Source: a virus. From it: a DNA stretch of 48,140 nucleotides. The number at the start of each line of letters is the position of its first letter. The first letter of the stretch is position 1. The notes beneath the pieces were generated by a model. The model did not search any database and had not been told where the DNA came from. It saw nothing but the letters and a program-made list of their open reading frames with translations. The stretch is taken from positions 1 through 48,140 of IMG/VR virus record IMGVR_UViG_3300001533_002025. One strand, written 5' to 3'. Positions 1-48,140 of the stretch are shown here, in pieces. The position numbers and the translations under genes are program-made.

Positions 1-1503
1 AAAGGAAGCAGCATTAGAAGCATTACTTGAAATAGTAGCATAACCTTCTACATCTAATTCAGAACCATCCCATATAAGTCCAGTTCCATCTATTTGAGAT
101 CCCCTTTCATTATAAGCATCAGTTAATTTATTAGACGAATTAGAATACCAAGAATAAGTATTATGATATTTAGAACCAGAATCATTTAGCCATGATTTAG
201 CTTCTTGACCTGATTTAGCATTAGAAGAAATAGTTGCAATTCTAGTTTGATTATAATATTGAGTGTGATCATCATCAGATAATCCTGTTAAATTACCATG
301 ATCTGCAGCTTGAGCTGCTTGGAATGTAGTAGAAAATGCAGATTGTACTTCAATTGGTGTATCAACTCCTTCTCTATAAACTATTCTACCAACTAACAAT
401 CCTCCCTCTCCAATACAACCTGGAGGAGACGCTGGAGGAGTAGCATTCTCAGCATCGGCTGATGAAGTAGAATTAACATCACCATATAACATAGCGAGTT
501 CTCCATCATTATTCTTAGGAAGAATATAAAACCAAACAACTCCATATCTATTATTAGTATGAGCTGTTAGAACTCCATCATTATTGTAATGTAAATTAGA
601 CCATTGAGTTGCTGTCTGACTACTAACTGTCCAACTATCAACACCATTAGGTCTGAACTTAACAAAAGTATCACCGTCAGAAGTATCTTTAGCTGAAACA
701 TCATGTTCATTAAGACGAGTCCATAGTTTACCAGCTGTTAAAGTTACATTTCTAGTACCAGTATCACCAAGCATCAATCCACCTATATGATCATCACGTA
801 TTATCCATCCTTGACCATCAAATCTTTCCATGACATTAGTAAGAAAATCATTTACTTTCCATGGTTTATTAAATACACACGCAACACCAGACCTATTAGC
901 AACTATACCAAGAGGAAAATCAGTATCAAAATCAAAGTCAAAAGTATCTTTAATAGTTACCTGTGGAGATCCAGCATTATACTCAATACCTACAAATTTA
1001 AGATCTCCTTTGCTAACTTGGTTACCAGTTGATTCAGACCACACAATAGTATATAAATCATCATAATCATTATCGGTAGGCCTTAAAAGACCTGTACCTT
1101 TTCCAACATCAAAAGTTATATCAGTTCCTACATTTGAACCAGATGTAATAGTTCCACCAGATAAAAGTCCAGGTGAATTACCAAATTTCCACCAAGTTCT
1201 AATATTATCATATGGTGATGCACCAAGTGCTACATCATCAAAATGAATATCATAAGTATTAATTGTATTACTAGAAAGAGATTGAGTTGAAATAGATATT
1301 ACATCTATGTGATCTGGAGTAGTACCTGATGGTTGATAAAGAATACCGAACCAATTAGTCATATTAGAAGATGGGAAATGAATATCTTTATTTCCAGAAT
1401 GACCATAATAGCTACCGCTAACAGCTTCTAAAGTATTAGCTTGATTAGTCCATTCGGTGGCATCTATCACATCATCTGCACTTTTCTCATCTTTCCAGCT
1501 CAT
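1..1503 (-). CDS. tail fibre / receptor-binding structural protein (partial, C-terminus outside window)
   Basis: The reverse strand is open from an ATG at 1503 to the window edge, about 500 codons. The start follows an AAGAGAT-type ribosome site. The N-terminus (MSWKDEKSADDVIDATEW) resembles the start of phage tail or collar proteins. The protein is rich in Gly, Ser, Thr, Asn and Asp. It contains a GLSDDDHTQYY segment, a motif widespread in phage tail fibres and baseplate proteins, at about residue 390. This is the last gene of the late module, so a role in host attachment is inferred. Its 5' untranslated region contains a copy of the repeated RNA element at 1548-1650. The exact receptor-binding domain lies outside the window. 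Confidence 0.75.
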   Translation of the reverse strand, partial: MSWKDEKSADDVIDATEWTNQANTLEAVSGSYYGHSGNKDIHFPSSNMTNWFGILYQPSGTTPDHIDVISISTQSLSSNTINTYDIHFDDVALGASPYDNIRTWWKFGNSPGLLSGGTITSGSNVGTDITFDVGKGTGLLRPTDNDYDDLYTIVWSESTGNQVSKGDLKFVGIEYNAGSPQVTIKDTFDFDFDTDFPLGIVANRSGVACVFNKPWKVNDFLTNVMERFDGQGWIIRDDHIGGLMLGDTGTRNVTLTAGKLWTRLNEHDVSAKDTSDGDTFVKFRPNGVDSWTVSSQTATQWSNLHYNNDGVLTAHTNNRYGVVWFYILPKNNDGELAMLYGDVNSTSSADAENATPPASPPGCIGEGGLLVGRIVYREGVDTPIEVQSAFSTTFQAAQAADHGNLTGLSDDDHTQYYNQTRIATISSNAKSGQEAKSWLNDSGSKYHNTYSWYSNSSNKLTDAYNERGSQIDGTGLIWDGSELDVEGYATISSNASNAASF

Positions 1504-1547
1504 ATATTCATATCTCTTAAATCATTTAAACAATAATACTCAAATAT

Positions 1548-1650
1548 CCACGAGGATTGCCGTAAACACCCCTCTAAGGCAAGATCTTTTGAAATAGGTA
1601 TAATACCATTCGGTACTACCCACAATGGCTTAGAATCCACGTATGGGGCC
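1548..1650 (-). ncRNA. repeated structured RNA element, copy A
   Basis: Read on the minus strand, this gap between two structural genes contains GGATTCTAAGCCATT (1638-1624), AATGGT with a GGTATTATACC hairpin (about 1610-1595), AAAAGATCTTGCC (1590-1578) and GGCAATCCTC (1561-1552). GCCATT can pair with AATGGT. TTGCC can pair with GGCAA while GAGG (1574-1571) pairs with CCTC (1555-1552), which is an interleaved, pseudoknot arrangement. The same blocks recur near 22,070, 27,791 and 37,268. The element ends about 50 nt before the tail fibre start codon. The function is unknown. Confidence 0.55.
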
Positions 1651-1714
1651 TTTAAATTGAAAACATAGTTTCTACTCTACATAGTTAAAACTAACAAAAA
1701 ACATAGAATAAATA

Positions 1715-1775
1715 TTGAGGGTTGTCTAAGCGTCCTTAGTTTCTATAAAACGATATCTCTGTGCGTTAGACTCAA
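1715..1775 (-). terminator. long hairpin downstream of the zinc-ribbon gene
   Basis: On the minus strand TTGAGTCTAACGC (1775-1763) pairs with GCTTAGAC and CTCAA (1731-1715), with one bulged base and a short internal loop. It lies just after the stop codon at 1790 and before RNA element copy A. It may be a 3'-end or processing structure. It ends in CCCTCAA, loosely resembling the CCTCA block of the repeated element. Confidence 0.35.
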
Positions 1776-1789
1776 CACAATACAATTCA

Positions 1790-2473
1790 CTATTCGTATA
1801 CTAATTCAACGTCACCACTTTCTTGAATCTCCATAATAGTTTTATGATTGACACCTTTAATTGTTTCTTGATATCCTAATTTGTAGACTCTCCATCTTTC
1901 TTCTGTACTATCTTGATAGAATTGGAGTCTATGGCCTTTAACTTTTGTCCCGCATTCAGTGCACATCCATTTATCTGTTTCTCTTAGATGATTAAAATGT
2001 TTGCCACACTTAGGGCACTCCCAATAAGTTTGAGCACCGCATTTAAGACATTTATGTGTTTTAACATTATTACCAATGTCTAATATTTTAAAATTACTTG
2101 ACTTAAGCCATTTCTCACAATTAGGACAATAAATATAATTAGTAGTTTTAACATAATTAGTTGTTAAAGCTCCTATTACTCTTTTGTTATCATCTATATT
2201 TACTTCATACTTAGGAAGAAATATATTAGATTTAGTAGGTATCCCTTTTTCTTCTCTTATTCTTTTAGCAAGAGTTGGTGGAAAAGGATATAAACCAAAT
2301 TTAATTAATTTATCTTGTTCAACTTCATCAAAGATATGTGTTTTCAGAGTATATGGATCATATTGCGGTAATGAAGTACCATCTTCATAATGTGCAATCC
2401 ACATAAATACCCAAGCACCATCTTTAGATGTAGTGTGATTAAACTGAGGGGTGGATCCCTTATCTTTTTGCAT
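1790..2473 (-). CDS. zinc-ribbon protein of the tail region, unknown function
   Basis: About 227 residues. I start at the ATG at 2473 because a GGAGG ribosome site lies 11 nt upstream; the longer frame would begin with GTG and include that site. The C-terminal half contains three CxxC-type pairs (CPNC, CLKC, CPKC and CTEC) typical of tandem zinc ribbons. The N-terminal half has W- and Y-rich segments. Similar small zinc-ribbon proteins occur in phage terminase or tail neighbourhoods, but I do not recognise this family. Its position between structural genes suggests a virion or assembly role. Confidence 0.7.
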   Translation of the reverse strand: MQKDKGSTPQFNHTTSKDGAWVFMWIAHYEDGTSLPQYDPYTLKTHIFDEVEQDKLIKFGLYPFPPTLAKRIREEKGIPTKSNIFLPKYEVNIDDNKRVIGALTTNYVKTTNYIYCPNCEKWLKSSNFKILDIGNNVKTHKCLKCGAQTYWECPKCGKHFNHLRETDKWMCTECGTKVKGHRLQFYQDSTEERWRVYKLGYQETIKGVNHKTIMEIQESGDVELVYE

Positions 2474-2526
2474 TATATTGCATGCCTCCACTGAATTTAC
2501 GAAATAAAAACATTAATAACATTTAT

Positions 2527-3150
2527 TTAGCTGACTTCATCCCAAACCCATGTGTAGGTTTCTGTTCCTGGATTACCTGAACTTGCATTTGATCCAACCC
2601 AAGCTTGATGAACTAAAGCTTTGGAATAAACAAAATGTGCTGTGTCGTTAGGTTCTACTTTTCTAGCATCAACTGTAAAAGCACTACCAAGAGCTGATGC
2701 ACTTTCTGCATTAGAACTTGCAGAATAAGAACCATGTTCTGATATTTTAGCACCAGAAACTCCTTGTGTACCAGTAGCTTGTTCATAACTACCACTAGCT
2801 AGACCATATTCTGATCCATCACCAGATACATCCATTACAACAACCATTCCAGAATCTTTTGTGCTCTTCCAATTGAATAAATCACCATCGCAATACCATC
2901 TCATAGATGATACATAAGTGAAATCATATGTTCCACCATTGCCTCCACTTATCCATAGGAAGTGTGTTTTCCAATAACTTGGATTGTGCCCAGAATCAGG
3001 AATAGGTATAGGATTACTATCGCCAGGCTCAGCACTATCCATAGTGCAATATCTTGCTGTAACTGAAGTTGCAGAACCACTAAGTAATGTCATTCCTGCT
3101 GTTTCCCAAGTTGCTCCATTCATTTCAGCTACATATACATCTGCTGGCAT
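2527..3150 (-). CDS. structural protein of the tail region, unknown
   Basis: 207 residues starting at an ATG preceded by AGGAG. It is Gly/Ser/Thr-rich with aromatic residues in beta-like segments (HFLWISGGNGG, TYTWVWDEVS at the C-terminus). This is the composition of beta-rich virion proteins. It occupies the place after the tail chaperone gene where siphoviruses usually encode the tape measure. At 207 residues and without helical repeats it is not a tape measure. A distal tail or decoration role is possible. Confidence 0.6.
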   Translation of the reverse strand: MPADVYVAEMNGATWETAGMTLLSGSATSVTARYCTMDSAEPGDSNPIPIPDSGHNPSYWKTHFLWISGGNGGTYDFTYVSSMRWYCDGDLFNWKSTKDSGMVVVMDVSGDGSEYGLASGSYEQATGTQGVSGAKISEHGSYSASSNAESASALGSAFTVDARKVEPNDTAHFVYSKALVHQAWVGSNASSGNPGTETYTWVWDEVS

Positions 3151-3209
3151 ATTTTCTCCTATTTCTATTATTTACATTAATACAAAAACATATAACATAC
3201 ATCTGTGAA

Positions 3210-3416
3210 TTATCTTCTTCGTCCTCTCTTAGATTTACGCTCAATTTCTTTTTGTTGATCAACTCTTTGTTTCCATCTATAAACAAGAGATCTTTCTAAA
3301 AAAGATATCCCAACTGGATCCTCATATCTCAGTGTTCCTAATTGTTTTGGCGTTACGTGAAGTAATTTACAAATTTCAAATTCCAAATATCCAATTCCAC
3401 TTTCAACGAAAGGATT
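3210..3416 (-). CDS. tail assembly chaperone C-terminal extension (gpT-like), read by a +1 frameshift
   Basis: This minus-strand frame has no start codon of its own. It overlaps the end of the upstream chaperone frame and stays open for 68 codons to a TAA at 3210-3212. It encodes a helical, basic segment (ICKLLHVTPKQLGTL, ending KSKRGRRR). Such a segment is typical of gpT-type tail assembly chaperone extensions, which sit directly after a gpG-like frame in siphoviruses. The zero frame reads TCC TTT CGT TGA at 3414-3403. A +1 slip of the Phe tRNA from TTT to TTC enters this frame. The product would be a gpG-T fusion. Confidence 0.6.
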   Translation of the reverse strand, partial: NPFVESGIGYLEFEICKLLHVTPKQLGTLRYEDPVGISFLERSLVYRWKQRVDQQKEIERKSKRGRRR

Positions 3417-3915
3417 CTATGTCTTCCTCAGACAATCCACTGCCTTGTTGGAATGATTGGATTAATTTAGTTATGAAATTTTGTAATGTCTCAAAAGAAA
3501 CACTATGTTGCCAAAAGTCTTCATCTAGTGATTTATCAACTGAGAGATTAGATGCTATTTTATTCATACCTGAATATATATCCTTCATTTTTTCTAATGA
3601 TTCAGCATCCATTTTACCTTCATATTTAGCAGCTTGTACCGATAAAGACAATATCTGTAAAAACTCAAATTGACTAGGTCTTCGTGCAAGGATTGTTCTT
3701 TTTGTTTCTGGTGAAGAGCTAAAAGTTACGTAGATTGTATCTTCTTCGTAATCTCTCTCTAACTTTTCTCTTGTAGCCAGAGACTTTGCTTGACTAATTG
3801 AATCTGTTTTAGAAGATTTCTTTGCCTTTTGTTTTAGAGAACTTATTTTTTCTTTCTTTATAACCTTTTTATCTTTAGATTTTTCTTCTTTAGGGTTGTT
3901 TTCTTTTTCTGTCAT
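3403..3915 (-). CDS. tail assembly chaperone (gpG-like)
   Basis: 170 residues from the ATG at 3915, which has a GGAGG site about 11 nt upstream; a longer version would start at GTG. The N-terminal 60 residues are Lys/Glu/Ser-rich and probably disordered. The rest is helical with a phage chaperone-like core (RPSQFEFLQILSLS). It follows the tail tube genes, where lambda-type viruses encode the gpG chaperone that guides tail-tube and tape-measure assembly. The frame ends at TGA 3405-3403 next to a possible slippery TTT CGT TGA site. Confidence 0.65.
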   Translation of the reverse strand: MTEKENNPKEEKSKDKKVIKKEKISSLKQKAKKSSKTDSISQAKSLATREKLERDYEEDTIYVTFSSSPETKRTILARRPSQFEFLQILSLSVQAAKYEGKMDAESLEKMKDIYSGMNKIASNLSVDKSLDEDFWQHSVSFETLQNFITKLIQSFQQGSGLSEEDIESFR

Positions 3916-3985
3916 TCGGATGTTCACCTCCTATAATTTGAATACCATAAAAAAAAAAAATACATAAATACATTAAGTCCTATCT

Positions 3986-4438
3986 TTATCCAAAGTCAGT
4001 GATATATGTTCCGCCACCAGCCAAATATGATACTGATGATACTTTGTACGGAGATAACACTGTAAAGTCGATTGACCCTTCTGTAATTGTATCTGCATCT
4101 CCTAAAGATAAATCAAAGCCTGTTATAGCACAAGATTTAAAGTAGAAATGTAGAGACTTTGGTCCAGCACTTCCTGAAACCCATGCATTAGTACCGCTAA
4201 TAGTATTTGCTAGCAAAGCACCTGCCGCATCTTTATCTAACTTACATGCTGTTAAAGAACCATCTATCGACATAGAACCTGCTACGAAGTAATTACCTTC
4301 TTCACCAACTAGCTCTTGTTCTACTGTACCTCTATCAAAAGTTAAGCTAAAGTCAGAAAGACCTAAAGTTGAGTGAGTCTTATCACCAATTTCTATGACT
4401 GCATCATTACCTCTATATGTTATTGGGTTTGTTGCCAT
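3986..4438 (-). CDS. major tail tube protein, paralogue 2
   Basis: 150 residues, ATG after a GAGGTGA site. It shares long segments with the gene immediately upstream: FSLTFDRGTVEQELVG, then GN.F..G..SIDGS, and a C-terminal GDADTI.E.SIDFT.L.PY pattern. The size, beta-rich composition and position between the tail terminator and the chaperone identify it as a siphovirus tail tube subunit. The tandem paralogues could form a mixed tube, or one may be specialised for the tail ends. Confidence 0.75.
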   Translation of the reverse strand: MATNPITYRGNDAVIEIGDKTHSTLGLSDFSLTFDRGTVEQELVGEEGNYFVAGSMSIDGSLTACKLDKDAAGALLANTISGTNAWVSGSAGPKSLHFYFKSCAITGFDLSLGDADTITEGSIDFTVLSPYKVSSVSYLAGGGTYITDFG

Positions 4439-4454
4439 ATTTCATCTCACCTCA

Positions 4455-4895
4455 TTAGCCAGTATCTTCGATATGGCCAGTACTTGTATCTATATTAACT
4501 TGATACGGATTTAAGATTGTAAAATCTATAGATGCCTCTGATATTGTATCTGCATCTCCAATACTTATATCATATCCAGTTACCTGAGCAGAATTAAAGT
4601 ACCAACTTAAATCGGATCCAGTACTACCAGAAACTTTTATGTAACTACTTTCTATGATACTCTCTAGAGAATCTGCATTACCAGACGCAGCAAACCTGCA
4701 GTTTGTAAAAGAACCATCTATACTTAGTGCTCCTTGAGAAAACCAGTTACCAGGTTGTCCTACTAACTCTTGTTCCACTGTACCTCTATCAAAAGTTAAG
4801 GAGAAATCAGAAAAAGCCCAAACAGAATGATCTTTCCAAGAACCGCCTTCTTTCATAAGAGCCACTTTTGCATCTTTACCAGTTACTGTTCCCAT
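4455..4895 (-). CDS. major tail tube protein, paralogue 1
   Basis: 146 residues. It is paralogous to the next gene over nearly its full length, with the same FSLTFDRGTVEQELVG block at about residues 30-45 and the GDADTI motif near residue 115. It begins 44 nt after the predicted tail terminator gene ends. The duplication is old enough that the middle thirds (around NADSLESIIESS versus DAAGALLANTIS) have diverged. Confidence 0.75.
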   Translation of the reverse strand: MGTVTGKDAKVALMKEGGSWKDHSVWAFSDFSLTFDRGTVEQELVGQPGNWFSQGALSIDGSFTNCRFAASGNADSLESIIESSYIKVSGSTGSDLSWYFNSAQVTGYDISIGDADTISEASIDFTILNPYQVNIDTSTGHIEDTG

Positions 4896-4938
4896 ATTTA
4901 ATACCTTTTTATTATTTATTACTTATTATTACATACAA

Positions 4939-5352
4939 TTAATCATTTTTTTCTTCTGAAAATGTCCATGTTAAAATTTTTCTATGAGCATGAAGGGAAT
5001 CTTCCCACATATAATTATCGTTTATTTTTCTTAAACCATTACCAGAAATATTTCCTGATAATAACGCTGGTTTTATATTATCACATATTTGCTCTAGTTC
5101 CTGTATAGAATCTCTAGAATAAACATCAACTTGAAATGAATTATTATCACGGCTTAATTTACTTCCGTGTGGAGAGGTCCCCCACCCAAGATATCCATAC
5201 GATTCTCCACCAGCTTGAGATAAAGTAATACAAGGATAAGAGTCACTTAAATTACCAAATCCTACTCTTATATTAGATACCCCTACTTGACTAGATATTT
5301 TTGAATCTTGAATTAATAAATGTCTCATTGATGAATATGCTGAATAACTCAT
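4939..5352 (-). CDS. tail terminator / tail completion protein
   Basis: 137 residues. The pattern YPCITLSQAGG, then SRDNNSFQVDVYSRD, a helix with ELEQICDNI and a C-terminal HRKILTWTF strand matches the DUF3168/tail terminator type fold found between HK97 gp10-like and tail tube genes. The gene order here is exactly that. It would cap the tail tube at the head-proximal end. Confidence 0.65.
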   Translation of the reverse strand: MSYSAYSSMRHLLIQDSKISSQVGVSNIRVGFGNLSDSYPCITLSQAGGESYGYLGWGTSPHGSKLSRDNNSFQVDVYSRDSIQELEQICDNIKPALLSGNISGNGLRKINDNYMWEDSLHAHRKILTWTFSEEKND

Positions 5353-5354
5353 TT

Positions 5355-5852
5355 TTATCTCCTAATATTTGTTCTTAACCAATATGTTATGTCATCTTTA
5401 AATATATCTATACATTCAGATTTCTTATCTTGTATTGCATCATATAAAAAATGCATTGGCTGTTGTCCTTTAACAGACCATACAGTAACCCATCTACCAG
5501 TTCCAGGATCTCTAAAATGTAATGGTTTTCCGCTATTAGATACAATAGGACCAGTTGTACCAAATTCAACATATTTTGCATGAGGAGAATAATTTACTAA
5601 AACTACTTCTACACTACCAGCTTTATATTCAGGATTAGTATAATCCCAGGATGTAGCTATAGCTTTATTTTCAGGTCTTCCTGATTTAGTATAAGGATAT
5701 TTAGATCTTGACATTACAATTTCTGTAGCTCTTTTCTTAATAAGTTTAACACATCCATTTAAACCAAGTCTAGCTCCCATTTTGCCAGCATGCTTAGCAC
5801 TTCCAGCATTTCTTATGATAGTATTCGCACCTTTAACTTTTACGTTTATCAT
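5355..5852 (-). CDS. HK97 gp10-like neck / tail completion protein
   Basis: 165 residues. It contains the family signature HAKYVEFGTTGP near residue 107, an N-terminal helical region with basic residues and a C-terminal helix. HK97 gp10-like proteins occur between the head-tail connectors and the tail terminator, as here. The start ATG abuts the stop of the preceding connector gene, indicating translational coupling. Confidence 0.8.
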   Translation of the reverse strand: MINVKVKGANTIIRNAGSAKHAGKMGARLGLNGCVKLIKKRATEIVMSRSKYPYTKSGRPENKAIATSWDYTNPEYKAGSVEVVLVNYSPHAKYVEFGTTGPIVSNSGKPLHFRDPGTGRWVTVWSVKGQQPMHFLYDAIQDKKSECIDIFKDDITYWLRTNIRR

Positions 5853-6169
5853 TATAATCTACTCAATAATGTCTTTATGTGATGACCAGAAGAATCTGTA
5901 TATTTAGACCTTACAATATAATCTTTGCTATTATATCTAACTCGATTATCTACATCTACGGATGTTCCTGATTCAAAATAACCAATTAATCTTACATTAT
6001 CAAATTCACCAGGCAACGTTTTAATCTGTTCTGCAGTGACCGTCTGCATTCTACAATCAGTTGAAGTATCTGAATAAGTCCAAGTTCTTTTCCACTCATC
6101 TAAACTATTCTGAGAACTAGAATAAGTTCCTAGATATGCTTGATGTATCATTAATGAATCAAATGTCAT
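5852..6169 (-). CDS. head closure / head-tail joining protein
   Basis: 105 residues of beta-rich sequence. It includes DCRMQTVTAEQ and a terminal VRYNSKDYIVRSKYTD segment of the kind seen in SPP1 gp16-like head completion proteins. It overlaps the HNH gene by 4 nt and abuts the gp10-like gene. Assigned mainly from order, size and pattern. Confidence 0.55.
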   Translation of the reverse strand: MTFDSLMIHQAYLGTYSSSQNSLDEWKRTWTYSDTSTDCRMQTVTAEQIKTLPGEFDNVRLIGYFESGTSVDVDNRVRYNSKDYIVRSKYTDSSGHHIKTLLSRL

Positions 6170-6390
6170 TTTATATGATGTATCCTTTTATGACAACTAT
6201 CACAAACAGTTATTAGATTATCTGGATGATGCGATCCACCAAGACCAACGGGTCTTATATGATGACACACTGGATGATTTAAAGGTCCTCTACCACATAG
6301 CTGACAAATATACCTATCTCTATCAAAAATATGGAATCTTAGGTTGTTCCAGTTTTTAGGGTATCTATCATCTGGTCTACGGTATACCAT
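6166..6390 (-). CDS. HNH endonuclease within the connector module
   Basis: 74 residues with a complete compact HNH motif: CQLCG at about residues 34-38, then CHHIRPVGLGG, DNLITVC, CDSCHKRIHH. The two CxxC pairs bind structural zinc; His-His and Asn are the catalytic residues of the family. In HK97-like phages a small HNH protein assists terminase in DNA packaging, but it normally sits next to the terminase. Here it is embedded between two connector genes with overlaps at both ends, so a packaging role or a homing origin are both possible. Confidence 0.8.
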   Translation of the reverse strand: MVYRRPDDRYPKNWNNLRFHIFDRDRYICQLCGRGPLNHPVCHHIRPVGLGGSHHPDNLITVCDSCHKRIHHIK

Positions 6391-6809
6391 TAATCATTTA
6401 CTTTCCTTAAAACATAATCACTTGGAGAAGCTAATTTATTTAGCATCTCTATAGCAGCTTGATGCCATGTTTTACTTACTATAAAAGGACTAGATTGAAT
6501 ATCTGTTCCTCTTGATATTGGTTGTGCTAAAGTATAAGAATAATCTCCTAGTCTTTCAGAACTAAGTGTATAATATTTCTTTGCTAATCTAGGAGTACTA
6601 ATTAGATTACTAATAATTAATAATAATACAGGAATCCTAGCATCTGAATTCAAAGAACCACCATTAAAGAATACTCTAGATACATATTCTTCCATAGATT
6701 CTATTTTTAATAATATTTCTGCAGTAGATACATCATTATAATCCAATGGAGGTGTAACAAAATTTCTTACATCCATTTCTGATACTACTACAGGCGAATA
6801 ATCAGCCAT
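6390..6809 (-). CDS. head-tail adaptor (connector) protein
   Basis: 139 residues beginning after a GAGGT site. It is mostly helical with an N-terminal VVVSEMDVRNFV and STAEILLKIESMEEYV segment. This resembles HK97 gp6 / SPP1 gp15-type adaptors, which bind beneath the portal. It lies downstream of the major capsid gene and upstream of the closure protein, the expected place. Confidence 0.6.
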   Translation of the reverse strand: MADYSPVVVSEMDVRNFVTPPLDYNDVSTAEILLKIESMEEYVSRVFFNGGSLNSDARIPVLLLIISNLISTPRLAKKYYTLSSERLGDYSYTLAQPISRGTDIQSSPFIVSKTWHQAAIEMLNKLASPSDYVLRKVND

Positions 6810-6819
6810 GATCTAACCT

Positions 6820-7071
6820 CTATATCCTAGGATCTACATCTATTAAATTAACTTTCTTTCTAGTTTTAATAGATTGATCAATAGGAAAAGGAAATTGTTT
6901 GATTTGATATGTATGATAATCAGTTTCTCCACCGCCTAAATCTATTTCTTCTAAGACATCTAGATCTTCTAATTTGTCATCATTATATTTAGTTCTATCT
7001 TCCATAGCTTTTCTTCTATTATCTTGATATTTCTTTGTCATCCAATACTGATCTCCTTTTCCAGTTAACAT
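6820..7071 (-). CDS. small head-module protein, unknown
   Basis: 83 residues, highly charged, with a central acidic DKLEDLDVLEEIDLGGGE segment. An AAGGT ribosome site lies 7 nt before the ATG at 7071. A second in-frame ATG at 7041, preceded by AAGGAGAT, is an alternative start. It is in the head-tail interface cluster but I recognise no family. Confidence 0.6.
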   Translation of the reverse strand: MLTGKGDQYWMTKKYQDNRRKAMEDRTKYNDDKLEDLDVLEEIDLGGGETDYHTYQIKQFPFPIDQSIKTRKKVNLIDVDPRI

Positions 7072-7089
7072 TCTAATTACCTTCTCTAT

Positions 7090-7335
7090 TTACCAATATG
7101 TATTAAAACCAGGTACATAATATGCAGTTCCACCTATAGTAAACTTAAACCATGCTGTTGCTGATGCCGCTGGTAATGCTTGACTTGAATTGAATCCACC
7201 ACCAGATGCCATCCATTTTCCAGTCCAAGTTTGTGAACTAAATGAAACTCCATCGTTGGGAGCGTATAAACCTCTTCCACCATCTTTTAGAGTAAATTTT
7301 TCTACTTCTAATGCTGGGAGTTTTACTCCTACCAT
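7090..7335 (-). CDS. small head-module protein, unknown
   Basis: 81 residues, Gly/Ser/aromatic-rich and beta-like (TWTGKWMASGGGF, AWFKFTIGGTAYYV). It lies just downstream of the major capsid gene and its terminator-like hairpin. It could be a minor virion or decoration component. No family recognised. Confidence 0.6.
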   Translation of the reverse strand: MVGVKLPALEVEKFTLKDGGRGLYAPNDGVSFSSQTWTGKWMASGGGFNSSQALPAASATAWFKFTIGGTAYYVPGFNTYW

Positions 7336-7388
7336 ATTCCCAACCTCTATTGTTTTTATTAAACATTAATACATAAAAAATATAAGAA

Positions 7389-7404
7389 GAGGATATAAAT
7401 CCTC
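7389..7404 (-). terminator. hairpin after the major capsid gene
   Basis: A perfect 6-bp stem GAGGAT/ATCCTC with a 4-nt loop lies 12 nt after the capsid stop codon. On the minus strand it is followed by a T-rich run, the form expected of an archaeal terminator or a stabilising 3' end for an abundant capsid mRNA. Confidence 0.5.
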
Positions 7405-7416
7405 ATCTATTTTACA

Positions 7417-8376
7417 TTACTTAGCTAGAATTAGCTCAGCTGCGTCTGCTTGTATTGTAGATACGCCATATCTCATGGTTGTGGATATACCAACAAGGTC
7501 ATGGATAGGATCGTCATATTCCTCTACTGTAAGATCACGTCTCATAGCAAGATATGTATTTGCATTAGAATCTAACACAACACCATTACAGTGATGTGAA
7601 CCATCTGTTCCATCCCAATGATATGTATCGCTACCAGTTGATACTGATAGAGTGTATGGTTTTAAACCAAGTATTGTTGGGAGATTTCCAGATGTAAGAG
7701 TTCCTTTGCCACCAGCATATGAAGCATATACTAGATTAGAATCTTGCAAGAGATATGCCTCAGCAGTTGGGTGGAATATTGCTGTATCTGGCATATAGTT
7801 ATTGCCAGCTACTTCACCACGTGCTTTTGCTAGAGTTGCTACATCAATGTGAGATGATGGATCTGTTTCATTAGATGATGCATCCGTCAATACTTCAAGA
7901 ATTGCATCTCTATTAAGTTTGTTCTCTATACGTGCTCCTGCTTTCTTAAGCTCTAATTCAGCTACATCAAAGAGACCATCTTCAATTAACTCGTTAGTAA
8001 TTAAAGGACGAGTACCTATTTTCTTAATTGAGATATCTTCTTTTGAGTATGATTGAGTATCTACAGGAACTTTAGCTCCTTCTGCTAATTCGTCTGCATA
8101 TGATCCAGTTTCTCCCTTTACAATTCTTACAGAATAAGAATCTGTATTTATGATTGGGAGAATATCTCTCATACATTTCCAAGGTTCTGCACCTTCAGAA
8201 ATAGTTCTGAAAACTTCTTCTTGGATGAGTGTAGTTGATTCACTAGCGTCTGATTTTAACAAGGCTTTGTAGTCTTTGTCTCCTACAATTTTCTTTGTAG
8301 AAGGTTTATTTATGATCCTACTTCTCTCACTGTTTCCAGCGAACCCTATTTCAAGCAATTTAGTTAGCTTGGACAT
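7417..8376 (-). CDS. HK97-fold major capsid protein
   Basis: 319 residues. It carries features of HK97-type capsids: an N-terminal arm, a long helix region EDGLFDVAELELKKAGARIENKLNRD, then the P-domain and A-domain strands ending in MRRDLTVEEYDDP and an AAELILAK C-terminus. It follows two decoration-like genes and the protease-scaffold gene. The start has a good AGGTGA site. Cleavage of the N-terminal region by the upstream prohead protease is expected but not provable here. Confidence 0.85.
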   Translation of the reverse strand: MSKLTKLLEIGFAGNSERSRIINKPSTKKIVGDKDYKALLKSDASESTTLIQEEVFRTISEGAEPWKCMRDILPIINTDSYSVRIVKGETGSYADELAEGAKVPVDTQSYSKEDISIKKIGTRPLITNELIEDGLFDVAELELKKAGARIENKLNRDAILEVLTDASSNETDPSSHIDVATLAKARGEVAGNNYMPDTAIFHPTAEAYLLQDSNLVYASYAGGKGTLTSGNLPTILGLKPYTLSVSTGSDTYHWDGTDGSHHCNGVVLDSNANTYLAMRRDLTVEEYDDPIHDLVGISTTMRYGVSTIQADAAELILAK

Positions 8377-8454
8377 ATTTCTTTCACCTATATATTTTAT
8401 TAAACAAAAAACATACTTACATATTCTCTAATTAATCGAGATAAATAATTAATT

Positions 8455-8835
8455 TTATAACAATAATACTTTACCTTCACCTGCAGCGGCCGATGCTGAA
8501 TCAACAATTATTCCATGTGCATTACCGGAATAATTATTCGCTAAGAATCCATCAGATGTTGCACCTACAAGTCCACCAGCGGAAGTTACTGTTCCACCAG
8601 AAAGCTTGCAAGTAACTATATTACCTGGTCCAGCTACCGCAATTTTCTTGCCATGAGCTTTAGTGTATAAAGCCACTCCTAAGAGTACCTGGCTAGAAGC
8701 TGATGTAGCACAAACTGTATTATCTGCGATTAGATAAACACCTTGACCACCAGTAATACTACCTGATGCTGTAAATGAATAAGCACCAACAGCTGGCTGA
8801 TAAAGAACGTCGTCTACTTTACTTCCGAAAGCCAT
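8455..8835 (-). CDS. capsid decoration-like protein, paralogue 2 (DUF2190-like)
   Basis: 126 residues, starting after GAGGTGA. It is similar to the upstream gene in the segment YSFTASGSITGGQGVYLIADN and in PGNIVTCKLSGG. The pattern resembles DUF2190-type and other small capsid decoration proteins that bind HK97 shells. It lies directly before the capsid gene. Confidence 0.65.
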   Translation of the reverse strand: MAFGSKVDDVLYQPAVGAYSFTASGSITGGQGVYLIADNTVCATSASSQVLLGVALYTKAHGKKIAVAGPGNIVTCKLSGGTVTSAGGLVGATSDGFLANNYSGNAHGIIVDSASAAAGEGKVLLL

Positions 8836-8850
8836 ATCTAATCACCTCAT

Positions 8851-9243
8851 TTAGACTAGAAGGACTTTTCCAAAGTAATTTGTGGTTTTACTTGTGGCTG
8901 CTTCTAATTGATATCCCATTATTCTTTCTGTTGAAGCTGCTGTAGTATCAGCTACACCATTTGCATCAGCATAGATAGTAGTACCAGCTGAACCAGATGC
9001 ATCGACACAAAGTCTTACGACATTACCAGGTCCAAAAACAGCTACTTCATCTCCATGATCTGCATCATATGCAGCTACACCAATACCTTCCGATCCAGCG
9101 GTAGATGTTTTTACTGCATTATCAGCTTGTATTTCTACAATCTGACCTCCATATATAGCACCACTTGCTGTAAAGGTATATGCCATAGTTCCGTCTCCAA
9201 CGAGGACATCGTCTGTCACGTCGTCAGAATCCCATGTTGCCAT
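8851..9243 (-). CDS. capsid decoration-like protein, paralogue 1 (DUF2190-like)
   Basis: 130 residues with an AAGGTGA ribosome site. YTFTASGAIYGGQIVEIQADN and FGPGNVVRLCVDASG align with the following gene. Both begin with a short D/V-rich arm and are beta-rich. The tandem pair suggests two decoration subunits occupying different sites on the capsid lattice. Confidence 0.65.
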   Translation of the reverse strand: MATWDSDDVTDDVLVGDGTMAYTFTASGAIYGGQIVEIQADNAVKTSTAGSEGIGVAAYDADHGDEVAVFGPGNVVRLCVDASGSAGTTIYADANGVADTTAASTERIMGYQLEAATSKTTNYFGKVLLV

Positions 9244-9280
9244 ATTTTCACCTTATTATTTATATTACATTAATAATTAC

Positions 9281-10783
9281 TTAATCTACAGATTTATACA
9301 AAGTACCAGGTCTTAAATTATCCCTGACAATTTCATTATATTCTTCCTCTTCGGTTTCATCCTCAGATTTCTCAATTATGGTTTTAGACTCCTTTTCAGA
9401 TTTCTCAACTATCTCTAATCGTTTATTGAGAGCATTAATTTGGTCATCTTTAGACTTGATTGATTTTTTAAGTTCATCAATTTCTTCCATTTTAGAAAGT
9501 TGTTCTAGAATGGTATCAACTGATTTTTTTAATTCATCAAAGCTTTTTTCGTCAGGATAAGGATATTCCTCTCCTTCATCTGATTCTTCTTCAGGAAGTT
9601 CCTCTTCATCATCTTGTTTTTCTTCTTCATTAGTTAGTTCTGATAATGTTGCTTTAATTGCTTCTATTTCTCTAGTTAATCTTTCGATTTCATCGGATTT
9701 TGTTTCTTCCTCTGAAGGTTCATCTTCTGATTCTTCTTCTTCCTCTTCCTCTGAAGGTTCATCATCAGATTTTTCTTCGCAATCTTTGCATTCATCATTA
9801 GATTTTTCTATATCCTCTTTTGGTTGCTCAGTTTCCTCTTTCTTGATTTCTTTTTTAGCTTCTTCTGATTTTTCTTCTACAGGAGTCTTAGTTTCTTCTT
9901 TTTTCATAAGACTATCTCCTATGTTTTTTAAATTATCTTTACAAATACATACATTTATATTATTTTTGATATAATCATTTTCTTCTGATTTAGAAATTAC
10001 TATAAAGCCTGATTTAGAATTAATTGGTTTGTCACAAACAGATACTTCAAAAATGTTCATTTTGTCTACAACTTCATAACAAGATTTATCATCACATTCT
10101 CTATGAGTTAATACAACTTCACCTGCAATAGAGAATCCATTAAAATCTTTATTGTCTATTTTATTCCATACTTGATTAGCTGTTTCAATGTCATCTCTTA
10201 TCTGCGCTACAATATATAGCCCTTTATCATCTACATGAGTTTTGAGTCCTTTATATTCATTAAGTATGCGACCAACTTGGATATTTTGATGCATTAACAT
10301 AAGATTAGCATAATTAGAATCTTTTAGAAGTGTCTCTATACCTTTCTCTAAAGTTTCCTTTGGTATTAATTGATTTTCTTTATCTACTTCTATTACAGAA
10401 GCATAACCAGCGATTATTCTATCTTTTCCTGTTTTTTCTATATAACCTTTTATGTGTATAGGTATTGATTCTGATATCGTTGTTACTTTATTATCTTTAA
10501 TAGGAATTAACCCTAGAGTATAGAGTGGAAGTTGTTTTTTAATATCATTATAGTTATTAATATATTTAATATCTACATAATCAACAACATCAGTATAATC
10601 ACAATCAATAATGTTAGTAAATAATTTATATAATCTAAAATCTATTGCTTTTTTTAATTCGTTAGGAAACTCTTCTCCTCTTACAATTAAATTTATTTTT
10701 TTATTATTCTCTTTATTATCATCAGTAGATTTGACTACAGTAACTAAAGAGTTAATAATAGGAATGTTTTCTAGTTCACACAT
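9281..10783 (-). CDS. prohead protease fused to acidic scaffold
   Basis: 500 residues. Residues about 105-260 match an HK97-type prohead serine protease (S78-like): GYASV near 126, the histidine in LMLMHQN at about 165 and the serine in GFSIAGE at about 218. From about 285 the protein becomes a very acidic, Glu/Asp/Ser-rich region followed by a coiled coil with heptad Leu/Ile, which is a scaffold-like composition. Protease-scaffold fusions directly upstream of decoration and capsid genes are known in tailed viruses. The N-terminal about 100 residues are of unknown role. Confidence 0.75.
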   Translation of the reverse strand: MCELENIPIINSLVTVVKSTDDNKENNKKINLIVRGEEFPNELKKAIDFRLYKLFTNIIDCDYTDVVDYVDIKYINNYNDIKKQLPLYTLGLIPIKDNKVTTISESIPIHIKGYIEKTGKDRIIAGYASVIEVDKENQLIPKETLEKGIETLLKDSNYANLMLMHQNIQVGRILNEYKGLKTHVDDKGLYIVAQIRDDIETANQVWNKIDNKDFNGFSIAGEVVLTHRECDDKSCYEVVDKMNIFEVSVCDKPINSKSGFIVISKSEENDYIKNNINVCICKDNLKNIGDSLMKKEETKTPVEEKSEEAKKEIKKEETEQPKEDIEKSNDECKDCEEKSDDEPSEEEEEEESEDEPSEEETKSDEIERLTREIEAIKATLSELTNEEEKQDDEEELPEEESDEGEEYPYPDEKSFDELKKSVDTILEQLSKMEEIDELKKSIKSKDDQINALNKRLEIVEKSEKESKTIIEKSEDETEEEEYNEIVRDNLRPGTLYKSVD

Positions 10784-10798
10784 ATCAATCTAATTATT

Positions 10799-11032
10799 TT
10801 AAAATATTCCATTAGCTATAACAGCAACAATGATTGCAACTAAAAGAGCTGTAGTTCCAGAAATACTAGCTACTCTAACATCTCTCTTTGTATTACATCT
10901 TCTAATATATTTTAGTTCTTCTTTAATTTCTTTAAGTTCTATATTAATCGCTTTGATAGCATGAACTTGTTCTCCTCTCCATTTGTAAATGTTCATCCAT
11001 CTATCAAACATATCATTATTCTCATTAGCCAT
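10799..11032 (-). CDS. small coiled-coil protein with C-terminal membrane anchor
   Basis: 77 residues. A charged helical part (HAIKAINIELKEIKEELKYI) is followed by a single hydrophobic segment near the C-terminus (GTTALLVAIIVAVIANGIF). The architecture resembles XhlA-like lysis accessory proteins but the family match is uncertain. It overlaps the PAS-domain gene by 8 nt, so the two are probably translated together and may interact at the membrane. Confidence 0.6.
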   Translation of the reverse strand: MANENNDMFDRWMNIYKWRGEQVHAIKAINIELKEIKEELKYIRRCNTKRDVRVASISGTTALLVAIIVAVIANGIF

Positions 11033-11459
11033 CTATTACCCTCAAAAATGACAAAACACCAGACACTCCATTATATATTAATGGAACACACGTAATAAAA
11101 TATCTTTTGTTTTTATAAAGTTTTGACTTAAGATCTTTGTGTAGTACTTTTCTTCCATCCATACATTCTTTAGTTAACCAGTCTTTACTAGGAGGATTTT
11201 CATCACCCCAAAACACAGTCCACCAAGGTACATCCTCCTGATCTACATTCACTCCTTTATATTCAAGTAACTCTCTAAGTGGAGGATTCACATATACAAT
11301 ATTATCTTTAAGATCAGTAATCATTGCTGGTGTTTCTACTTCATTAAGAATAAATTTAGTGAAATTTAAAACACTAAAAGATTCATGATCTATAATATTG
11401 TATGCTAATTCTCTAGTTAATACTTCTAGATTCTTTATTCGTTCATCAAGATTCGTCAT
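11025..11459 (-). CDS. PAS-domain protein
   Basis: 144 residues. After a short helical N-terminus, residues about 35-140 read as a PAS fold: ETPAMITDLKDNIVYVNPP, then LRELLEYKGV, and C-terminal strands RYFITCVPLIYNGVSGV and LSFLRVID. PAS domains bind small ligands or mediate signalling contacts. There is no kinase or output domain. The gene is inside the head morphogenesis module and coupled to a membrane-anchored partner, so a ligand-gated role in assembly, lysis timing or host sensing is speculative. Confidence 0.7.
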   Translation of the reverse strand: MTNLDERIKNLEVLTRELAYNIIDHESFSVLNFTKFILNEVETPAMITDLKDNIVYVNPPLRELLEYKGVNVDQEDVPWWTVFWGDENPPSKDWLTKECMDGRKVLHKDLKSKLYKNKRYFITCVPLIYNGVSGVLSFLRVIDG

Positions 11460-11476
11460 GTAACTTCCTCAGATAA

Positions 11477-11659
11477 TTACTTTAACCAGCCAGCTTGTAA
11501 GGGTACCCATTGATTACTAGAATACACATACAATGCACACCCTATAATATTAGCATCAGATAAACCACTAGGTACAAAACCAGAAAATGTTACTACAGTA
11601 TCATCTTGGGTTGCTCCACCGGATGGTGCAGAATATCTAAAACCACCTATTAGACTCAT
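11477..11659 (-). CDS. small virion-module protein, unknown
   Basis: 60 residues with a Gly/Ser-rich N-terminus and strands such as VVTFSGFVPSGL and a terminal NQWVPLQAGWL. It is beta-like and probably a structural component. No family recognised. Confidence 0.5.
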   Translation of the reverse strand: MSLIGGFRYSAPSGGATQDDTVVTFSGFVPSGLSDANIIGCALYVYSSNQWVPLQAGWLK

Positions 11660-11704
11660 TATATCATTTCTCTCTTATTTTATTAAAACATTAAAACTTT
11701 TATT

Positions 11705-12058
11705 TTATTTTATTTTTTTACGTTCTTCTTCTCCAGGTTCATCCTCAGACGGAAACGTAATTCTATTTCCTGAAGGTATATCTTCTTCGGTAATAGTATC
11801 TTCACTATATTTTCTATTAACATAATCTAATAAAAATAATTCACCTTCGGATAAATCGTTAAGTTTAAGTCCAAACGGAAGACAATAATCCTCTTTTATT
11901 TCTGAATTATTGGCTTGAATTGCTCTTCCTTGTTCTATAGCTTTATCCTTTGCCCTTTCTCTAGATTCTTCATCCCCAGGGGTATAAGTATAACATTTAC
12001 CTTCGTCGCCCCATTTGTATCCTTTTTTCCCATCTCTTTGACATGATTTTACTGGCAT
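11705..12058 (-). CDS. small phage-type protein of the head region (KxCQRDGKKGYKWGDEGKCY family)
   Basis: 117 residues. The N-terminal 45 residues have a pattern seen in many tailed-phage genomes near portal or protease genes: two cysteines flanking GYKWGDEGK, then a YTPGDE turn and a helix ending in AIEQGRAI. The C-terminus is acidic. Function unknown; possibly an assembly accessory protein. Confidence 0.6.
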   Translation of the reverse strand: MPVKSCQRDGKKGYKWGDEGKCYTYTPGDEESRERAKDKAIEQGRAIQANNSEIKEDYCLPFGLKLNDLSEGELFLLDYVNRKYSEDTITEEDIPSGNRITFPSEDEPGEEERKKIK

Positions 12059-12062
12059 AATA

Positions 12063-12374
12063 TTAAACCTCTATATGAGCATGCCAATGATCTTTTATTG
12101 TTCTTCTTTCTAATCTTAGTCTAGTAGATCTTCCAAACTCTTTTCTAACAACAGCTAGAATGTGACCCCATGTTTCTTTTGATATATCATTAACATGATC
12201 TCTTACAACAACCATAGGAGTTTTGCACGTATTACACTCTAATATAACAAATTCAGATTCCTTTATGTCCTCAGATTCCTTATAATATAATTTTGTTTTT
12301 ATATTAGAATTCGGTTCTAGAAATATAGAACACAATTCGCATCCTTTTATTAGAATATTATCTGTACTCATCAT
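12063..12374 (-). CDS. unknown protein with CxxC and histidine motifs
   Basis: 103 residues. There are two cysteine pairs (CELC near residue 12, CNTC near 48) and a C-terminal HWHAHIEV cluster, suggesting metal binding. Its first codon overlaps the stop of the preceding gene (12371-12374). I do not recognise the family. Confidence 0.6.
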   Translation of the reverse strand: MMSTDNILIKGCELCSIFLEPNSNIKTKLYYKESEDIKESEFVILECNTCKTPMVVVRDHVNDISKETWGHILAVVRKEFGRSTRLRLERRTIKDHWHAHIEV

Positions 12375-12577
12375 TTCTCCAAATAATGGAGTGTTTTTTT
12401 GTCATCATCTAACTTAAAATAGTTTTTAATACCCAAATTAGCATTAAATCTACAATGATAACAATGTATTCCATAGTTACTACATTCATTTATCCAAGAA
12501 CAAATAACTTCATCATTCATATGTTCCTTTGACATTTTCTCAATATCCTCTATATATTTTGGTATAGGTAATTTCAT
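12371..12577 (-). CDS. small cysteine-rich protein, unknown
   Basis: 68 residues with CSWINEC and CYHCRF near the middle, a possible single zinc site. It is translationally coupled by 4-nt overlaps to genes on both sides, so it belongs to the portal/protease transcription unit. Confidence 0.55.
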   Translation of the reverse strand: MKLPIPKYIEDIEKMSKEHMNDEVICSWINECSNYGIHCYHCRFNANLGIKNYFKLDDDKKTLHYLEK

Positions 12578-13059
12578 TTTATCCTCGTATTCTCATCTGC
12601 TGGGTATGTTGTAACTGCACACCCCATAAAATCTAACTCATCAGCTAAACGAATATTATAATTAGGATCCCATTTATCTTCACTAGCTACCTCAACAGAT
12701 AAACCATTTACTAGTCCAGCATCTATATGAGCTACTGCTGCTTTTCCATTTGGTACATCAGTTGATATTCTTATATCACCCATAATCTTACCTTTACTAT
12801 AATAAGTATTTTCTACCCATCCTATTCTATTTAGTGTTTCAAATGAATGATCCAAATTTAAGAAGTTAGATAACCAATTCTTAGCATACTTTTTAAGAAC
12901 TGATTCAGTGTATTTTACAGGTGAACGAGTAACAGAATCTGTCCATTCTCCTGCAGTTAATAGTATTACATCTCTATAAATTCTATCTCCTGCTGACTTA
13001 GTTATTATTTTAGATTTGTATTCCAATGGAATTTTAAGTTTGTGTATCGTCTTCGTCAT
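12574..13059 (-). CDS. prohead-protease-like protein
   Basis: 161 residues. I start at the ATG at 13059, because AGGAGG, the ribosome site, lies in the longer reading that starts at 13074. The fold pattern is of prohead serine proteases: a histidine in NLDHSFE at about residue 71, GWVENTYY, and a serine in NGLSVEV at about 121. It overlaps the 3' end of the portal gene, the classical position for the HK97 protease. With the protease-scaffold gene at 9281-10783 there are two such proteins in one virion module. Confidence 0.65.
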   Translation of the reverse strand: MTKTIHKLKIPLEYKSKIITKSAGDRIYRDVILLTAGEWTDSVTRSPVKYTESVLKKYAKNWLSNFLNLDHSFETLNRIGWVENTYYSKGKIMGDIRISTDVPNGKAAVAHIDAGLVNGLSVEVASEDKWDPNYNIRLADELDFMGCAVTTYPADENTRIK

Positions 13060-14329
13060 TTTCTTCCTCCTCATCTATTTCCTCTTCTGGCTCTTCTTCT
13101 ACTTCGCCAGGTTTCTTTGGTACATTATCCATATTTTCTAAAGGAGAAAAGCCAAAAAAGGCTCTTATCTCGTTTTTAGTGAATGGCATGTCTCCTTCTG
13201 CAAAACCTCTTAATAAATTACCAAGCCATTTTGCTCTAAGCGCTTCGTCTTCTTCTGTAACATTATTGAATCTTAGACTAACTGAATCGACCTCAAATCC
13301 ATTCTTTTCAAGATATGGATTAAATAAATTTTCTCTTAAAATAATAGCAATATCATTTTGATAAGAACGAATCATTCTTTCATACATAATTGCTTTGATA
13401 CGCGCTGTGGCTTCCGTTGACCCTTTACCCATACCAAGAGCTTCTTCAGGACATAGGAGACCAACAACTAATTGTGTTTGGAAATAATTAAAATATTCTT
13501 CAACACCCTCAATTCCCTTTTCATCCATAGAGTCGAATTTAATGTACCAAGGAACAACAAATTCATTTTTTTCATTAATGTCTTCAAGCTCCTCTTTTAT
13601 ATCATCCATAACGTCAGGGGGTGGTATTTGTCCATCTTTTTCTGAACCAACATATATAATTGTTTTCTTAGTACCATGTCTTTTTATTGCATTAAATAAT
13701 GATTCATCCGTTGATACCTTTCTATCGATTGTATCTAAATTAGGTGCAATAAGAGACATTCCATACGGAGAACCAGGTATGTTAAAAAATTTAATATGAA
13801 TAATATCTTCAGGATCTAGAGGTGGTAACTCTTGCCCTCCAATATTTTGTTGATAGTTAATCACATCACCATGTTCATCAGCATTGACAATCATAGTTCG
13901 TGAATCTATACTCTTAAGTCTTGATATATCTTCCTTTTTGTTATATATCTTTTCTAGAAATGAATCACCAAAAACAAGTGTGGATGTTACTGCTTCCTTC
14001 AACACATGTTCAAGATTAATTCTCATACATAGTTTTTCTATGGCTTTCTTTGCATCTTTATCATCTGATACAATAGTATAACCAGACATAACAGTATTCC
14101 AAGTAATACTATTAATGGAAGCAAAAATTGTACCTTCTCCGTAATAATAGTCCCAGTACTTTCTAAGCATAGCTAAAGATCTTTCATTGGATGTGATTCC
14201 TTTAGATGCTGAACCACCAGTTCTTATAACTGTCTGTGGTTTACCATCATCAGTTAAATAACTTATCTTTTTCCGAAATGGATTTAATCTATTCAGACTT
14301 AATTTTGGGAATATTCTTTTTTTCGCCAT
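13034..14329 (-). CDS. portal protein
   Basis: 431 residues. It has the portal pattern of a basic N-terminus (LNPFRKK) and helices around YWDYYYGEGT. FGDSFLEKIYNKK, PEDIIHIKFF and PGSPYGMSLIAP are typical of the portal clip/wing region. A long C-terminal helix region and a very acidic tail follow. It lies after Alba and the large terminase and before the protease-like gene. The portal is the dodecameric ring through which DNA enters the head. The start overlaps the Alba gene by 41 nt. Confidence 0.85.
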   Translation of the reverse strand: MAKKRIFPKLSLNRLNPFRKKISYLTDDGKPQTVIRTGGSASKGITSNERSLAMLRKYWDYYYGEGTIFASINSITWNTVMSGYTIVSDDKDAKKAIEKLCMRINLEHVLKEAVTSTLVFGDSFLEKIYNKKEDISRLKSIDSRTMIVNADEHGDVINYQQNIGGQELPPLDPEDIIHIKFFNIPGSPYGMSLIAPNLDTIDRKVSTDESLFNAIKRHGTKKTIIYVGSEKDGQIPPPDVMDDIKEELEDINEKNEFVVPWYIKFDSMDEKGIEGVEEYFNYFQTQLVVGLLCPEEALGMGKGSTEATARIKAIMYERMIRSYQNDIAIILRENLFNPYLEKNGFEVDSVSLRFNNVTEEDEALRAKWLGNLLRGFAEGDMPFTKNEIRAFFGFSPLENMDNVPKKPGEVEEEPEEEIDEEEENDEDDTQT

Positions 14330-14582
14330 TTATAACAATCTCTATTGTGCTTACGTATCTTTCTTCAAATTTTTCGCTACCGATTTTAATATCGTATTTT
14401 GGGTTTTCTAGGTATTGCCTAAGTAAAATAGCAGCTACATCTACCGCACCCTTTACATTATTACCTCTTCCTATTATATTAATAGTATCAGTTTCACCAA
14501 GTGCAAAAAAACAAGCAGTTAGATACTTAGGTATCTCTTTATTACCTATATAAATTTTTTCTATGTTTTCATCAGAACTCAT
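14289..14582 (-). CDS. Alba-family nucleic-acid-binding protein
   Basis: 97 residues, close to the usual 90-100. It matches the Alba fold: an N-terminal IYIGNKEIPKYLTA strand-helix, INIIGRGNNVKGAVDVA (the conserved central loop and helix 2) and a C-terminal VSTIEIVI strand. Alba is an abundant archaeal chromatin and RNA-binding protein. The gene is between the large terminase and portal and overlaps the portal start. It might compact viral DNA, act in packaging, or bind host nucleic acid. It is the best evidence for an archaeal host. Confidence 0.85.
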   Translation of the reverse strand: MSSDENIEKIYIGNKEIPKYLTACFFALGETDTINIIGRGNNVKGAVDVAAILLRQYLENPKYDIKIGSEKFEERYVSTIEIVINGEKKNIPKIKSE

Positions 14583-14627
14583 ATTAACCTCTCTTTTTTA
14601 TTAATTGTATCTCCTTTACATATTACA

Positions 14628-16094
14628 TTAAATTTTTTTAAATGAATACCCACCACTTTTAGTTGAAATAATATCTTTGGTTCTAGACCAATCAATTATC
14701 CCACCTTCATGTGAAGCTTGTATAGCAAAGGATAAACTATCTATGGTATCATCGTGAGATCCTCTAGGATAAACTCTTAATTCACTAACCAAATGTTCAC
14801 ATGATGGGTTTAATAATATTCTATTAGTTTCAAATAATATTGATAAACGATCCATTCTTGTTTCTCTATCATTCACAATGGATGATTTTATTGGAATTAT
14901 TGGTAATGTTGGATTATCTTTAATGAGATCATCTGTTATTATTTTTTGTTGTGCTACTGCTTCTATACCTATTCTAGAAGGATTTATATTGTCATCAATA
15001 TCCTTTATAATTTCTATTTGTCTATGAAGAGATGCGTGTGTCCTTATATTTTTAAGAACGTATATGTTACCTTCTTTTTTACTAGTTCCAATTACTGTTA
15101 GAGAAAAGTAGTCACTTTTATCCTCACTACCACCAAAATCTACTCCAACATATTTCTTCATATCTGCTGGATATATTCCTTCCAAATATTTAAAGCCTTT
15201 TATTGATTTTTCAAGCCACTCTTCTTTGAATGTTGAAATTCCTGTTGCAATAATATTATTTTGATATTGCATCTGGAAATAACGTTCTCCTTGATGTTCT
15301 CTTATGAATTGAAGTGTAAGGGTATCCTCTGGTAGATTGTATTCTTTTATCATATCTTTGTCCCATGGTAAATGTTCAGGCCATAGAACTTTAGCTTTCT
15401 TACCATCAATCACGTCTTCCTCATTTAGAAGTGCTTTGTATTTCATTGATTTATAACCAGCTTTCTTCATTAGATAACTATGAAAATCATCTTGCTGCCA
15501 TCTAGTTCCAATATTTATTACTTTTGTATCTGATAGAAATGTTCCAACTAAAGGCCCATTATACCAATCTTCAAGTTTTTCTCTTCTAGACTCTGTTCTA
15601 GAATTTTCATCATCTGTAATATCATCAAGAACAATAAGATCATAATGTCCAGAAATAATTCTTGAACCAACACCTAAAGTCTTTACTGTTGGATCTTTCA
15701 TTCTAGAATCTTTTACTTTTATTTTCGACGCTGACCATTCACCAAATCCTTTATATTCACCAAAAAGATCTTTAAGTTTTGTATTTTCACTTAGGTGTGT
15801 TTTGATGAAAGACATCATGTCGTTAGCTTTATCTTGATTAATAGTAACTAATAATATTCTAATATTTCGATCCCTAACTATTCTCCATATAATATAGGAA
15901 CCTACTATGGAAGTTTTACCATGCCCACGAGGAGCTAGTAAAACAGTAAATCTATTATTCTCAAATGCATCTATCCACTCTTTGTGGAAATCCTTACATT
16001 CAAGATCTAGTACATATTTTGTGAAATATTCACAATCATTAAAACATTTAATTATGTTCTTTTGTCTATCATTAAGTTCATCTAATGCATTCAT
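14628..16094 (-). CDS. large terminase subunit (TerL)
   Basis: 488 residues. The ATPase domain has a Walker A motif (LLAPRGHGKTS, about residues 52-62), a Walker B motif (YDLIVLDD, about 151-158) and a coupling motif near NIGTRWQQDD. The C-terminal RNase H-like nuclease has acidic residues in YVGVDFGG (about 319), IGIEA and SHDDTIDSLS. It packages viral DNA through the portal and cuts concatemers. It is separated from the small subunit by about 700 nt of membrane-protein and structured-RNA sequence. Confidence 0.92.
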   Translation of the reverse strand: MNALDELNDRQKNIIKCFNDCEYFTKYVLDLECKDFHKEWIDAFENNRFTVLLAPRGHGKTSIVGSYIIWRIVRDRNIRILLVTINQDKANDMMSFIKTHLSENTKLKDLFGEYKGFGEWSASKIKVKDSRMKDPTVKTLGVGSRIISGHYDLIVLDDITDDENSRTESRREKLEDWYNGPLVGTFLSDTKVINIGTRWQQDDFHSYLMKKAGYKSMKYKALLNEEDVIDGKKAKVLWPEHLPWDKDMIKEYNLPEDTLTLQFIREHQGERYFQMQYQNNIIATGISTFKEEWLEKSIKGFKYLEGIYPADMKKYVGVDFGGSEDKSDYFSLTVIGTSKKEGNIYVLKNIRTHASLHRQIEIIKDIDDNINPSRIGIEAVAQQKIITDDLIKDNPTLPIIPIKSSIVNDRETRMDRLSILFETNRILLNPSCEHLVSELRVYPRGSHDDTIDSLSFAIQASHEGGIIDWSRTKDIISTKSGGYSFKKI

Positions 16095-16188
16095 AATAAA
16101 ATAAAAAAATATAGGATAGAATTTATCTATCCAGTTTACATATAATATTTGTGTAATTATCCTTCTATGGCTATAACTTAGACAACAT

Positions 16189-16305
16189 CTATTGGTAATT
16201 TAGACCTAAATTAAATGAAAGGCCAAAAACTTTTACAGCAAATAAAAGAATAGCTGAAACAACAAAGGCAAGAAATACCTTATCTTTTAAATCTTCTATT
16301 TTCAT
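16189..16305 (-). CDS. small single-pass membrane protein
   Basis: 38 residues (MKIEDLKDKVFLAFVVSAIL at the N-terminus), a charged head followed by one hydrophobic helix. It lies between the large terminase and a structured RNA region. It may be a lysis accessory or membrane peptide. Confidence 0.5.
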   Translation of the reverse strand: MKIEDLKDKVFLAFVVSAILLFAVKVFGLSFNLGLNYQ

Positions 16306-16338
16306 ATTAACCACTTTATATTATATATAACATATTAC

Positions 16339-16522
16339 ACATACGATACTTTTCAGGGAAACTACGTCACTAATAGAACATCTTTTGTTGATATTATTAG
16401 AACACCATTAGATCGACATTAACCATTTCGCATCGTATGATCACCAGACGCAGTAGCCATCTATGAGATATCGTATGTAAGCATCGAATTATAAAGAATT
16501 TATTGGTATGTCGGGTTTCCCT
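16339..16522. ncRNA. candidate structured RNA or packaging site in the terminase gap
   Basis: This gene-free gap between the holin-like and TerL genes is visibly richer in G+C than its surroundings. ACATACGATA (16339-16348) is perfectly complementary to TATCGTATGT (16469-16478), and AGGGAAAC (16355-16362) to GTTTCCCT (16515-16522). The two pairings interleave, so they form a pseudoknot if both occur. CTAATA/TATTAG makes a further hairpin near 16,370-16,400. Late transcription would read it on the minus strand. A packaging-related RNA, a cos/pac-type DNA site or a leader RNA are all possible. Confidence 0.45.
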
Positions 16523-16544
16523 CTGTTTCATCTATAAGAATTAT

Positions 16545-16787
16545 TTATAAACCATTTTTATAGTTTTTTACTATTGTATATATTGCTCTTAATCCAGCTA
16601 AAATTAAACCTGAATAAGCAACATATTCTTGAGGTAATAGTCCAGATGAACTTTCTAAAAGTCCTATAACTGCATTTAAACCACCAGCAATAAATGTTAA
16701 TGCAAGCATTATAAAAAATTCTTTAGCTGCATCGGTGATCTGAAATTCTGGACCAGGTTTATACCATGGTGTGTTATTTTTACTCAT
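16545..16787 (-). CDS. holin-like membrane protein
   Basis: 80 residues with two predicted membrane segments (FFIMLALTFIAGGLNAVIGL, and YSGLILAGLRAIYTIV) separated by a short loop, and a basic C-terminus. A strong AGGAGGAT site precedes the ATG. Size and topology match phage holins, though archaeal virus lysis proteins are poorly known. It overlaps the small terminase gene by 4 nt. Confidence 0.55.
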   Translation of the reverse strand: MSKNNTPWYKPGPEFQITDAAKEFFIMLALTFIAGGLNAVIGLLESSSGLLPQEYVAYSGLILAGLRAIYTIVKNYKNGL

Positions 16788-17338
16788 TTTGTATCCTCCT
16801 TTGTTACTAATCCCAAAACTTTTTTCCTACAAGTAGGACATAGTTCTTTAGAGAAATTAATTAGTAGTTTATCAATGTTTATTGTTGTTTGTTGTTTAGC
16901 TTTTTCATTAGTTCTAAATTCATTAAGACCCCACTGTATTAATGCTCTTAAATTCTTTCTTGATTTATCTATAGCATCTAATGTGTCTTTTGCAGCTTTT
17001 ATGGTCTTAATACTATTTCCTTCCTCTATAACATATTTAAGCTCTTTTCTCATAATATTATATATTTCATGAGTCTCATAATCTAGATCTTTCATTTTTT
17101 CTACATACTCTTTCCGTAGATCACCATCTAGATCCTTTCCTTCTTTTATTCTTTTTTCTTTTAGTTCAACCTTATGTTTCTTAAGCCACCTATCAACTGA
17201 CATATGGCTTAATTTTTTAATTTCAGGATGTTGTCGTAATAGTTCCTCAGCTATATCTGGAGTCGAAAGACCCGAATTTTTTAATTTTACAGTCTCATCT
17301 TCAAGACCATATATTTCAATTTTACTTCTTTTTACCAT
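16784..17338 (-). CDS. small terminase-like DNA-binding protein
   Basis: 184 residues. The N-terminal 55 residues form a helix-turn-helix (STPDIAEELLRQHPEI then MSVDRWLKKH), followed by charged coiled-coil helices and a C-terminal CPTCRKK metal-binding-like tip. Position at the start of the late module and architecture agree with TerS, which recognises viral DNA for packaging. A transcriptional regulator is the alternative. Confidence 0.6.
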   Translation of the reverse strand: MVKRSKIEIYGLEDETVKLKNSGLSTPDIAEELLRQHPEIKKLSHMSVDRWLKKHKVELKEKRIKEGKDLDGDLRKEYVEKMKDLDYETHEIYNIMRKELKYVIEEGNSIKTIKAAKDTLDAIDKSRKNLRALIQWGLNEFRTNEKAKQQTTINIDKLLINFSKELCPTCRKKVLGLVTKEDTK

Positions 17339-17531
17339 ATCTAATCAACTCTATAATAATATGTATTTACCCCTTACTGATCCCGCCGTTAGCTTCGGCA
17401 CACCCTGTTGATTTAACGATTAAAATGACTATAATATACAATTAAATATAGAAAAATATATTTATTATAGTCTCTCACTAATATATACTGATCCGTCTCA
17501 GAGGTGACTTTAACGTTACAACAGGAGTGAA

Positions 17532-17551
17532 GCCACCGAAACCTTTATATA
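17532..17551 (+). promoter_or_regulatory. archaeal promoter (GCCACCGAAA + TATA)
   Basis: GCCACCGAAACC directly precedes TTTATATA. The purine-rich CGAAA is a good BRE-like element. Transcription would start near 17,575, well before any sizeable gene, so it may make a leader or small RNA. The CCACCGAAA part recurs at 22,314. Confidence 0.55.
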
Positions 17552-17806
17552 TTACTTTTCAACAGAATAAGGGTATTTTTGGGTATTTTAAGGGAAAAGG
17601 ACTTGCGGCGAGAGGAGGTCGAATTTGGCAAATGTTAAACTATATTGAAATAACTAAGTAGGTATCTGGTATATGATTATTTTTAAGGCTAATATATGCT
17701 AATATACTACATTCTGTATATCTAATACAGCCAATATTGTTTTACATGGATTTTTTTAGATGGTTCTAATATAGATGGTTTAACAGAAGGAAATATCGTT
17801 TTAACC

Positions 17807-17815
17807 TTTATATAC
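17807..17815 (+). promoter_or_regulatory. TATA box of the first early gene
   Basis: TTTATATAC lies about 65 nt upstream of the ATG at 17,879. The predicted start of transcription is near 17,840, giving a short leader containing an ATCACA/TGTGAT hairpin. Confidence 0.5.
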
Positions 17816-17878
17816 TATTATGATATACTATATTCTAATATCACACAACTAAAGATGTGATATAGGAAAAGTGGAAAT

Positions 17879-18232
17879 ATGAAAAAACCAACAGAAATAG
17901 AAATAAAAGAGGCAACTGAGAACTATAAGCCACATAAAACAAATAACTATATCTATAGTATAGATGAGATAAAACAATTTAAACAACTAATAGGTGATAT
18001 TACAAATAATTGTAGATATTACTTAAAGAGGAATACAAAAAAGAATACTGTTATCTATAAGATAGAAAAAACGTACCATAAAGAAGGTAACTATTGTACA
18101 ATAGAACGCTATACTTATACCCTACCATTAAACAAAAAACCATCTAAATATTGTACAACAAAGAATAAATCTAAAAAAACAGATAGCAAAAAAGAGGCAA
18201 TAAATCAAATAACTCAACTATTACAGGAGTAA
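17879..18232 (+). CDS. early protein, unknown
   Basis: 117 residues, Lys/Thr/Tyr-rich and strongly basic toward the C-terminus (TTKNKSKKTDSKKEA). First gene of the rightward region with its own TATA box, which suggests early expression. A basic protein of this type may bind nucleic acid. No family recognised. Confidence 0.6.
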   Translation: MKKPTEIEIKEATENYKPHKTNNYIYSIDEIKQFKQLIGDITNNCRYYLKRNTKKNTVIYKIEKTYHKEGNYCTIERYTYTLPLNKKPSKYCTTKNKSKKTDSKKEAINQITQLLQE

Positions 18233-18276
18233 TTTACTCTATTATCTTATTTCTTTATATTAGAGAGTTGATAAGT

Positions 18277-18462
18277 ATGAGCGATATAAGAAAAATATTA
18301 GTAAATAAAATATGGGGTGAATTATGTATAGATAGAATTGGATATTTTATTTATGTATATCTAAATATAGATATATTTAACCCGATGGCTTATATAAAAC
18401 AAATAATAGTTGATTTCATTGAAAAGAATAACGATATAGATATTAAATTACAGGGGTTATAA
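18277..18462 (+). CDS. early protein, unknown
   Basis: 61 residues from the ATG at 18,277 (a TTG nine bases earlier is possible). Helical and hydrophobic in the middle (RIGYFIYVYLNIDIF). No family recognised. Confidence 0.45.
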   Translation: MSDIRKILVNKIWGELCIDRIGYFIYVYLNIDIFNPMAYIKQIIVDFIEKNNDIDIKLQGL

Positions 18463-18463
18463 A

Positions 18464-18577
18464 ATGGAAAGCATAACCATCTATAAGTTAATCAAAAATA
18501 GAGGTAATAAACCGATATATACAACAGATATAAACAATGTAAATTATTTTAATCATACATCTAATAGAGTAAAATAA
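18464..18577 (+). CDS. small early protein, unknown
   Basis: 37 residues starting one base after the previous stop codon, with CAGGGG upstream as a possible ribosome site. Tightly coupled to the preceding gene. Function unknown. Confidence 0.4.
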   Translation: MESITIYKLIKNRGNKPIYTTDINNVNYFNHTSNRVK

Positions 18578-19541
18578 TAATTACTCTATTACTCTTTTTT
18601 TTTAACTTAACCTTACATATATCTATCAATACTATAGTCTATTTTTTCTATCATTAATTTTTATCTATATAGAATTAAGTTATTTATTTCTAGTAAGTTA
18701 TTATTTCTATTTATTATTACTCTATCTACGTTTTTAGAATTTGATAGCGTAATGGTTTACATAATACCTTAAAATCGATTTAAAGCTATCTGTAAGCCAC
18801 CGTAAGCCACTTAAATCTTAATTAAGTATAAAACCATTCATAACTTTTTTAAATGTTATCACATGGCTATAAAGTACCTTTAAATCGAAATACCATATAC
18901 CAACACAACCCTTTAACGTATAACCTTCTATTTATCTATTAGATAGACAGATTTAACATATAACACAAACAACCTTTAACGTATCTATAATAGATAATAT
19001 CTATATATCACTAACGGCAATAGAAAATTATGCTTTTAGTTTTTATAGATGGTTCTTTTTCTTTTTATATATTTTTCTTTTTCTATAATAATAATAAGTA
19101 TCTATTTAGTAGATATACTTTAATAGAATATGTTTTTATAGAATATATTAATGAGAAAACCATATTACTATATAGATTTAATCTATAATATCTATATATA
19201 GAATATATTACTAATTGTCTTTAGAAATTATGCTTTTAATATCTATAAGTTAAGGGAATAAGATAGATATAGATACACAGAATGAGAAAAAAGATTATAT
19301 CTATACCTATCTATTTGAGTAATATAGAATGGTTTAAGATGACTATATAGATATTCTATAAGGGTTTATGGGGTAAACATCTATATATAATGTATCTATA
19401 CAGCCATCTTCTCATCGAAATCTATATCACTTATCCCCTTATACAACTCTCAAATTATATAAACTTTACTCACCTCTATTATAGATACTGAACGATATTA
19501 TATAGGATAGAGGAATATTCTCTATAATCTGGTTCGATACC
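18578..19541. other. gene-free AT-rich region, origin candidate
   Basis: About 960 nt without a supported gene. It is very rich in A+T, with many ATCTATA/TATAGAT words. Small repeats are present: GTAAGCCAC twice near 18,791-18,812, CTTTAACGTAT twice (about 18,910 and 18,972), AATTATGCTTTTA twice (about 19,026 and 19,226), and a palindromic AAATCGATTT near 18,772. Iterons plus AT-richness next to early genes fit a replication origin. This is inference, as no initiator gene is visible. Confidence 0.35.
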
Positions 19542-19550
19542 TTTATATGC
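19542..19550 (+). promoter_or_regulatory. TATA box
   Basis: TTTATATGC preceded by GGTTCGATACC. It would start transcription near 19,575, immediately before the open frame at 19,579. Confidence 0.4.
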
Positions 19551-19578
19551 AAATATTTTTTAACAGTTATGGTGGCAT

Positions 19579-20043
19579 TTGGAAATAGGAAACACCTCTT
19601 ATAGATATATAATTAATAGGAGAGGATATATCTATAACATAGATAGCACTTTAAACAATTTCTGTTTACCCATTACTCTATACTATCAATCTATATCTTT
19701 ACAGGAATATAGATTATCTATAAGACATTTTTTTGAAATATTCCACAAATCACAGCAAACTCTCTATATAGATATTAACTTTTTTAGATATCTATTAAAA
19801 ATTCAATTACCACAACATATACTCTTTTTACTCTATATATCTATTAAAATACACAACTACTCTAATTATCTATACAAAATCCTATACAATCTAAAAAGCA
19901 AAAACAAAATTCTGCTTTTAATTTTACATCTAAAAATAATTAAACATCTATATAGAAGAGCGAAAGGTTTATATACTTTGACAAACAATATAGGGGTAGA
20001 AAAATATGTTGGGGAAAACCCAAAGGAAGTGAATAGAAAATGA
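19579..20043 (+). CDS. doubtful open frame, unknown
   Basis: 154 codons beginning with TTG, Tyr/Ile/Leu/Asn-rich with unusual composition (LYISIKIHNYSNYLY). It is placed right after a TATA box, which supports it. The alternative start and skewed composition, and a second TATA box inside its 3' end, argue against. Could be a real early gene or chance in AT-rich DNA. Confidence 0.3.
   Translation: MEIGNTSYRYIINRRGYIYNIDSTLNNFCLPITLYYQSISLQEYRLSIRHFFEIFHKSQQTLYIDINFFRYLLKIQLPQHILFLLYISIKIHNYSNYLYKILYNLKSKNKILLLILHLKIIKHLYRRAKGLYTLTNNIGVEKYVGENPKEVNRK
19961..19976 (+). promoter_or_regulatory. archaeal promoter (CGAAAGG + TATA)
   Basis: CGAAAGG directly followed by TTTATATAC; transcription would start near 20,000, leaving a leader of about 40 nt before the ATG at 20,040. 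Confidence 0.55.
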
Positions 20044-20249
20044 ATAGAAATATAGAAAATATAGACGCAGTTGCCAACGAATTAAGTAAATATGGAAATA
20101 TAGATAAAATATCTAATAGAGAGTTGTTAATTTCTCCGATAGATAAAATCTTCTATCCTTTAGAGGTATGCAACATAACTGATGTTGTAATAAGAAATTC
20201 TCTATATATTAGATGGACACAAACAAACCAAATATCTATACATAACTAA
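20040..20249 (+). CDS. early protein, unknown
   Basis: 69 residues downstream of a good TATA box. It opens with an Asn-rich helix (IENIDAVANELSKYG) then mixed strands. The IDAV segment recurs in the small gene at 20,492, hinting at distant relationship. No family recognised. Confidence 0.55.
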   Translation: MNRNIENIDAVANELSKYGNIDKISNRELLISPIDKIFYPLEVCNITDVVIRNSLYIRWTQTNQISIHN

Positions 20250-20265
20250 TAGAGGTGAAATGGAA

Positions 20266-20481
20266 ATGGGTTTACCAATTTTGGAACAAAACATCTATAC
20301 TATAAATAGATTAGGCAATAGAGAACTTTCTTATGAAATTGCAAACGGAAAAGTCTATATCTATCTAAACCATAGAAGTAAATTAGATGTAGTAGAGAGA
20401 AGTCTTTGTAGTGGAAAATTAAAGGAATGTATAGATTTTACTAACGGAATTATTTCTACATTCCATTTTCTATTAGATTAG
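20266..20481 (+). CDS. early protein, unknown
   Basis: 71 residues from the ATG at 20,266, which is 6-7 nt after AGAGGTGA; an ATG at 20,260 is too close to that site. Mixed alpha/beta composition with one CSGKLKEC pair. No family recognised. Confidence 0.55.
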   Translation: MGLPILEQNIYTINRLGNRELSYEIANGKVYIYLNHRSKLDVVERSLCSGKLKECIDFTNGIISTFHFLLD

Positions 20482-20491
20482 AGGTGAAAAA

Positions 20492-20602
20492 ATGAATATG
20501 AAAAACAAAAATAAAGTATCTATAAATATAGACGCAGTTGAAAAAGCACAAGATGAATATGAAAACACCTATAAAGATGATAGATTAGGGTGGTTGAGTT
20601 AG
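20492..20602 (+). CDS. small early protein, unknown
   Basis: 36 residues, charged, with an AGGTGA ribosome site. It ends in TAG immediately followed by the ATG of the next gene in the same frame, so the two are coupled. Confidence 0.5.
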   Translation: MNMKNKNKVSINIDAVEKAQDEYENTYKDDRLGWLS

Positions 20603-20773
20603 ATGAAAAAAGATATAGAACATATAGAGAAGAAAGAATTTGAGGTAACAGAACAGGAACATAGAGAGTATAAAAAGGGAATGACGAAATCTGCTTTTAA
20701 TAGATGGGTAGATTACACTCTAACAAAAGGAATGTCAGATAGAAATAGAGAATTAACTAATAGGAGAGATTAG
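20603..20773 (+). CDS. small charged early protein, unknown
   Basis: 56 residues, helical and rich in Lys, Glu and Arg (IEKKEFEVTEQEHREYKKG). It starts directly at the stop codon of the previous gene and ends one base before the HNH gene. Possibly DNA-binding; no family recognised. Confidence 0.5.
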   Translation: MKKDIEHIEKKEFEVTEQEHREYKKGMTKSAFNRWVDYTLTKGMSDRNRELTNRRD

Positions 20774-20774
20774 A

Positions 20775-21026
20775 ATGAGTAGATACGCAACAGTAGATAA
20801 GAAATTGAAAGTTTGGAAGAACCCAAAAGGTTATGAAATTTGGAAAAGAAAAGATACAGGAAAAATAGTCTATGCACATAGAAAACTCTATGAGATGTTC
20901 TATGGAAAACTTCAACCTTTTGAAGTAGTCCACCATCTAAAAGGTAAAGCAAATAATCTAAACAATCTAACAAAAATGCACAAAGTAGAACATGATAAAC
21001 TACATAGAAATAGAAGGGAGATGTAA
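20775..21026 (+). CDS. HNH-type (homing-like) endonuclease
   Basis: 83 residues. The C-terminal half has the HNH_3-like pattern VVHHLKGKANNLNNL then EHDKLH, with catalytic His-His, Asn and His. The N-terminal part (YEIWKRKDTGK, YAHRKLYE) resembles the small beta domain preceding HNH in phage homing endonucleases. It lacks zinc-binding CxxC pairs. It may be a selfish endonuclease or act in viral DNA processing. Confidence 0.7.
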   Translation: MSRYATVDKKLKVWKNPKGYEIWKRKDTGKIVYAHRKLYEMFYGKLQPFEVVHHLKGKANNLNNLTKMHKVEHDKLHRNRREM

Positions 21027-21030
21027 AAAA

Positions 21031-21963
21031 ATGAAAAGAAATATTAGTATAGATAAATTAGAAGAAGAATTAGAGGCAAGTGAACATCTAAAATCTAACA
21101 TAATAAATCAGGAAATTAAGTGTAGATATACCAATAGAAATATTGCCCAAAAACTTACTGCAATAGAATGGTATAACAAATACGGAAAACAAGATAATCT
21201 ACAAACAGGAAATACCTATAAAGGAAAACATATAGAACAAACAAAACCTCTTAACTTTGGAAGTATAGATGACTATAATATAGATACACTTCCAAAAGGG
21301 TTGTTTCATTGTAAAGGCACAGAAATAACACAAGTTAAGGAAATAGATTATAGAAAAAAGAAACTAATAAATAGAAGGTTTCTATCTAATATTCTACAAA
21401 CTTGGTGTTACTTTATGGGAATTAAGTATATAGATAATACTGATAAGTACGAATTTACAGGAACAAAATTATGGGGGAAAGAATTAGAGTACTCTATAAA
21501 TCTAAAAGATAAATCTGCTATTTTCCTAACAGGAAAGCAGGGAAAACAGATGATTAGAGATATTATATTCCTATCCAGAAATAAAAGACTATCTAAAATG
21601 AAAGACTATATAGAAAACAAAAAAGTTAGTCCACAAATGTATAGAACAATACTATATAGAGTACATTCCGAAAAGAAAACATTTGATGAAATCTTACAGG
21701 ATATAAAGAGTAGAGTATTCTATGATTATAGCATAGGAGAATATGCTTGGGCTTATCCTAAATATAATATAGAATATCTAACGAGAACCTTAAGGGAATT
21801 ATCAACAGAAAAATACTTTCTATCTATACTTATTCCTATAATAGAACATCTACGGAAATATCCGATTATCTGTAAAGATACCCATGTGTTTCCTAAATCA
21901 GATGAAGAGCACAACAAAGCAAAAGATGATTACGATATTTCGCAACATATATGGGAAAGATAA
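21031..21963 (+). CDS. unknown early protein
   Basis: 310 residues from the ATG at 21,031; the frame is open further upstream but overlaps the HNH gene. It is the largest protein of the early region. It is Lys/Arg/Tyr-rich, with a central WCYFMGIKYID segment and no recognisable motif. Last gene before a 500-nt control gap. A replication or transcription role is possible but unsupported. Confidence 0.6.
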   Translation: MKRNISIDKLEEELEASEHLKSNIINQEIKCRYTNRNIAQKLTAIEWYNKYGKQDNLQTGNTYKGKHIEQTKPLNFGSIDDYNIDTLPKGLFHCKGTEITQVKEIDYRKKKLINRRFLSNILQTWCYFMGIKYIDNTDKYEFTGTKLWGKELEYSINLKDKSAIFLTGKQGKQMIRDIIFLSRNKRLSKMKDYIENKKVSPQMYRTILYRVHSEKKTFDEILQDIKSRVFYDYSIGEYAWAYPKYNIEYLTRTLRELSTEKYFLSILIPIIEHLRKYPIICKDTHVFPKSDEEHNKAKDDYDISQHIWER

Positions 21964-22069
21964 TAAACTTTCCTATCTATTATTTTTTTTTTATTTCTAA
22001 CTATCTATTATAGAATACTTTTTTAAATCGCATTATCTATTTTTGCTTTAAAATCCTATTTTCCATTTA

Positions 22070-22175
22070 AAGACGTCATAGAGCAATTCTAACGCATTTA
22101 GTATATAGACTAATGGTTTTATACCTATTTAGAAAGATATTGCCTCTATACCCCATTTCTGTTAATCCTCAAGCA
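22070..22175 (+). ncRNA. repeated structured RNA element, copy B
   Basis: Contains ATTCTAACGCATT (22,086-22,098), AATGGTTTTATACC (22,112-22,125), AGAAAGATATTGCC (22,131-22,144) and AATCCTCAAG (22,164-22,173), in the same order and spacing as the other copies. GCATT pairs with AATG as in copies A and C. It is on the plus strand, downstream of the early operon. The next promoters begin about 90 nt later, so here it may act at a transcript 3' end. Confidence 0.5.
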
Positions 22176-22270
22176 TTTTAATAGATTATCTATATTGTTT
22201 TTAATCTAATACGCAAATATCTATATAATTACTGTAATACTCTTTCCCCTCTCCTGTTGCCCTTCTGTTG

Positions 22271-22287
22271 CCGAAACATTTATATAG
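22271..22287 (+). promoter_or_regulatory. archaeal promoter (CCGAAAC + TATA)
   Basis: GTTGCCGAAACA followed by TTTATATAG. First of two closely spaced promoters in this gap. Confidence 0.5.
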
Positions 22288-22313
22288 GGTTATTTTTGGT
22301 TTCTTCTGTTGAG

Positions 22314-22333
22314 CCACCGAAAAGTATATAAAG
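22314..22333 (+). promoter_or_regulatory. archaeal promoter (CCACCGAAAA + TATA)
   Basis: CCACCGAAAAG followed by TATATAAAG. The upstream block repeats that at 17,533, and CTGTTG precedes it as at the neighbouring promoter. Likely drives the following genes. Confidence 0.5.
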
Positions 22334-22469
22334 TTTTCCCCATGAAAAATCGTTTTAATGAACAGCATTTTCCCCCCAAGTTGTTCACAAAGTATATTAC
22401 TATACTATTAGTAACCGTTGGGGAACGGCGAATATAGTATTAGAATATATAGAACTTAACTTGTTATAG

Positions 22470-22751
22470 ATGTTGTGTCAAAAAGTTACCTTACCCAATC
22501 ATACGATAGGTATTTTTACTATCTATTTAAAACCTTATAGTTGTGGTAACTCTATTCAAACACAAAAGATAGACAGTTTCTACAAGCGACAGCAAGTAGA
22601 TACAGTTACTTCAAAAAATACGATAGAGATAGATATATTAGAAGTATTGTTATTAGAGAGGATTATCCCTTTCCGTTACTTCTTTCTATCTCTATCACAA
22701 AAACTTTACATATTCTATGCTTATAACTACAAAGGACAAATAGGAAAATAA
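22470..22751 (+). CDS. doubtful small protein, unknown
   Basis: 93 codons from an ATG about 140 nt after the TATA boxes. Hydrophobic C-terminal half (FRYFFLSLSQKLYIFYAY). There is no clear ribosome site and the composition is unusual. Confidence 0.35.
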   Translation: MLCQKVTLPNHTIGIFTIYLKPYSCGNSIQTQKIDSFYKRQQVDTVTSKNTIEIDILEVLLLERIIPFRYFFLSLSQKLYIFYAYNYKGQIGK

Positions 22752-22783
22752 TTAAACTCTCTACAAATCTATATATAGTAGTA

Positions 22784-22900
22784 ATGGTTAAGAAGTATTT
22801 TCTATTTGTTACCGTAGAGATTATAAGTGTAGATATTAGATTAATCAAATGGTTTCGTTTTGCAGGGTTTACTTTATCCATATATAAACAAAAAAGGTAA
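22784..22900 (+). CDS. small basic protein, unknown
   Basis: 38 residues (MVKKYFLFVTVEIISVDIRL at the N-terminus), amphipathic with a basic C-terminus. A CTATATATAG sequence 16 nt upstream is too close to serve as its own promoter, so it is probably read from further up. Confidence 0.35.
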   Translation: MVKKYFLFVTVEIISVDIRLIKWFRFAGFTLSIYKQKR

Positions 22901-22928
22901 GATAACCCTGCTCTTTTCTCAACACTCT

Positions 22929-23090
22929 ATGAATAAAGACTTAAAACAAGCATTAGATAATGCATTGAGATTTAAAGGAATAGAACCATCTTCTATAAAA
23001 GACGTAGAATATAATGTTGGTGGAATATGGTTTAAAGATAGCGAAGGAAAAAGTTTTACTATTATTATAACAACGTGTAAGAATTACTAA
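22929..23090 (+). CDS. small protein, unknown
   Basis: 53 residues from the ATG at 22,929. A CCATATATAAAC TATA box at about 22,879 supports this start over upstream alternatives. The frame has a helix (KDLKQALDNALRFKG) followed by strands GGIWFKDSEGKSFTII, a compact alpha-beta mini-domain. No family recognised. Confidence 0.5.
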   Translation: MNKDLKQALDNALRFKGIEPSSIKDVEYNVGGIWFKDSEGKSFTIIITTCKNY

Positions 23091-23102
23091 CATCTAAAAA
23101 AG

Positions 23103-23198
23103 GAAGGAGAGTAGTGTAATCCTATGGTTAGGTTTGCTATCGTAAGATAGATTTTAGAGTTCAATTCTCTCAAACACTCTTGAAGTGTTCTCTCCTTC
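23103..23198 (+). ncRNA. tRNA-like structured RNA
   Basis: A 9-bp outer stem GAAGGAGAG (23,103-23,111) pairs with CTCTCCTTC (23,190-23,198). Inside are CCTA/TAGG, CTATC/GATAG with loop GTAA, a T-arm-like GAGTTCAATTCTC and AACACT/AGTGTT. ACACT could instead pair with AGTGT at 23,113, so two alternative folds exist. It resembles a tRNA or a tRNA with a long variable arm but lacks a 7-nt anticodon loop. A degenerate tRNA or a regulatory mimic is possible. Confidence 0.4.
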
Positions 23199-23251
23199 TA
23201 TCCCCCTCTTCTATAAAAGGATTAAATAAATATGCTTTTTGAGTTGGTAGT

Positions 23252-23365
23252 ATGTTCTGTGAAAGTTGTGCAAGAAAATTAACTAAAGAAGAAGTAAAAG
23301 AGTGCAACAAAAAATATAATCACAAACATTATTATTGTAGAAAATGCAGGAGAATAGATTATTAA
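23252..23365 (+). CDS. small zinc-ribbon protein
   Basis: 37 residues with CESC near the N-terminus and CRKC near the C-terminus, a minimal two-knuckle zinc site. It ends one base before the next ATG. Confidence 0.5.
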   Translation: MFCESCARKLTKEEVKECNKKYNHKHYYCRKCRRIDY

Positions 23366-23366
23366 T

Positions 23367-23558
23367 ATGAAAGTATATATTCTAACAAAATATAATTATG
23401 AGTGGCAAGATATATTAGATGTATTTAGTTCTAAAGAAAATGCTATTAGTTTCCTCTATCAATATATAATAGAGAATAGTAGAGTGAATATGTCAGTTCC
23501 TTCTTTCCATAATAAACTTATGGGATATGGAATTATAGAAAAGGAAGTAGATGAATAG
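23367..23558 (+). CDS. small protein, unknown
   Basis: 63 residues opening MKVYILTKYNYEWQDILDVF with a central FSSKENAISFLYQYI helix. This pattern is common in small phage proteins of unknown function. Not further identifiable. Confidence 0.55.
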   Translation: MKVYILTKYNYEWQDILDVFSSKENAISFLYQYIIENSRVNMSVPSFHNKLMGYGIIEKEVDE

Positions 23559-23641
23559 GGAATGGTAATTATGTATATAGAAAAGGAAATAGAAGAACTT
23601 AAAAAAGATATAAATTAAGCCTGATAAGTAGGTGAAATAAA

Positions 23642-23758
23642 ATGAGTTATAAAACCCCAAAATGGCATAACCGTTATGCAAAATTGCATGAATGGTTTGA
23701 TAGACATTTCAGGAAGAAACATTATATTAAATCTTGTGAGGAAAGTGATTTTGAATGA
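23642..23758 (+). CDS. small basic protein, unknown
   Basis: 38 residues rich in His, Lys and Arg (WFDRHFRKKHYIK) with an ideal AGGTGA ribosome site. It overlaps the next start (ATGA). Confidence 0.45.
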   Translation: MSYKTPKWHNRYAKLHEWFDRHFRKKHYIKSCEESDFE

Positions 23759-23829
23759 TGCAAAGGATAGTAGATTTTTTTGTGTTTTGGGCTATGTTTC
23801 CTTTGCTTAAAAAATATTATAAAAGGTGA
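23755..23829 (+). CDS. tiny membrane peptide
   Basis: 24 residues (MMQRIVDFFVFWAMFPLLKK then YYKR): one hydrophobic helix with a basic tail, translationally coupled by a 4-nt overlap. Its stop overlaps the AGGTGA site of the following frame. Confidence 0.35.
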   Translation: MMQRIVDFFVFWAMFPLLKKYYKR

Positions 23830-23835
23830 AATAAA

Positions 23836-23904
23836 ATGAATGATTATCTAATAAAAATTAATATGTTTGAAATATATATTGTGAAGATGTGCTATTTCAC
23901 TTAA
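23836..23904 (+). CDS. tiny peptide, uncertain
   Basis: 22 codons with a good AGGTGA site but very short and without a motif. May be a relic or a leader frame. Confidence 0.25.
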   Translation: MNDYLIKINMFEIYIVKMCYFT

Positions 23905-23989
23905 TAGATGGAAAGACTTACCAGAACTAACTAACAAGTTAGATGGATTACTTTCTAATTAAAATAATTAATCTAAAGGAGATTAAGAT

Positions 23990-24127
23990 ATGCGATGTCC
24001 AAGATGTTATAAAAATAAAAAGAAAGATGAAGATACTAAAGATTATCCACAAATGAAAATAGAGGAAATAAATAATGATGAAATATTTGTTTGTCCTCTA
24101 TGTGATTATACACTTCTAAAAGATTAA
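23990..24127 (+). CDS. small zinc-ribbon protein
   Basis: 45 residues with CPRC at residues 3-6 and CPLC near residue 36, separated by a charged linker. AAAGGAG ribosome site. A classic short zinc ribbon; DNA, RNA or protein binding cannot be distinguished. Confidence 0.55.
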   Translation: MRCPRCYKNKKKDEDTKDYPQMKIEEINNDEIFVCPLCDYTLLKD

Positions 24128-24163
24128 GATAATCTAACAAACACACAAAGCATACATTAAGTA

Positions 24164-24267
24164 AGTGTAGTTGGTTTATGAGGGATTACTATCTACACTC
24201 TAAAATAAAAATAGAAAAACCCTCATTCATTTCAAACACTATAAGTGGTTTCTATAATCTAACCACT
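24164..24267 (+). ncRNA. candidate pseudoknotted leader RNA
   Basis: AGTGTAG (24,164-24,170) pairs with CTACACT (24,193-24,199). ATGAGGG (24,178-24,184), located in that loop, pairs with CCCTCAT (24,220-24,226), forming an H-type pseudoknot. A separate perfect 7-bp hairpin AGTGGTT/AACCACT follows (24,244-24,267). It lies 36 nt upstream of the start codon at 24,303, so it may be a cis-regulatory leader. Confidence 0.45.
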
Positions 24268-24302
24268 AAAAAATAAAAGACAACTAAAAAGGAGTAGTAG
24301 AT

Positions 24303-24518
24303 ATGGTAGAATTTGAAATAACCAAAAACGAAAACGGTAAAGGATTTTTGGTAAAGAATGCAGGGGCATTACCAGTCGGTAAACCTCACAAATCCTCAAA
24401 AGGTAACTATGTCTATAACGGTGGAAAATGGATTAGAACAAAAACAAATGGTTCTAAATCAGAACATCTTTATAGAGTAAATGTTACCATTACCGATTGT
24501 GGTAAAGCAAAAGACTAA
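24303..24518 (+). CDS. small basic protein behind a structured leader, unknown
   Basis: 71 residues, Lys/Gly/Asn-rich with strands (GNYVYNGGKWIRTKTNG). AAGGAG ribosome site. It is flanked by a pseudoknot leader and a strong 3' hairpin, an isolated transcription unit. Could be a small nucleic-acid-binding protein; no family recognised. Confidence 0.55.
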   Translation: MVEFEITKNENGKGFLVKNAGALPVGKPHKSSKGNYVYNGGKWIRTKTNGSKSEHLYRVNVTITDCGKAKD

Positions 24519-24538
24519 ATCTAAAAAGGATTTAGTCT
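24512..24538 (+). terminator. strong hairpin at the gene 3' end
   Basis: A perfect 10-bp stem AGACTAAATC/GATTTAGTCT with a 7-nt loop includes the stop codon of the preceding gene. No T-run follows, so it may stabilise the mRNA end rather than terminate. Confidence 0.5.
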
Positions 24539-24539
24539 A

Positions 24540-24605
24540 ATGGGATACCACTTTAGGAATTCAGTTAGAAATCCACATTGGTATTATATAGTAAAGGTAT
24601 CCCAT
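24540..24605 (+). ncRNA. stem-loop RNA candidate
   Basis: ATGGGATACC (24,540-24,549) and GGTATCCCAT (24,596-24,605) form a perfect 10-bp outer stem around a 46-nt interior that holds a weaker GGAATT/AAATCC hairpin. It follows directly after the previous hairpin. A 28-codon frame begins at the same ATG, so a tiny gene is the alternative. The downstream stretch to 24,826 holds a GAGAG/CTCTC hairpin near 24,670 and a TATA box. Confidence 0.4.
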
Positions 24606-24765
24606 ACTCTATATATTCACTTCTAAAAAGAAAGGTAATATCTACGGTAAAATTAAAATACAGATAGAGAGAGATACTCTCTTTAAATAAATCGGGTATT
24701 GGTGGTTTTAGGGATAGGAAATTTTTTATTAATTAAAATCACGTTTGGCTTATATGTGATTATCT

Positions 24766-24778
24766 GTATATATAAATG
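24766..24778 (+). promoter_or_regulatory. TATA box
   Basis: GTATATATAAATG lies about 50 nt before the ATG at 24,827 and after a long gap without genes. It probably starts the next small-gene operon. Confidence 0.4.
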
Positions 24779-24826
24779 CCGATATAGATATTGCTTTTAA
24801 ATAAAAAACAAATTAGGGTTATCAGA

Positions 24827-24910
24827 ATGTGTAACCATGAATTAGAATTTAGTTATATAGATGATATATACATATGTAAGAAATGTGGTAAGAAAATCTA
24901 TATTAACTAA
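24827..24910 (+). CDS. mini zinc-binding protein
   Basis: 27 residues with CNH at the N-terminus and CKKCGKK at the C-terminus, a CxH...CxxC zinc knuckle. Short, but the motif spacing supports it. Confidence 0.45.
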   Translation: MCNHELEFSYIDDIYICKKCGKKIYIN

Positions 24911-24925
24911 AAAAGGAGAGATAAT

Positions 24926-25401
24926 ATGCAAATAATAGGAATGATACCTGTTAATAAAGTAGATAGGGAAGAGTTAGTATCTATACATAATTTTGCAGTA
25001 ACAGGAATACGATTTAGAAACTTACATACTTCTAAAATGGTAATAAATAATGTCAACCAGAATAATAATAGAGAATAATAAGGCAGATTCCACTCTACAT
25101 TGAAGATGTTTATAGTGATTGTAGTAAATTTATTAAAGAAGAAGATATAAAAAAGATTATAAAATTTGCTTTAGTATTATCTAATTTTTCTACTCAAAGA
25201 AGTGTAATAGTAACTTGTATGGCAGGTATATCAAGAAGTCCAGCAGTTGCACTTTCTATATTAGGTATTCTACATAATGAAAGTAATAATCTAATATACC
25301 TAAATGATATTCATAATAGGCTTCTTAGATACCATCATTATAATCAAGATATAAGTGATGCAATAATTAGAACTTATATATCCACATATTCTAAAGATTA
25401 A
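24926..25401 (+). pseudogene. dual-specificity phosphatase-like protein, frame-disrupted
   Basis: The first frame (ATG 24,926, AGGAGAG site) gives 50 residues and stops at 25,076-25,078. The -1 frame, open from 25,072 to 25,401, continues with IPLYIEDV and then the phosphatase loop TCMAGISRSPAVA, the C-x5-R signature of dual-specificity/tyrosine phosphatases. The usual His before the Cys is Thr here. Only together do the parts have the typical length (about 155 residues) of phage phosphatases of this kind. A single-base indel, sequencing error or programmed -1 shift in the AATAATAATAGAGAATAATAA stretch could explain it. Confidence 0.6.
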
Positions 25402-25415
25402 TATAGGTAATTGTA

Positions 25416-25712
25416 ATGAAAGTAAAAAAGAGTAAAGCAATGAAAATAAAAGAAATATTGAAATCATATATATCTAAACTTGAACCTTATCTAGATGAAT
25501 ATAAAGGTGTTGAATATGAAATGTTAATAGATGAATGTGCTATTAAAATTTATTCTTCTTCTTCTATATCCACATATTCTAAAATATTAAGAGCCAAGAT
25601 AATATTAGAAGTTGATAAAAATATTATTGAAGTTTATGATGAAGATTTCTTCTATGATTTATTTAAATTTGGTACTAATAATAACTTTAGTTTATTAATA
25701 AAAGATTGGTAA
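25416..25712 (+). CDS. unknown protein
   Basis: 98 residues, helical with an acidic C-terminal half (DKNIIEVYDEDFFYDLFKFG). The ISTYSK segment is also present at the end of the phosphatase-like frame just upstream, probably by chance. No family recognised. Confidence 0.55.
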   Translation: MKVKKSKAMKIKEILKSYISKLEPYLDEYKGVEYEMLIDECAIKIYSSSSISTYSKILRAKIILEVDKNIIEVYDEDFFYDLFKFGTNNNFSLLIKDW

Positions 25713-25741
25713 TAAAATATATCTAAAAAATAAGGGATAAT

Positions 25742-26101
25742 ATGAATAAAAAAGAACTATCTATAATATATGATGAACTTTATGATTTAGCAGATAGAAT
25801 AATAAAAAAATATAATCCATGTGAATTATCTAAAAATAGATGTCTAGATGGTAAATTTTGTTGTGAAGGTTGTAAATATTTAAGTAAAGATGGTTGCACA
25901 ACTAAAGCATTATTTTGTAAAGTATGGTTATGTAAAAATGCAAGAAGAAAATATCCTTATGTTGCTAGATTATTAGAATGTATTAAAACTTTAGCAAATG
26001 AATATCATTTGTTATTGTTTAGAGAAAGCAAAGAAAACAGTATAGAATATGCTTTAAGATATACCTTTCAGAAAGAGATTGATAATAAAAACACTATATG
26101 A
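25742..26101 (+). CDS. cysteine-rich metal-binding protein
   Basis: 119 residues. The cluster C-x6-C-x5-CCEGC-x8-C-x6-C-x4-C (residues about 27-65, with LSKDGCTTKALFC and WLC) is typical of a family of small phage and archaeal proteins predicted to bind zinc or an Fe-S cluster. The C-terminal half is helical. It overlaps the next gene by 4 nt. Function unknown. Confidence 0.65.
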   Translation: MNKKELSIIYDELYDLADRIIKKYNPCELSKNRCLDGKFCCEGCKYLSKDGCTTKALFCKVWLCKNARRKYPYVARLLECIKTLANEYHLLLFRESKENSIEYALRYTFQKEIDNKNTI

Positions 26102-26190
26102 AACAAAAAGAAATATTAAAGAAAATCAACCTAATAACAGGTTGTGATGAAATTGAGGCAAAAGAAGTCTACAAATTATTCAAAGAATAA
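26098..26190 (+). CDS. small protein, unknown
   Basis: 30 residues, helical (KQKEILKKINLITGCDEIEA), coupled to the upstream gene by an ATGA overlap. Resembles a single helix-turn-helix half but is too short to classify. Confidence 0.4.
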   Translation: MKQKEILKKINLITGCDEIEAKEVYKLFKE

Positions 26191-26204
26191 AGGAGAATGG
26201 TAAC

Positions 26205-26333
26205 ATTCTAGATGATATAATAACATGGTGGAATAAATTAACTGAAGATAAAAAAGAGGATATTCTTCTTATAACATCTACATTTATTCTGCTCTTATTA
26301 CTAATATATGTGATAATATGGAACTGGTATTAA
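26205..26333 (+). CDS. possible membrane peptide with non-standard start
   Basis: A frame of 42 codons with a charged head (TEDKKED) and one strong hydrophobic helix (TFILLLLLIYVIIW). AGGAG lies upstream but no ATG, GTG or TTG is in frame; ATT at 26,205 is the only plausible start. It ends overlapping the HNH gene. Confidence 0.3.
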   Translation: MLDDIITWWNKLTEDKKEDILLITSTFILLLLLIYVIIWNWY

Positions 26334-26776
26334 GCAATAAACTACGTAAACCTGATATATTTTATACAACACAAACATCTATTAACTACAAAACAGGGAA
26401 ACATACTATATATCTAAAAACAAATTCCTGTTGGTTATGTGGTAGTCAAGATAAAAAAATTACTAAACACCATGTTATTAATAAATCTTTCAATCCTAAA
26501 TACAATATTCTAATACCATTATGTAAAGAGTGTCATAAAAAATTACATAGTGAACAACCTTATTGGTATAAACATATGAAAGATGGTAAATTTAGATATA
26601 GAAATATTCCAGAAGGAACGGCTAACAATAATAAAAAAGAATTATCTAAAAACATAAAACTTCTAAAAGAATTGCTTAAAATTAGAGAAAAAGAAATAAA
26701 TATGTTATATAACAAGTTTAAACAAAAAGAGAAAGAACAATACAACATACTATCTAATTTTATAAGAATGGGTTAA
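26318..26776 (+). CDS. HNH endonuclease
   Basis: 152 residues. The N-terminal 85 residues hold CWLCGSQ, TKHHVINKSFNP, NILIPLC and KECHKKLH, a complete zinc-type HNH. The C-terminal part is a charged coiled coil. Probably a homing or free-standing viral endonuclease. The stop overlaps the next start. Confidence 0.75.
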   Translation: MELVLSNKLRKPDIFYTTQTSINYKTGKHTIYLKTNSCWLCGSQDKKITKHHVINKSFNPKYNILIPLCKECHKKLHSEQPYWYKHMKDGKFRYRNIPEGTANNNKKELSKNIKLLKELLKIREKEINMLYNKFKQKEKEQYNILSNFIRMG

Positions 26777-26946
26777 TGAAAATGAAATTAAAACCAAAAA
26801 TAATATTTGAATTAGTAGATGCAAAAAGAAATCAAACTTTATGTAAAGGAACTTATAAAGAAGTTCTAAAAAAGGCAGATGATTTTCCTAAAAGAAGAGA
26901 TGATTTAAGTATTAGAATATCGGTGGAATCAAGTGATAATGATTAA
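26776..26946 (+). CDS. small protein, unknown
   Basis: 56 residues, basic N-terminus with IIFELVDAKRN. It starts in TAATGA with the HNH stop and overlaps the next gene. No family recognised. Confidence 0.45.
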   Translation: MKMKLKPKIIFELVDAKRNQTLCKGTYKEVLKKADDFPKRRDDLSIRISVESSDND

Positions 26947-27052
26947 GGTATGTAAAGAACAATCTTGTATATTTAACAAAGATAAAAAATGTAATAAGAA
27001 ATCTGTTTGTTTAGATGAGGAAGGAATTTGTATTTCTAAAGAACAAGAATAA
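26939..27052 (+). CDS. small cysteine-rich protein (DUF1540-like)
   Basis: 37 residues with four cysteines in the pattern VCKEQSC, KKCNKKSVC and GIC. This resembles small DUF1540-type metal-binding proteins. Overlaps the previous gene by 8 nt. Confidence 0.5.
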   Translation: MIKVCKEQSCIFNKDKKCNKKSVCLDEEGICISKEQE

Positions 27053-27089
27053 AACACCATATAAAAAAAAAATAATGGAGTGAAAAAGA

Positions 27090-27398
27090 GTGAGTGAACA
27101 AAATTATGGAATATATAAAAATATAAAAAGATTTACAAATAGTGATTTGAATGTTCTAAAAGATAATTACTACATTTATATTATTCCTAAAGAAAATAGA
27201 GTTATAGTAAGTGCAGAAAGAAATGGTAGCTATCCAATTGCAGAATTAGGTAGAGATAAAACATTTGGAACAATTGTACTTAAGAAACTATTAAGACCTA
27301 ATTTATCTACTTCTGTAATAAGAGGATTATCGTTATTGATAGATGAAATGAATACATATAATTCAGTAAATTATTATATAAAAAAAGATGTGATATAA
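27090..27398 (+). CDS. unknown protein
   Basis: 102 residues beginning with GTG after a GGAGTGA site. Alpha/beta composition (YYIYIIPKENRVIVSAERNG). No family recognised. Confidence 0.55.
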   Translation: MSEQNYGIYKNIKRFTNSDLNVLKDNYYIYIIPKENRVIVSAERNGSYPIAELGRDKTFGTIVLKKLLRPNLSTSVIRGLSLLIDEMNTYNSVNYYIKKDVI

Positions 27399-27434
27399 AT
27401 GTTTGAAACAAAAGAAGATTTAATATAGGGAGTA

Positions 27435-27488
27435 ATGTTCTATATAATAATAATCTTATCAATGTTATTAATTAAGATTTGGTTTTAA
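27435..27488 (+). CDS. tiny membrane peptide, uncertain
   Basis: 17 codons (MFYIIIILSMLLIKIWF), a single hydrophobic helix with AGGGAG upstream. Very short; included because several such membrane peptides occur in this operon. Confidence 0.25.
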   Translation: MFYIIIILSMLLIKIWF

Positions 27489-27498
27489 GGTAATATAA

Positions 27499-27594
27499 AT
27501 GAACTATTGTAATATATGTATGGACTATTATGAGTTTGAAAATAACACTTGTCCAAATTGTGGAACTAAATATAGAGATGATGAACTTGTTTAA
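27499..27594 (+). CDS. small zinc-ribbon protein
   Basis: 31 residues with CNIC at residues 4-7 and CPNC at 18-21, a rubredoxin-like knuckle pair. AAGGTAA upstream. Confidence 0.5.
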   Translation: MNYCNICMDYYEFENNTCPNCGTKYRDDELV

Positions 27595-27595
27595 A

Positions 27596-27784
27596 ATGAA
27601 AGATACTAGTGTAATTTTATTATGGTTATTGTTTATAGTTGCATTCTCCCATTTCTGTATATTCATATCTTTGGTATATTTACTATTATTAATTCCATTA
27701 GATGTAGTTATGATTTGTGTAGTGGACTTTGAATTTGATTATAAAATATCCAAAACCATAAAGAAAATATTAGGTAAAAAATAA
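27596..27784 (+). CDS. two-helix membrane protein
   Basis: 62 residues from the ATG one base after the previous stop codon. Two membrane helices (VILLWLLFIVAFSHFCIF and LVYLLLLIPLDVVMICVV) and a basic C-terminus. Last gene before RNA element copy C. Confidence 0.5.
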   Translation: MKDTSVILLWLLFIVAFSHFCIFISLVYLLLLIPLDVVMICVVDFEFDYKISKTIKKILGKK

Positions 27785-27790
27785 GTTTTT

Positions 27791-27900
27791 CATTTAAACA
27801 TACCTAGAATGGATTCTAAGCCATTTGCATTAATATGAATGGTAATACACCTAAACAAAAAGATATTGCCTTCATGGTGTGTTTCTGACAATCCTCATTG
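27791..27900 (+). ncRNA. repeated structured RNA element, copy C
   Basis: GGATTCTAAGCCATT (27,811-27,825) is identical to the block in copy A. AATGGT (27,838-27,843), AAAAAGATATTGCC (27,857-27,870) and CAATCCTCA (27,889-27,897) follow in the same order. GCCATT pairs with AATGGT as in copy A. It lies between two operons; the next ATG is 27 nt after its last block, so it forms that gene's 5' leader. Confidence 0.55.
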
Positions 27901-27923
27901 AAAATAATTAAGGAGATTAAGAT

Positions 27924-28202
27924 ATGAAAGTAAATATCGAAAGAAAAGGAAAAAGTAAAAAAGGTTTACAAGTATTTGATGTTGTTCTTCTAAAAAATAA
28001 ATATAATGATGTTGTCGATATTGCAGAAATATATGATGATGAAGTAATACTTATATTATTAACTAATGGAAATACAGATATAATAGATTTACATGATGAT
28101 TGTTTTGAAAGAACAAAAATAGATTTCTTAAATGAATATTATCCTAATTGGGAAAGAATTGATAATGATAAAGTAAAAATTAATATAACAATAGAGAGGT
28201 AG
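27924..28202 (+). CDS. unknown protein
   Basis: 92 residues with an AAGGAG site. Beta-rich middle (VFDVVLLKNKYNDVVDIAEI), suggestive of an SH3-like barrel, and a terminal NWERIDNDKVKINITIER. It overlaps the tRNA-like gene at its 3' end. No family recognised. Confidence 0.55.
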   Translation: MKVNIERKGKSKKGLQVFDVVLLKNKYNDVVDIAEIYDDEVILILLTNGNTDIIDLHDDCFERTKIDFLNEYYPNWERIDNDKVKINITIER

Positions 28203-28275
28203 AGTGATAATTTGGATATTCCTAGTGGCTCATAACCATTGTGTTTGTGTGGTTCAAATCCCACCCTCTCTACCA
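28193..28275 (+). tRNA. tRNA with CAT anticodon (Met or Ile2), irregular
   Basis: The acceptor stem AGAGAGG/CCTCTCT (28,193-28,199 and 28,265-28,271) is perfect, followed by A and an encoded CCA. The D stem GAGT/ATTC is acceptable. The anticodon stem AGTGG/CCATT encloses CTCATAA with anticodon CAT (28,231-28,233). The T loop is TTCAAAT. The T stem GTG-GG/CCCAC is perfect only if one T (28,250) is bulged, and an extra base lies between the D and anticodon stems. Either a functional variant or a slightly decayed tRNA. Confidence 0.6.
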
Positions 28276-28490
28276 TGACAAAAGATAAGATATATGATTT
28301 TGGTATATTAGGTAAATTTTCAAGAACTACTCTAATAGAATTAAAACAAGTTAGGAGAAGAATATATCCTAAATGTATAACATTATATATTGAGTATATT
28401 GAGTATAGTGTATTTGTTGGTAACTCCGACAAACTCCGACAAATCATTAAAGATATTTATGAGGATGGAAAAGAAAATGAAATATTATAA
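28275..28490 (+). CDS. small basic protein starting at the tRNA 3' end
   Basis: 71 residues. The start ATG shares its A with the last base of the tRNA CCA, so if the tRNA is processed normally, this message would lose its first base. RTTLIELKQVRRRIYPKC suggests a basic helical protein. It overlaps the next gene. No family recognised. Confidence 0.45.
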   Translation: MTKDKIYDFGILGKFSRTTLIELKQVRRRIYPKCITLYIEYIEYSVFVGNSDKLRQIIKDIYEDGKENEIL

Positions 28491-29061
28491 AGTATTGGAT
28501 ATGAATCAAAATAGTTGTAATGGTGGAGATGCACAATGGAAAAAAGGTGTATGGATGCCTAAGATACAGGGTAAACTTATTCCTTGTTTTAATGGTTATC
28601 ATCTTTGTCGTAAAAAGGATTTAACTCATTGGTTGGATGAGGAAATATGGATAGCTGAGGGTAGAGGTAGAAAAATTGTTGATGATAATAAGGTTGTTTT
28701 TAGTGAAGCAAGAATAATTGAAAAATTTGATACTTGGAATGAAAAAACTGCTCGTTTATTTGCTTGTGATTGTGCTGAACATGTTTTAAAATATTTTGAA
28801 GAAGAATATCCTGATGATGATAGAGTTAGGAATTGTATAAATGTTGCTAGAATGTATGCAAATGGTGAGGTGACAATAAGAGAATTAAAATTAGCAGAGT
28901 CAGCAGCAGGGTCAGCAGGGTCAGCAGTATGGTCAGCAGTATGGTCAGCAGCAGGGCCAGCAGCAAGGTCAGCAGCAAGGTCAGCAGAGTCAGCAGCAAG
29001 GTCAGCAGAAATAAAATGGCAAACAAAAAGATTATTTGAATATCTTGAAGGTAGGATATAA
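28477..29061 (+). CDS. DUF7666-like protein with alanine-rich repeat tail
   Basis: 194 residues from the ATG at 28,477. Residues 1-120 match a family common in phages: YKVLDMNQNSCNGGDAQW, then LIPCFNGYHLCRKKD and ARLFACDCAEHVL. It is followed by an Ala/Ser repeat (SAVWSAVWSAAGPAARSAAR, about residues 140-177) and a terminal WQTKRLFEYLEG. The repeat DNA is listed separately. Biochemical function is unknown; such tails probably form a helical or beta-solenoid extension. Confidence 0.7.
   Translation: MKYYKVLDMNQNSCNGGDAQWKKGVWMPKIQGKLIPCFNGYHLCRKKDLTHWLDEEIWIAEGRGRKIVDDNKVVFSEARIIEKFDTWNEKTARLFACDCAEHVLKYFEEEYPDDDRVRNCINVARMYANGEVTIRELKLAESAAGSAGSAVWSAVWSAAGPAARSAARSAESAARSAEIKWQTKRLFEYLEGRI
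28893..29008 (+). repeat. in-gene tandem repeat (GGTCAGCAG units)
   Basis: About ten degenerate units of GGTCAGCAG with CAA, CA or TAT spacers, encoding the Ala/Ser/Arg/Trp repeat of the surrounding gene. It is strikingly G+C-rich for this genome, so repeat number probably varies by slippage. Confidence 0.8.
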
Positions 29062-29064
29062 TTT

Positions 29065-29259
29065 ATGAAAGGTGATAAAATAAAATGTTGTCGTTGTGGT
29101 AAAATATTTATTGATACTAAACCTGACTGGCAACGTGAAACTATAGAGATTTGTCCTTTTTGCAGGGTTCAGAGTAGTGGTCATATAAATATTAGTGAGC
29201 GTGTCCGTCAGGCAAAGTTGAAACAGGCTGTTAAACATATGAGAAGAGAAATATTTTAA
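29065..29259 (+). CDS. small zinc-ribbon protein
   Basis: 64 residues with CCRCGKIF near residue 8 and CPFC near residue 31, then a basic helix (ERVRQAKLKQAVKHMRR). Likely zinc-stabilised nucleic-acid binding. ATG follows a GGATATAATTT leader. Confidence 0.6.
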   Translation: MKGDKIKCCRCGKIFIDTKPDWQRETIEICPFCRVQSSGHINISERVRQAKLKQAVKHMRREIF

Positions 29260-29491
29260 AAAGAAAAGATATCTAGAAAAGAAGATTAAAGATATTGAAA
29301 ATACTAGTATTAACACCTCATTTATATTTAGAGATAAAACATATACAATTAAAGACATAGATAATTATTTAAAGAAATTAGAAACATTAAGATTTTCACT
29401 TAACAATCTAGAAAAAGGTTTTAGAGAATATCAAAAAGTAATGTTAGAAATAAGTAAATATTATAACGGCAGAGATGGTGTAGTTGATTAA
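29243..29491 (+). CDS. possible gene fragment without start codon
   Basis: A frame of about 80 codons reading YLEKKIKDIENTSI, then KDIDNYLKKLETLRFSL and NLEKGFREYQKVML. Its coiled-coil-like composition looks genuinely coding. No ATG, GTG or TTG lies near its beginning, and it overlaps the previous gene and the tRNA-His. It may be a +1 continuation of the upstream zinc-ribbon gene, or a decayed gene. Confidence 0.35.
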   Translation, partial: EEKYFKKKRYLEKKIKDIENTSINTSFIFRDKTYTIKDIDNYLKKLETLRFSLNNLEKGFREYQKVMLEISKYYNGRDGVVD

Positions 29492-29541
29492 CATTATAGT
29501 TTGTGGAACTATAGAGATGAGTTCAAATCTCATTCTTTGCC
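29469..29541 (+). tRNA. tRNA-His (GTG)
   Basis: A complete cloverleaf: acceptor GCAGAGA/TCTTTGC, D stem GTGT/ACAT, anticodon stem ATAGT/ACTAT with loop TTGTGGA (anticodon GTG at 29,503-29,505), and T stem ATGAG/CTCAT with loop TTCAAAT. Position 73 is C and the base before the acceptor (29,468) is G, the G-1:C73 identity pair of tRNA-His. CCA is not encoded. The stop codon of an upstream frame lies inside it. Confidence 0.9.
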
Positions 29542-29543
29542 CT

Positions 29544-29741
29544 ATGAATAAAGTAGAACAAAAAATATTAGAGGCATTTTATAAAAGCAAGTATACAAAA
29601 AGAAGTATAGAAGGACTATCTAAACAAATAAAAGATATAAGCCAAGAAGAAATATTGGGAACTCTACTTAAATCACATTACTTTAGAGTAGAAGAAGGCT
29701 GTAAGGGTTTAATGTGGATTCTTAATGAAGATTACATCTAA
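29544..29741 (+). CDS. small winged-helix-like protein
   Basis: 65 residues starting 3 nt after the tRNA-His. Helices KVEQKILEAFYKSKYT, SIEGLSKQI and SQEEILGTLLKSH followed by YFRVEEG and MWILNEDYI strands suggest a winged helix-turn-helix, that is, a small regulator. Family not established. Confidence 0.55.
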   Translation: MNKVEQKILEAFYKSKYTKRSIEGLSKQIKDISQEEILGTLLKSHYFRVEEGCKGLMWILNEDYI

Positions 29742-29761
29742 GATAAAAGGAGAAATAAAAT

Positions 29762-29914
29762 ATGGCTTTTGTTGATAAAGAAGTATGTAAATTATCTAAA
29801 TGTCCTTTTCTAGATAAAAAAACAGGATTTTGTGGAAGGGCATTAGCATTAAGGAAAAAGAAAGAAGAAGTATGTGTTTCAAATATAAACATCACTTTAG
29901 AGGCAAAAAAATGA
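29762..29914 (+). CDS. small cysteine-containing protein
   Basis: 50 residues with four cysteines (EVCKLSKCPF, GFCGRA, EVCVS), possible zinc or redox site. AAGGAG upstream; ends overlapping the next ATG. Confidence 0.5.
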   Translation: MAFVDKEVCKLSKCPFLDKKTGFCGRALALRKKKEEVCVSNINITLEAKK

Positions 29915-30168
29915 AACATAATTTAGAAGACTTAATTGAAGCAGTTGGTATTGACATTAAAGAACTAACACGTAAAGCAAATAATATAGAAATGGAATGT
30001 TTTGAGAAAGATTTAAAACCATCAGAAAGAATAGAACTCTACAAAAAAAGAATGAATAAAACTGAATTAGCATTCTCTTTATTTATAATAGAAGAGAATA
30101 TGAGAATGGTAAGAAAAGAAATTGAAGATGAAATAGAAGAAGAAAATCAAAACATTGCGTATATGTGA
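29911..30168 (+). CDS. small helical protein, unknown
   Basis: 85 residues from the ATG that overlaps the previous stop codon (ATGA). Helical and highly charged (KDLKPSERIELYKKRMNKTE, ending EEENQNIAYM). Possibly DNA-associated. No family recognised. Confidence 0.5.
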   Translation: MKHNLEDLIEAVGIDIKELTRKANNIEMECFEKDLKPSERIELYKKRMNKTELAFSLFIIEENMRMVRKEIEDEIEEENQNIAYM

Positions 30169-30173
30169 TTAAT

Positions 30174-30356
30174 ATGCCAACAGTAAAAACATACTTGAAA
30201 TGTGATAAGTGTGGTAAAGTTACTTCCATTATACATTCTAGTGAAAAACCATTATCTAACTATATTATATGCTGTCATTGTTCTGGAAATATTGTTGGAG
30301 AAGGAATGGAAGTAGTTAGTGCTGAAAATATAATAATTAAAGAAGATGAAAAATAA
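30174..30356 (+). CDS. small zinc-ribbon protein
   Basis: 60 residues from the ATG at 30,174 (an in-frame GTG lies 9 nt before). CDKCGK near residue 10 and CCHC near residue 33 form a zinc ribbon. Start and stop are tightly coupled to its neighbours. Confidence 0.55.
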   Translation: MPTVKTYLKCDKCGKVTSIIHSSEKPLSNYIICCHCSGNIVGEGMEVVSAENIIIKEDEK

Positions 30357-30598
30357 TGAATGTTCCAGTAAGATACTGTATGGAATTTCCAGTTGGAAAA
30401 AAAAAATATCATATAACTAATTTAGGAAATATGATAATGGAACTTCCTAATATGATGAAAAAGAGGTATTACGATAGGAATAGTATATATTATGAGAGTA
30501 AGGAAGCATTCTTACCTAGAGATAATGATGTTATAGAGTATGATTCTAATAAAAAAGATTGGTATATAGTAGTTAATTTAGCAAATTATGGTGAATAA
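30356..30598 (+). CDS. unknown protein
   Basis: 80 residues, overlapping the previous stop by one base. Met/Tyr-rich with VGKKKYHITNLGNMIM. It precedes the degenerate amidoligase gene by 2 nt, so they are cotranscribed. Confidence 0.5.
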   Translation: MNVPVRYCMEFPVGKKKYHITNLGNMIMELPNMMKKRYYDRNSIYYESKEAFLPRDNDVIEYDSNKKDWYIVVNLANYGE

Positions 30599-30600
30599 AA

Positions 30601-31536
30601 ATGTTAATAAATAGAAGTAGACCAGCCCTAGAAATTTATGCTGATATTTCAAGATACTACAAAAAGAAAAACACAAACAAATTAAAGTTATCTAAGAAAC
30701 CAGTAGTTGAGATTAGTAATATAACATCAGATATGAGTCTTTACCCATCATGTAGAGAAATATTAATTGATAAACTACGTACAAAGTTAGAGAATGCTAT
30801 AATTAATAAAAAAGTAGAATCCAATCCATATAAATTAATCCCAACTGCATACATAGAAGATTTAGATATTCCATTAAAATTCTTAATAAAAATGATACCA
30901 ACTAATATGAACGATATGAAAATGATAAAAAGTAAAAAAAACCAAGATATTCTAAAAGAAGTTTTAAATTATATATTAGGAATTATAGGAGTTTGTTTCT
31001 ATCATCAAAAAGATGAAGTGTTACGTAGAGAAAATAATGTTGGAACTTCTGGTAATATATCAATATATAAAGACGAAGAGGAAACTTACAATATAGATTA
31101 TAATGTTCTTTCACCTAAATTTATGACTAGTCCCATACTTATTTCTTTTATTAGTGGTTTAGCGAGAGATTGTATAGGAACAGTATCAGGATTACCCAAA
31201 GATATTATTAATAAAGAATTACTTTCAAAATATGATAAAAAAGAAATAGATAGAGTAATAAATGAAACTGATTACAAAACTGCTAAGAAAATATTTAATA
31301 AAACTCTAATTCCATTCTTTAGTAAACACTTTGAAATTAATGGATTACTCTCTTCTAAAAATAAAATAACTACTCTCAAAGAATTAGTAGATAAAGATAC
31401 GATTGATATATTTAGACCTAATAGAACTATAAACCATTGGAGAAGATATAGTAATCTATATGGTTATAATAGATTTAGTTCTTATATAAGAAGTCCATAT
31501 AGCGTACTATTATATGATAATTATAGGAGAGTATAA
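30601..31536 (+). CDS. degenerate amidoligase paralogue
   Basis: 311 residues. The C-terminal two thirds align with the amidoligase at 33,759. LNYILGIIGVCFYHQ corresponds to FDYLAGIMSVLLSNG, RRENNVGTSGNISI to RRKYYGEAGTYRI, and SPILISFISGLARD to SPFIASLMSGLMRD. KTAKKIFNKTLIPFFS corresponds to KKARVIWEQIIKPLYE. It lacks the N-terminal GGDPE metal-binding motif and the GGHIHLG motif, so it probably has no ligase activity. A regulatory partner, substrate carrier or structural protein is possible. Confidence 0.65.
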   Translation: MLINRSRPALEIYADISRYYKKKNTNKLKLSKKPVVEISNITSDMSLYPSCREILIDKLRTKLENAIINKKVESNPYKLIPTAYIEDLDIPLKFLIKMIPTNMNDMKMIKSKKNQDILKEVLNYILGIIGVCFYHQKDEVLRRENNVGTSGNISIYKDEEETYNIDYNVLSPKFMTSPILISFISGLARDCIGTVSGLPKDIINKELLSKYDKKEIDRVINETDYKTAKKIFNKTLIPFFSKHFEINGLLSSKNKITTLKELVDKDTIDIFRPNRTINHWRRYSNLYGYNRFSSYIRSPYSVLLYDNYRRV

Positions 31537-31538
31537 TT

Positions 31539-31733
31539 ATGTGTAAAATATTTGAATGGATATTTTATTTCTCTGATTCAGATGATGATATTAAAATAGT
31601 TGGAAATGATATAAGTGAATCTATATGTAAGGTTAAAAAATTCTTACTTGCACATTCACAAGACTTCTATCTAGATGGCTATTACTTTGAATGGGATGAA
31701 CAGGAAGATAAAGGAGTAATATACGATGTCTAA
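31539..31733 (+). CDS. small acidic protein, unknown
   Basis: 64 residues, rich in Asp and aromatic residues (WIFYFSDSDDDIKIVG). Overlaps the next gene by 8 nt. No family recognised. Confidence 0.5.
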   Translation: MCKIFEWIFYFSDSDDDIKIVGNDISESICKVKKFLLAHSQDFYLDGYYFEWDEQEDKGVIYDV

Positions 31734-32031
31734 AATAATAGAACCAAACATAAGGTTTGTAGAAGAAGATGATTGGTTACAGTTATCCATATATATAAAT
31801 GATAAATTACTTAAACTAAAAGATGGTTCTAAAGTTGTATTATATCCAAAGTATATAGAAGACTTTGAAGATGAAGATGTAGACCCTGATATGGATGAAG
31901 AAGACTTTTGTTTATATGTTTTTAAATCTGGTGGAAAACAATGGATACCATTAACTTCTAAAGGTAGACCTCTAAGATATTGGGAACGTATATTAAAAAT
32001 ATTATGTATGGGTGGTTATTATCATATATGA
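31726..32031 (+). CDS. acidic protein, unknown
   Basis: 101 residues with a strongly acidic patch (FEDEDVDPDMDEEDF) and beta-like flanks (WLQLSIYINDKLLKLK). Overlapping genes on both sides. Acidic viral proteins sometimes mimic DNA; that is conjecture here. Confidence 0.5.
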   Translation: MSKIIEPNIRFVEEDDWLQLSIYINDKLLKLKDGSKVVLYPKYIEDFEDEDVDPDMDEEDFCLYVFKSGGKQWIPLTSKGRPLRYWERILKILCMGGYYHI

Positions 32032-32363
32032 AAATTATTAATGCAGATAAAGAATTAGAGAGTAAAATAAAAGAAAGTGTATCTATTCCATATGTAAAAA
32101 TAAAAGATAATAATTCTATGGAAATAGGATACTGTACAATAGAAGTATTGGGAGAAGTTAAAGACAAACATATTCTTCTAACAGAAAAACAACTAAAGAA
32201 TATTAAAATAAAATCTTATGATAAAGAAACTTATACTCCAGTATTTATATCAAAAACAATAGATGGTTATTTAAGATTTTGGATTGATAACCCTAGATAT
32301 TTTTTAAGATGGGTTACATGTAGAGATAAAGAAGATATAATATTAGAAAGTAAGAGGAAATAG
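32028..32363 (+). CDS. unknown protein
   Basis: 111 residues from the ATG at 32,028, which overlaps the preceding stop (ATGA). Strands IGYCTIEVLGEV and KHILLTEKQ and a terminal RYFLRWVTCRDKEDI. No family recognised. Confidence 0.5.
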   Translation: MKIINADKELESKIKESVSIPYVKIKDNNSMEIGYCTIEVLGEVKDKHILLTEKQLKNIKIKSYDKETYTPVFISKTIDGYLRFWIDNPRYFLRWVTCRDKEDIILESKRK

Positions 32364-32364
32364 T

Positions 32365-32760
32365 ATGACATCAATAGATGAAATAATTAAAATAGGAAAA
32401 GGATATGCAATAGTGGCAGACTCAAAAGGAATATATGATAAAGAATTAGTGGATGTTACTATAAAATCAAATAAAAATGAAAATACATTTAGTATAATAA
32501 AATCAGATAACAATAAAACATTATTTTCAACTTATTATACTAACGGAAGATTAAACTTTTGTAATAATTCTAACTACTACTATATATTTAAAACAAAGGA
32601 ATTAGCCCTTAGACAACTTTATTATAAAAGTAAAAGGAAATGTATGGATGATGAATCTAGTGTATTCGTATACAAAAAGAAATTTGAAGATAAATTAAAA
32701 GATTATCAAAAATCTTTAGAAATATGTAAATTAGTATCAAATAAATTATGTAAGAAGTAA
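32365..32760 (+). CDS. unknown protein
   Basis: 131 residues with AGAGGAAAT upstream. N-terminal beta-like half, C-terminal basic helix (YKKKFEDKLKDYQKSLEICK). No family recognised. Confidence 0.5.
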   Translation: MTSIDEIIKIGKGYAIVADSKGIYDKELVDVTIKSNKNENTFSIIKSDNNKTLFSTYYTNGRLNFCNNSNYYYIFKTKELALRQLYYKSKRKCMDDESSVFVYKKKFEDKLKDYQKSLEICKLVSNKLCKK

Positions 32761-32765
32761 TATAA

Positions 32766-32972
32766 ATGTACGAAATTGGAGATATTGTAGAATTAAAGAG
32801 TGCATATTCGGGTGTTAGAATTATTAATCCAAGAGGAATAATAACTTCTATAAAACATAATAAAAATAATAAAAGATTATATGAGGTAAGAATACCACCT
32901 TGTATGGTAAAAGGTAGATATTATGATAATAAAATATTTGCTTATGAGAATGAGATGAAATTAATATGGTAG
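32766..32972 (+). CDS. small SH3-like barrel protein
   Basis: 68 residues. The pattern GDIVELKSAYSG, GIITSIKH, LYEVRIP and AYENEMKLIW is that of small SH3/KOW-like barrels found in many phages. Substrate unknown. Overlaps the next gene by 7 nt. Confidence 0.5.
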   Translation: MYEIGDIVELKSAYSGVRIINPRGIITSIKHNKNNKRLYEVRIPPCMVKGRYYDNKIFAYENEMKLIW

Positions 32973-33409
32973 AGATACTAGAATATGATATTTATTATAA
33001 ACCTAATCATAAAGAAATTTCATTACTTCTTATGAGATTAGAAGAGTTCTCAAATAATAAGTCAAAGATATACAGATTATTACGTGATTTTCAAGGTTGC
33101 ATGAAAAATGAAAATAGAGTATTAAATGCACTTTGTGATGTATGCAAATCTAAATTCAATATAGGAAGACTTATTACCTTAACATTCTATATATTTATAA
33201 CAACAGAGTTTGATTACACATCTAAAGATTTAAATGCAATTAAAGAATTCATAAGAGAAAAGAATTTTGTGTATGATGAATATACAAGAGATTATGACTT
33301 TTATGCTAAATTCGATAATATGTATGATGCAGTAAAATGGATAGTTAGTTATAGAGTTTCAAAACTTTACTTTCAAAGTAACTTGAGGAAGATAAATGAA
33401 ACAAGTTGA
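32966..33409 (+). CDS. unknown protein
   Basis: 147 residues, helical, with CMKNENRVLNALCDVCKSK in the middle. No recognisable domain. Overlaps its neighbours at both ends. Confidence 0.5.
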   Translation: MVEILEYDIYYKPNHKEISLLLMRLEEFSNNKSKIYRLLRDFQGCMKNENRVLNALCDVCKSKFNIGRLITLTFYIFITTEFDYTSKDLNAIKEFIREKNFVYDEYTRDYDFYAKFDNMYDAVKWIVSYRVSKLYFQSNLRKINETS

Positions 33410-33581
33410 GAAAATCTTGTGTAAATATTATTATAGAGTTTATAATAATTCAAATGTACTAAAAGGATTAGATATAGTTTTATATGATTGTAATTGGGGA
33501 ATATCATTAATGAAAGCACATATATTAAGAAGTTTATTAAATTATGAAAATTGTTCTGCAACTGATACTAATATAATATGA
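33396..33581 (+). CDS. small protein, unknown
   Basis: 61 residues with an N-terminal basic helix; overlaps the previous gene by 14 nt, with a GAGG site inside it. No family recognised. Confidence 0.45.
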   Translation: MKQVEKILCKYYYRVYNNSNVLKGLDIVLYDCNWGISLMKAHILRSLLNYENCSATDTNII

Positions 33582-33588
33582 TGATAAT

Positions 33589-33750
33589 ATGAAATTATAT
33601 AAATATAAATTTAATCCATTTAACAAACATATAAAACATATAACTATAATTAGTCAAAATGATAGAGAGGCATTATTAAAAATAAATAATCTACAAACAT
33701 CACTCTTGATGCATAAAAATCAATTATTATTAGAACAAAATAAAATATAG
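33589..33750 (+). CDS. small basic protein, unknown
   Basis: 53 residues, basic N-terminus (KLYKYKFNPFNKHIKH) and a C-terminal helix (EALLKINNLQTSLLMHKNQ). Lies just before the amidoligase gene and its AGGTGA site. Confidence 0.45.
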   Translation: MKLYKYKFNPFNKHIKHITIISQNDREALLKINNLQTSLLMHKNQLLLEQNKI

Positions 33751-33758
33751 GTGAATAT

Positions 33759-34856
33759 ATGAAAAAGTTAAGCCCAAGTATTGGTGGAGACCCTGAATTC
33801 TTTATATTTGGGGATATAAAAGGAAAACATAAAATAATATCGGCAGATAAGATATTAACAGGAAAAGAAAACAAAAAAGAATGTACAAGTGGAAGTTATT
33901 TCTTTGATGGTGTACAAGCAGAAATAAATCCATCACATAACAATTGTAGAGAATTCTTTTGTAGAAATATACAAGGGTGCTTAAAGGATGTATACAATAT
34001 AGCAAAGAAGAAATATGATAATATAGAGTTCCAACCATTAGCATCTATTAAGATACAAAAGTCAGATGTAAAAGGTGCAGATAATGAATGTCTAAGATTT
34101 GGTTGCTCACCAGATTTTAATATATATTCTGATGAAGAAAAAACATATCCTGATGGTAAAAGATTTATGACTAGATTTTCAGGTGGACATATACATCTAG
34201 GTTTCTCTAGTATTAACTATATGAAAAAGATGAAAGACCCAGACGTATTATATAGACTAATAAAATCATTTGATTATCTTGCAGGAATTATGTCAGTATT
34301 ACTTTCTAATGGAGAAGAAGAACATATTAGAAGAAAATATTATGGTGAGGCAGGAACTTATAGAATACAGAAACATGGAATAGAATATAGAACATTATCA
34401 TCATTCTGGTTAGTATCTCCTTTCATTGCTTCTCTTATGTCAGGACTTATGAGAGATGCCTTCACATTTGTATATCATAATAAAGAGAAAGAACTTCTAT
34501 TTGATAAAATTTCAGAGGAAGTTGTTATTAATACAATAAATAATTTAGATGTAAAGAAAGCCAGAGTAATATGGGAACAAATTATTAAACCATTATATGA
34601 AGACTTTAATATGAATATTAGTTCTCCATTACAACATGAATATGTAAGAAACCTTATAGATTATATGATTTCTCATGGTGGTTATCAATCAGTATTTAAT
34701 CCTAAGTATATGATAAATTATTGGTATCTATCAAAAGATTTAAAAACAATAGATAATATGGAATATCAATGCACATATGGAATTAAAAATCTTGCATTCG
34801 ATATAGAAACAAAATATTTGAAAATAGAAGATATTAGAAATATAGGAGAAGAATAA
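33759..34856 (+). CDS. phage-type amidoligase (COOH-NH2 ligase)
   Basis: 365 residues. Motifs in order: IGGDPEF (residues 8-14), FDGVQAEINP (about 49-58), GGHIHLG (142-148), then RRKYYGEAGTYR (191-202) and IEYRTLS (208-214). These are the Mg/ATP-binding and substrate residues of the glutamine-synthetase-fold amidoligases described in phages. They form amide or isopeptide bonds between a carboxylate and an amine using ATP. It is the first gene of a tight operon with a class II GATase (2 nt apart) and a GCS2-like ligase. Substrate unknown. Confidence 0.8.
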   Translation: MKKLSPSIGGDPEFFIFGDIKGKHKIISADKILTGKENKKECTSGSYFFDGVQAEINPSHNNCREFFCRNIQGCLKDVYNIAKKKYDNIEFQPLASIKIQKSDVKGADNECLRFGCSPDFNIYSDEEKTYPDGKRFMTRFSGGHIHLGFSSINYMKKMKDPDVLYRLIKSFDYLAGIMSVLLSNGEEEHIRRKYYGEAGTYRIQKHGIEYRTLSSFWLVSPFIASLMSGLMRDAFTFVYHNKEKELLFDKISEEVVINTINNLDVKKARVIWEQIIKPLYEDFNMNISSPLQHEYVRNLIDYMISHGGYQSVFNPKYMINYWYLSKDLKTIDNMEYQCTYGIKNLAFDIETKYLKIEDIRNIGEE

Positions 34857-34858
34857 TA

Positions 34859-36289
34859 ATGTGTGGAATCGCAGGTGTAATATCCCAAGACAAAAGAGTA
34901 CCTTTTGATAAGTTTACACAAGTTATGTCTTTAACTCTTTTATTTGAGTTACAAAAAAGAGGTGAACATGCTTGGGGTGTATATCTAGAGAAAAAAGGAA
35001 AAGAAAACAATAAGTTATATTGTGGAAAAGAAGATAACAAAATGACTGGTGAACTATTTAAAAGTAAAAATAGTGTAAGTACATTCTTTGAAACAACTAA
35101 AAGTAAAATATATCTAAAGAATACACATACTATGTTAATGCATACAAGAGCAACAACATCTGGTAGTCCAGAAAATAATGAAAACAATCACCCATTCTCA
35201 ACTGATAGTTATATACTTGCACATAATGGAGTAATAAGAAACGATGATGAAATATATAAGAATTTTAATATAGAACACAAAGGAATAGAATGTGATTCTT
35301 ATTCAATTATAAGTCTTATCCAACACTTCCATAATGAAGGTTTTGAAACTAGTAAAGCAATTGAGAAAACATCAGAACATATAAAAGGGTCTTATGCTTG
35401 TTGGTTATATGATAAAGAAACTAATGATGTATATTTATTTAGAAAATCAAATCCAATAGAATACTATTTTGATGAAGAAAGAAAGTTATTTGTATTTGCA
35501 TCAATTGATGATTATGTTGTAGACGCTTATAATATAGATGAAGTATCAACAACTGATTTAAGCGTATTAGAAAAAGAAAAGATATTTCTTCTAAAGAAAG
35601 ATGAACTAGAAGAAGTTGGAGAATTGAAAACTCCTAAATCAACAACTACAACTAGTTCAGGTAGATATTATAGTGGATATTCAGAACACCAATATAATTA
35701 TAGTAATAGATTTAATAAAGAAACTAATGACACAGAGTCAAAAATAAATAAATCCCTCAAAGAATTATATTACTTATTTAGGAAGTTTGAAAAGAAACCA
35801 CCTAAAGAAGCAGAAACAATTATTGGTATGATGAATGGTAGAGTTGTTATTCTTGTAGAACCAGATGATTTAAGAGATTTATTAGATGAATCAGGATTTG
35901 AGAAGTATAAACAAAAAGGTAAAGTATATGGTAGTCGATATTATATGTACGAAATTTCTCCTATATTAAATATTGTAAAACTAACAAGTGTTTTAATGAA
36001 TGAATCCATAGGAGAACTTACATCTAAAGACAGAAGACATCAACTTAAAGAATTAGCAGAAACAATAGATTGCGAGTTTTGTATATTTGATAACCAATAT
36101 CGTTTTAAATATATAAAATCTTCTAGTGTTCCTGAATGGATAAAGAAAGCATTATCTAAACGTGGTCTTAACTTCCGTAAAGATAATACTATTAGATTAG
36201 ATATTAATCAAATTCATGAGAAAAAATTAGATAATGTTCTCAAGGATTTAAAACTTAAAAGAGATGAATATATATGTCTAGCAAATTAA
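34859..36289 (+). CDS. class II glutamine amidotransferase with novel C-terminal domain
   Basis: 476 residues. The N-terminal Ntn-hydrolase domain starts with the catalytic Cys at position 2 (MCGIAGV). It has RGEHAWGV (about 34-41), MHTRATTSGSP (about 93-103), NNHPF, LAHNGVI (about 119-125) and CDSYSI, as in GlmS- and PurF-type GATases. It frees ammonia from glutamine. The C-terminal about 220 residues, after a Ser/Thr/Tyr-rich linker, match nothing I recognise and replace the usual synthase domain. It overlaps the next gene by 16 nt. Confidence 0.82.
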   Translation: MCGIAGVISQDKRVPFDKFTQVMSLTLLFELQKRGEHAWGVYLEKKGKENNKLYCGKEDNKMTGELFKSKNSVSTFFETTKSKIYLKNTHTMLMHTRATTSGSPENNENNHPFSTDSYILAHNGVIRNDDEIYKNFNIEHKGIECDSYSIISLIQHFHNEGFETSKAIEKTSEHIKGSYACWLYDKETNDVYLFRKSNPIEYYFDEERKLFVFASIDDYVVDAYNIDEVSTTDLSVLEKEKIFLLKKDELEEVGELKTPKSTTTTSSGRYYSGYSEHQYNYSNRFNKETNDTESKINKSLKELYYLFRKFEKKPPKEAETIIGMMNGRVVILVEPDDLRDLLDESGFEKYKQKGKVYGSRYYMYEISPILNIVKLTSVLMNESIGELTSKDRRHQLKELAETIDCEFCIFDNQYRFKYIKSSSVPEWIKKALSKRGLNFRKDNTIRLDINQIHEKKLDNVLKDLKLKRDEYICLAN

Positions 36290-37263
36290 ATGTAGATGAT
36301 TGGTTAGAAACAGGAAGTAAGAAAATTGAATGTGGTGTTGAATTAGAGTTATTACTATTTAATTCTAAAACTAAAGAACCAGTACACAAAGCATCTTTAA
36401 CAGAATCTATACTCTCTAAACTACCAAGACAAATTTATAAAGATTATTACCCATATCAATTAGAAATAAGAACAAAACCACATTCATCACCTAATAAAGT
36501 TATAAATGAAACCAAAGACTTATACCTTATGGCTAGTAAAGAATTTATGAAAGAAGGAATATATATTATTCCAGCCCCATCTATAACTAGAACTGGTTTT
36601 GTTTATTGTGGATTACATATTCATATCAGTTATCCAAATGATAGAACTCTAGAAAACTATTATAAAAGAGCGATGGGTTTATATCCATTCATCTTATCTC
36701 TTGCTGACCATACTAAAAATCTTGAAATGTCAGATATAGAGATGTCAGATAGAATAAAATCATCACACCATATAGGAACACCTTTCCTTGATAAAGATGC
36801 ATTTCTAAATCCTAGAGAACCTAATCACAAGTATAGAGATTTAATATACAGTCCCAGTAATCAATCCTCTTCTAATAGAAGTAGAATGAAGAAACCATCT
36901 ACCATAGAGTTAAGATTATTTGATACTCCTTCTCTTTTTGATATGTATAAATTCATAGTACGATATACTATGTTATTATCTAGTAGAATTAAAACCAATA
37001 ATCCTATGCTTAAGATGTTAAATAAGAATAAATATGATACAATTAATAAACTCAATATGACACGTAAACTTTTAATTGAACAAAAGTATGGTGTAAATAA
37101 ATTATTTAGAATGTTAAATTCAGATGTGTGTGAAGATATATCTAAAGAATTAAAAATAGATTTTCCACGTGAAACACAATTTGAATTTAGAGAAAGATTA
37201 GGATTATCAGCAAATGTTAATGGATTTTTATCTATGGCAACTAAAGGTGGCTGGTTAGATTAA
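36274..37263 (+). CDS. GCS2-like carboxylate-amine ligase
   Basis: 329 residues. CGVELELLLF (20-29), YQLEIRTKP (61-69), CGLHIHISYPND (112-123) and TIELRLFDTPS (about 210-220) are the metal- and ATP-binding motifs of the glutamate-cysteine-ligase type 2 / YbdK superfamily. These enzymes couple a glutamate-like carboxylate to an amine. It overlaps the GATase gene and so probably works with it, directly or as the second ligase in a two-step pathway. Substrate unknown. Confidence 0.78.
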   Translation: MSSKLNVDDWLETGSKKIECGVELELLLFNSKTKEPVHKASLTESILSKLPRQIYKDYYPYQLEIRTKPHSSPNKVINETKDLYLMASKEFMKEGIYIIPAPSITRTGFVYCGLHIHISYPNDRTLENYYKRAMGLYPFILSLADHTKNLEMSDIEMSDRIKSSHHIGTPFLDKDAFLNPREPNHKYRDLIYSPSNQSSSNRSRMKKPSTIELRLFDTPSLFDMYKFIVRYTMLLSSRIKTNNPMLKMLNKNKYDTINKLNMTRKLLIEQKYGVNKLFRMLNSDVCEDISKELKIDFPRETQFEFRERLGLSANVNGFLSMATKGGWLD

Positions 37264-37267
37264 AATC

Positions 37268-37358
37268 TTCATTTTAAGCAAAAATACACTTTAACCCTTG
37301 TCTTACCATTAGGAAGAAAAGATATTGCGTTAGCGTTGCTTAAAATCAATCCTCAAGT
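37268..37358 (+). ncRNA. repeated structured RNA element, copy D (diverged)
   Basis: GAAAAGATATTGC (37,315-37,327) and ATCAATCCTCAAG (37,345-37,357) match the two conserved blocks of copies A-C. The upstream part (TTAACCCTT, ACCATTAGG) is only loosely similar. It separates two parts of the amidoligase island and lies 45 nt before the second GATase start codon, with a TATATAGAATATATA sequence between. Confidence 0.45.
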
Positions 37359-37402
37359 AAAATAAAGTTATTATATAGAATATATATTAGGAAGTTAGAC
37401 TT

Positions 37403-38452
37403 ATGTGTGGAATTATAGCATATATTGGAAAAAAGAATGAAACAATTGGAAACCTCTTAACAAATGCACAATTCAATATTCATCGTGGAGATGAAGGATT
37501 AGGCATTATTTACGAAGAAGGTGAAAATGTTTCTATAAGAAAAGTGTTATACGAAATAGATGAAGTAATTAACGGCGAACTTGGTAAATGGAGAACAATT
37601 AAATCTAAAAGACTAGGTTCTATTGAAACAACAATATTCGATGAAAACAAATACAAAAGAATGAATAAAAAGTTTAATAAATTCTCTAAAGAAATAAGAA
37701 ATACAGAATCTAATTTCATTTTTATACATCATAGAAAAGCAACTTATGGAGATAAGGTAATTAAAAACTTACACCCAATAAAAATTAATAATAAATACTA
37801 CATCCATAATGGAACTTCTTGGGGTATAGATGCAGTTAGAAATTATCTTGAGATATTTAAAGGTGAGGAATTTAATAGTGATACTGATACAGAAGTTATA
37901 TCTAAATTATATAATAAACTTTTAGATAAGTATGAAAATGATAAAGACAAAGTATATAGTACATTTTCTGAATTAGTTACTAATGGATGGGGAGTTCTAA
38001 TAGAAATAAATCCAATTAATAAAGAAGTAACTATAATAAAAGATGAATTAAGAACTTTATGGTTATATACTCTAAAAGATGATAGTCAAATATTAGTAAG
38101 TGAACCAACTCCATTCATAAAAAATATTAAATCACTTCATAAAATTGAATCAGGAATATTCACATTAAAAGACTCTAGTTTATATACAAGAGATTATACA
38201 GAATTTGCAATAAAATCACATAACTGGTGGAAAGATGCAAAAGATGATGATATAAAACTTAAGAAATGTGAAATATGTGGTACAAAGAAATATACATTAT
38301 CCACTTGGGAATGTAATGACCATCCATATAAAAGAAAAAATGAAGATAGATGTTTTGAATGTTTTGTAGAGAATAAAAAGAAAAATAAAGAAGATTCAGA
38401 TGAGATTAAACAACAAAATAAAAAGGAAGAGATAGCACAATATATAGGTTAG
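37403..38452 (+). CDS. class II glutamine amidotransferase with C-terminal zinc ribbon
   Basis: 349 residues. MCGIIAY with catalytic Cys2, HRGDEGLGI (about 28-36), HHRKATYGDK (about 109-118), NLHPI, YIHNGTSWG (about 133-141) and SDTDTEVI complete the GATase II active site. From about 295, CEICG-x8-WEC and CFECF make a zinc ribbon, absent from ordinary GATases and possibly a docking or nucleic-acid-binding element. It is followed 7 nt later by the ATP-grasp gene. Confidence 0.82.
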   Translation: MCGIIAYIGKKNETIGNLLTNAQFNIHRGDEGLGIIYEEGENVSIRKVLYEIDEVINGELGKWRTIKSKRLGSIETTIFDENKYKRMNKKFNKFSKEIRNTESNFIFIHHRKATYGDKVIKNLHPIKINNKYYIHNGTSWGIDAVRNYLEIFKGEEFNSDTDTEVISKLYNKLLDKYENDKDKVYSTFSELVTNGWGVLIEINPINKEVTIIKDELRTLWLYTLKDDSQILVSEPTPFIKNIKSLHKIESGIFTLKDSSLYTRDYTEFAIKSHNWWKDAKDDDIKLKKCEICGTKKYTLSTWECNDHPYKRKNEDRCFECFVENKKKNKEDSDEIKQQNKKEEIAQYIG

Positions 38453-38459
38453 ATGAAAA

Positions 38460-39245
38460 ATGAAAGTATATTTAAGACAACCTAAAATTACATTCTCAAA
38501 AGACTTTGTTAATACGATAAAAAAACATGGTATAGTATTAACAAGAGGAAACAAATTTATTAGAAACGGTGTAATGATAAATCATGGAAATCCAAAAGAT
38601 ATAAAAATAGGTAGAAAAGTAAATACATTCTATCTCATTAACAAACCAAACTATATTAAATACTGTTCTAATAAAGCAAAAAACATAGATATACTAAAGA
38701 AGTATTACCCAAAGACATTCAATAATGTAGAAGATATCAAAGATAAAGACTTTCCAATAATAGCAAAACCATTAAATGGTCATCATGGATATGGTATAGA
38801 AATATTCGATGATATTACATCTTTATCATCTTTCGTACATTCAATTAAAGAACCTTACATTCTACAAAGATACATACCAATTAAACATGAATATAGATTT
38901 AATGTATTTGATAAAACTATATATCAGGTAAGTCATAAACAAAAACTTGATGCCAGAACAGATAAAGGTGGGCTACTATTCTCTTATCGTTCTTTAGGTT
39001 CTAATGCTGGTATATCAGATAAATTCTGGAACTTTATAGATAATGTTATAAAAGATTTTCATGATGTAATAGATATTAATCTAGGAGATTATTGTATTGA
39101 TGTTATCAAAGGACAAGATAAGGAATATTATTTATCTGAAATTAATTCAGCATATGGTATAGGGAATTATACTCTTGAAAAATTAATAACTATTATTGAT
39201 AATAAAATAAGAAAAGGTGAATTGGAAAAATATAGGGTGGTATAA
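38460..39245 (+). CDS. ATP-grasp ligase
   Basis: 261 residues. PIIAKPLNGHHGYGI (99-113) provides the ATP lysine and glycine-rich loop. LQRYIPIKHEYRFNVF (135-150) and YCIDVIKG then YLSEINSAYGIG (about 222-246) give the acidic Mg-binding residues of the ATP-grasp fold, as in RimK/D-Ala-ligase type enzymes. It activates a carboxylate as acyl-phosphate and joins it to an amine. It forms a pair with the preceding GATase and abuts the next gene. Confidence 0.8.
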   Translation: MKVYLRQPKITFSKDFVNTIKKHGIVLTRGNKFIRNGVMINHGNPKDIKIGRKVNTFYLINKPNYIKYCSNKAKNIDILKKYYPKTFNNVEDIKDKDFPIIAKPLNGHHGYGIEIFDDITSLSSFVHSIKEPYILQRYIPIKHEYRFNVFDKTIYQVSHKQKLDARTDKGGLLFSYRSLGSNAGISDKFWNFIDNVIKDFHDVIDINLGDYCIDVIKGQDKEYYLSEINSAYGIGNYTLEKLITIIDNKIRKGELEKYRVV

Positions 39246-39901
39246 TGAAAATAAAGGTAACAACAAAAGACAACAAAACAAAAACACTTTATCTATTTGA
39301 TAAAAACCTTAGAACGATAATTAGTAGTGTTAGTGAAGAAATAGATTTAAAAACGATAGATAAAGTTAAAGTTGAGATGAGATTTTCATTTAATGATTTA
39401 AGTAGAGTAGAAGAATTAAAATCAAATATTGAAACATATAACATTGTTTCTAATAGTAAATGTAGTATTAAAGAGATAAATGATTATATATTTAGTATAG
39501 TCATCGTTGGTAAATTAACAGATTCAATATCAATATTACAATCTTTAAATCTAATGAACTTTAAATCAGTAGATACATTAATGAAAAATGATATTAACTT
39601 TATCAAAAATTTAATGAACAAAAGACACGATAGATACGATTATAATTATAGTCTAATAATAAAATATTTATCAGATAATAATTGTAATCTACCATATAGT
39701 AGAATATATGATATGCTAACTAATTATAATAATAAAGCATTTATCAATAAAGTCTTATTACCATTATTTAAAGAATTATATAATTGTGAAATAAACGAAG
39801 CTAGGATTAAAGATTCAACAGATAAATTATCATTACAGAGTATAAATGAAAATACTCTAAAAGAAATAGAAGTTTATGTAAGGAGTAGAGTAGATGGCTA
39901 A
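39245..39901 (+). CDS. unknown protein next to the ligase island
   Basis: 218 residues, helical after an N-terminal beta part (KIKVTTKDNKTKTLYLFDKN). Its ATG overlaps the stop of the ATP-grasp gene and its 3' end overlaps the next gene. No family recognised. It may supply or bind the substrate of the ligases. Confidence 0.55.
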   Translation: MKIKVTTKDNKTKTLYLFDKNLRTIISSVSEEIDLKTIDKVKVEMRFSFNDLSRVEELKSNIETYNIVSNSKCSIKEINDYIFSIVIVGKLTDSISILQSLNLMNFKSVDTLMKNDINFIKNLMNKRHDRYDYNYSLIIKYLSDNNCNLPYSRIYDMLTNYNNKAFINKVLLPLFKELYNCEINEARIKDSTDKLSLQSINENTLKEIEVYVRSRVDG

Positions 39902-40328
39902 TTCAACATATATAATGATAAAGAAAGTTAAACCATGTAAAGAAGAATATAAGAAGACTTGTCTTTTTAATATGATTAATAAAGGAGATTGTAAAAAGGC
40001 ATTATACAATTGTCAATATTCTATGAGAAATAATCCTTTATGTACTTGTAAAAACATTAATAATTGCCCAAGAGAATGGATTATCGAAGAATATAAAGGA
40101 GATACTTATATTTTATATAGATGTAAAACATGTTCATTCTTTATTAAAGATTTTGAGAAAACAGGAAAGAAATTATTGGAGAAAATTGGTGATGATAGTA
40201 TTATTATAGGAGAGAAAAAAGATAAACTTCTTAAAAAGATAATTGGTAATCAAGACGAATCCAAGCATTATAATAATGCAGTTAAATATTTTGAATCGAT
40301 ATATAAATCAATTAATAGGAGAGTATAA
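39894..40328 (+). CDS. cysteine-rich zinc-binding protein
   Basis: 144 residues with ten or more cysteines: CLF and CKKALYNC, CTCKNINNC near residue 50 and CKTCSFF near 83. This suggests two zinc sites. C-terminal half charged. No family recognised. Confidence 0.55.
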   Translation: MANSTYIMIKKVKPCKEEYKKTCLFNMINKGDCKKALYNCQYSMRNNPLCTCKNINNCPREWIIEEYKGDTYILYRCKTCSFFIKDFEKTGKKLLEKIGDDSIIIGEKKDKLLKKIIGNQDESKHYNNAVKYFESIYKSINRRV

Positions 40329-40963
40329 TGCAATCTGAAAGACTTACAGAATCAGAAGTATCGGGTACTATTCTATGGGAAGGATATTTTACTGATTCAA
40401 ATAAGTTTAAAAAACACACTGCTATAGTTATTAAAGAAGATATAGTAAATAAATATGATGAATCTCCATTGTATATATACCAAAAAACATTAAGAAATGA
40501 ATTTAATGATATTTTTATAGGATGGACTAAAATGAAATACTATAAAGCATCGGAGAGAGGACAAATATTTTATTATCCAAAATCATATGATATTGATATA
40601 ATTAATCGTAGATATGCAAAAGATATACTAGATGGTTCTCCATTTAAAGTTTTATATTCATATATTGTTTCTTACAATGGTATTTTGTTAGATGTTGTAT
40701 TTACTGAGGTATCAGGATATTTAAAATTATTCCAAAGAAAGCCACATACCCTAGAGGAAATTAATTTAGGTAAATTAGAAGATTGGAAAGATTTTATAAT
40801 AGAACTAAAATCCTTCTTTTATTCTGACGAAGAAGAAGATACTGATGAAATAGAGGAAGCAGAGGAAGAATATTCACCTACAATAAATAGTACCACCACT
40901 TCCTCTTCCTCTAATTACACACATATAAGAGAAACAAATAATAGTTATTATTATAGGATGTGA
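40328..40963 (+). CDS. unknown protein with acidic linker
   Basis: 211 residues. A globular first part of about 160 residues, then a Glu/Asp run (DEEEDTDEIEEAEEE) and a Ser/Thr/Asn/Tyr-rich tail resembling the linker in the first GATase. No family recognised. Confidence 0.5.
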   Translation: MQSERLTESEVSGTILWEGYFTDSNKFKKHTAIVIKEDIVNKYDESPLYIYQKTLRNEFNDIFIGWTKMKYYKASERGQIFYYPKSYDIDIINRRYAKDILDGSPFKVLYSYIVSYNGILLDVVFTEVSGYLKLFQRKPHTLEEINLGKLEDWKDFIIELKSFFYSDEEEDTDEIEEAEEEYSPTINSTTTSSSSNYTHIRETNNSYYYRM

Positions 40964-40968
40964 TAAAA

Positions 40969-41142
40969 ATGGGTTTAAAGAAAACCTTCCTTACTTCAAT
41001 AGTAACAGGATATGTTATGGAAGTTATAAAGAAATTTAATCCTGATAGACCTATTGGAAGTATAAAAAAGAAAGAAGTTAAAAACATAATAAAAGAAATG
41101 ATGGAACAATTTGATGATGATAAAATAGAGGGAATGTTTTAA
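40969..41142 (+). CDS. small basic protein, unknown
   Basis: 57 residues from the ATG at 40,969; an upstream GTG overlaps the previous gene. Basic helix with KKKEVKNIIKEMMEQFDDDK. Stop overlaps the next ATG. Confidence 0.5.
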   Translation: MGLKKTFLTSIVTGYVMEVIKKFNPDRPIGSIKKKEVKNIIKEMMEQFDDDKIEGMF

Positions 41143-41357
41143 TGAGATTGCAACTTAGAGTAAATAATAAATTCTATTATGATATAGGATTACGTAAGGG
41201 TTTACCATATTTATCTAAAACACATGAACAATTTGGTATTAAATGTCCTAGATTTCTAGAAGACTTTATAGAAGAATATGGTAAAAACAATATAAAAGTT
41301 ATTGCATATGGTTCTTTAAAGAATGAAAAAGATTATATAAATGGGTTATTAAAATGA
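41142..41357 (+). CDS. small protein, unknown
   Basis: 71 residues, alpha/beta (LQLRVNNKFYYDIGLRKG). Overlaps both neighbours. No family recognised. Confidence 0.5.
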   Translation: MRLQLRVNNKFYYDIGLRKGLPYLSKTHEQFGIKCPRFLEDFIEEYGKNNIKVIAYGSLKNEKDYINGLLK

Positions 41358-41539
41358 TTGATTCAAATTCAATAGAATGGTATGATACTATTAGTAGTAA
41401 TTATATTTATATTCAATCTCAATCAGGAATGGAATCAGTAAAGAAAGTTGATATTTTATGTAGAGTTAAAATAGGCAAAGACAGAACTTATCTTAAACAT
41501 TGGGATAATATAAATGGAGTTGGCTATATTAATGACTAA
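41354..41539 (+). CDS. small protein, unknown
   Basis: 61 residues, Ser/Tyr/Ile-rich with YDTISSNYIYIQSQSG, then a CRVKIGKDRTYLKHW strand-loop. Coupled to neighbours by overlaps. Confidence 0.45.
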   Translation: MIDSNSIEWYDTISSNYIYIQSQSGMESVKKVDILCRVKIGKDRTYLKHWDNINGVGYIND

Positions 41540-41750
41540 TATTTACAAATTTGAAATTGAAAATGATAAGCATAACATTATTACCCTAATATCTTCTAAT
41601 GATGCAAATGAGTTTAATAATAAATTAAACAGAATAATGAGTGTAGATTACATGAAAACAGGAGTTGCTATCACTAGTTATAACATTAAGAAGAAGGTAA
41701 GTTTACAAACAGGAACTAAGGTATTTTATTATGACAAAAACTTCAAATGA
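41532..41750 (+). CDS. small protein, unknown
   Basis: 72 residues from the ATG at 41,532, chosen because it overlaps the previous stop. Mixed alpha/beta with a SVDYMKTGVAITSYNI segment. Related in pattern to the next gene. Confidence 0.45.
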   Translation: MTNIYKFEIENDKHNIITLISSNDANEFNNKLNRIMSVDYMKTGVAITSYNIKKKVSLQTGTKVFYYDKNFK

Positions 41751-41931
41751 GATAAAAGTAGTTAGCAAATGGGATTATAATTTAACATGGAATGATCAAA
41801 AAGTATCTATAATATCAGATGATATAGACAATGCTATTACTAAGTTAATATTCTTTAATAATGCATATAATAAACTAGATGATTTATGGTCTCAAAGATT
41901 TCATTTTATTTCTAAGAGGAGAATATTTTAA
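41731..41931 (+). CDS. small protein, unknown
   Basis: 66 residues; WDYNLTWNDQKVSIISDDIDNAITKLI resembles KFEIENDKHNIITLISSNDANEFNNKL of the previous gene, so the two may be diverged tandem duplicates. 20-nt overlap upstream. Confidence 0.45.
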   Translation: MTKTSNEIKVVSKWDYNLTWNDQKVSIISDDIDNAITKLIFFNNAYNKLDDLWSQRFHFISKRRIF

Positions 41932-42104
41932 TGAATATATTTGAATACGAAGTAATAAGTAGATTAATGGGTGAGTCTTCTATTTGTAAGTTATGTTCAG
42001 AAAAAGAACAGGAAGCATATAATAAAATTAATATTCTAAAAGATTCTAATGTTGATAATCTATTTGATAGAACATATTTGAAAAAAATAAATAGAGATGT
42101 ATAG
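41931..42104 (+). CDS. small protein with CxxC, unknown
   Basis: 57 residues with CKLC near residue 19. Start overlaps the preceding stop by one base. No family recognised. Confidence 0.45.
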   Translation: MNIFEYEVISRLMGESSICKLCSEKEQEAYNKINILKDSNVDNLFDRTYLKKINRDV

Positions 42105-42115
42105 AAGGTGAAAAT

Positions 42116-42274
42116 ATGAAAGACACAAATATATATGAAACCAAAGATGGAGAAAGAATAAGTATGCCATATAACGAATGGAAAAAAGCACAGATATATT
42201 GGATTATACTTACAGTTCTTTCGTTCATAATAGGTAATGGATTAGGTTACGCAATAGCAACCAAATTTATATAA
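42116..42274 (+). CDS. small single-pass membrane protein
   Basis: 52 residues with an AAGGTGA site. Charged N-terminal half then a hydrophobic helix (IYWIILTVLSFIIGNGLGYAI). Confidence 0.5.
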   Translation: MKDTNIYETKDGERISMPYNEWKKAQIYWIILTVLSFIIGNGLGYAIATKFI

Positions 42275-42296
42275 ATAAAAAATTATTGGTTATAGG

Positions 42297-42452
42297 ATGG
42301 AAACTCATTATAATAGATTTAAAAGAGTAATAACTACGGTAAATGATATTAATTCAATATCTAAGAAATCATATAAAAGAGGGTTAATATCAGGATTATA
42401 TTTAGGAATATGTATAAGTATTCTTTTATTTGTTATATTTCTATTAATGTGA
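42297..42452 (+). CDS. small single-pass membrane protein
   Basis: 51 residues: basic N-terminus and a C-terminal hydrophobic helix (LYLGICISILLFVIFLLM). One of a run of three membrane proteins. Confidence 0.5.
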   Translation: METHYNRFKRVITTVNDINSISKKSYKRGLISGLYLGICISILLFVIFLLM

Positions 42453-42456
42453 TATT

Positions 42457-42708
42457 ATGAAATTTAGTAAATGGTATTTTAATGAATATATAAACACAAA
42501 AGAAACTAAAGAATTTATTATCTATGTTTCTATTTTCATTTTTTCTCAGATTGTATTTACATTAACACACATAGGATTACGTATTAATATTAAACTATTA
42601 CCAATAACAATGTTATTCTCCTTTATAATAACATTCTTTTTCTTTTTAATTGTATATTTACCATATAGAGAATATTTAGAGGAAAAGAAAAACAATGAAA
42701 ATAGGTGA
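42457..42708 (+). CDS. two-helix membrane protein
   Basis: 83 residues. Two membrane segments (IIYVSIFIFSQIVFTLTHIG and LLPITMLFSFIITFFFFLIV) with a charged C-terminal tail. Overlaps the next gene by 14 nt. Confidence 0.5.
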   Translation: MKFSKWYFNEYINTKETKEFIIYVSIFIFSQIVFTLTHIGLRINIKLLPITMLFSFIITFFFFLIVYLPYREYLEEKKNNENR

Positions 42709-42871
42709 TAGAGTAATGGATGATTTGACAGAGGAAGAACATACCATCATAGAAATAATTGGAAATGATGGGTTTAAAGTTGATAGTGAATATTTAGAAG
42801 GTTATCGATTTGGATGGGAAATAACTCCTTTAGATGGAGATAGTTGGAATGAAAGTATTTCTAAAGAATAA
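42695..42871 (+). CDS. small SH3-like protein
   Basis: 58 residues with the pattern IGDRVMDD, HTIIEIIGNDGFKVD and RFGWEITPLD, suggesting a small beta-barrel like the gene at 32,766. Overlaps both neighbours. Confidence 0.45.
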   Translation: MKIGDRVMDDLTEEEHTIIEIIGNDGFKVDSEYLEGYRFGWEITPLDGDSWNESISKE

Positions 42872-43136
42872 GATAATAACTAGGAAGATAGAAGAAAACA
42901 AAAAGGAAAGACCAATAATAAAGGAATATTGTTGTAAAGAATTTAAACGAGCTATCAGTCATACTATACTTTATAATTCTGCATTTCTTGAAGGCGACCG
43001 TAAATGGCATCTTGTAGATTGTCATTGGAAGATGGAGTCTTTAGGTTCTATGAAAAAATGTCAATATGATTATGAAAACCCACCAATTAAATATTGTCCG
43101 TTTTGTGGAGAAAAAATAGTTTATGAATGTGATTAA
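42849..43136 (+). CDS. zinc-ribbon protein
   Basis: 95 residues from the ATG at 42,849. Cysteines at EYCCKEF, VDCHWKM and the C-terminal CPFCGEK form the metal site. This pattern resembles a family of small phage proteins. It overlaps the previous gene by 23 nt. Confidence 0.55.
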   Translation: MKVFLKNKIITRKIEENKKERPIIKEYCCKEFKRAISHTILYNSAFLEGDRKWHLVDCHWKMESLGSMKKCQYDYENPPIKYCPFCGEKIVYECD

Positions 43137-43355
43137 ATGAATATTCAGTGTGATAGATGTAAAAAGATATATGACATAAATGGACATAAAGATACATATA
43201 AAAATAACGATGGTAAAATTGTATATATTGTTTCTAGAATAAATTTTGATGGAGTATATAATCTAAGAGATGATATGACAGATAAATATTTATGTCCAAA
43301 GTGTACATATAAATTGAGAGAATGGATTAAAAATAAATCTAACACTATATGTTAA
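43137..43355 (+). CDS. zinc-ribbon protein
   Basis: 72 residues; CDRCKKIYD near the N-terminus and CPKCTYKL near residue 53 bracket a strand-rich loop. ATG starts immediately after the previous stop. Confidence 0.55.
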   Translation: MNIQCDRCKKIYDINGHKDTYKNNDGKIVYIVSRINFDGVYNLRDDMTDKYLCPKCTYKLREWIKNKSNTIC

Positions 43356-43681
43356 AAAGAACAATAAGCATAATAGTATGTATTATATTAATATTATGCA
43401 CTAATCTATGTATAGTAACACAAGCAAATGATGGCATAGATAAAAACAATGATAAAGAATATCTTAATGGTCTAGATGATAAATCTGATTACACTGCATT
43501 ATTCTGGGGAACTGTTAGTTTAGTAATATTTTTACCACCACAATTAAAGACAATTGTAAATGGAAATACAACATTACAAAAGATAGGTGCATTATTAGGA
43601 AGTATAAGTATGTCTTACGCAATATTATTTAACTTTCTAGAAGCATTTGATATTTATGATTATAATGGTGATGGAAAATAA
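43349..43681 (+). CDS. secreted or membrane protein
   Basis: 110 residues. It begins with a signal-peptide-like segment (MLKRTISIIVCIILILC then a QAND junction) and has two further hydrophobic segments (FWGTVSLVIFLPP and GALLGSISMSYAILFNFL). It ends in DIYDYNGDGK, resembling half an EF-hand calcium loop. Probably membrane-located. Function unknown. Confidence 0.5.
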   Translation: MLKRTISIIVCIILILCTNLCIVTQANDGIDKNNDKEYLNGLDDKSDYTALFWGTVSLVIFLPPQLKTIVNGNTTLQKIGALLGSISMSYAILFNFLEAFDIYDYNGDGK

Positions 43682-43682
43682 T

Positions 43683-43862
43683 ATGTTAATAGGCGAAATG
43701 ATAATATATATTTTTGCCTTTATAATGATGGGAATATTACATATAGTTATTCCACTATTTGTTATTGTTGGTATACTTTCTAAAGATTTAATAACTTTTT
43801 GTATGGGAATTTTCCTATCAGGTGCATTATTAACATTCTGGTTATGTGTATTTGAAATATGA
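43683..43862 (+). CDS. two-helix membrane protein
   Basis: 59 residues from the ATG at 43,683. Two hydrophobic helices (IIYIFAFIMMGILHIVIPLF and FCMGIFLSGALLTFWLC). Last gene before the RNA-repair cassette; a holin-like role is possible but unsupported. Confidence 0.5.
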   Translation: MLIGEMIIYIFAFIMMGILHIVIPLFVIVGILSKDLITFCMGIFLSGALLTFWLCVFEI

Positions 43863-43872
43863 GGATTAAAAT

Positions 43873-44655
43873 ATGAAATATGCAAAAATCACCCATATAT
43901 CAAAATCCTTACGCAATAAAATCCTAGAATTATTAAAGAGTGTAGAGAAAGTATATAATATTAATATCCTTTTTGCTATTGAATCAGGCAGTAGACTATG
44001 GAGAATAGAAAGTAAGGATTCAGATTATGATATACGATTTGTTTACACTAGAAGTAAAAAAGAGTATCTTTCATTAGATAAGTATAGAGATGTAATTGAA
44101 TATACAAAAGGAGACTATGATTTAGTTGGTTTTGATATATATAAATTCTTACACTTATTAGAAAAAAGTAACCCTTCTGTAATAGAATGGTTATATAGTG
44201 ATATAATATATAAAGACAATAAAATAAAAAATAAACTAAAATATCTAATAACGTATGAATTTAAACCTATTGCATTATTTTATCATTATAGCAGTATGTG
44301 TAAAAGAAATTATTATGATTATCTCAAATCATCTAAAGAATTAACATATAAAAAATATCTTTATTCTATGCGTGGTCTTATAAATGCAAAGTATGTTTAT
44401 ATGTATGAAAAAATACCACCAGTAAAACTTGAAGATACTATTTCCAAAATTGATTTACCAGAAGATGTAGAAAAAAAGATAAGAGAAATTATCGATATTA
44501 AAAAGAAAGGTGATGAGAAAGATTATATATCAAGACTTCATCTATTTGAAAAATATATAGAAAAGTTTTTAGATTCAGAGTATAGAATCAATAGTAATAA
44601 TACTTATCTAAGAGATGAACTTAATAACGTTTTATATAATATATTAGGAGTCTAG
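43873..44655 (+). CDS. RlaP-like nucleotidyltransferase
   Basis: 260 residues. AIESGSRLW (about 35-43) and DSDYDIRF (about 49-56) are the GS and DxD motifs of polymerase-beta-fold nucleotidyltransferases. DYDLVGFDIYKFLHLL and NPSVIEWLYSD follow, as in the RlaP/PF10127 family linked to RNA repair. A helical C-terminal domain follows. It is 2 nt before a phosphoesterase and close to an RNA ligase. It may add nucleotides to, or prepare, broken RNA ends. Confidence 0.75.
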   Translation: MKYAKITHISKSLRNKILELLKSVEKVYNINILFAIESGSRLWRIESKDSDYDIRFVYTRSKKEYLSLDKYRDVIEYTKGDYDLVGFDIYKFLHLLEKSNPSVIEWLYSDIIYKDNKIKNKLKYLITYEFKPIALFYHYSSMCKRNYYDYLKSSKELTYKKYLYSMRGLINAKYVYMYEKIPPVKLEDTISKIDLPEDVEKKIREIIDIKKKGDEKDYISRLHLFEKYIEKFLDSEYRINSNNTYLRDELNNVLYNILGV

Positions 44656-44657
44656 TA

Positions 44658-45293
44658 ATGAAAATATGTGCATTATCGGATTTACATGGATATTTAAATA
44701 TAGAAATACCAGAGTGTAACATTCTTATATTAGCAGGAGATATAAGTTGGAATGGAAATTATAAATGGTATTCAGAAGTATTTTGTGATTGGCTAACTAA
44801 AATACAAAAACAATTCGATATTTGCTTTCTTGTATTTGGTAATCATGATGATAATATATATATGGATAAATCAAATGAAGATATATATAAAAATTTACCA
44901 GATAATGTTATTATATTAAATAATGAGAATTATGAATATAAAGGTATAAAATTCTTTGGTTCTCCTAATTGTAGATATATTCATGGATTTAGAAATACAA
45001 TGTCAGAAGATACATTAGAATATATGTATAATAAAATGGATAAAGACGTAGATATTGTTATTACACATTCACCACCATACGGAATTGGTGATGTATCTAA
45101 AGGAAATGAAATACATCTGGGAAGTATTTCTTTATTTAAACAAATAGAAGAAGTTAAACCAAAAATACATATATTTGGACATGTACATTCTGGAAATAAA
45201 TACACAAGACAAAATAAAACAGACTTCTATAATGTAAGTATTTTAAATGAGAATTATAAATTAGAATATCCAATAACTTGTGTAGATTATTAA
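44658..45293 (+). CDS. calcineurin-like metallophosphoesterase
   Basis: 211 residues with all family motifs: SDLHG (7-11), AGDIS (about 31-35), FGNHDD (about 65-70), ITHSPPYG (about 135-142) and FGHVHSG (about 173-179). These bind two metal ions and hydrolyse phosphomono- or diesters. Set between a nucleotidyltransferase and an RNA ligase, it may remove 3' or cyclic phosphates from cleaved RNA. Confidence 0.8.
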   Translation: MKICALSDLHGYLNIEIPECNILILAGDISWNGNYKWYSEVFCDWLTKIQKQFDICFLVFGNHDDNIYMDKSNEDIYKNLPDNVIILNNENYEYKGIKFFGSPNCRYIHGFRNTMSEDTLEYMYNKMDKDVDIVITHSPPYGIGDVSKGNEIHLGSISLFKQIEEVKPKIHIFGHVHSGNKYTRQNKTDFYNVSILNENYKLEYPITCVDY

Positions 45294-45306
45294 TGAGGAA
45301 TTATAT

Positions 45307-46206
45307 ATGACAAATTTTATGAAATACCCAAAGATTAAGATAATTGGTGATGAGGATAATAAAGAATTATTTTCTAATCCAGAAGATGAAATCGTAATAG
45401 AAGAAAAAATAGATGGGGCTAACTTTAGATTCTATATTAAGGATAATAACATTATCTTTGGTAGTAGAAATCTTATTTTAGATAAAGATGCTGAGAGAAG
45501 TAAATCATGGGGTAAGTGTATAGAATATATTAAAGATATATTTAGCCATGATAATATTAAATTCTATAATGATTTGATTTTCTTTGGTGAATGTTGTATA
45601 AGACATTCTACACCATATGATTTTGATAAGATGCCACCATTTCTAGGATTTGATATATTTAATCTTAATACAAATGAATTCTTAGATTTAGAAGATTGTA
45701 AAAGAACATATTCAGACTTAGGTATTGAATTTGTTCCAATAATAGAAATAACTAAAGTAGGAAAGATAAAAGAATTTAGAGATGAAGATATTCCTAAATC
45801 AAAATATTATGATGGGCAAGCTGAAGGTATAGTTCTAAAGAATTATCAAGAACAAATCTTCGCTAAGTATGTAACAGATAAACATAAAGAAAGAAATATC
45901 CAAACATATGGTGGTTCTAAGAAATGGGCTCAAACAGATACAGCAAAAATATCTGCTATGTTTTGTACTAACCCACGTATTGAAAAGAAGATATTTGAAT
46001 TAATACATGAAGGAAAGAAACTAGAAAAACCTCTTATGAAATGGTTACCTCAAAGAGTATGGGAAGATATAAGAGAAGAACATTATAAAGAAATACTACA
46101 CAAGAATTATAAAATTGATGTTGGTAAGTTAAGAAGACTTATTGCAAAAAGATGTCTTTATGTTCTAGAAAACATGATTCAAGATAGTGCATTTAATAAG
46201 GAATAA
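45307..46206 (+). CDS. Rnl2-like RNA ligase
   Basis: 299 residues. The nucleotidyltransferase motifs are EEKIDGANF (catalytic Lys about 34), FGSRN, FFGECC (motif III), FLGFDIFN (IIIa), AEGIVLKNY (motif IV) and AKYV (motif V). A basic C-terminal domain follows. The lysine is adenylylated with ATP and RNA 3'-OH and 5'-phosphate ends are joined. It is third in the cassette with the nucleotidyltransferase and phosphoesterase. Confidence 0.82.
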   Translation: MTNFMKYPKIKIIGDEDNKELFSNPEDEIVIEEKIDGANFRFYIKDNNIIFGSRNLILDKDAERSKSWGKCIEYIKDIFSHDNIKFYNDLIFFGECCIRHSTPYDFDKMPPFLGFDIFNLNTNEFLDLEDCKRTYSDLGIEFVPIIEITKVGKIKEFRDEDIPKSKYYDGQAEGIVLKNYQEQIFAKYVTDKHKERNIQTYGGSKKWAQTDTAKISAMFCTNPRIEKKIFELIHEGKKLEKPLMKWLPQRVWEDIREEHYKEILHKNYKIDVGKLRRLIAKRCLYVLENMIQDSAFNKE

Positions 46207-46208
46207 AT

Positions 46209-46505
46209 ATGAATTCAGATAAATATATAAATATAATGGATATATACTTAAAGAATGTATACAAAGATTCTATTGTTAACAATTATACTCTATTCCATAT
46301 AAATGATGGAAAGGATAAATTCCTAATAGTAAAAGGTAATGATATATCTAAATACAAAGTGTATATCAGAGATGGATATCCAAATGAAAATAACAATGAA
46401 ACTATATTATATGAAAGAAAATTTAATAATAAAACCAAAGCTATTAAATATTATAAAGAATGTCAAGAAAGTCTAGAAAAATTTATGGAGAAAAAGATAT
46501 TATGA
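46209..46505 (+). CDS. unknown protein
   Basis: 98 residues directly after the RNA ligase, alpha/beta (YTLFHINDGKDKFLIVKGND) with a C-terminal helix. Overlaps the next (disrupted) gene. No family recognised. Confidence 0.5.
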   Translation: MNSDKYINIMDIYLKNVYKDSIVNNYTLFHINDGKDKFLIVKGNDISKYKVYIRDGYPNENNNETILYERKFNNKTKAIKYYKECQESLEKFMEKKIL

Positions 46506-46616
46506 GAAAATCTTTAAAAAAATTGTGAAGATAGTAACGAATGGGGTGAAATAATTTTTTATAAAGAAGATGTAAAATCTGCTGTTGAAGGATTCTTTGA
46601 TTATCTTATAGAATAG
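46502..46616 (+). pseudogene. small gene disrupted in an A7 run
   Basis: The ATG at 46,502 overlaps the previous stop codon. After AGA AAA TCT TTA the frame meets seven A and stops at TGA. Removing one A restores a frame reading NCEDSNEWGEIIFYKEDVKS to a TAG at 46,614. The same frame then continues as RQENGQPKISDLMQMKREW to 46,694. It may be a homopolymer sequencing error, slippage or decay. Confidence 0.4.
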
Positions 46617-46690
46617 AGACAAGAAAACGGACAACCAAAGATAAGTGATTTAATGCAGATGAAAAGAGAATGGTTTGAGGATGTGAGTAA

Positions 46691-47131
46691 ATGAAAAAAA
46701 TATATAAAGGTTATCTTAGAAAGAATGAATGTAAGTATACTCTTAGATTAGAAAGAGATAATTATGAAGTAGAGTTAGTAGAAAAAATAGAAGAGGATAT
46801 TAAGTTATATGGTAACTATTTATCTGTTAGATATTATATATCTGATAAAGAAACATCAGTTGATGATATAAAGGAACAATGGATACTAAAAGTAATGGGA
46901 ATATCTAAATGTGAGTATTGGGATAGATATGGTTCAGAATGGACAGGATATATGTGGACTGATGAAGAATTAAATGTTGGTGGTCATAATTTATTAGAAG
47001 AATTAAAATCCTATATAGATAAATATATTGTTCTTGAGATAGACTATTCTGAAGAAGATAAAAATACATATATAAAACAAAAGAGAGCAAAGAATTCAGA
47101 TTTACTATCTAAAGATAAACTAATAGGATAA
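46691..47131 (+). CDS. unknown protein
   Basis: 146 residues, acidic and aromatic, with CEYWDRYGSEWTGYMW in the middle. It lies between the RNA ligase and the second phosphoesterase. No family recognised. Confidence 0.5.
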   Translation: MKKIYKGYLRKNECKYTLRLERDNYEVELVEKIEEDIKLYGNYLSVRYYISDKETSVDDIKEQWILKVMGISKCEYWDRYGSEWTGYMWTDEELNVGGHNLLEELKSYIDKYIVLEIDYSEEDKNTYIKQKRAKNSDLLSKDKLIG

Positions 47132-47151
47132 TAACATTATAAGGAATAAAT

Positions 47152-47763
47152 ATGACACAAGTATTTTTTACATCTGATTGTCATTTCGACCATGCTAATA
47201 TTATCAAATTTTGTGATAGACCATTTTGGAGAAATAACGATTTAGTTGGTGAAGGGAAGATTGCTAGTAGAGTATGGGTTTCTGATAAAAGAAAGATAGA
47301 ATGTTGTCAATGGATGAATGAAACTTTAGTTAAAAAATGGAACTCTAAAGTTAAAAATGAAGATATTATATACCATATTGGAGACTTTGCATTCAAAGGT
47401 AGTAATAATACAAGAAAATGGGAAGAGAAATTAAATGGAAGTATTGTTCATATTCAAGGTAATCATGATTTAAATAATGGTGTAAAAACATTCATAGTAA
47501 AGTGTATTATGGAATTTGGTAATAAATCAATTCTTGTTCAACATCATCCACCACATACAATACAAGAAATACCTGAATGGTGTGATTTTGTACTATGTGG
47601 ACATGTTCATGATAAATGGAAACATAAAGTAATAGAAGGTATTCCTATTATTAATGTTGGTGTTGATGTATGGGATTTTGAACCAGTATCAGTTGAATCA
47701 ATTCTAAAATACTTTCATCTAGTAAAAAATAATTTAGTAAATGAGAAGGGAGAGAGAATATGA
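47152..47763 (+). CDS. calcineurin-like metallophosphoesterase, second
   Basis: 203 residues: TSDCHFDHANI (7-17), HIGDFAF (about 77-83), IQGNHD (about 100-105), VQHHPPH (about 126-132) and CGHVHDKW (about 146-153). This is the phage type often annotated as phosphohydrolase, distinct from the protein at 44,658. Substrate unknown; it may act on RNA ends or on nucleotides. Confidence 0.78.
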   Translation: MTQVFFTSDCHFDHANIIKFCDRPFWRNNDLVGEGKIASRVWVSDKRKIECCQWMNETLVKKWNSKVKNEDIIYHIGDFAFKGSNNTRKWEEKLNGSIVHIQGNHDLNNGVKTFIVKCIMEFGNKSILVQHHPPHTIQEIPEWCDFVLCGHVHDKWKHKVIEGIPIINVGVDVWDFEPVSVESILKYFHLVKNNLVNEKGERI

Positions 47764-47769
47764 AAGAAT

Positions 47770-47847
47770 GTGGTATTAGTTATATTACTTACACTATCTA
47801 TGCTTGGAGAAATCTTGTTTGCGATACTTAGTATAATAGAGAGATGA
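47770..47847 (+). CDS. tiny membrane peptide, uncertain
   Basis: 25 codons from a GTG (VVLVILLTLSMLGEILFAIL), a single hydrophobic helix with GAGAG upstream. The other frame here, from the ATG at 47,760, is 23 codons without a motif. The choice is uncertain. Confidence 0.25.
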   Translation: MVLVILLTLSMLGEILFAILSIIER

Positions 47848-47852
47848 TATAA

Positions 47853-47999
47853 ATGTGTAAACATGAATGGACAGAATGGGAAGAATGGATAAATCCTGTT
47901 CCTACATATTTTCATAGTCTTAGAAATAAAATAAGAAGATGTAAGAAATGCGAAGTTATACAATTCAAATACGAACCAGAAGGAAAGGAGAAAAGATAA
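47853..47999 (+). CDS. small zinc-binding protein
   Basis: 48 residues with CKHEW at the N-terminus and CKKCE near residue 30, a CxH...CxxC zinc site like that at 24,827. The stop is followed immediately by the next ATG. Confidence 0.5.
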   Translation: MCKHEWTEWEEWINPVPTYFHSLRNKIRRCKKCEVIQFKYEPEGKEKR

Positions 48000-48083
48000 A
48001 TGACTTATTGGGATAATGGAATGCCTAAAGCATTATGCGAAACCAAAGAAGGATTTGATAAAAATGCAGAAAGTATTAGATGA
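48000..48083 (+). CDS. tiny protein, uncertain
   Basis: 27 codons (MTYWDNGMPKALCETKEGFD at the start), preceded by GGAAAGGAG. Overlaps the last frame of the window by 20 nt. Confidence 0.35.
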   Translation: MTYWDNGMPKALCETKEGFDKNAESIR

Positions 48084-48140
48084 AAATTTAACAGTACTTG
48101 CAAAAATCTACGAAATGAATATTGTTAAAAAAGAACCTAT
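48064..48140 (+). CDS. unknown protein, truncated by the window end
   Basis: Open frame from the ATG at 48,064 to the window edge (QKVLDENLTVLAKIYEMNIV). Too little to classify. Confidence 0.35.
   Translation, partial: MQKVLDENLTVLAKIYEMNIVKKEP

Follow-up and report, generated by a model that had tools for sequence, protein, structure and literature searches.

A divergent phage-type amidoligase cassette in a probable archaeal tailed virus

The viral DNA analyzed here (IMG/VR record IMGVR_UViG_3300001533_002025; the whole stretch of 48,140 nt is referred to as the window) contains five adjacent plus-strand open reading frames (ORFs) at 33759-39245 that are predicted to encode enzymes of amide bond formation. 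The favored reading, to which we assign a probability of roughly 0.5, is that an archaeal tailed virus here carries a complete, though divergent, version of the phage amidoligase cassette, which would generate glutamine-fed amide or peptide bonds on an acceptor other than murein. By sequence comparison the island is no new kind of system but a variation on a cassette that is widespread among phages. What is new is the probable archaeal host, the replacement of a PF12224 amidoligase by a GCS2-type ligase, the presence of a pseudo-ligase, and the lack of a detectable GGCT gene in the window.

Organization of the island

An earlier note on this DNA had described an amide-bond island of five enzymes, and all five ORFs were recovered on one strand with families assigned by Pfam, PHROGs, and NCBIfam. 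Profile matches (PF14395, two to PF13522, TIGR02050, and ATP-grasp) bear out its enzyme classes, confirming at the level of sequence a COOH.NH2 ligase, a class II glutamine amidotransferase (GATase), a GCS2/YbdK-type ligase, a second class II GATase, and an ATP-grasp ligase. Neighboring ORFs overlap or are separated by no more than 139 nt, and sequence comparison indicates that catalytic residues are kept in all five enzymes. The island and the two ORFs considered with it are as follows.

30601-31536, + strand: predicted pseudo-ligase, paralogue of the 33759 ligase (311 aa; BLASTP, profiles)
33759-34856, + strand: phage phiEco32-like COOH.NH2 ligase type 2, GS fold (365 aa; PF14395, phrog_3815)
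34859-36289, + strand: class II glutamine amidotransferase 1, GATase 1 (476 aa; PF13522)
36274-37263, + strand: divergent GCS2/YbdK-type carboxylate-amine ligase (329 aa; TIGR02050, HHalign)
37403-38452, + strand: class II glutamine amidotransferase 2, GATase 2 (349 aa; PF13522)
38460-39245, + strand: ATP-grasp ligase, R2K/RimK/TTL-like (261 aa; three Pfam models)
39245-39901, + strand: protein without a family match (218 aa; included by position only)

Profile searches gave matches to PF13522 and, above cut-off, to PF14395 and three ATP-grasp Pfam models. The PF12224 enzyme that the earlier note had expected is absent from the window, and its slot is occupied by the GCS2-type ligase. The start of the 39245-39901 ORF overlaps the ATP-grasp stop by 1 nt, and its product, which has no match in Pfam, PHROGs, or NCBIfam, is possibly an extra member of the operon. 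PADLOC returned no defense-system match.

The COOH.NH2 ligase and its inactive paralogue

The product of 33759 matches PF14395 above the Pfam cut-off (E 7.6e-12) and the PHROGs COOH.NH2 ligase family phrog_3815 (E 1.4e-41). It is 26-29% identical to phage homologues, with which it has D11, E13, H144, H146, E209, and R211 in common. An AF2 model computed from a 36-sequence alignment reaches a mean pLDDT of 86.3. The top PDB matches of this model in Foldseek are YbdK, glutamine synthetase, and glutamate-cysteine ligase (GCL), with E values of 2e-5 to 1e-3 and TM scores of about 0.5 or lower, and the viral library returns phage COOH.NH2 ligases (E 1.3e-15). The predicted structure thereby confirms the GS/GCS fold that had been anticipated for the first ligase.

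A sixth gene, overlooked in the earlier note, lies about 2.2 kb upstream of this ligase. The product of 30601-31536 matches that of 33759 (BLASTP 8e-13) and scores E 6e-25 and 2.2e-17 against ligase profiles. Both HxH and ExR are kept in 100 of 104 rows of the ligase family, but the 30601 product keeps neither: the segment with HxH is missing and the ExR position reads DxN. These changes indicate a catalytically dead paralogue, or pseudo-ligase. A quick family tree gives this paralogue a very long branch (3.99), too long for its origin to be taken from the tree. Cassettes with two to three diverged PF14395 ligase copies are found in several IMG/VR loci (L023, L026, L035, and L085 are examples from L015-L094), and ligase duplication thus appears to be recurrent.

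The GCS2-type ligase

The second ligase is divergent. The product of 36274 has no Pfam match above cut-off, PF04107 included, and its NCBIfam match to TIGR02050 (YbdK/GCS2 type; E 6.1e-6) scores 25.8 bits, far under the curated cut-off of 176.4 bits. Further evidence comes from HHalign against a GCS2 profile of 32 members, assembled from Escherichia coli YbdK and archaeal relatives, which aligns with 93.9% probability over 241 columns and places GVELE, GLHIHI, and TIELR in register with the ExE, HxH, and ExR motifs. Against the same profile, none of 60 shuffled copies of 36274 exceeds 1.1%, and 1.0% is the highest value among 26 other ORFs of the window. Membership in PF12224 was considered and rejected, as the window has no PF12224 match and HHalign with a phage PF12224-type amidoligase profile gives 26% over only 17 columns.

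The difference between these probabilities identifies 36274, by profile comparison, as a divergent GCS2/YbdK-type ligase in the slot usually filled by a PF12224 amidoligase, in agreement with the GCS2-like call made earlier. It resembles GCS2/YbdK ligases (TIGR02050, PF04107) in the length of the alignment and the register of its motifs, but differs from them in falling far below the curated cut-off and in adjoining a GATase within a viral cassette. Searches of Thermoplasmatota genomes with 36274 returned short fragments only. The single-sequence AlphaFold model of this protein (pLDDT 33) was not used.

The amidotransferases and the ATP-grasp ligase

Both GATases begin with Met-Cys-Gly and have Cys2 as nucleophile. 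GATase 1 matches PF13522 (E 7.6e-13, Pfam) and GlmS N-domain chains in the PDB; it has the conserved residues C2, H95, R97, H111, N123, G124, and D146, followed by a C-terminal extension of about 260 aa with no fold assigned. GATase 2 also matches PF13522 (E 7.3e-9, Pfam), scores 4e-40 against a profile of cassette GATases, and ends in a ribbon-like CxxC...CxxC segment. GATase 2 did not arise as a recent copy of GATase 1.

The 38460 product passes the Pfam cut-offs of three families, R2K_2 (1.7e-6), TTL (1.9e-5), and RimK (9.5e-5), leaving its clade within the ATP-grasp ligases ambiguous. It keeps E144, R146, K160, D214, E227, and N229 of a 74-member family of cassette ATP-grasps. R2K ATP-grasps have been proposed to act as protein-peptide ligases (PMC4431377). 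The 38460 enzyme is like R2K_2, RimK, and TTL ligases in its intact ATP-grasp residues and predicted peptide-ligase chemistry; unlike them, it has GATases and GS-fold ligases as gene neighbors. For R2K.2, gene linkages are described as few (PMC4431377).

Relation to the phage cassette

Scans of IMG/VR that used 33759, 36274, or GATase 1 as single sequences turned up no close relatives. The ligase family alignment recovered relatives where those scans had not, yielding 80 IMG/VR loci that were gathered by the COOH.NH2 ligase alone and in which partners were counted within 10 kb. Class II GATase is present in 72 of the 80, ATP-grasp in 65, and a PF12224-type amidoligase in 63, frequencies that are not explained by chance clustering. 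All four core genes occur in 56/80 loci. Together with the named phages below, this survey of neighborhoods establishes that the linkage exists in other viruses. GGCT is within 10 kb in 41 loci and missing in 39, and is thus not strictly defining for the cassette. None was found in the window by profile search.

Among phage records, tblastn detects the PF14395 ligase in 311. Pseudomonas phage tf has the order ligase, hypothetical protein, amidoligase, GATase, ATP-grasp, and GGCT, and similar sets are found in other phages. PMC5498523, citing Iyer and Hardies, lists LUZ24, tf, phiEco32, 7-11, RIO-1, PSA-HP1, and CW02 as phages with the cassette. For RIO-1-like phages the same paper speaks of a "peptidoglycan modification cassette" that is presumed to guard against superinfection (PMC5498523). 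No experimentally determined product of the cassette was found in the open-access literature searched, nor was an amidoligase cassette in an archaeal virus described there.

The window shares with these phages a PF14395 ligase, a class II GATase, and an ATP-grasp enzyme in one same-strand block, as well as a second GS-fold ligase. It differs in that the second ligase is of the GCS2 type rather than PF12224, in its two GATases, in the dead paralogue of the first ligase, and in its probable archaeal host. Two GATases occur in 5 of the 80 loci; one of these, L016, has the order ligase-GATase-amidoligase-GATase, the same alternation as the window. Profiles score "ORF87" of phage EP335, annotated as an aminotransferase, as an amidoligase, and it was therefore left out of the count of second GATases. 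Given these five loci, and since two GS-fold ligases with a GATase and an ATP-grasp are the standard phage set, the description of the island as "unusually rich" was an overstatement. Archaeal tailed viruses phiCh1 and ChaoS9 likewise carry a class II GATase, but as a single gene with no ligase or ATP-grasp partner mentioned (PMC8651126).

Evidence for an archaeal host

The earlier note had also spoken of an archaeal virus, a view now supported by evidence it did not contain. Two genes of the packaging module are central.

14289-14582, - strand: Alba-family (archaeal chromatin protein) gene (PF01918 1.2e-7, above cut-off)
14628-16094, - strand: terminase large subunit (phrog_38 4.5e-84)

The Alba gene lies between the terminase and portal genes. 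Terminase relatives are 46-63% identical in IMG/VR and 49% identical in a 4.1-kb Thermoplasmata MAG contig, the only match in the genome collection. Alba occupies this position in each of the nine terminase relatives (eight from IMG/VR and the MAG contig) and is absent from all 50 other virus contigs that carry a cassette. As a control, the Alba profile was run on 14 genomes and matched in two archaea only. The Alba gene and the one 4.1-kb MAG contig point to a virus that is probably an archaeal tailed virus. Host domain is decided neither by ribosome-binding sites nor by the tRNA-His gene. No cassette was seen in the terminase relatives, whose records are fragments.

A match of the ligase profiles to the relatives L007 and L008 was rejected, as what aligns there is a short helical stretch inserted in the Alba gene and not a ligase. 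These Alba genes (L007:4041-4427 and L008:3863-4249) carry the helical insert INKEDxKLAKKLIKQM, which resembles INNxDxxxA, a conserved C-terminal motif among COOH.NH2 ligases; the resemblance may be due to chance.

Other genes in the window

An RNA-repair block at 43873-46206 encodes in a row an RlaP nucleotidyltransferase (PF10127 1.5e-59), a calcineurin-like phosphoesterase, and an RNA ligase (PF09414 2e-25), and another calcineurin-like phosphoesterase is encoded at 47152-47763. The product of 28390-29061 has an Imm5-like immunity-protein domain (PF21805, 3.5e-13) and short SA-rich repeats in its C-terminal tract. One tRNA-His gene, with CCA not encoded, is at 29469-29542, and a PAS-like domain protein is encoded inside the structural-gene arm at 11025-11459.

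Proposed pathway and alternatives

In the proposed pathway, each class II GATase would supply one of the two GS-fold ligases with ammonia taken from glutamine. These ligases would use ATP to activate carboxylates for amide or gamma-glutamyl-type bonds; the ATP-grasp enzyme would extend the product by a further amino acid or attach it to its acceptor. The pseudo-ligase may partner or regulate the active ligase. The analysis shows the enzyme families, the intact catalytic residues, the gene linkage, and the archaeal-type genes, and from these we infer how ligases and GATases pair, in what order they react, what the pseudo-ligase does, and which acceptor is used. The order ligase-GATase-ligase-GATase suggests two ligase-GATase pairs; the single GATase that serves two ligases in most relatives counts against pairing. 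Because archaea are not known to make murein, we take a protein or a small molecule of the host cell, with modest confidence, to be the most likely acceptor. A more specific version of the favored reading is tentative, and we hold it at less than even odds: the cassette would make a murein-independent peptide-amide conjugate on a protein or metabolite, conserved in bacteria and archaea, and the window would add two ligase-GATase pairs and a pseudoenzyme subunit.

Alternatively, the cassette might alter the peptide bonds of a wall polymer and so block superinfection, the polymer being murein in bacteria and pseudomurein or another envelope polymer here. The pseudomurein of some archaea does contain gamma-glutamyl and isopeptide bonds. 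Envelope modification is also the published hypothesis for phiEco32 and RIO-1 phages (PMC5498523, PMC10580990, PMC11318856). Against this, no pseudomurein endoisopeptidase was recognized among the ORFs scanned, and the virus has its sole cellular relative in a Thermoplasmata MAG. Thermoplasmata generally lack pseudomurein, to our knowledge, and the absence of murein from archaea noted above weighs in the same direction, making envelope modification unlikely for this virus.

Auxiliary metabolism is a somewhat poorer candidate. During infection the enzymes would adjust glutamine and glutamate pools or produce either a gamma-glutamyl thiol or a small metabolite, with no macromolecular target. The resemblance of the GCS2-type ligase and the GATases to metabolic enzymes is consistent with such a role, and the GGCT of many related loci fits small gamma-glutamyl compounds. 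However, the ligase families are phage-specific rather than recent copies of host genes, and the GGCT itself was not found in the window.

The earlier note had listed a hypermodified base among the candidate products, and some phage pathways of base hypermodification include amidoligases and amino-group transfers. Synthesis of such a base or nucleoside is very improbable here, because the ORFs scanned include no partner gene: no hydroxymethylase, thymidylate-synthase homologue, glycosyltransferase, or nucleotide kinase. Least credible is an assembly chimera of an archaeal virus head module and the early region of an unrelated bacteriophage: G+C is about 33% in the left arm and drops to 25% in the right arm, and support from relatives ends at about 22 kb of the window, but between 24 and 48 kb composition and skew stay uniform, and a head module collinear with that of relatives, together with a match in relative L013 to the right-arm gene 20992-21963, which is divergent from the terminase in both, argues against it.

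Implications

Cassettes of this type have usually been guessed to remodel the bacterial wall, and the occurrence of one in a probable archaeal virus calls that guess into question. If the virus is archaeal, as is probable, peptidoglycan cannot be the universal target of the cassette, since archaea, as far as we know, do not make murein. The replacement of one ligase family by another and the retention of a pseudo-ligase reveal parts of the pathway that are replaceable. With a complete copy in a domain free of murein, the peptidoglycan hypothesis becomes testable, and the cassette may act on a target common to both domains.
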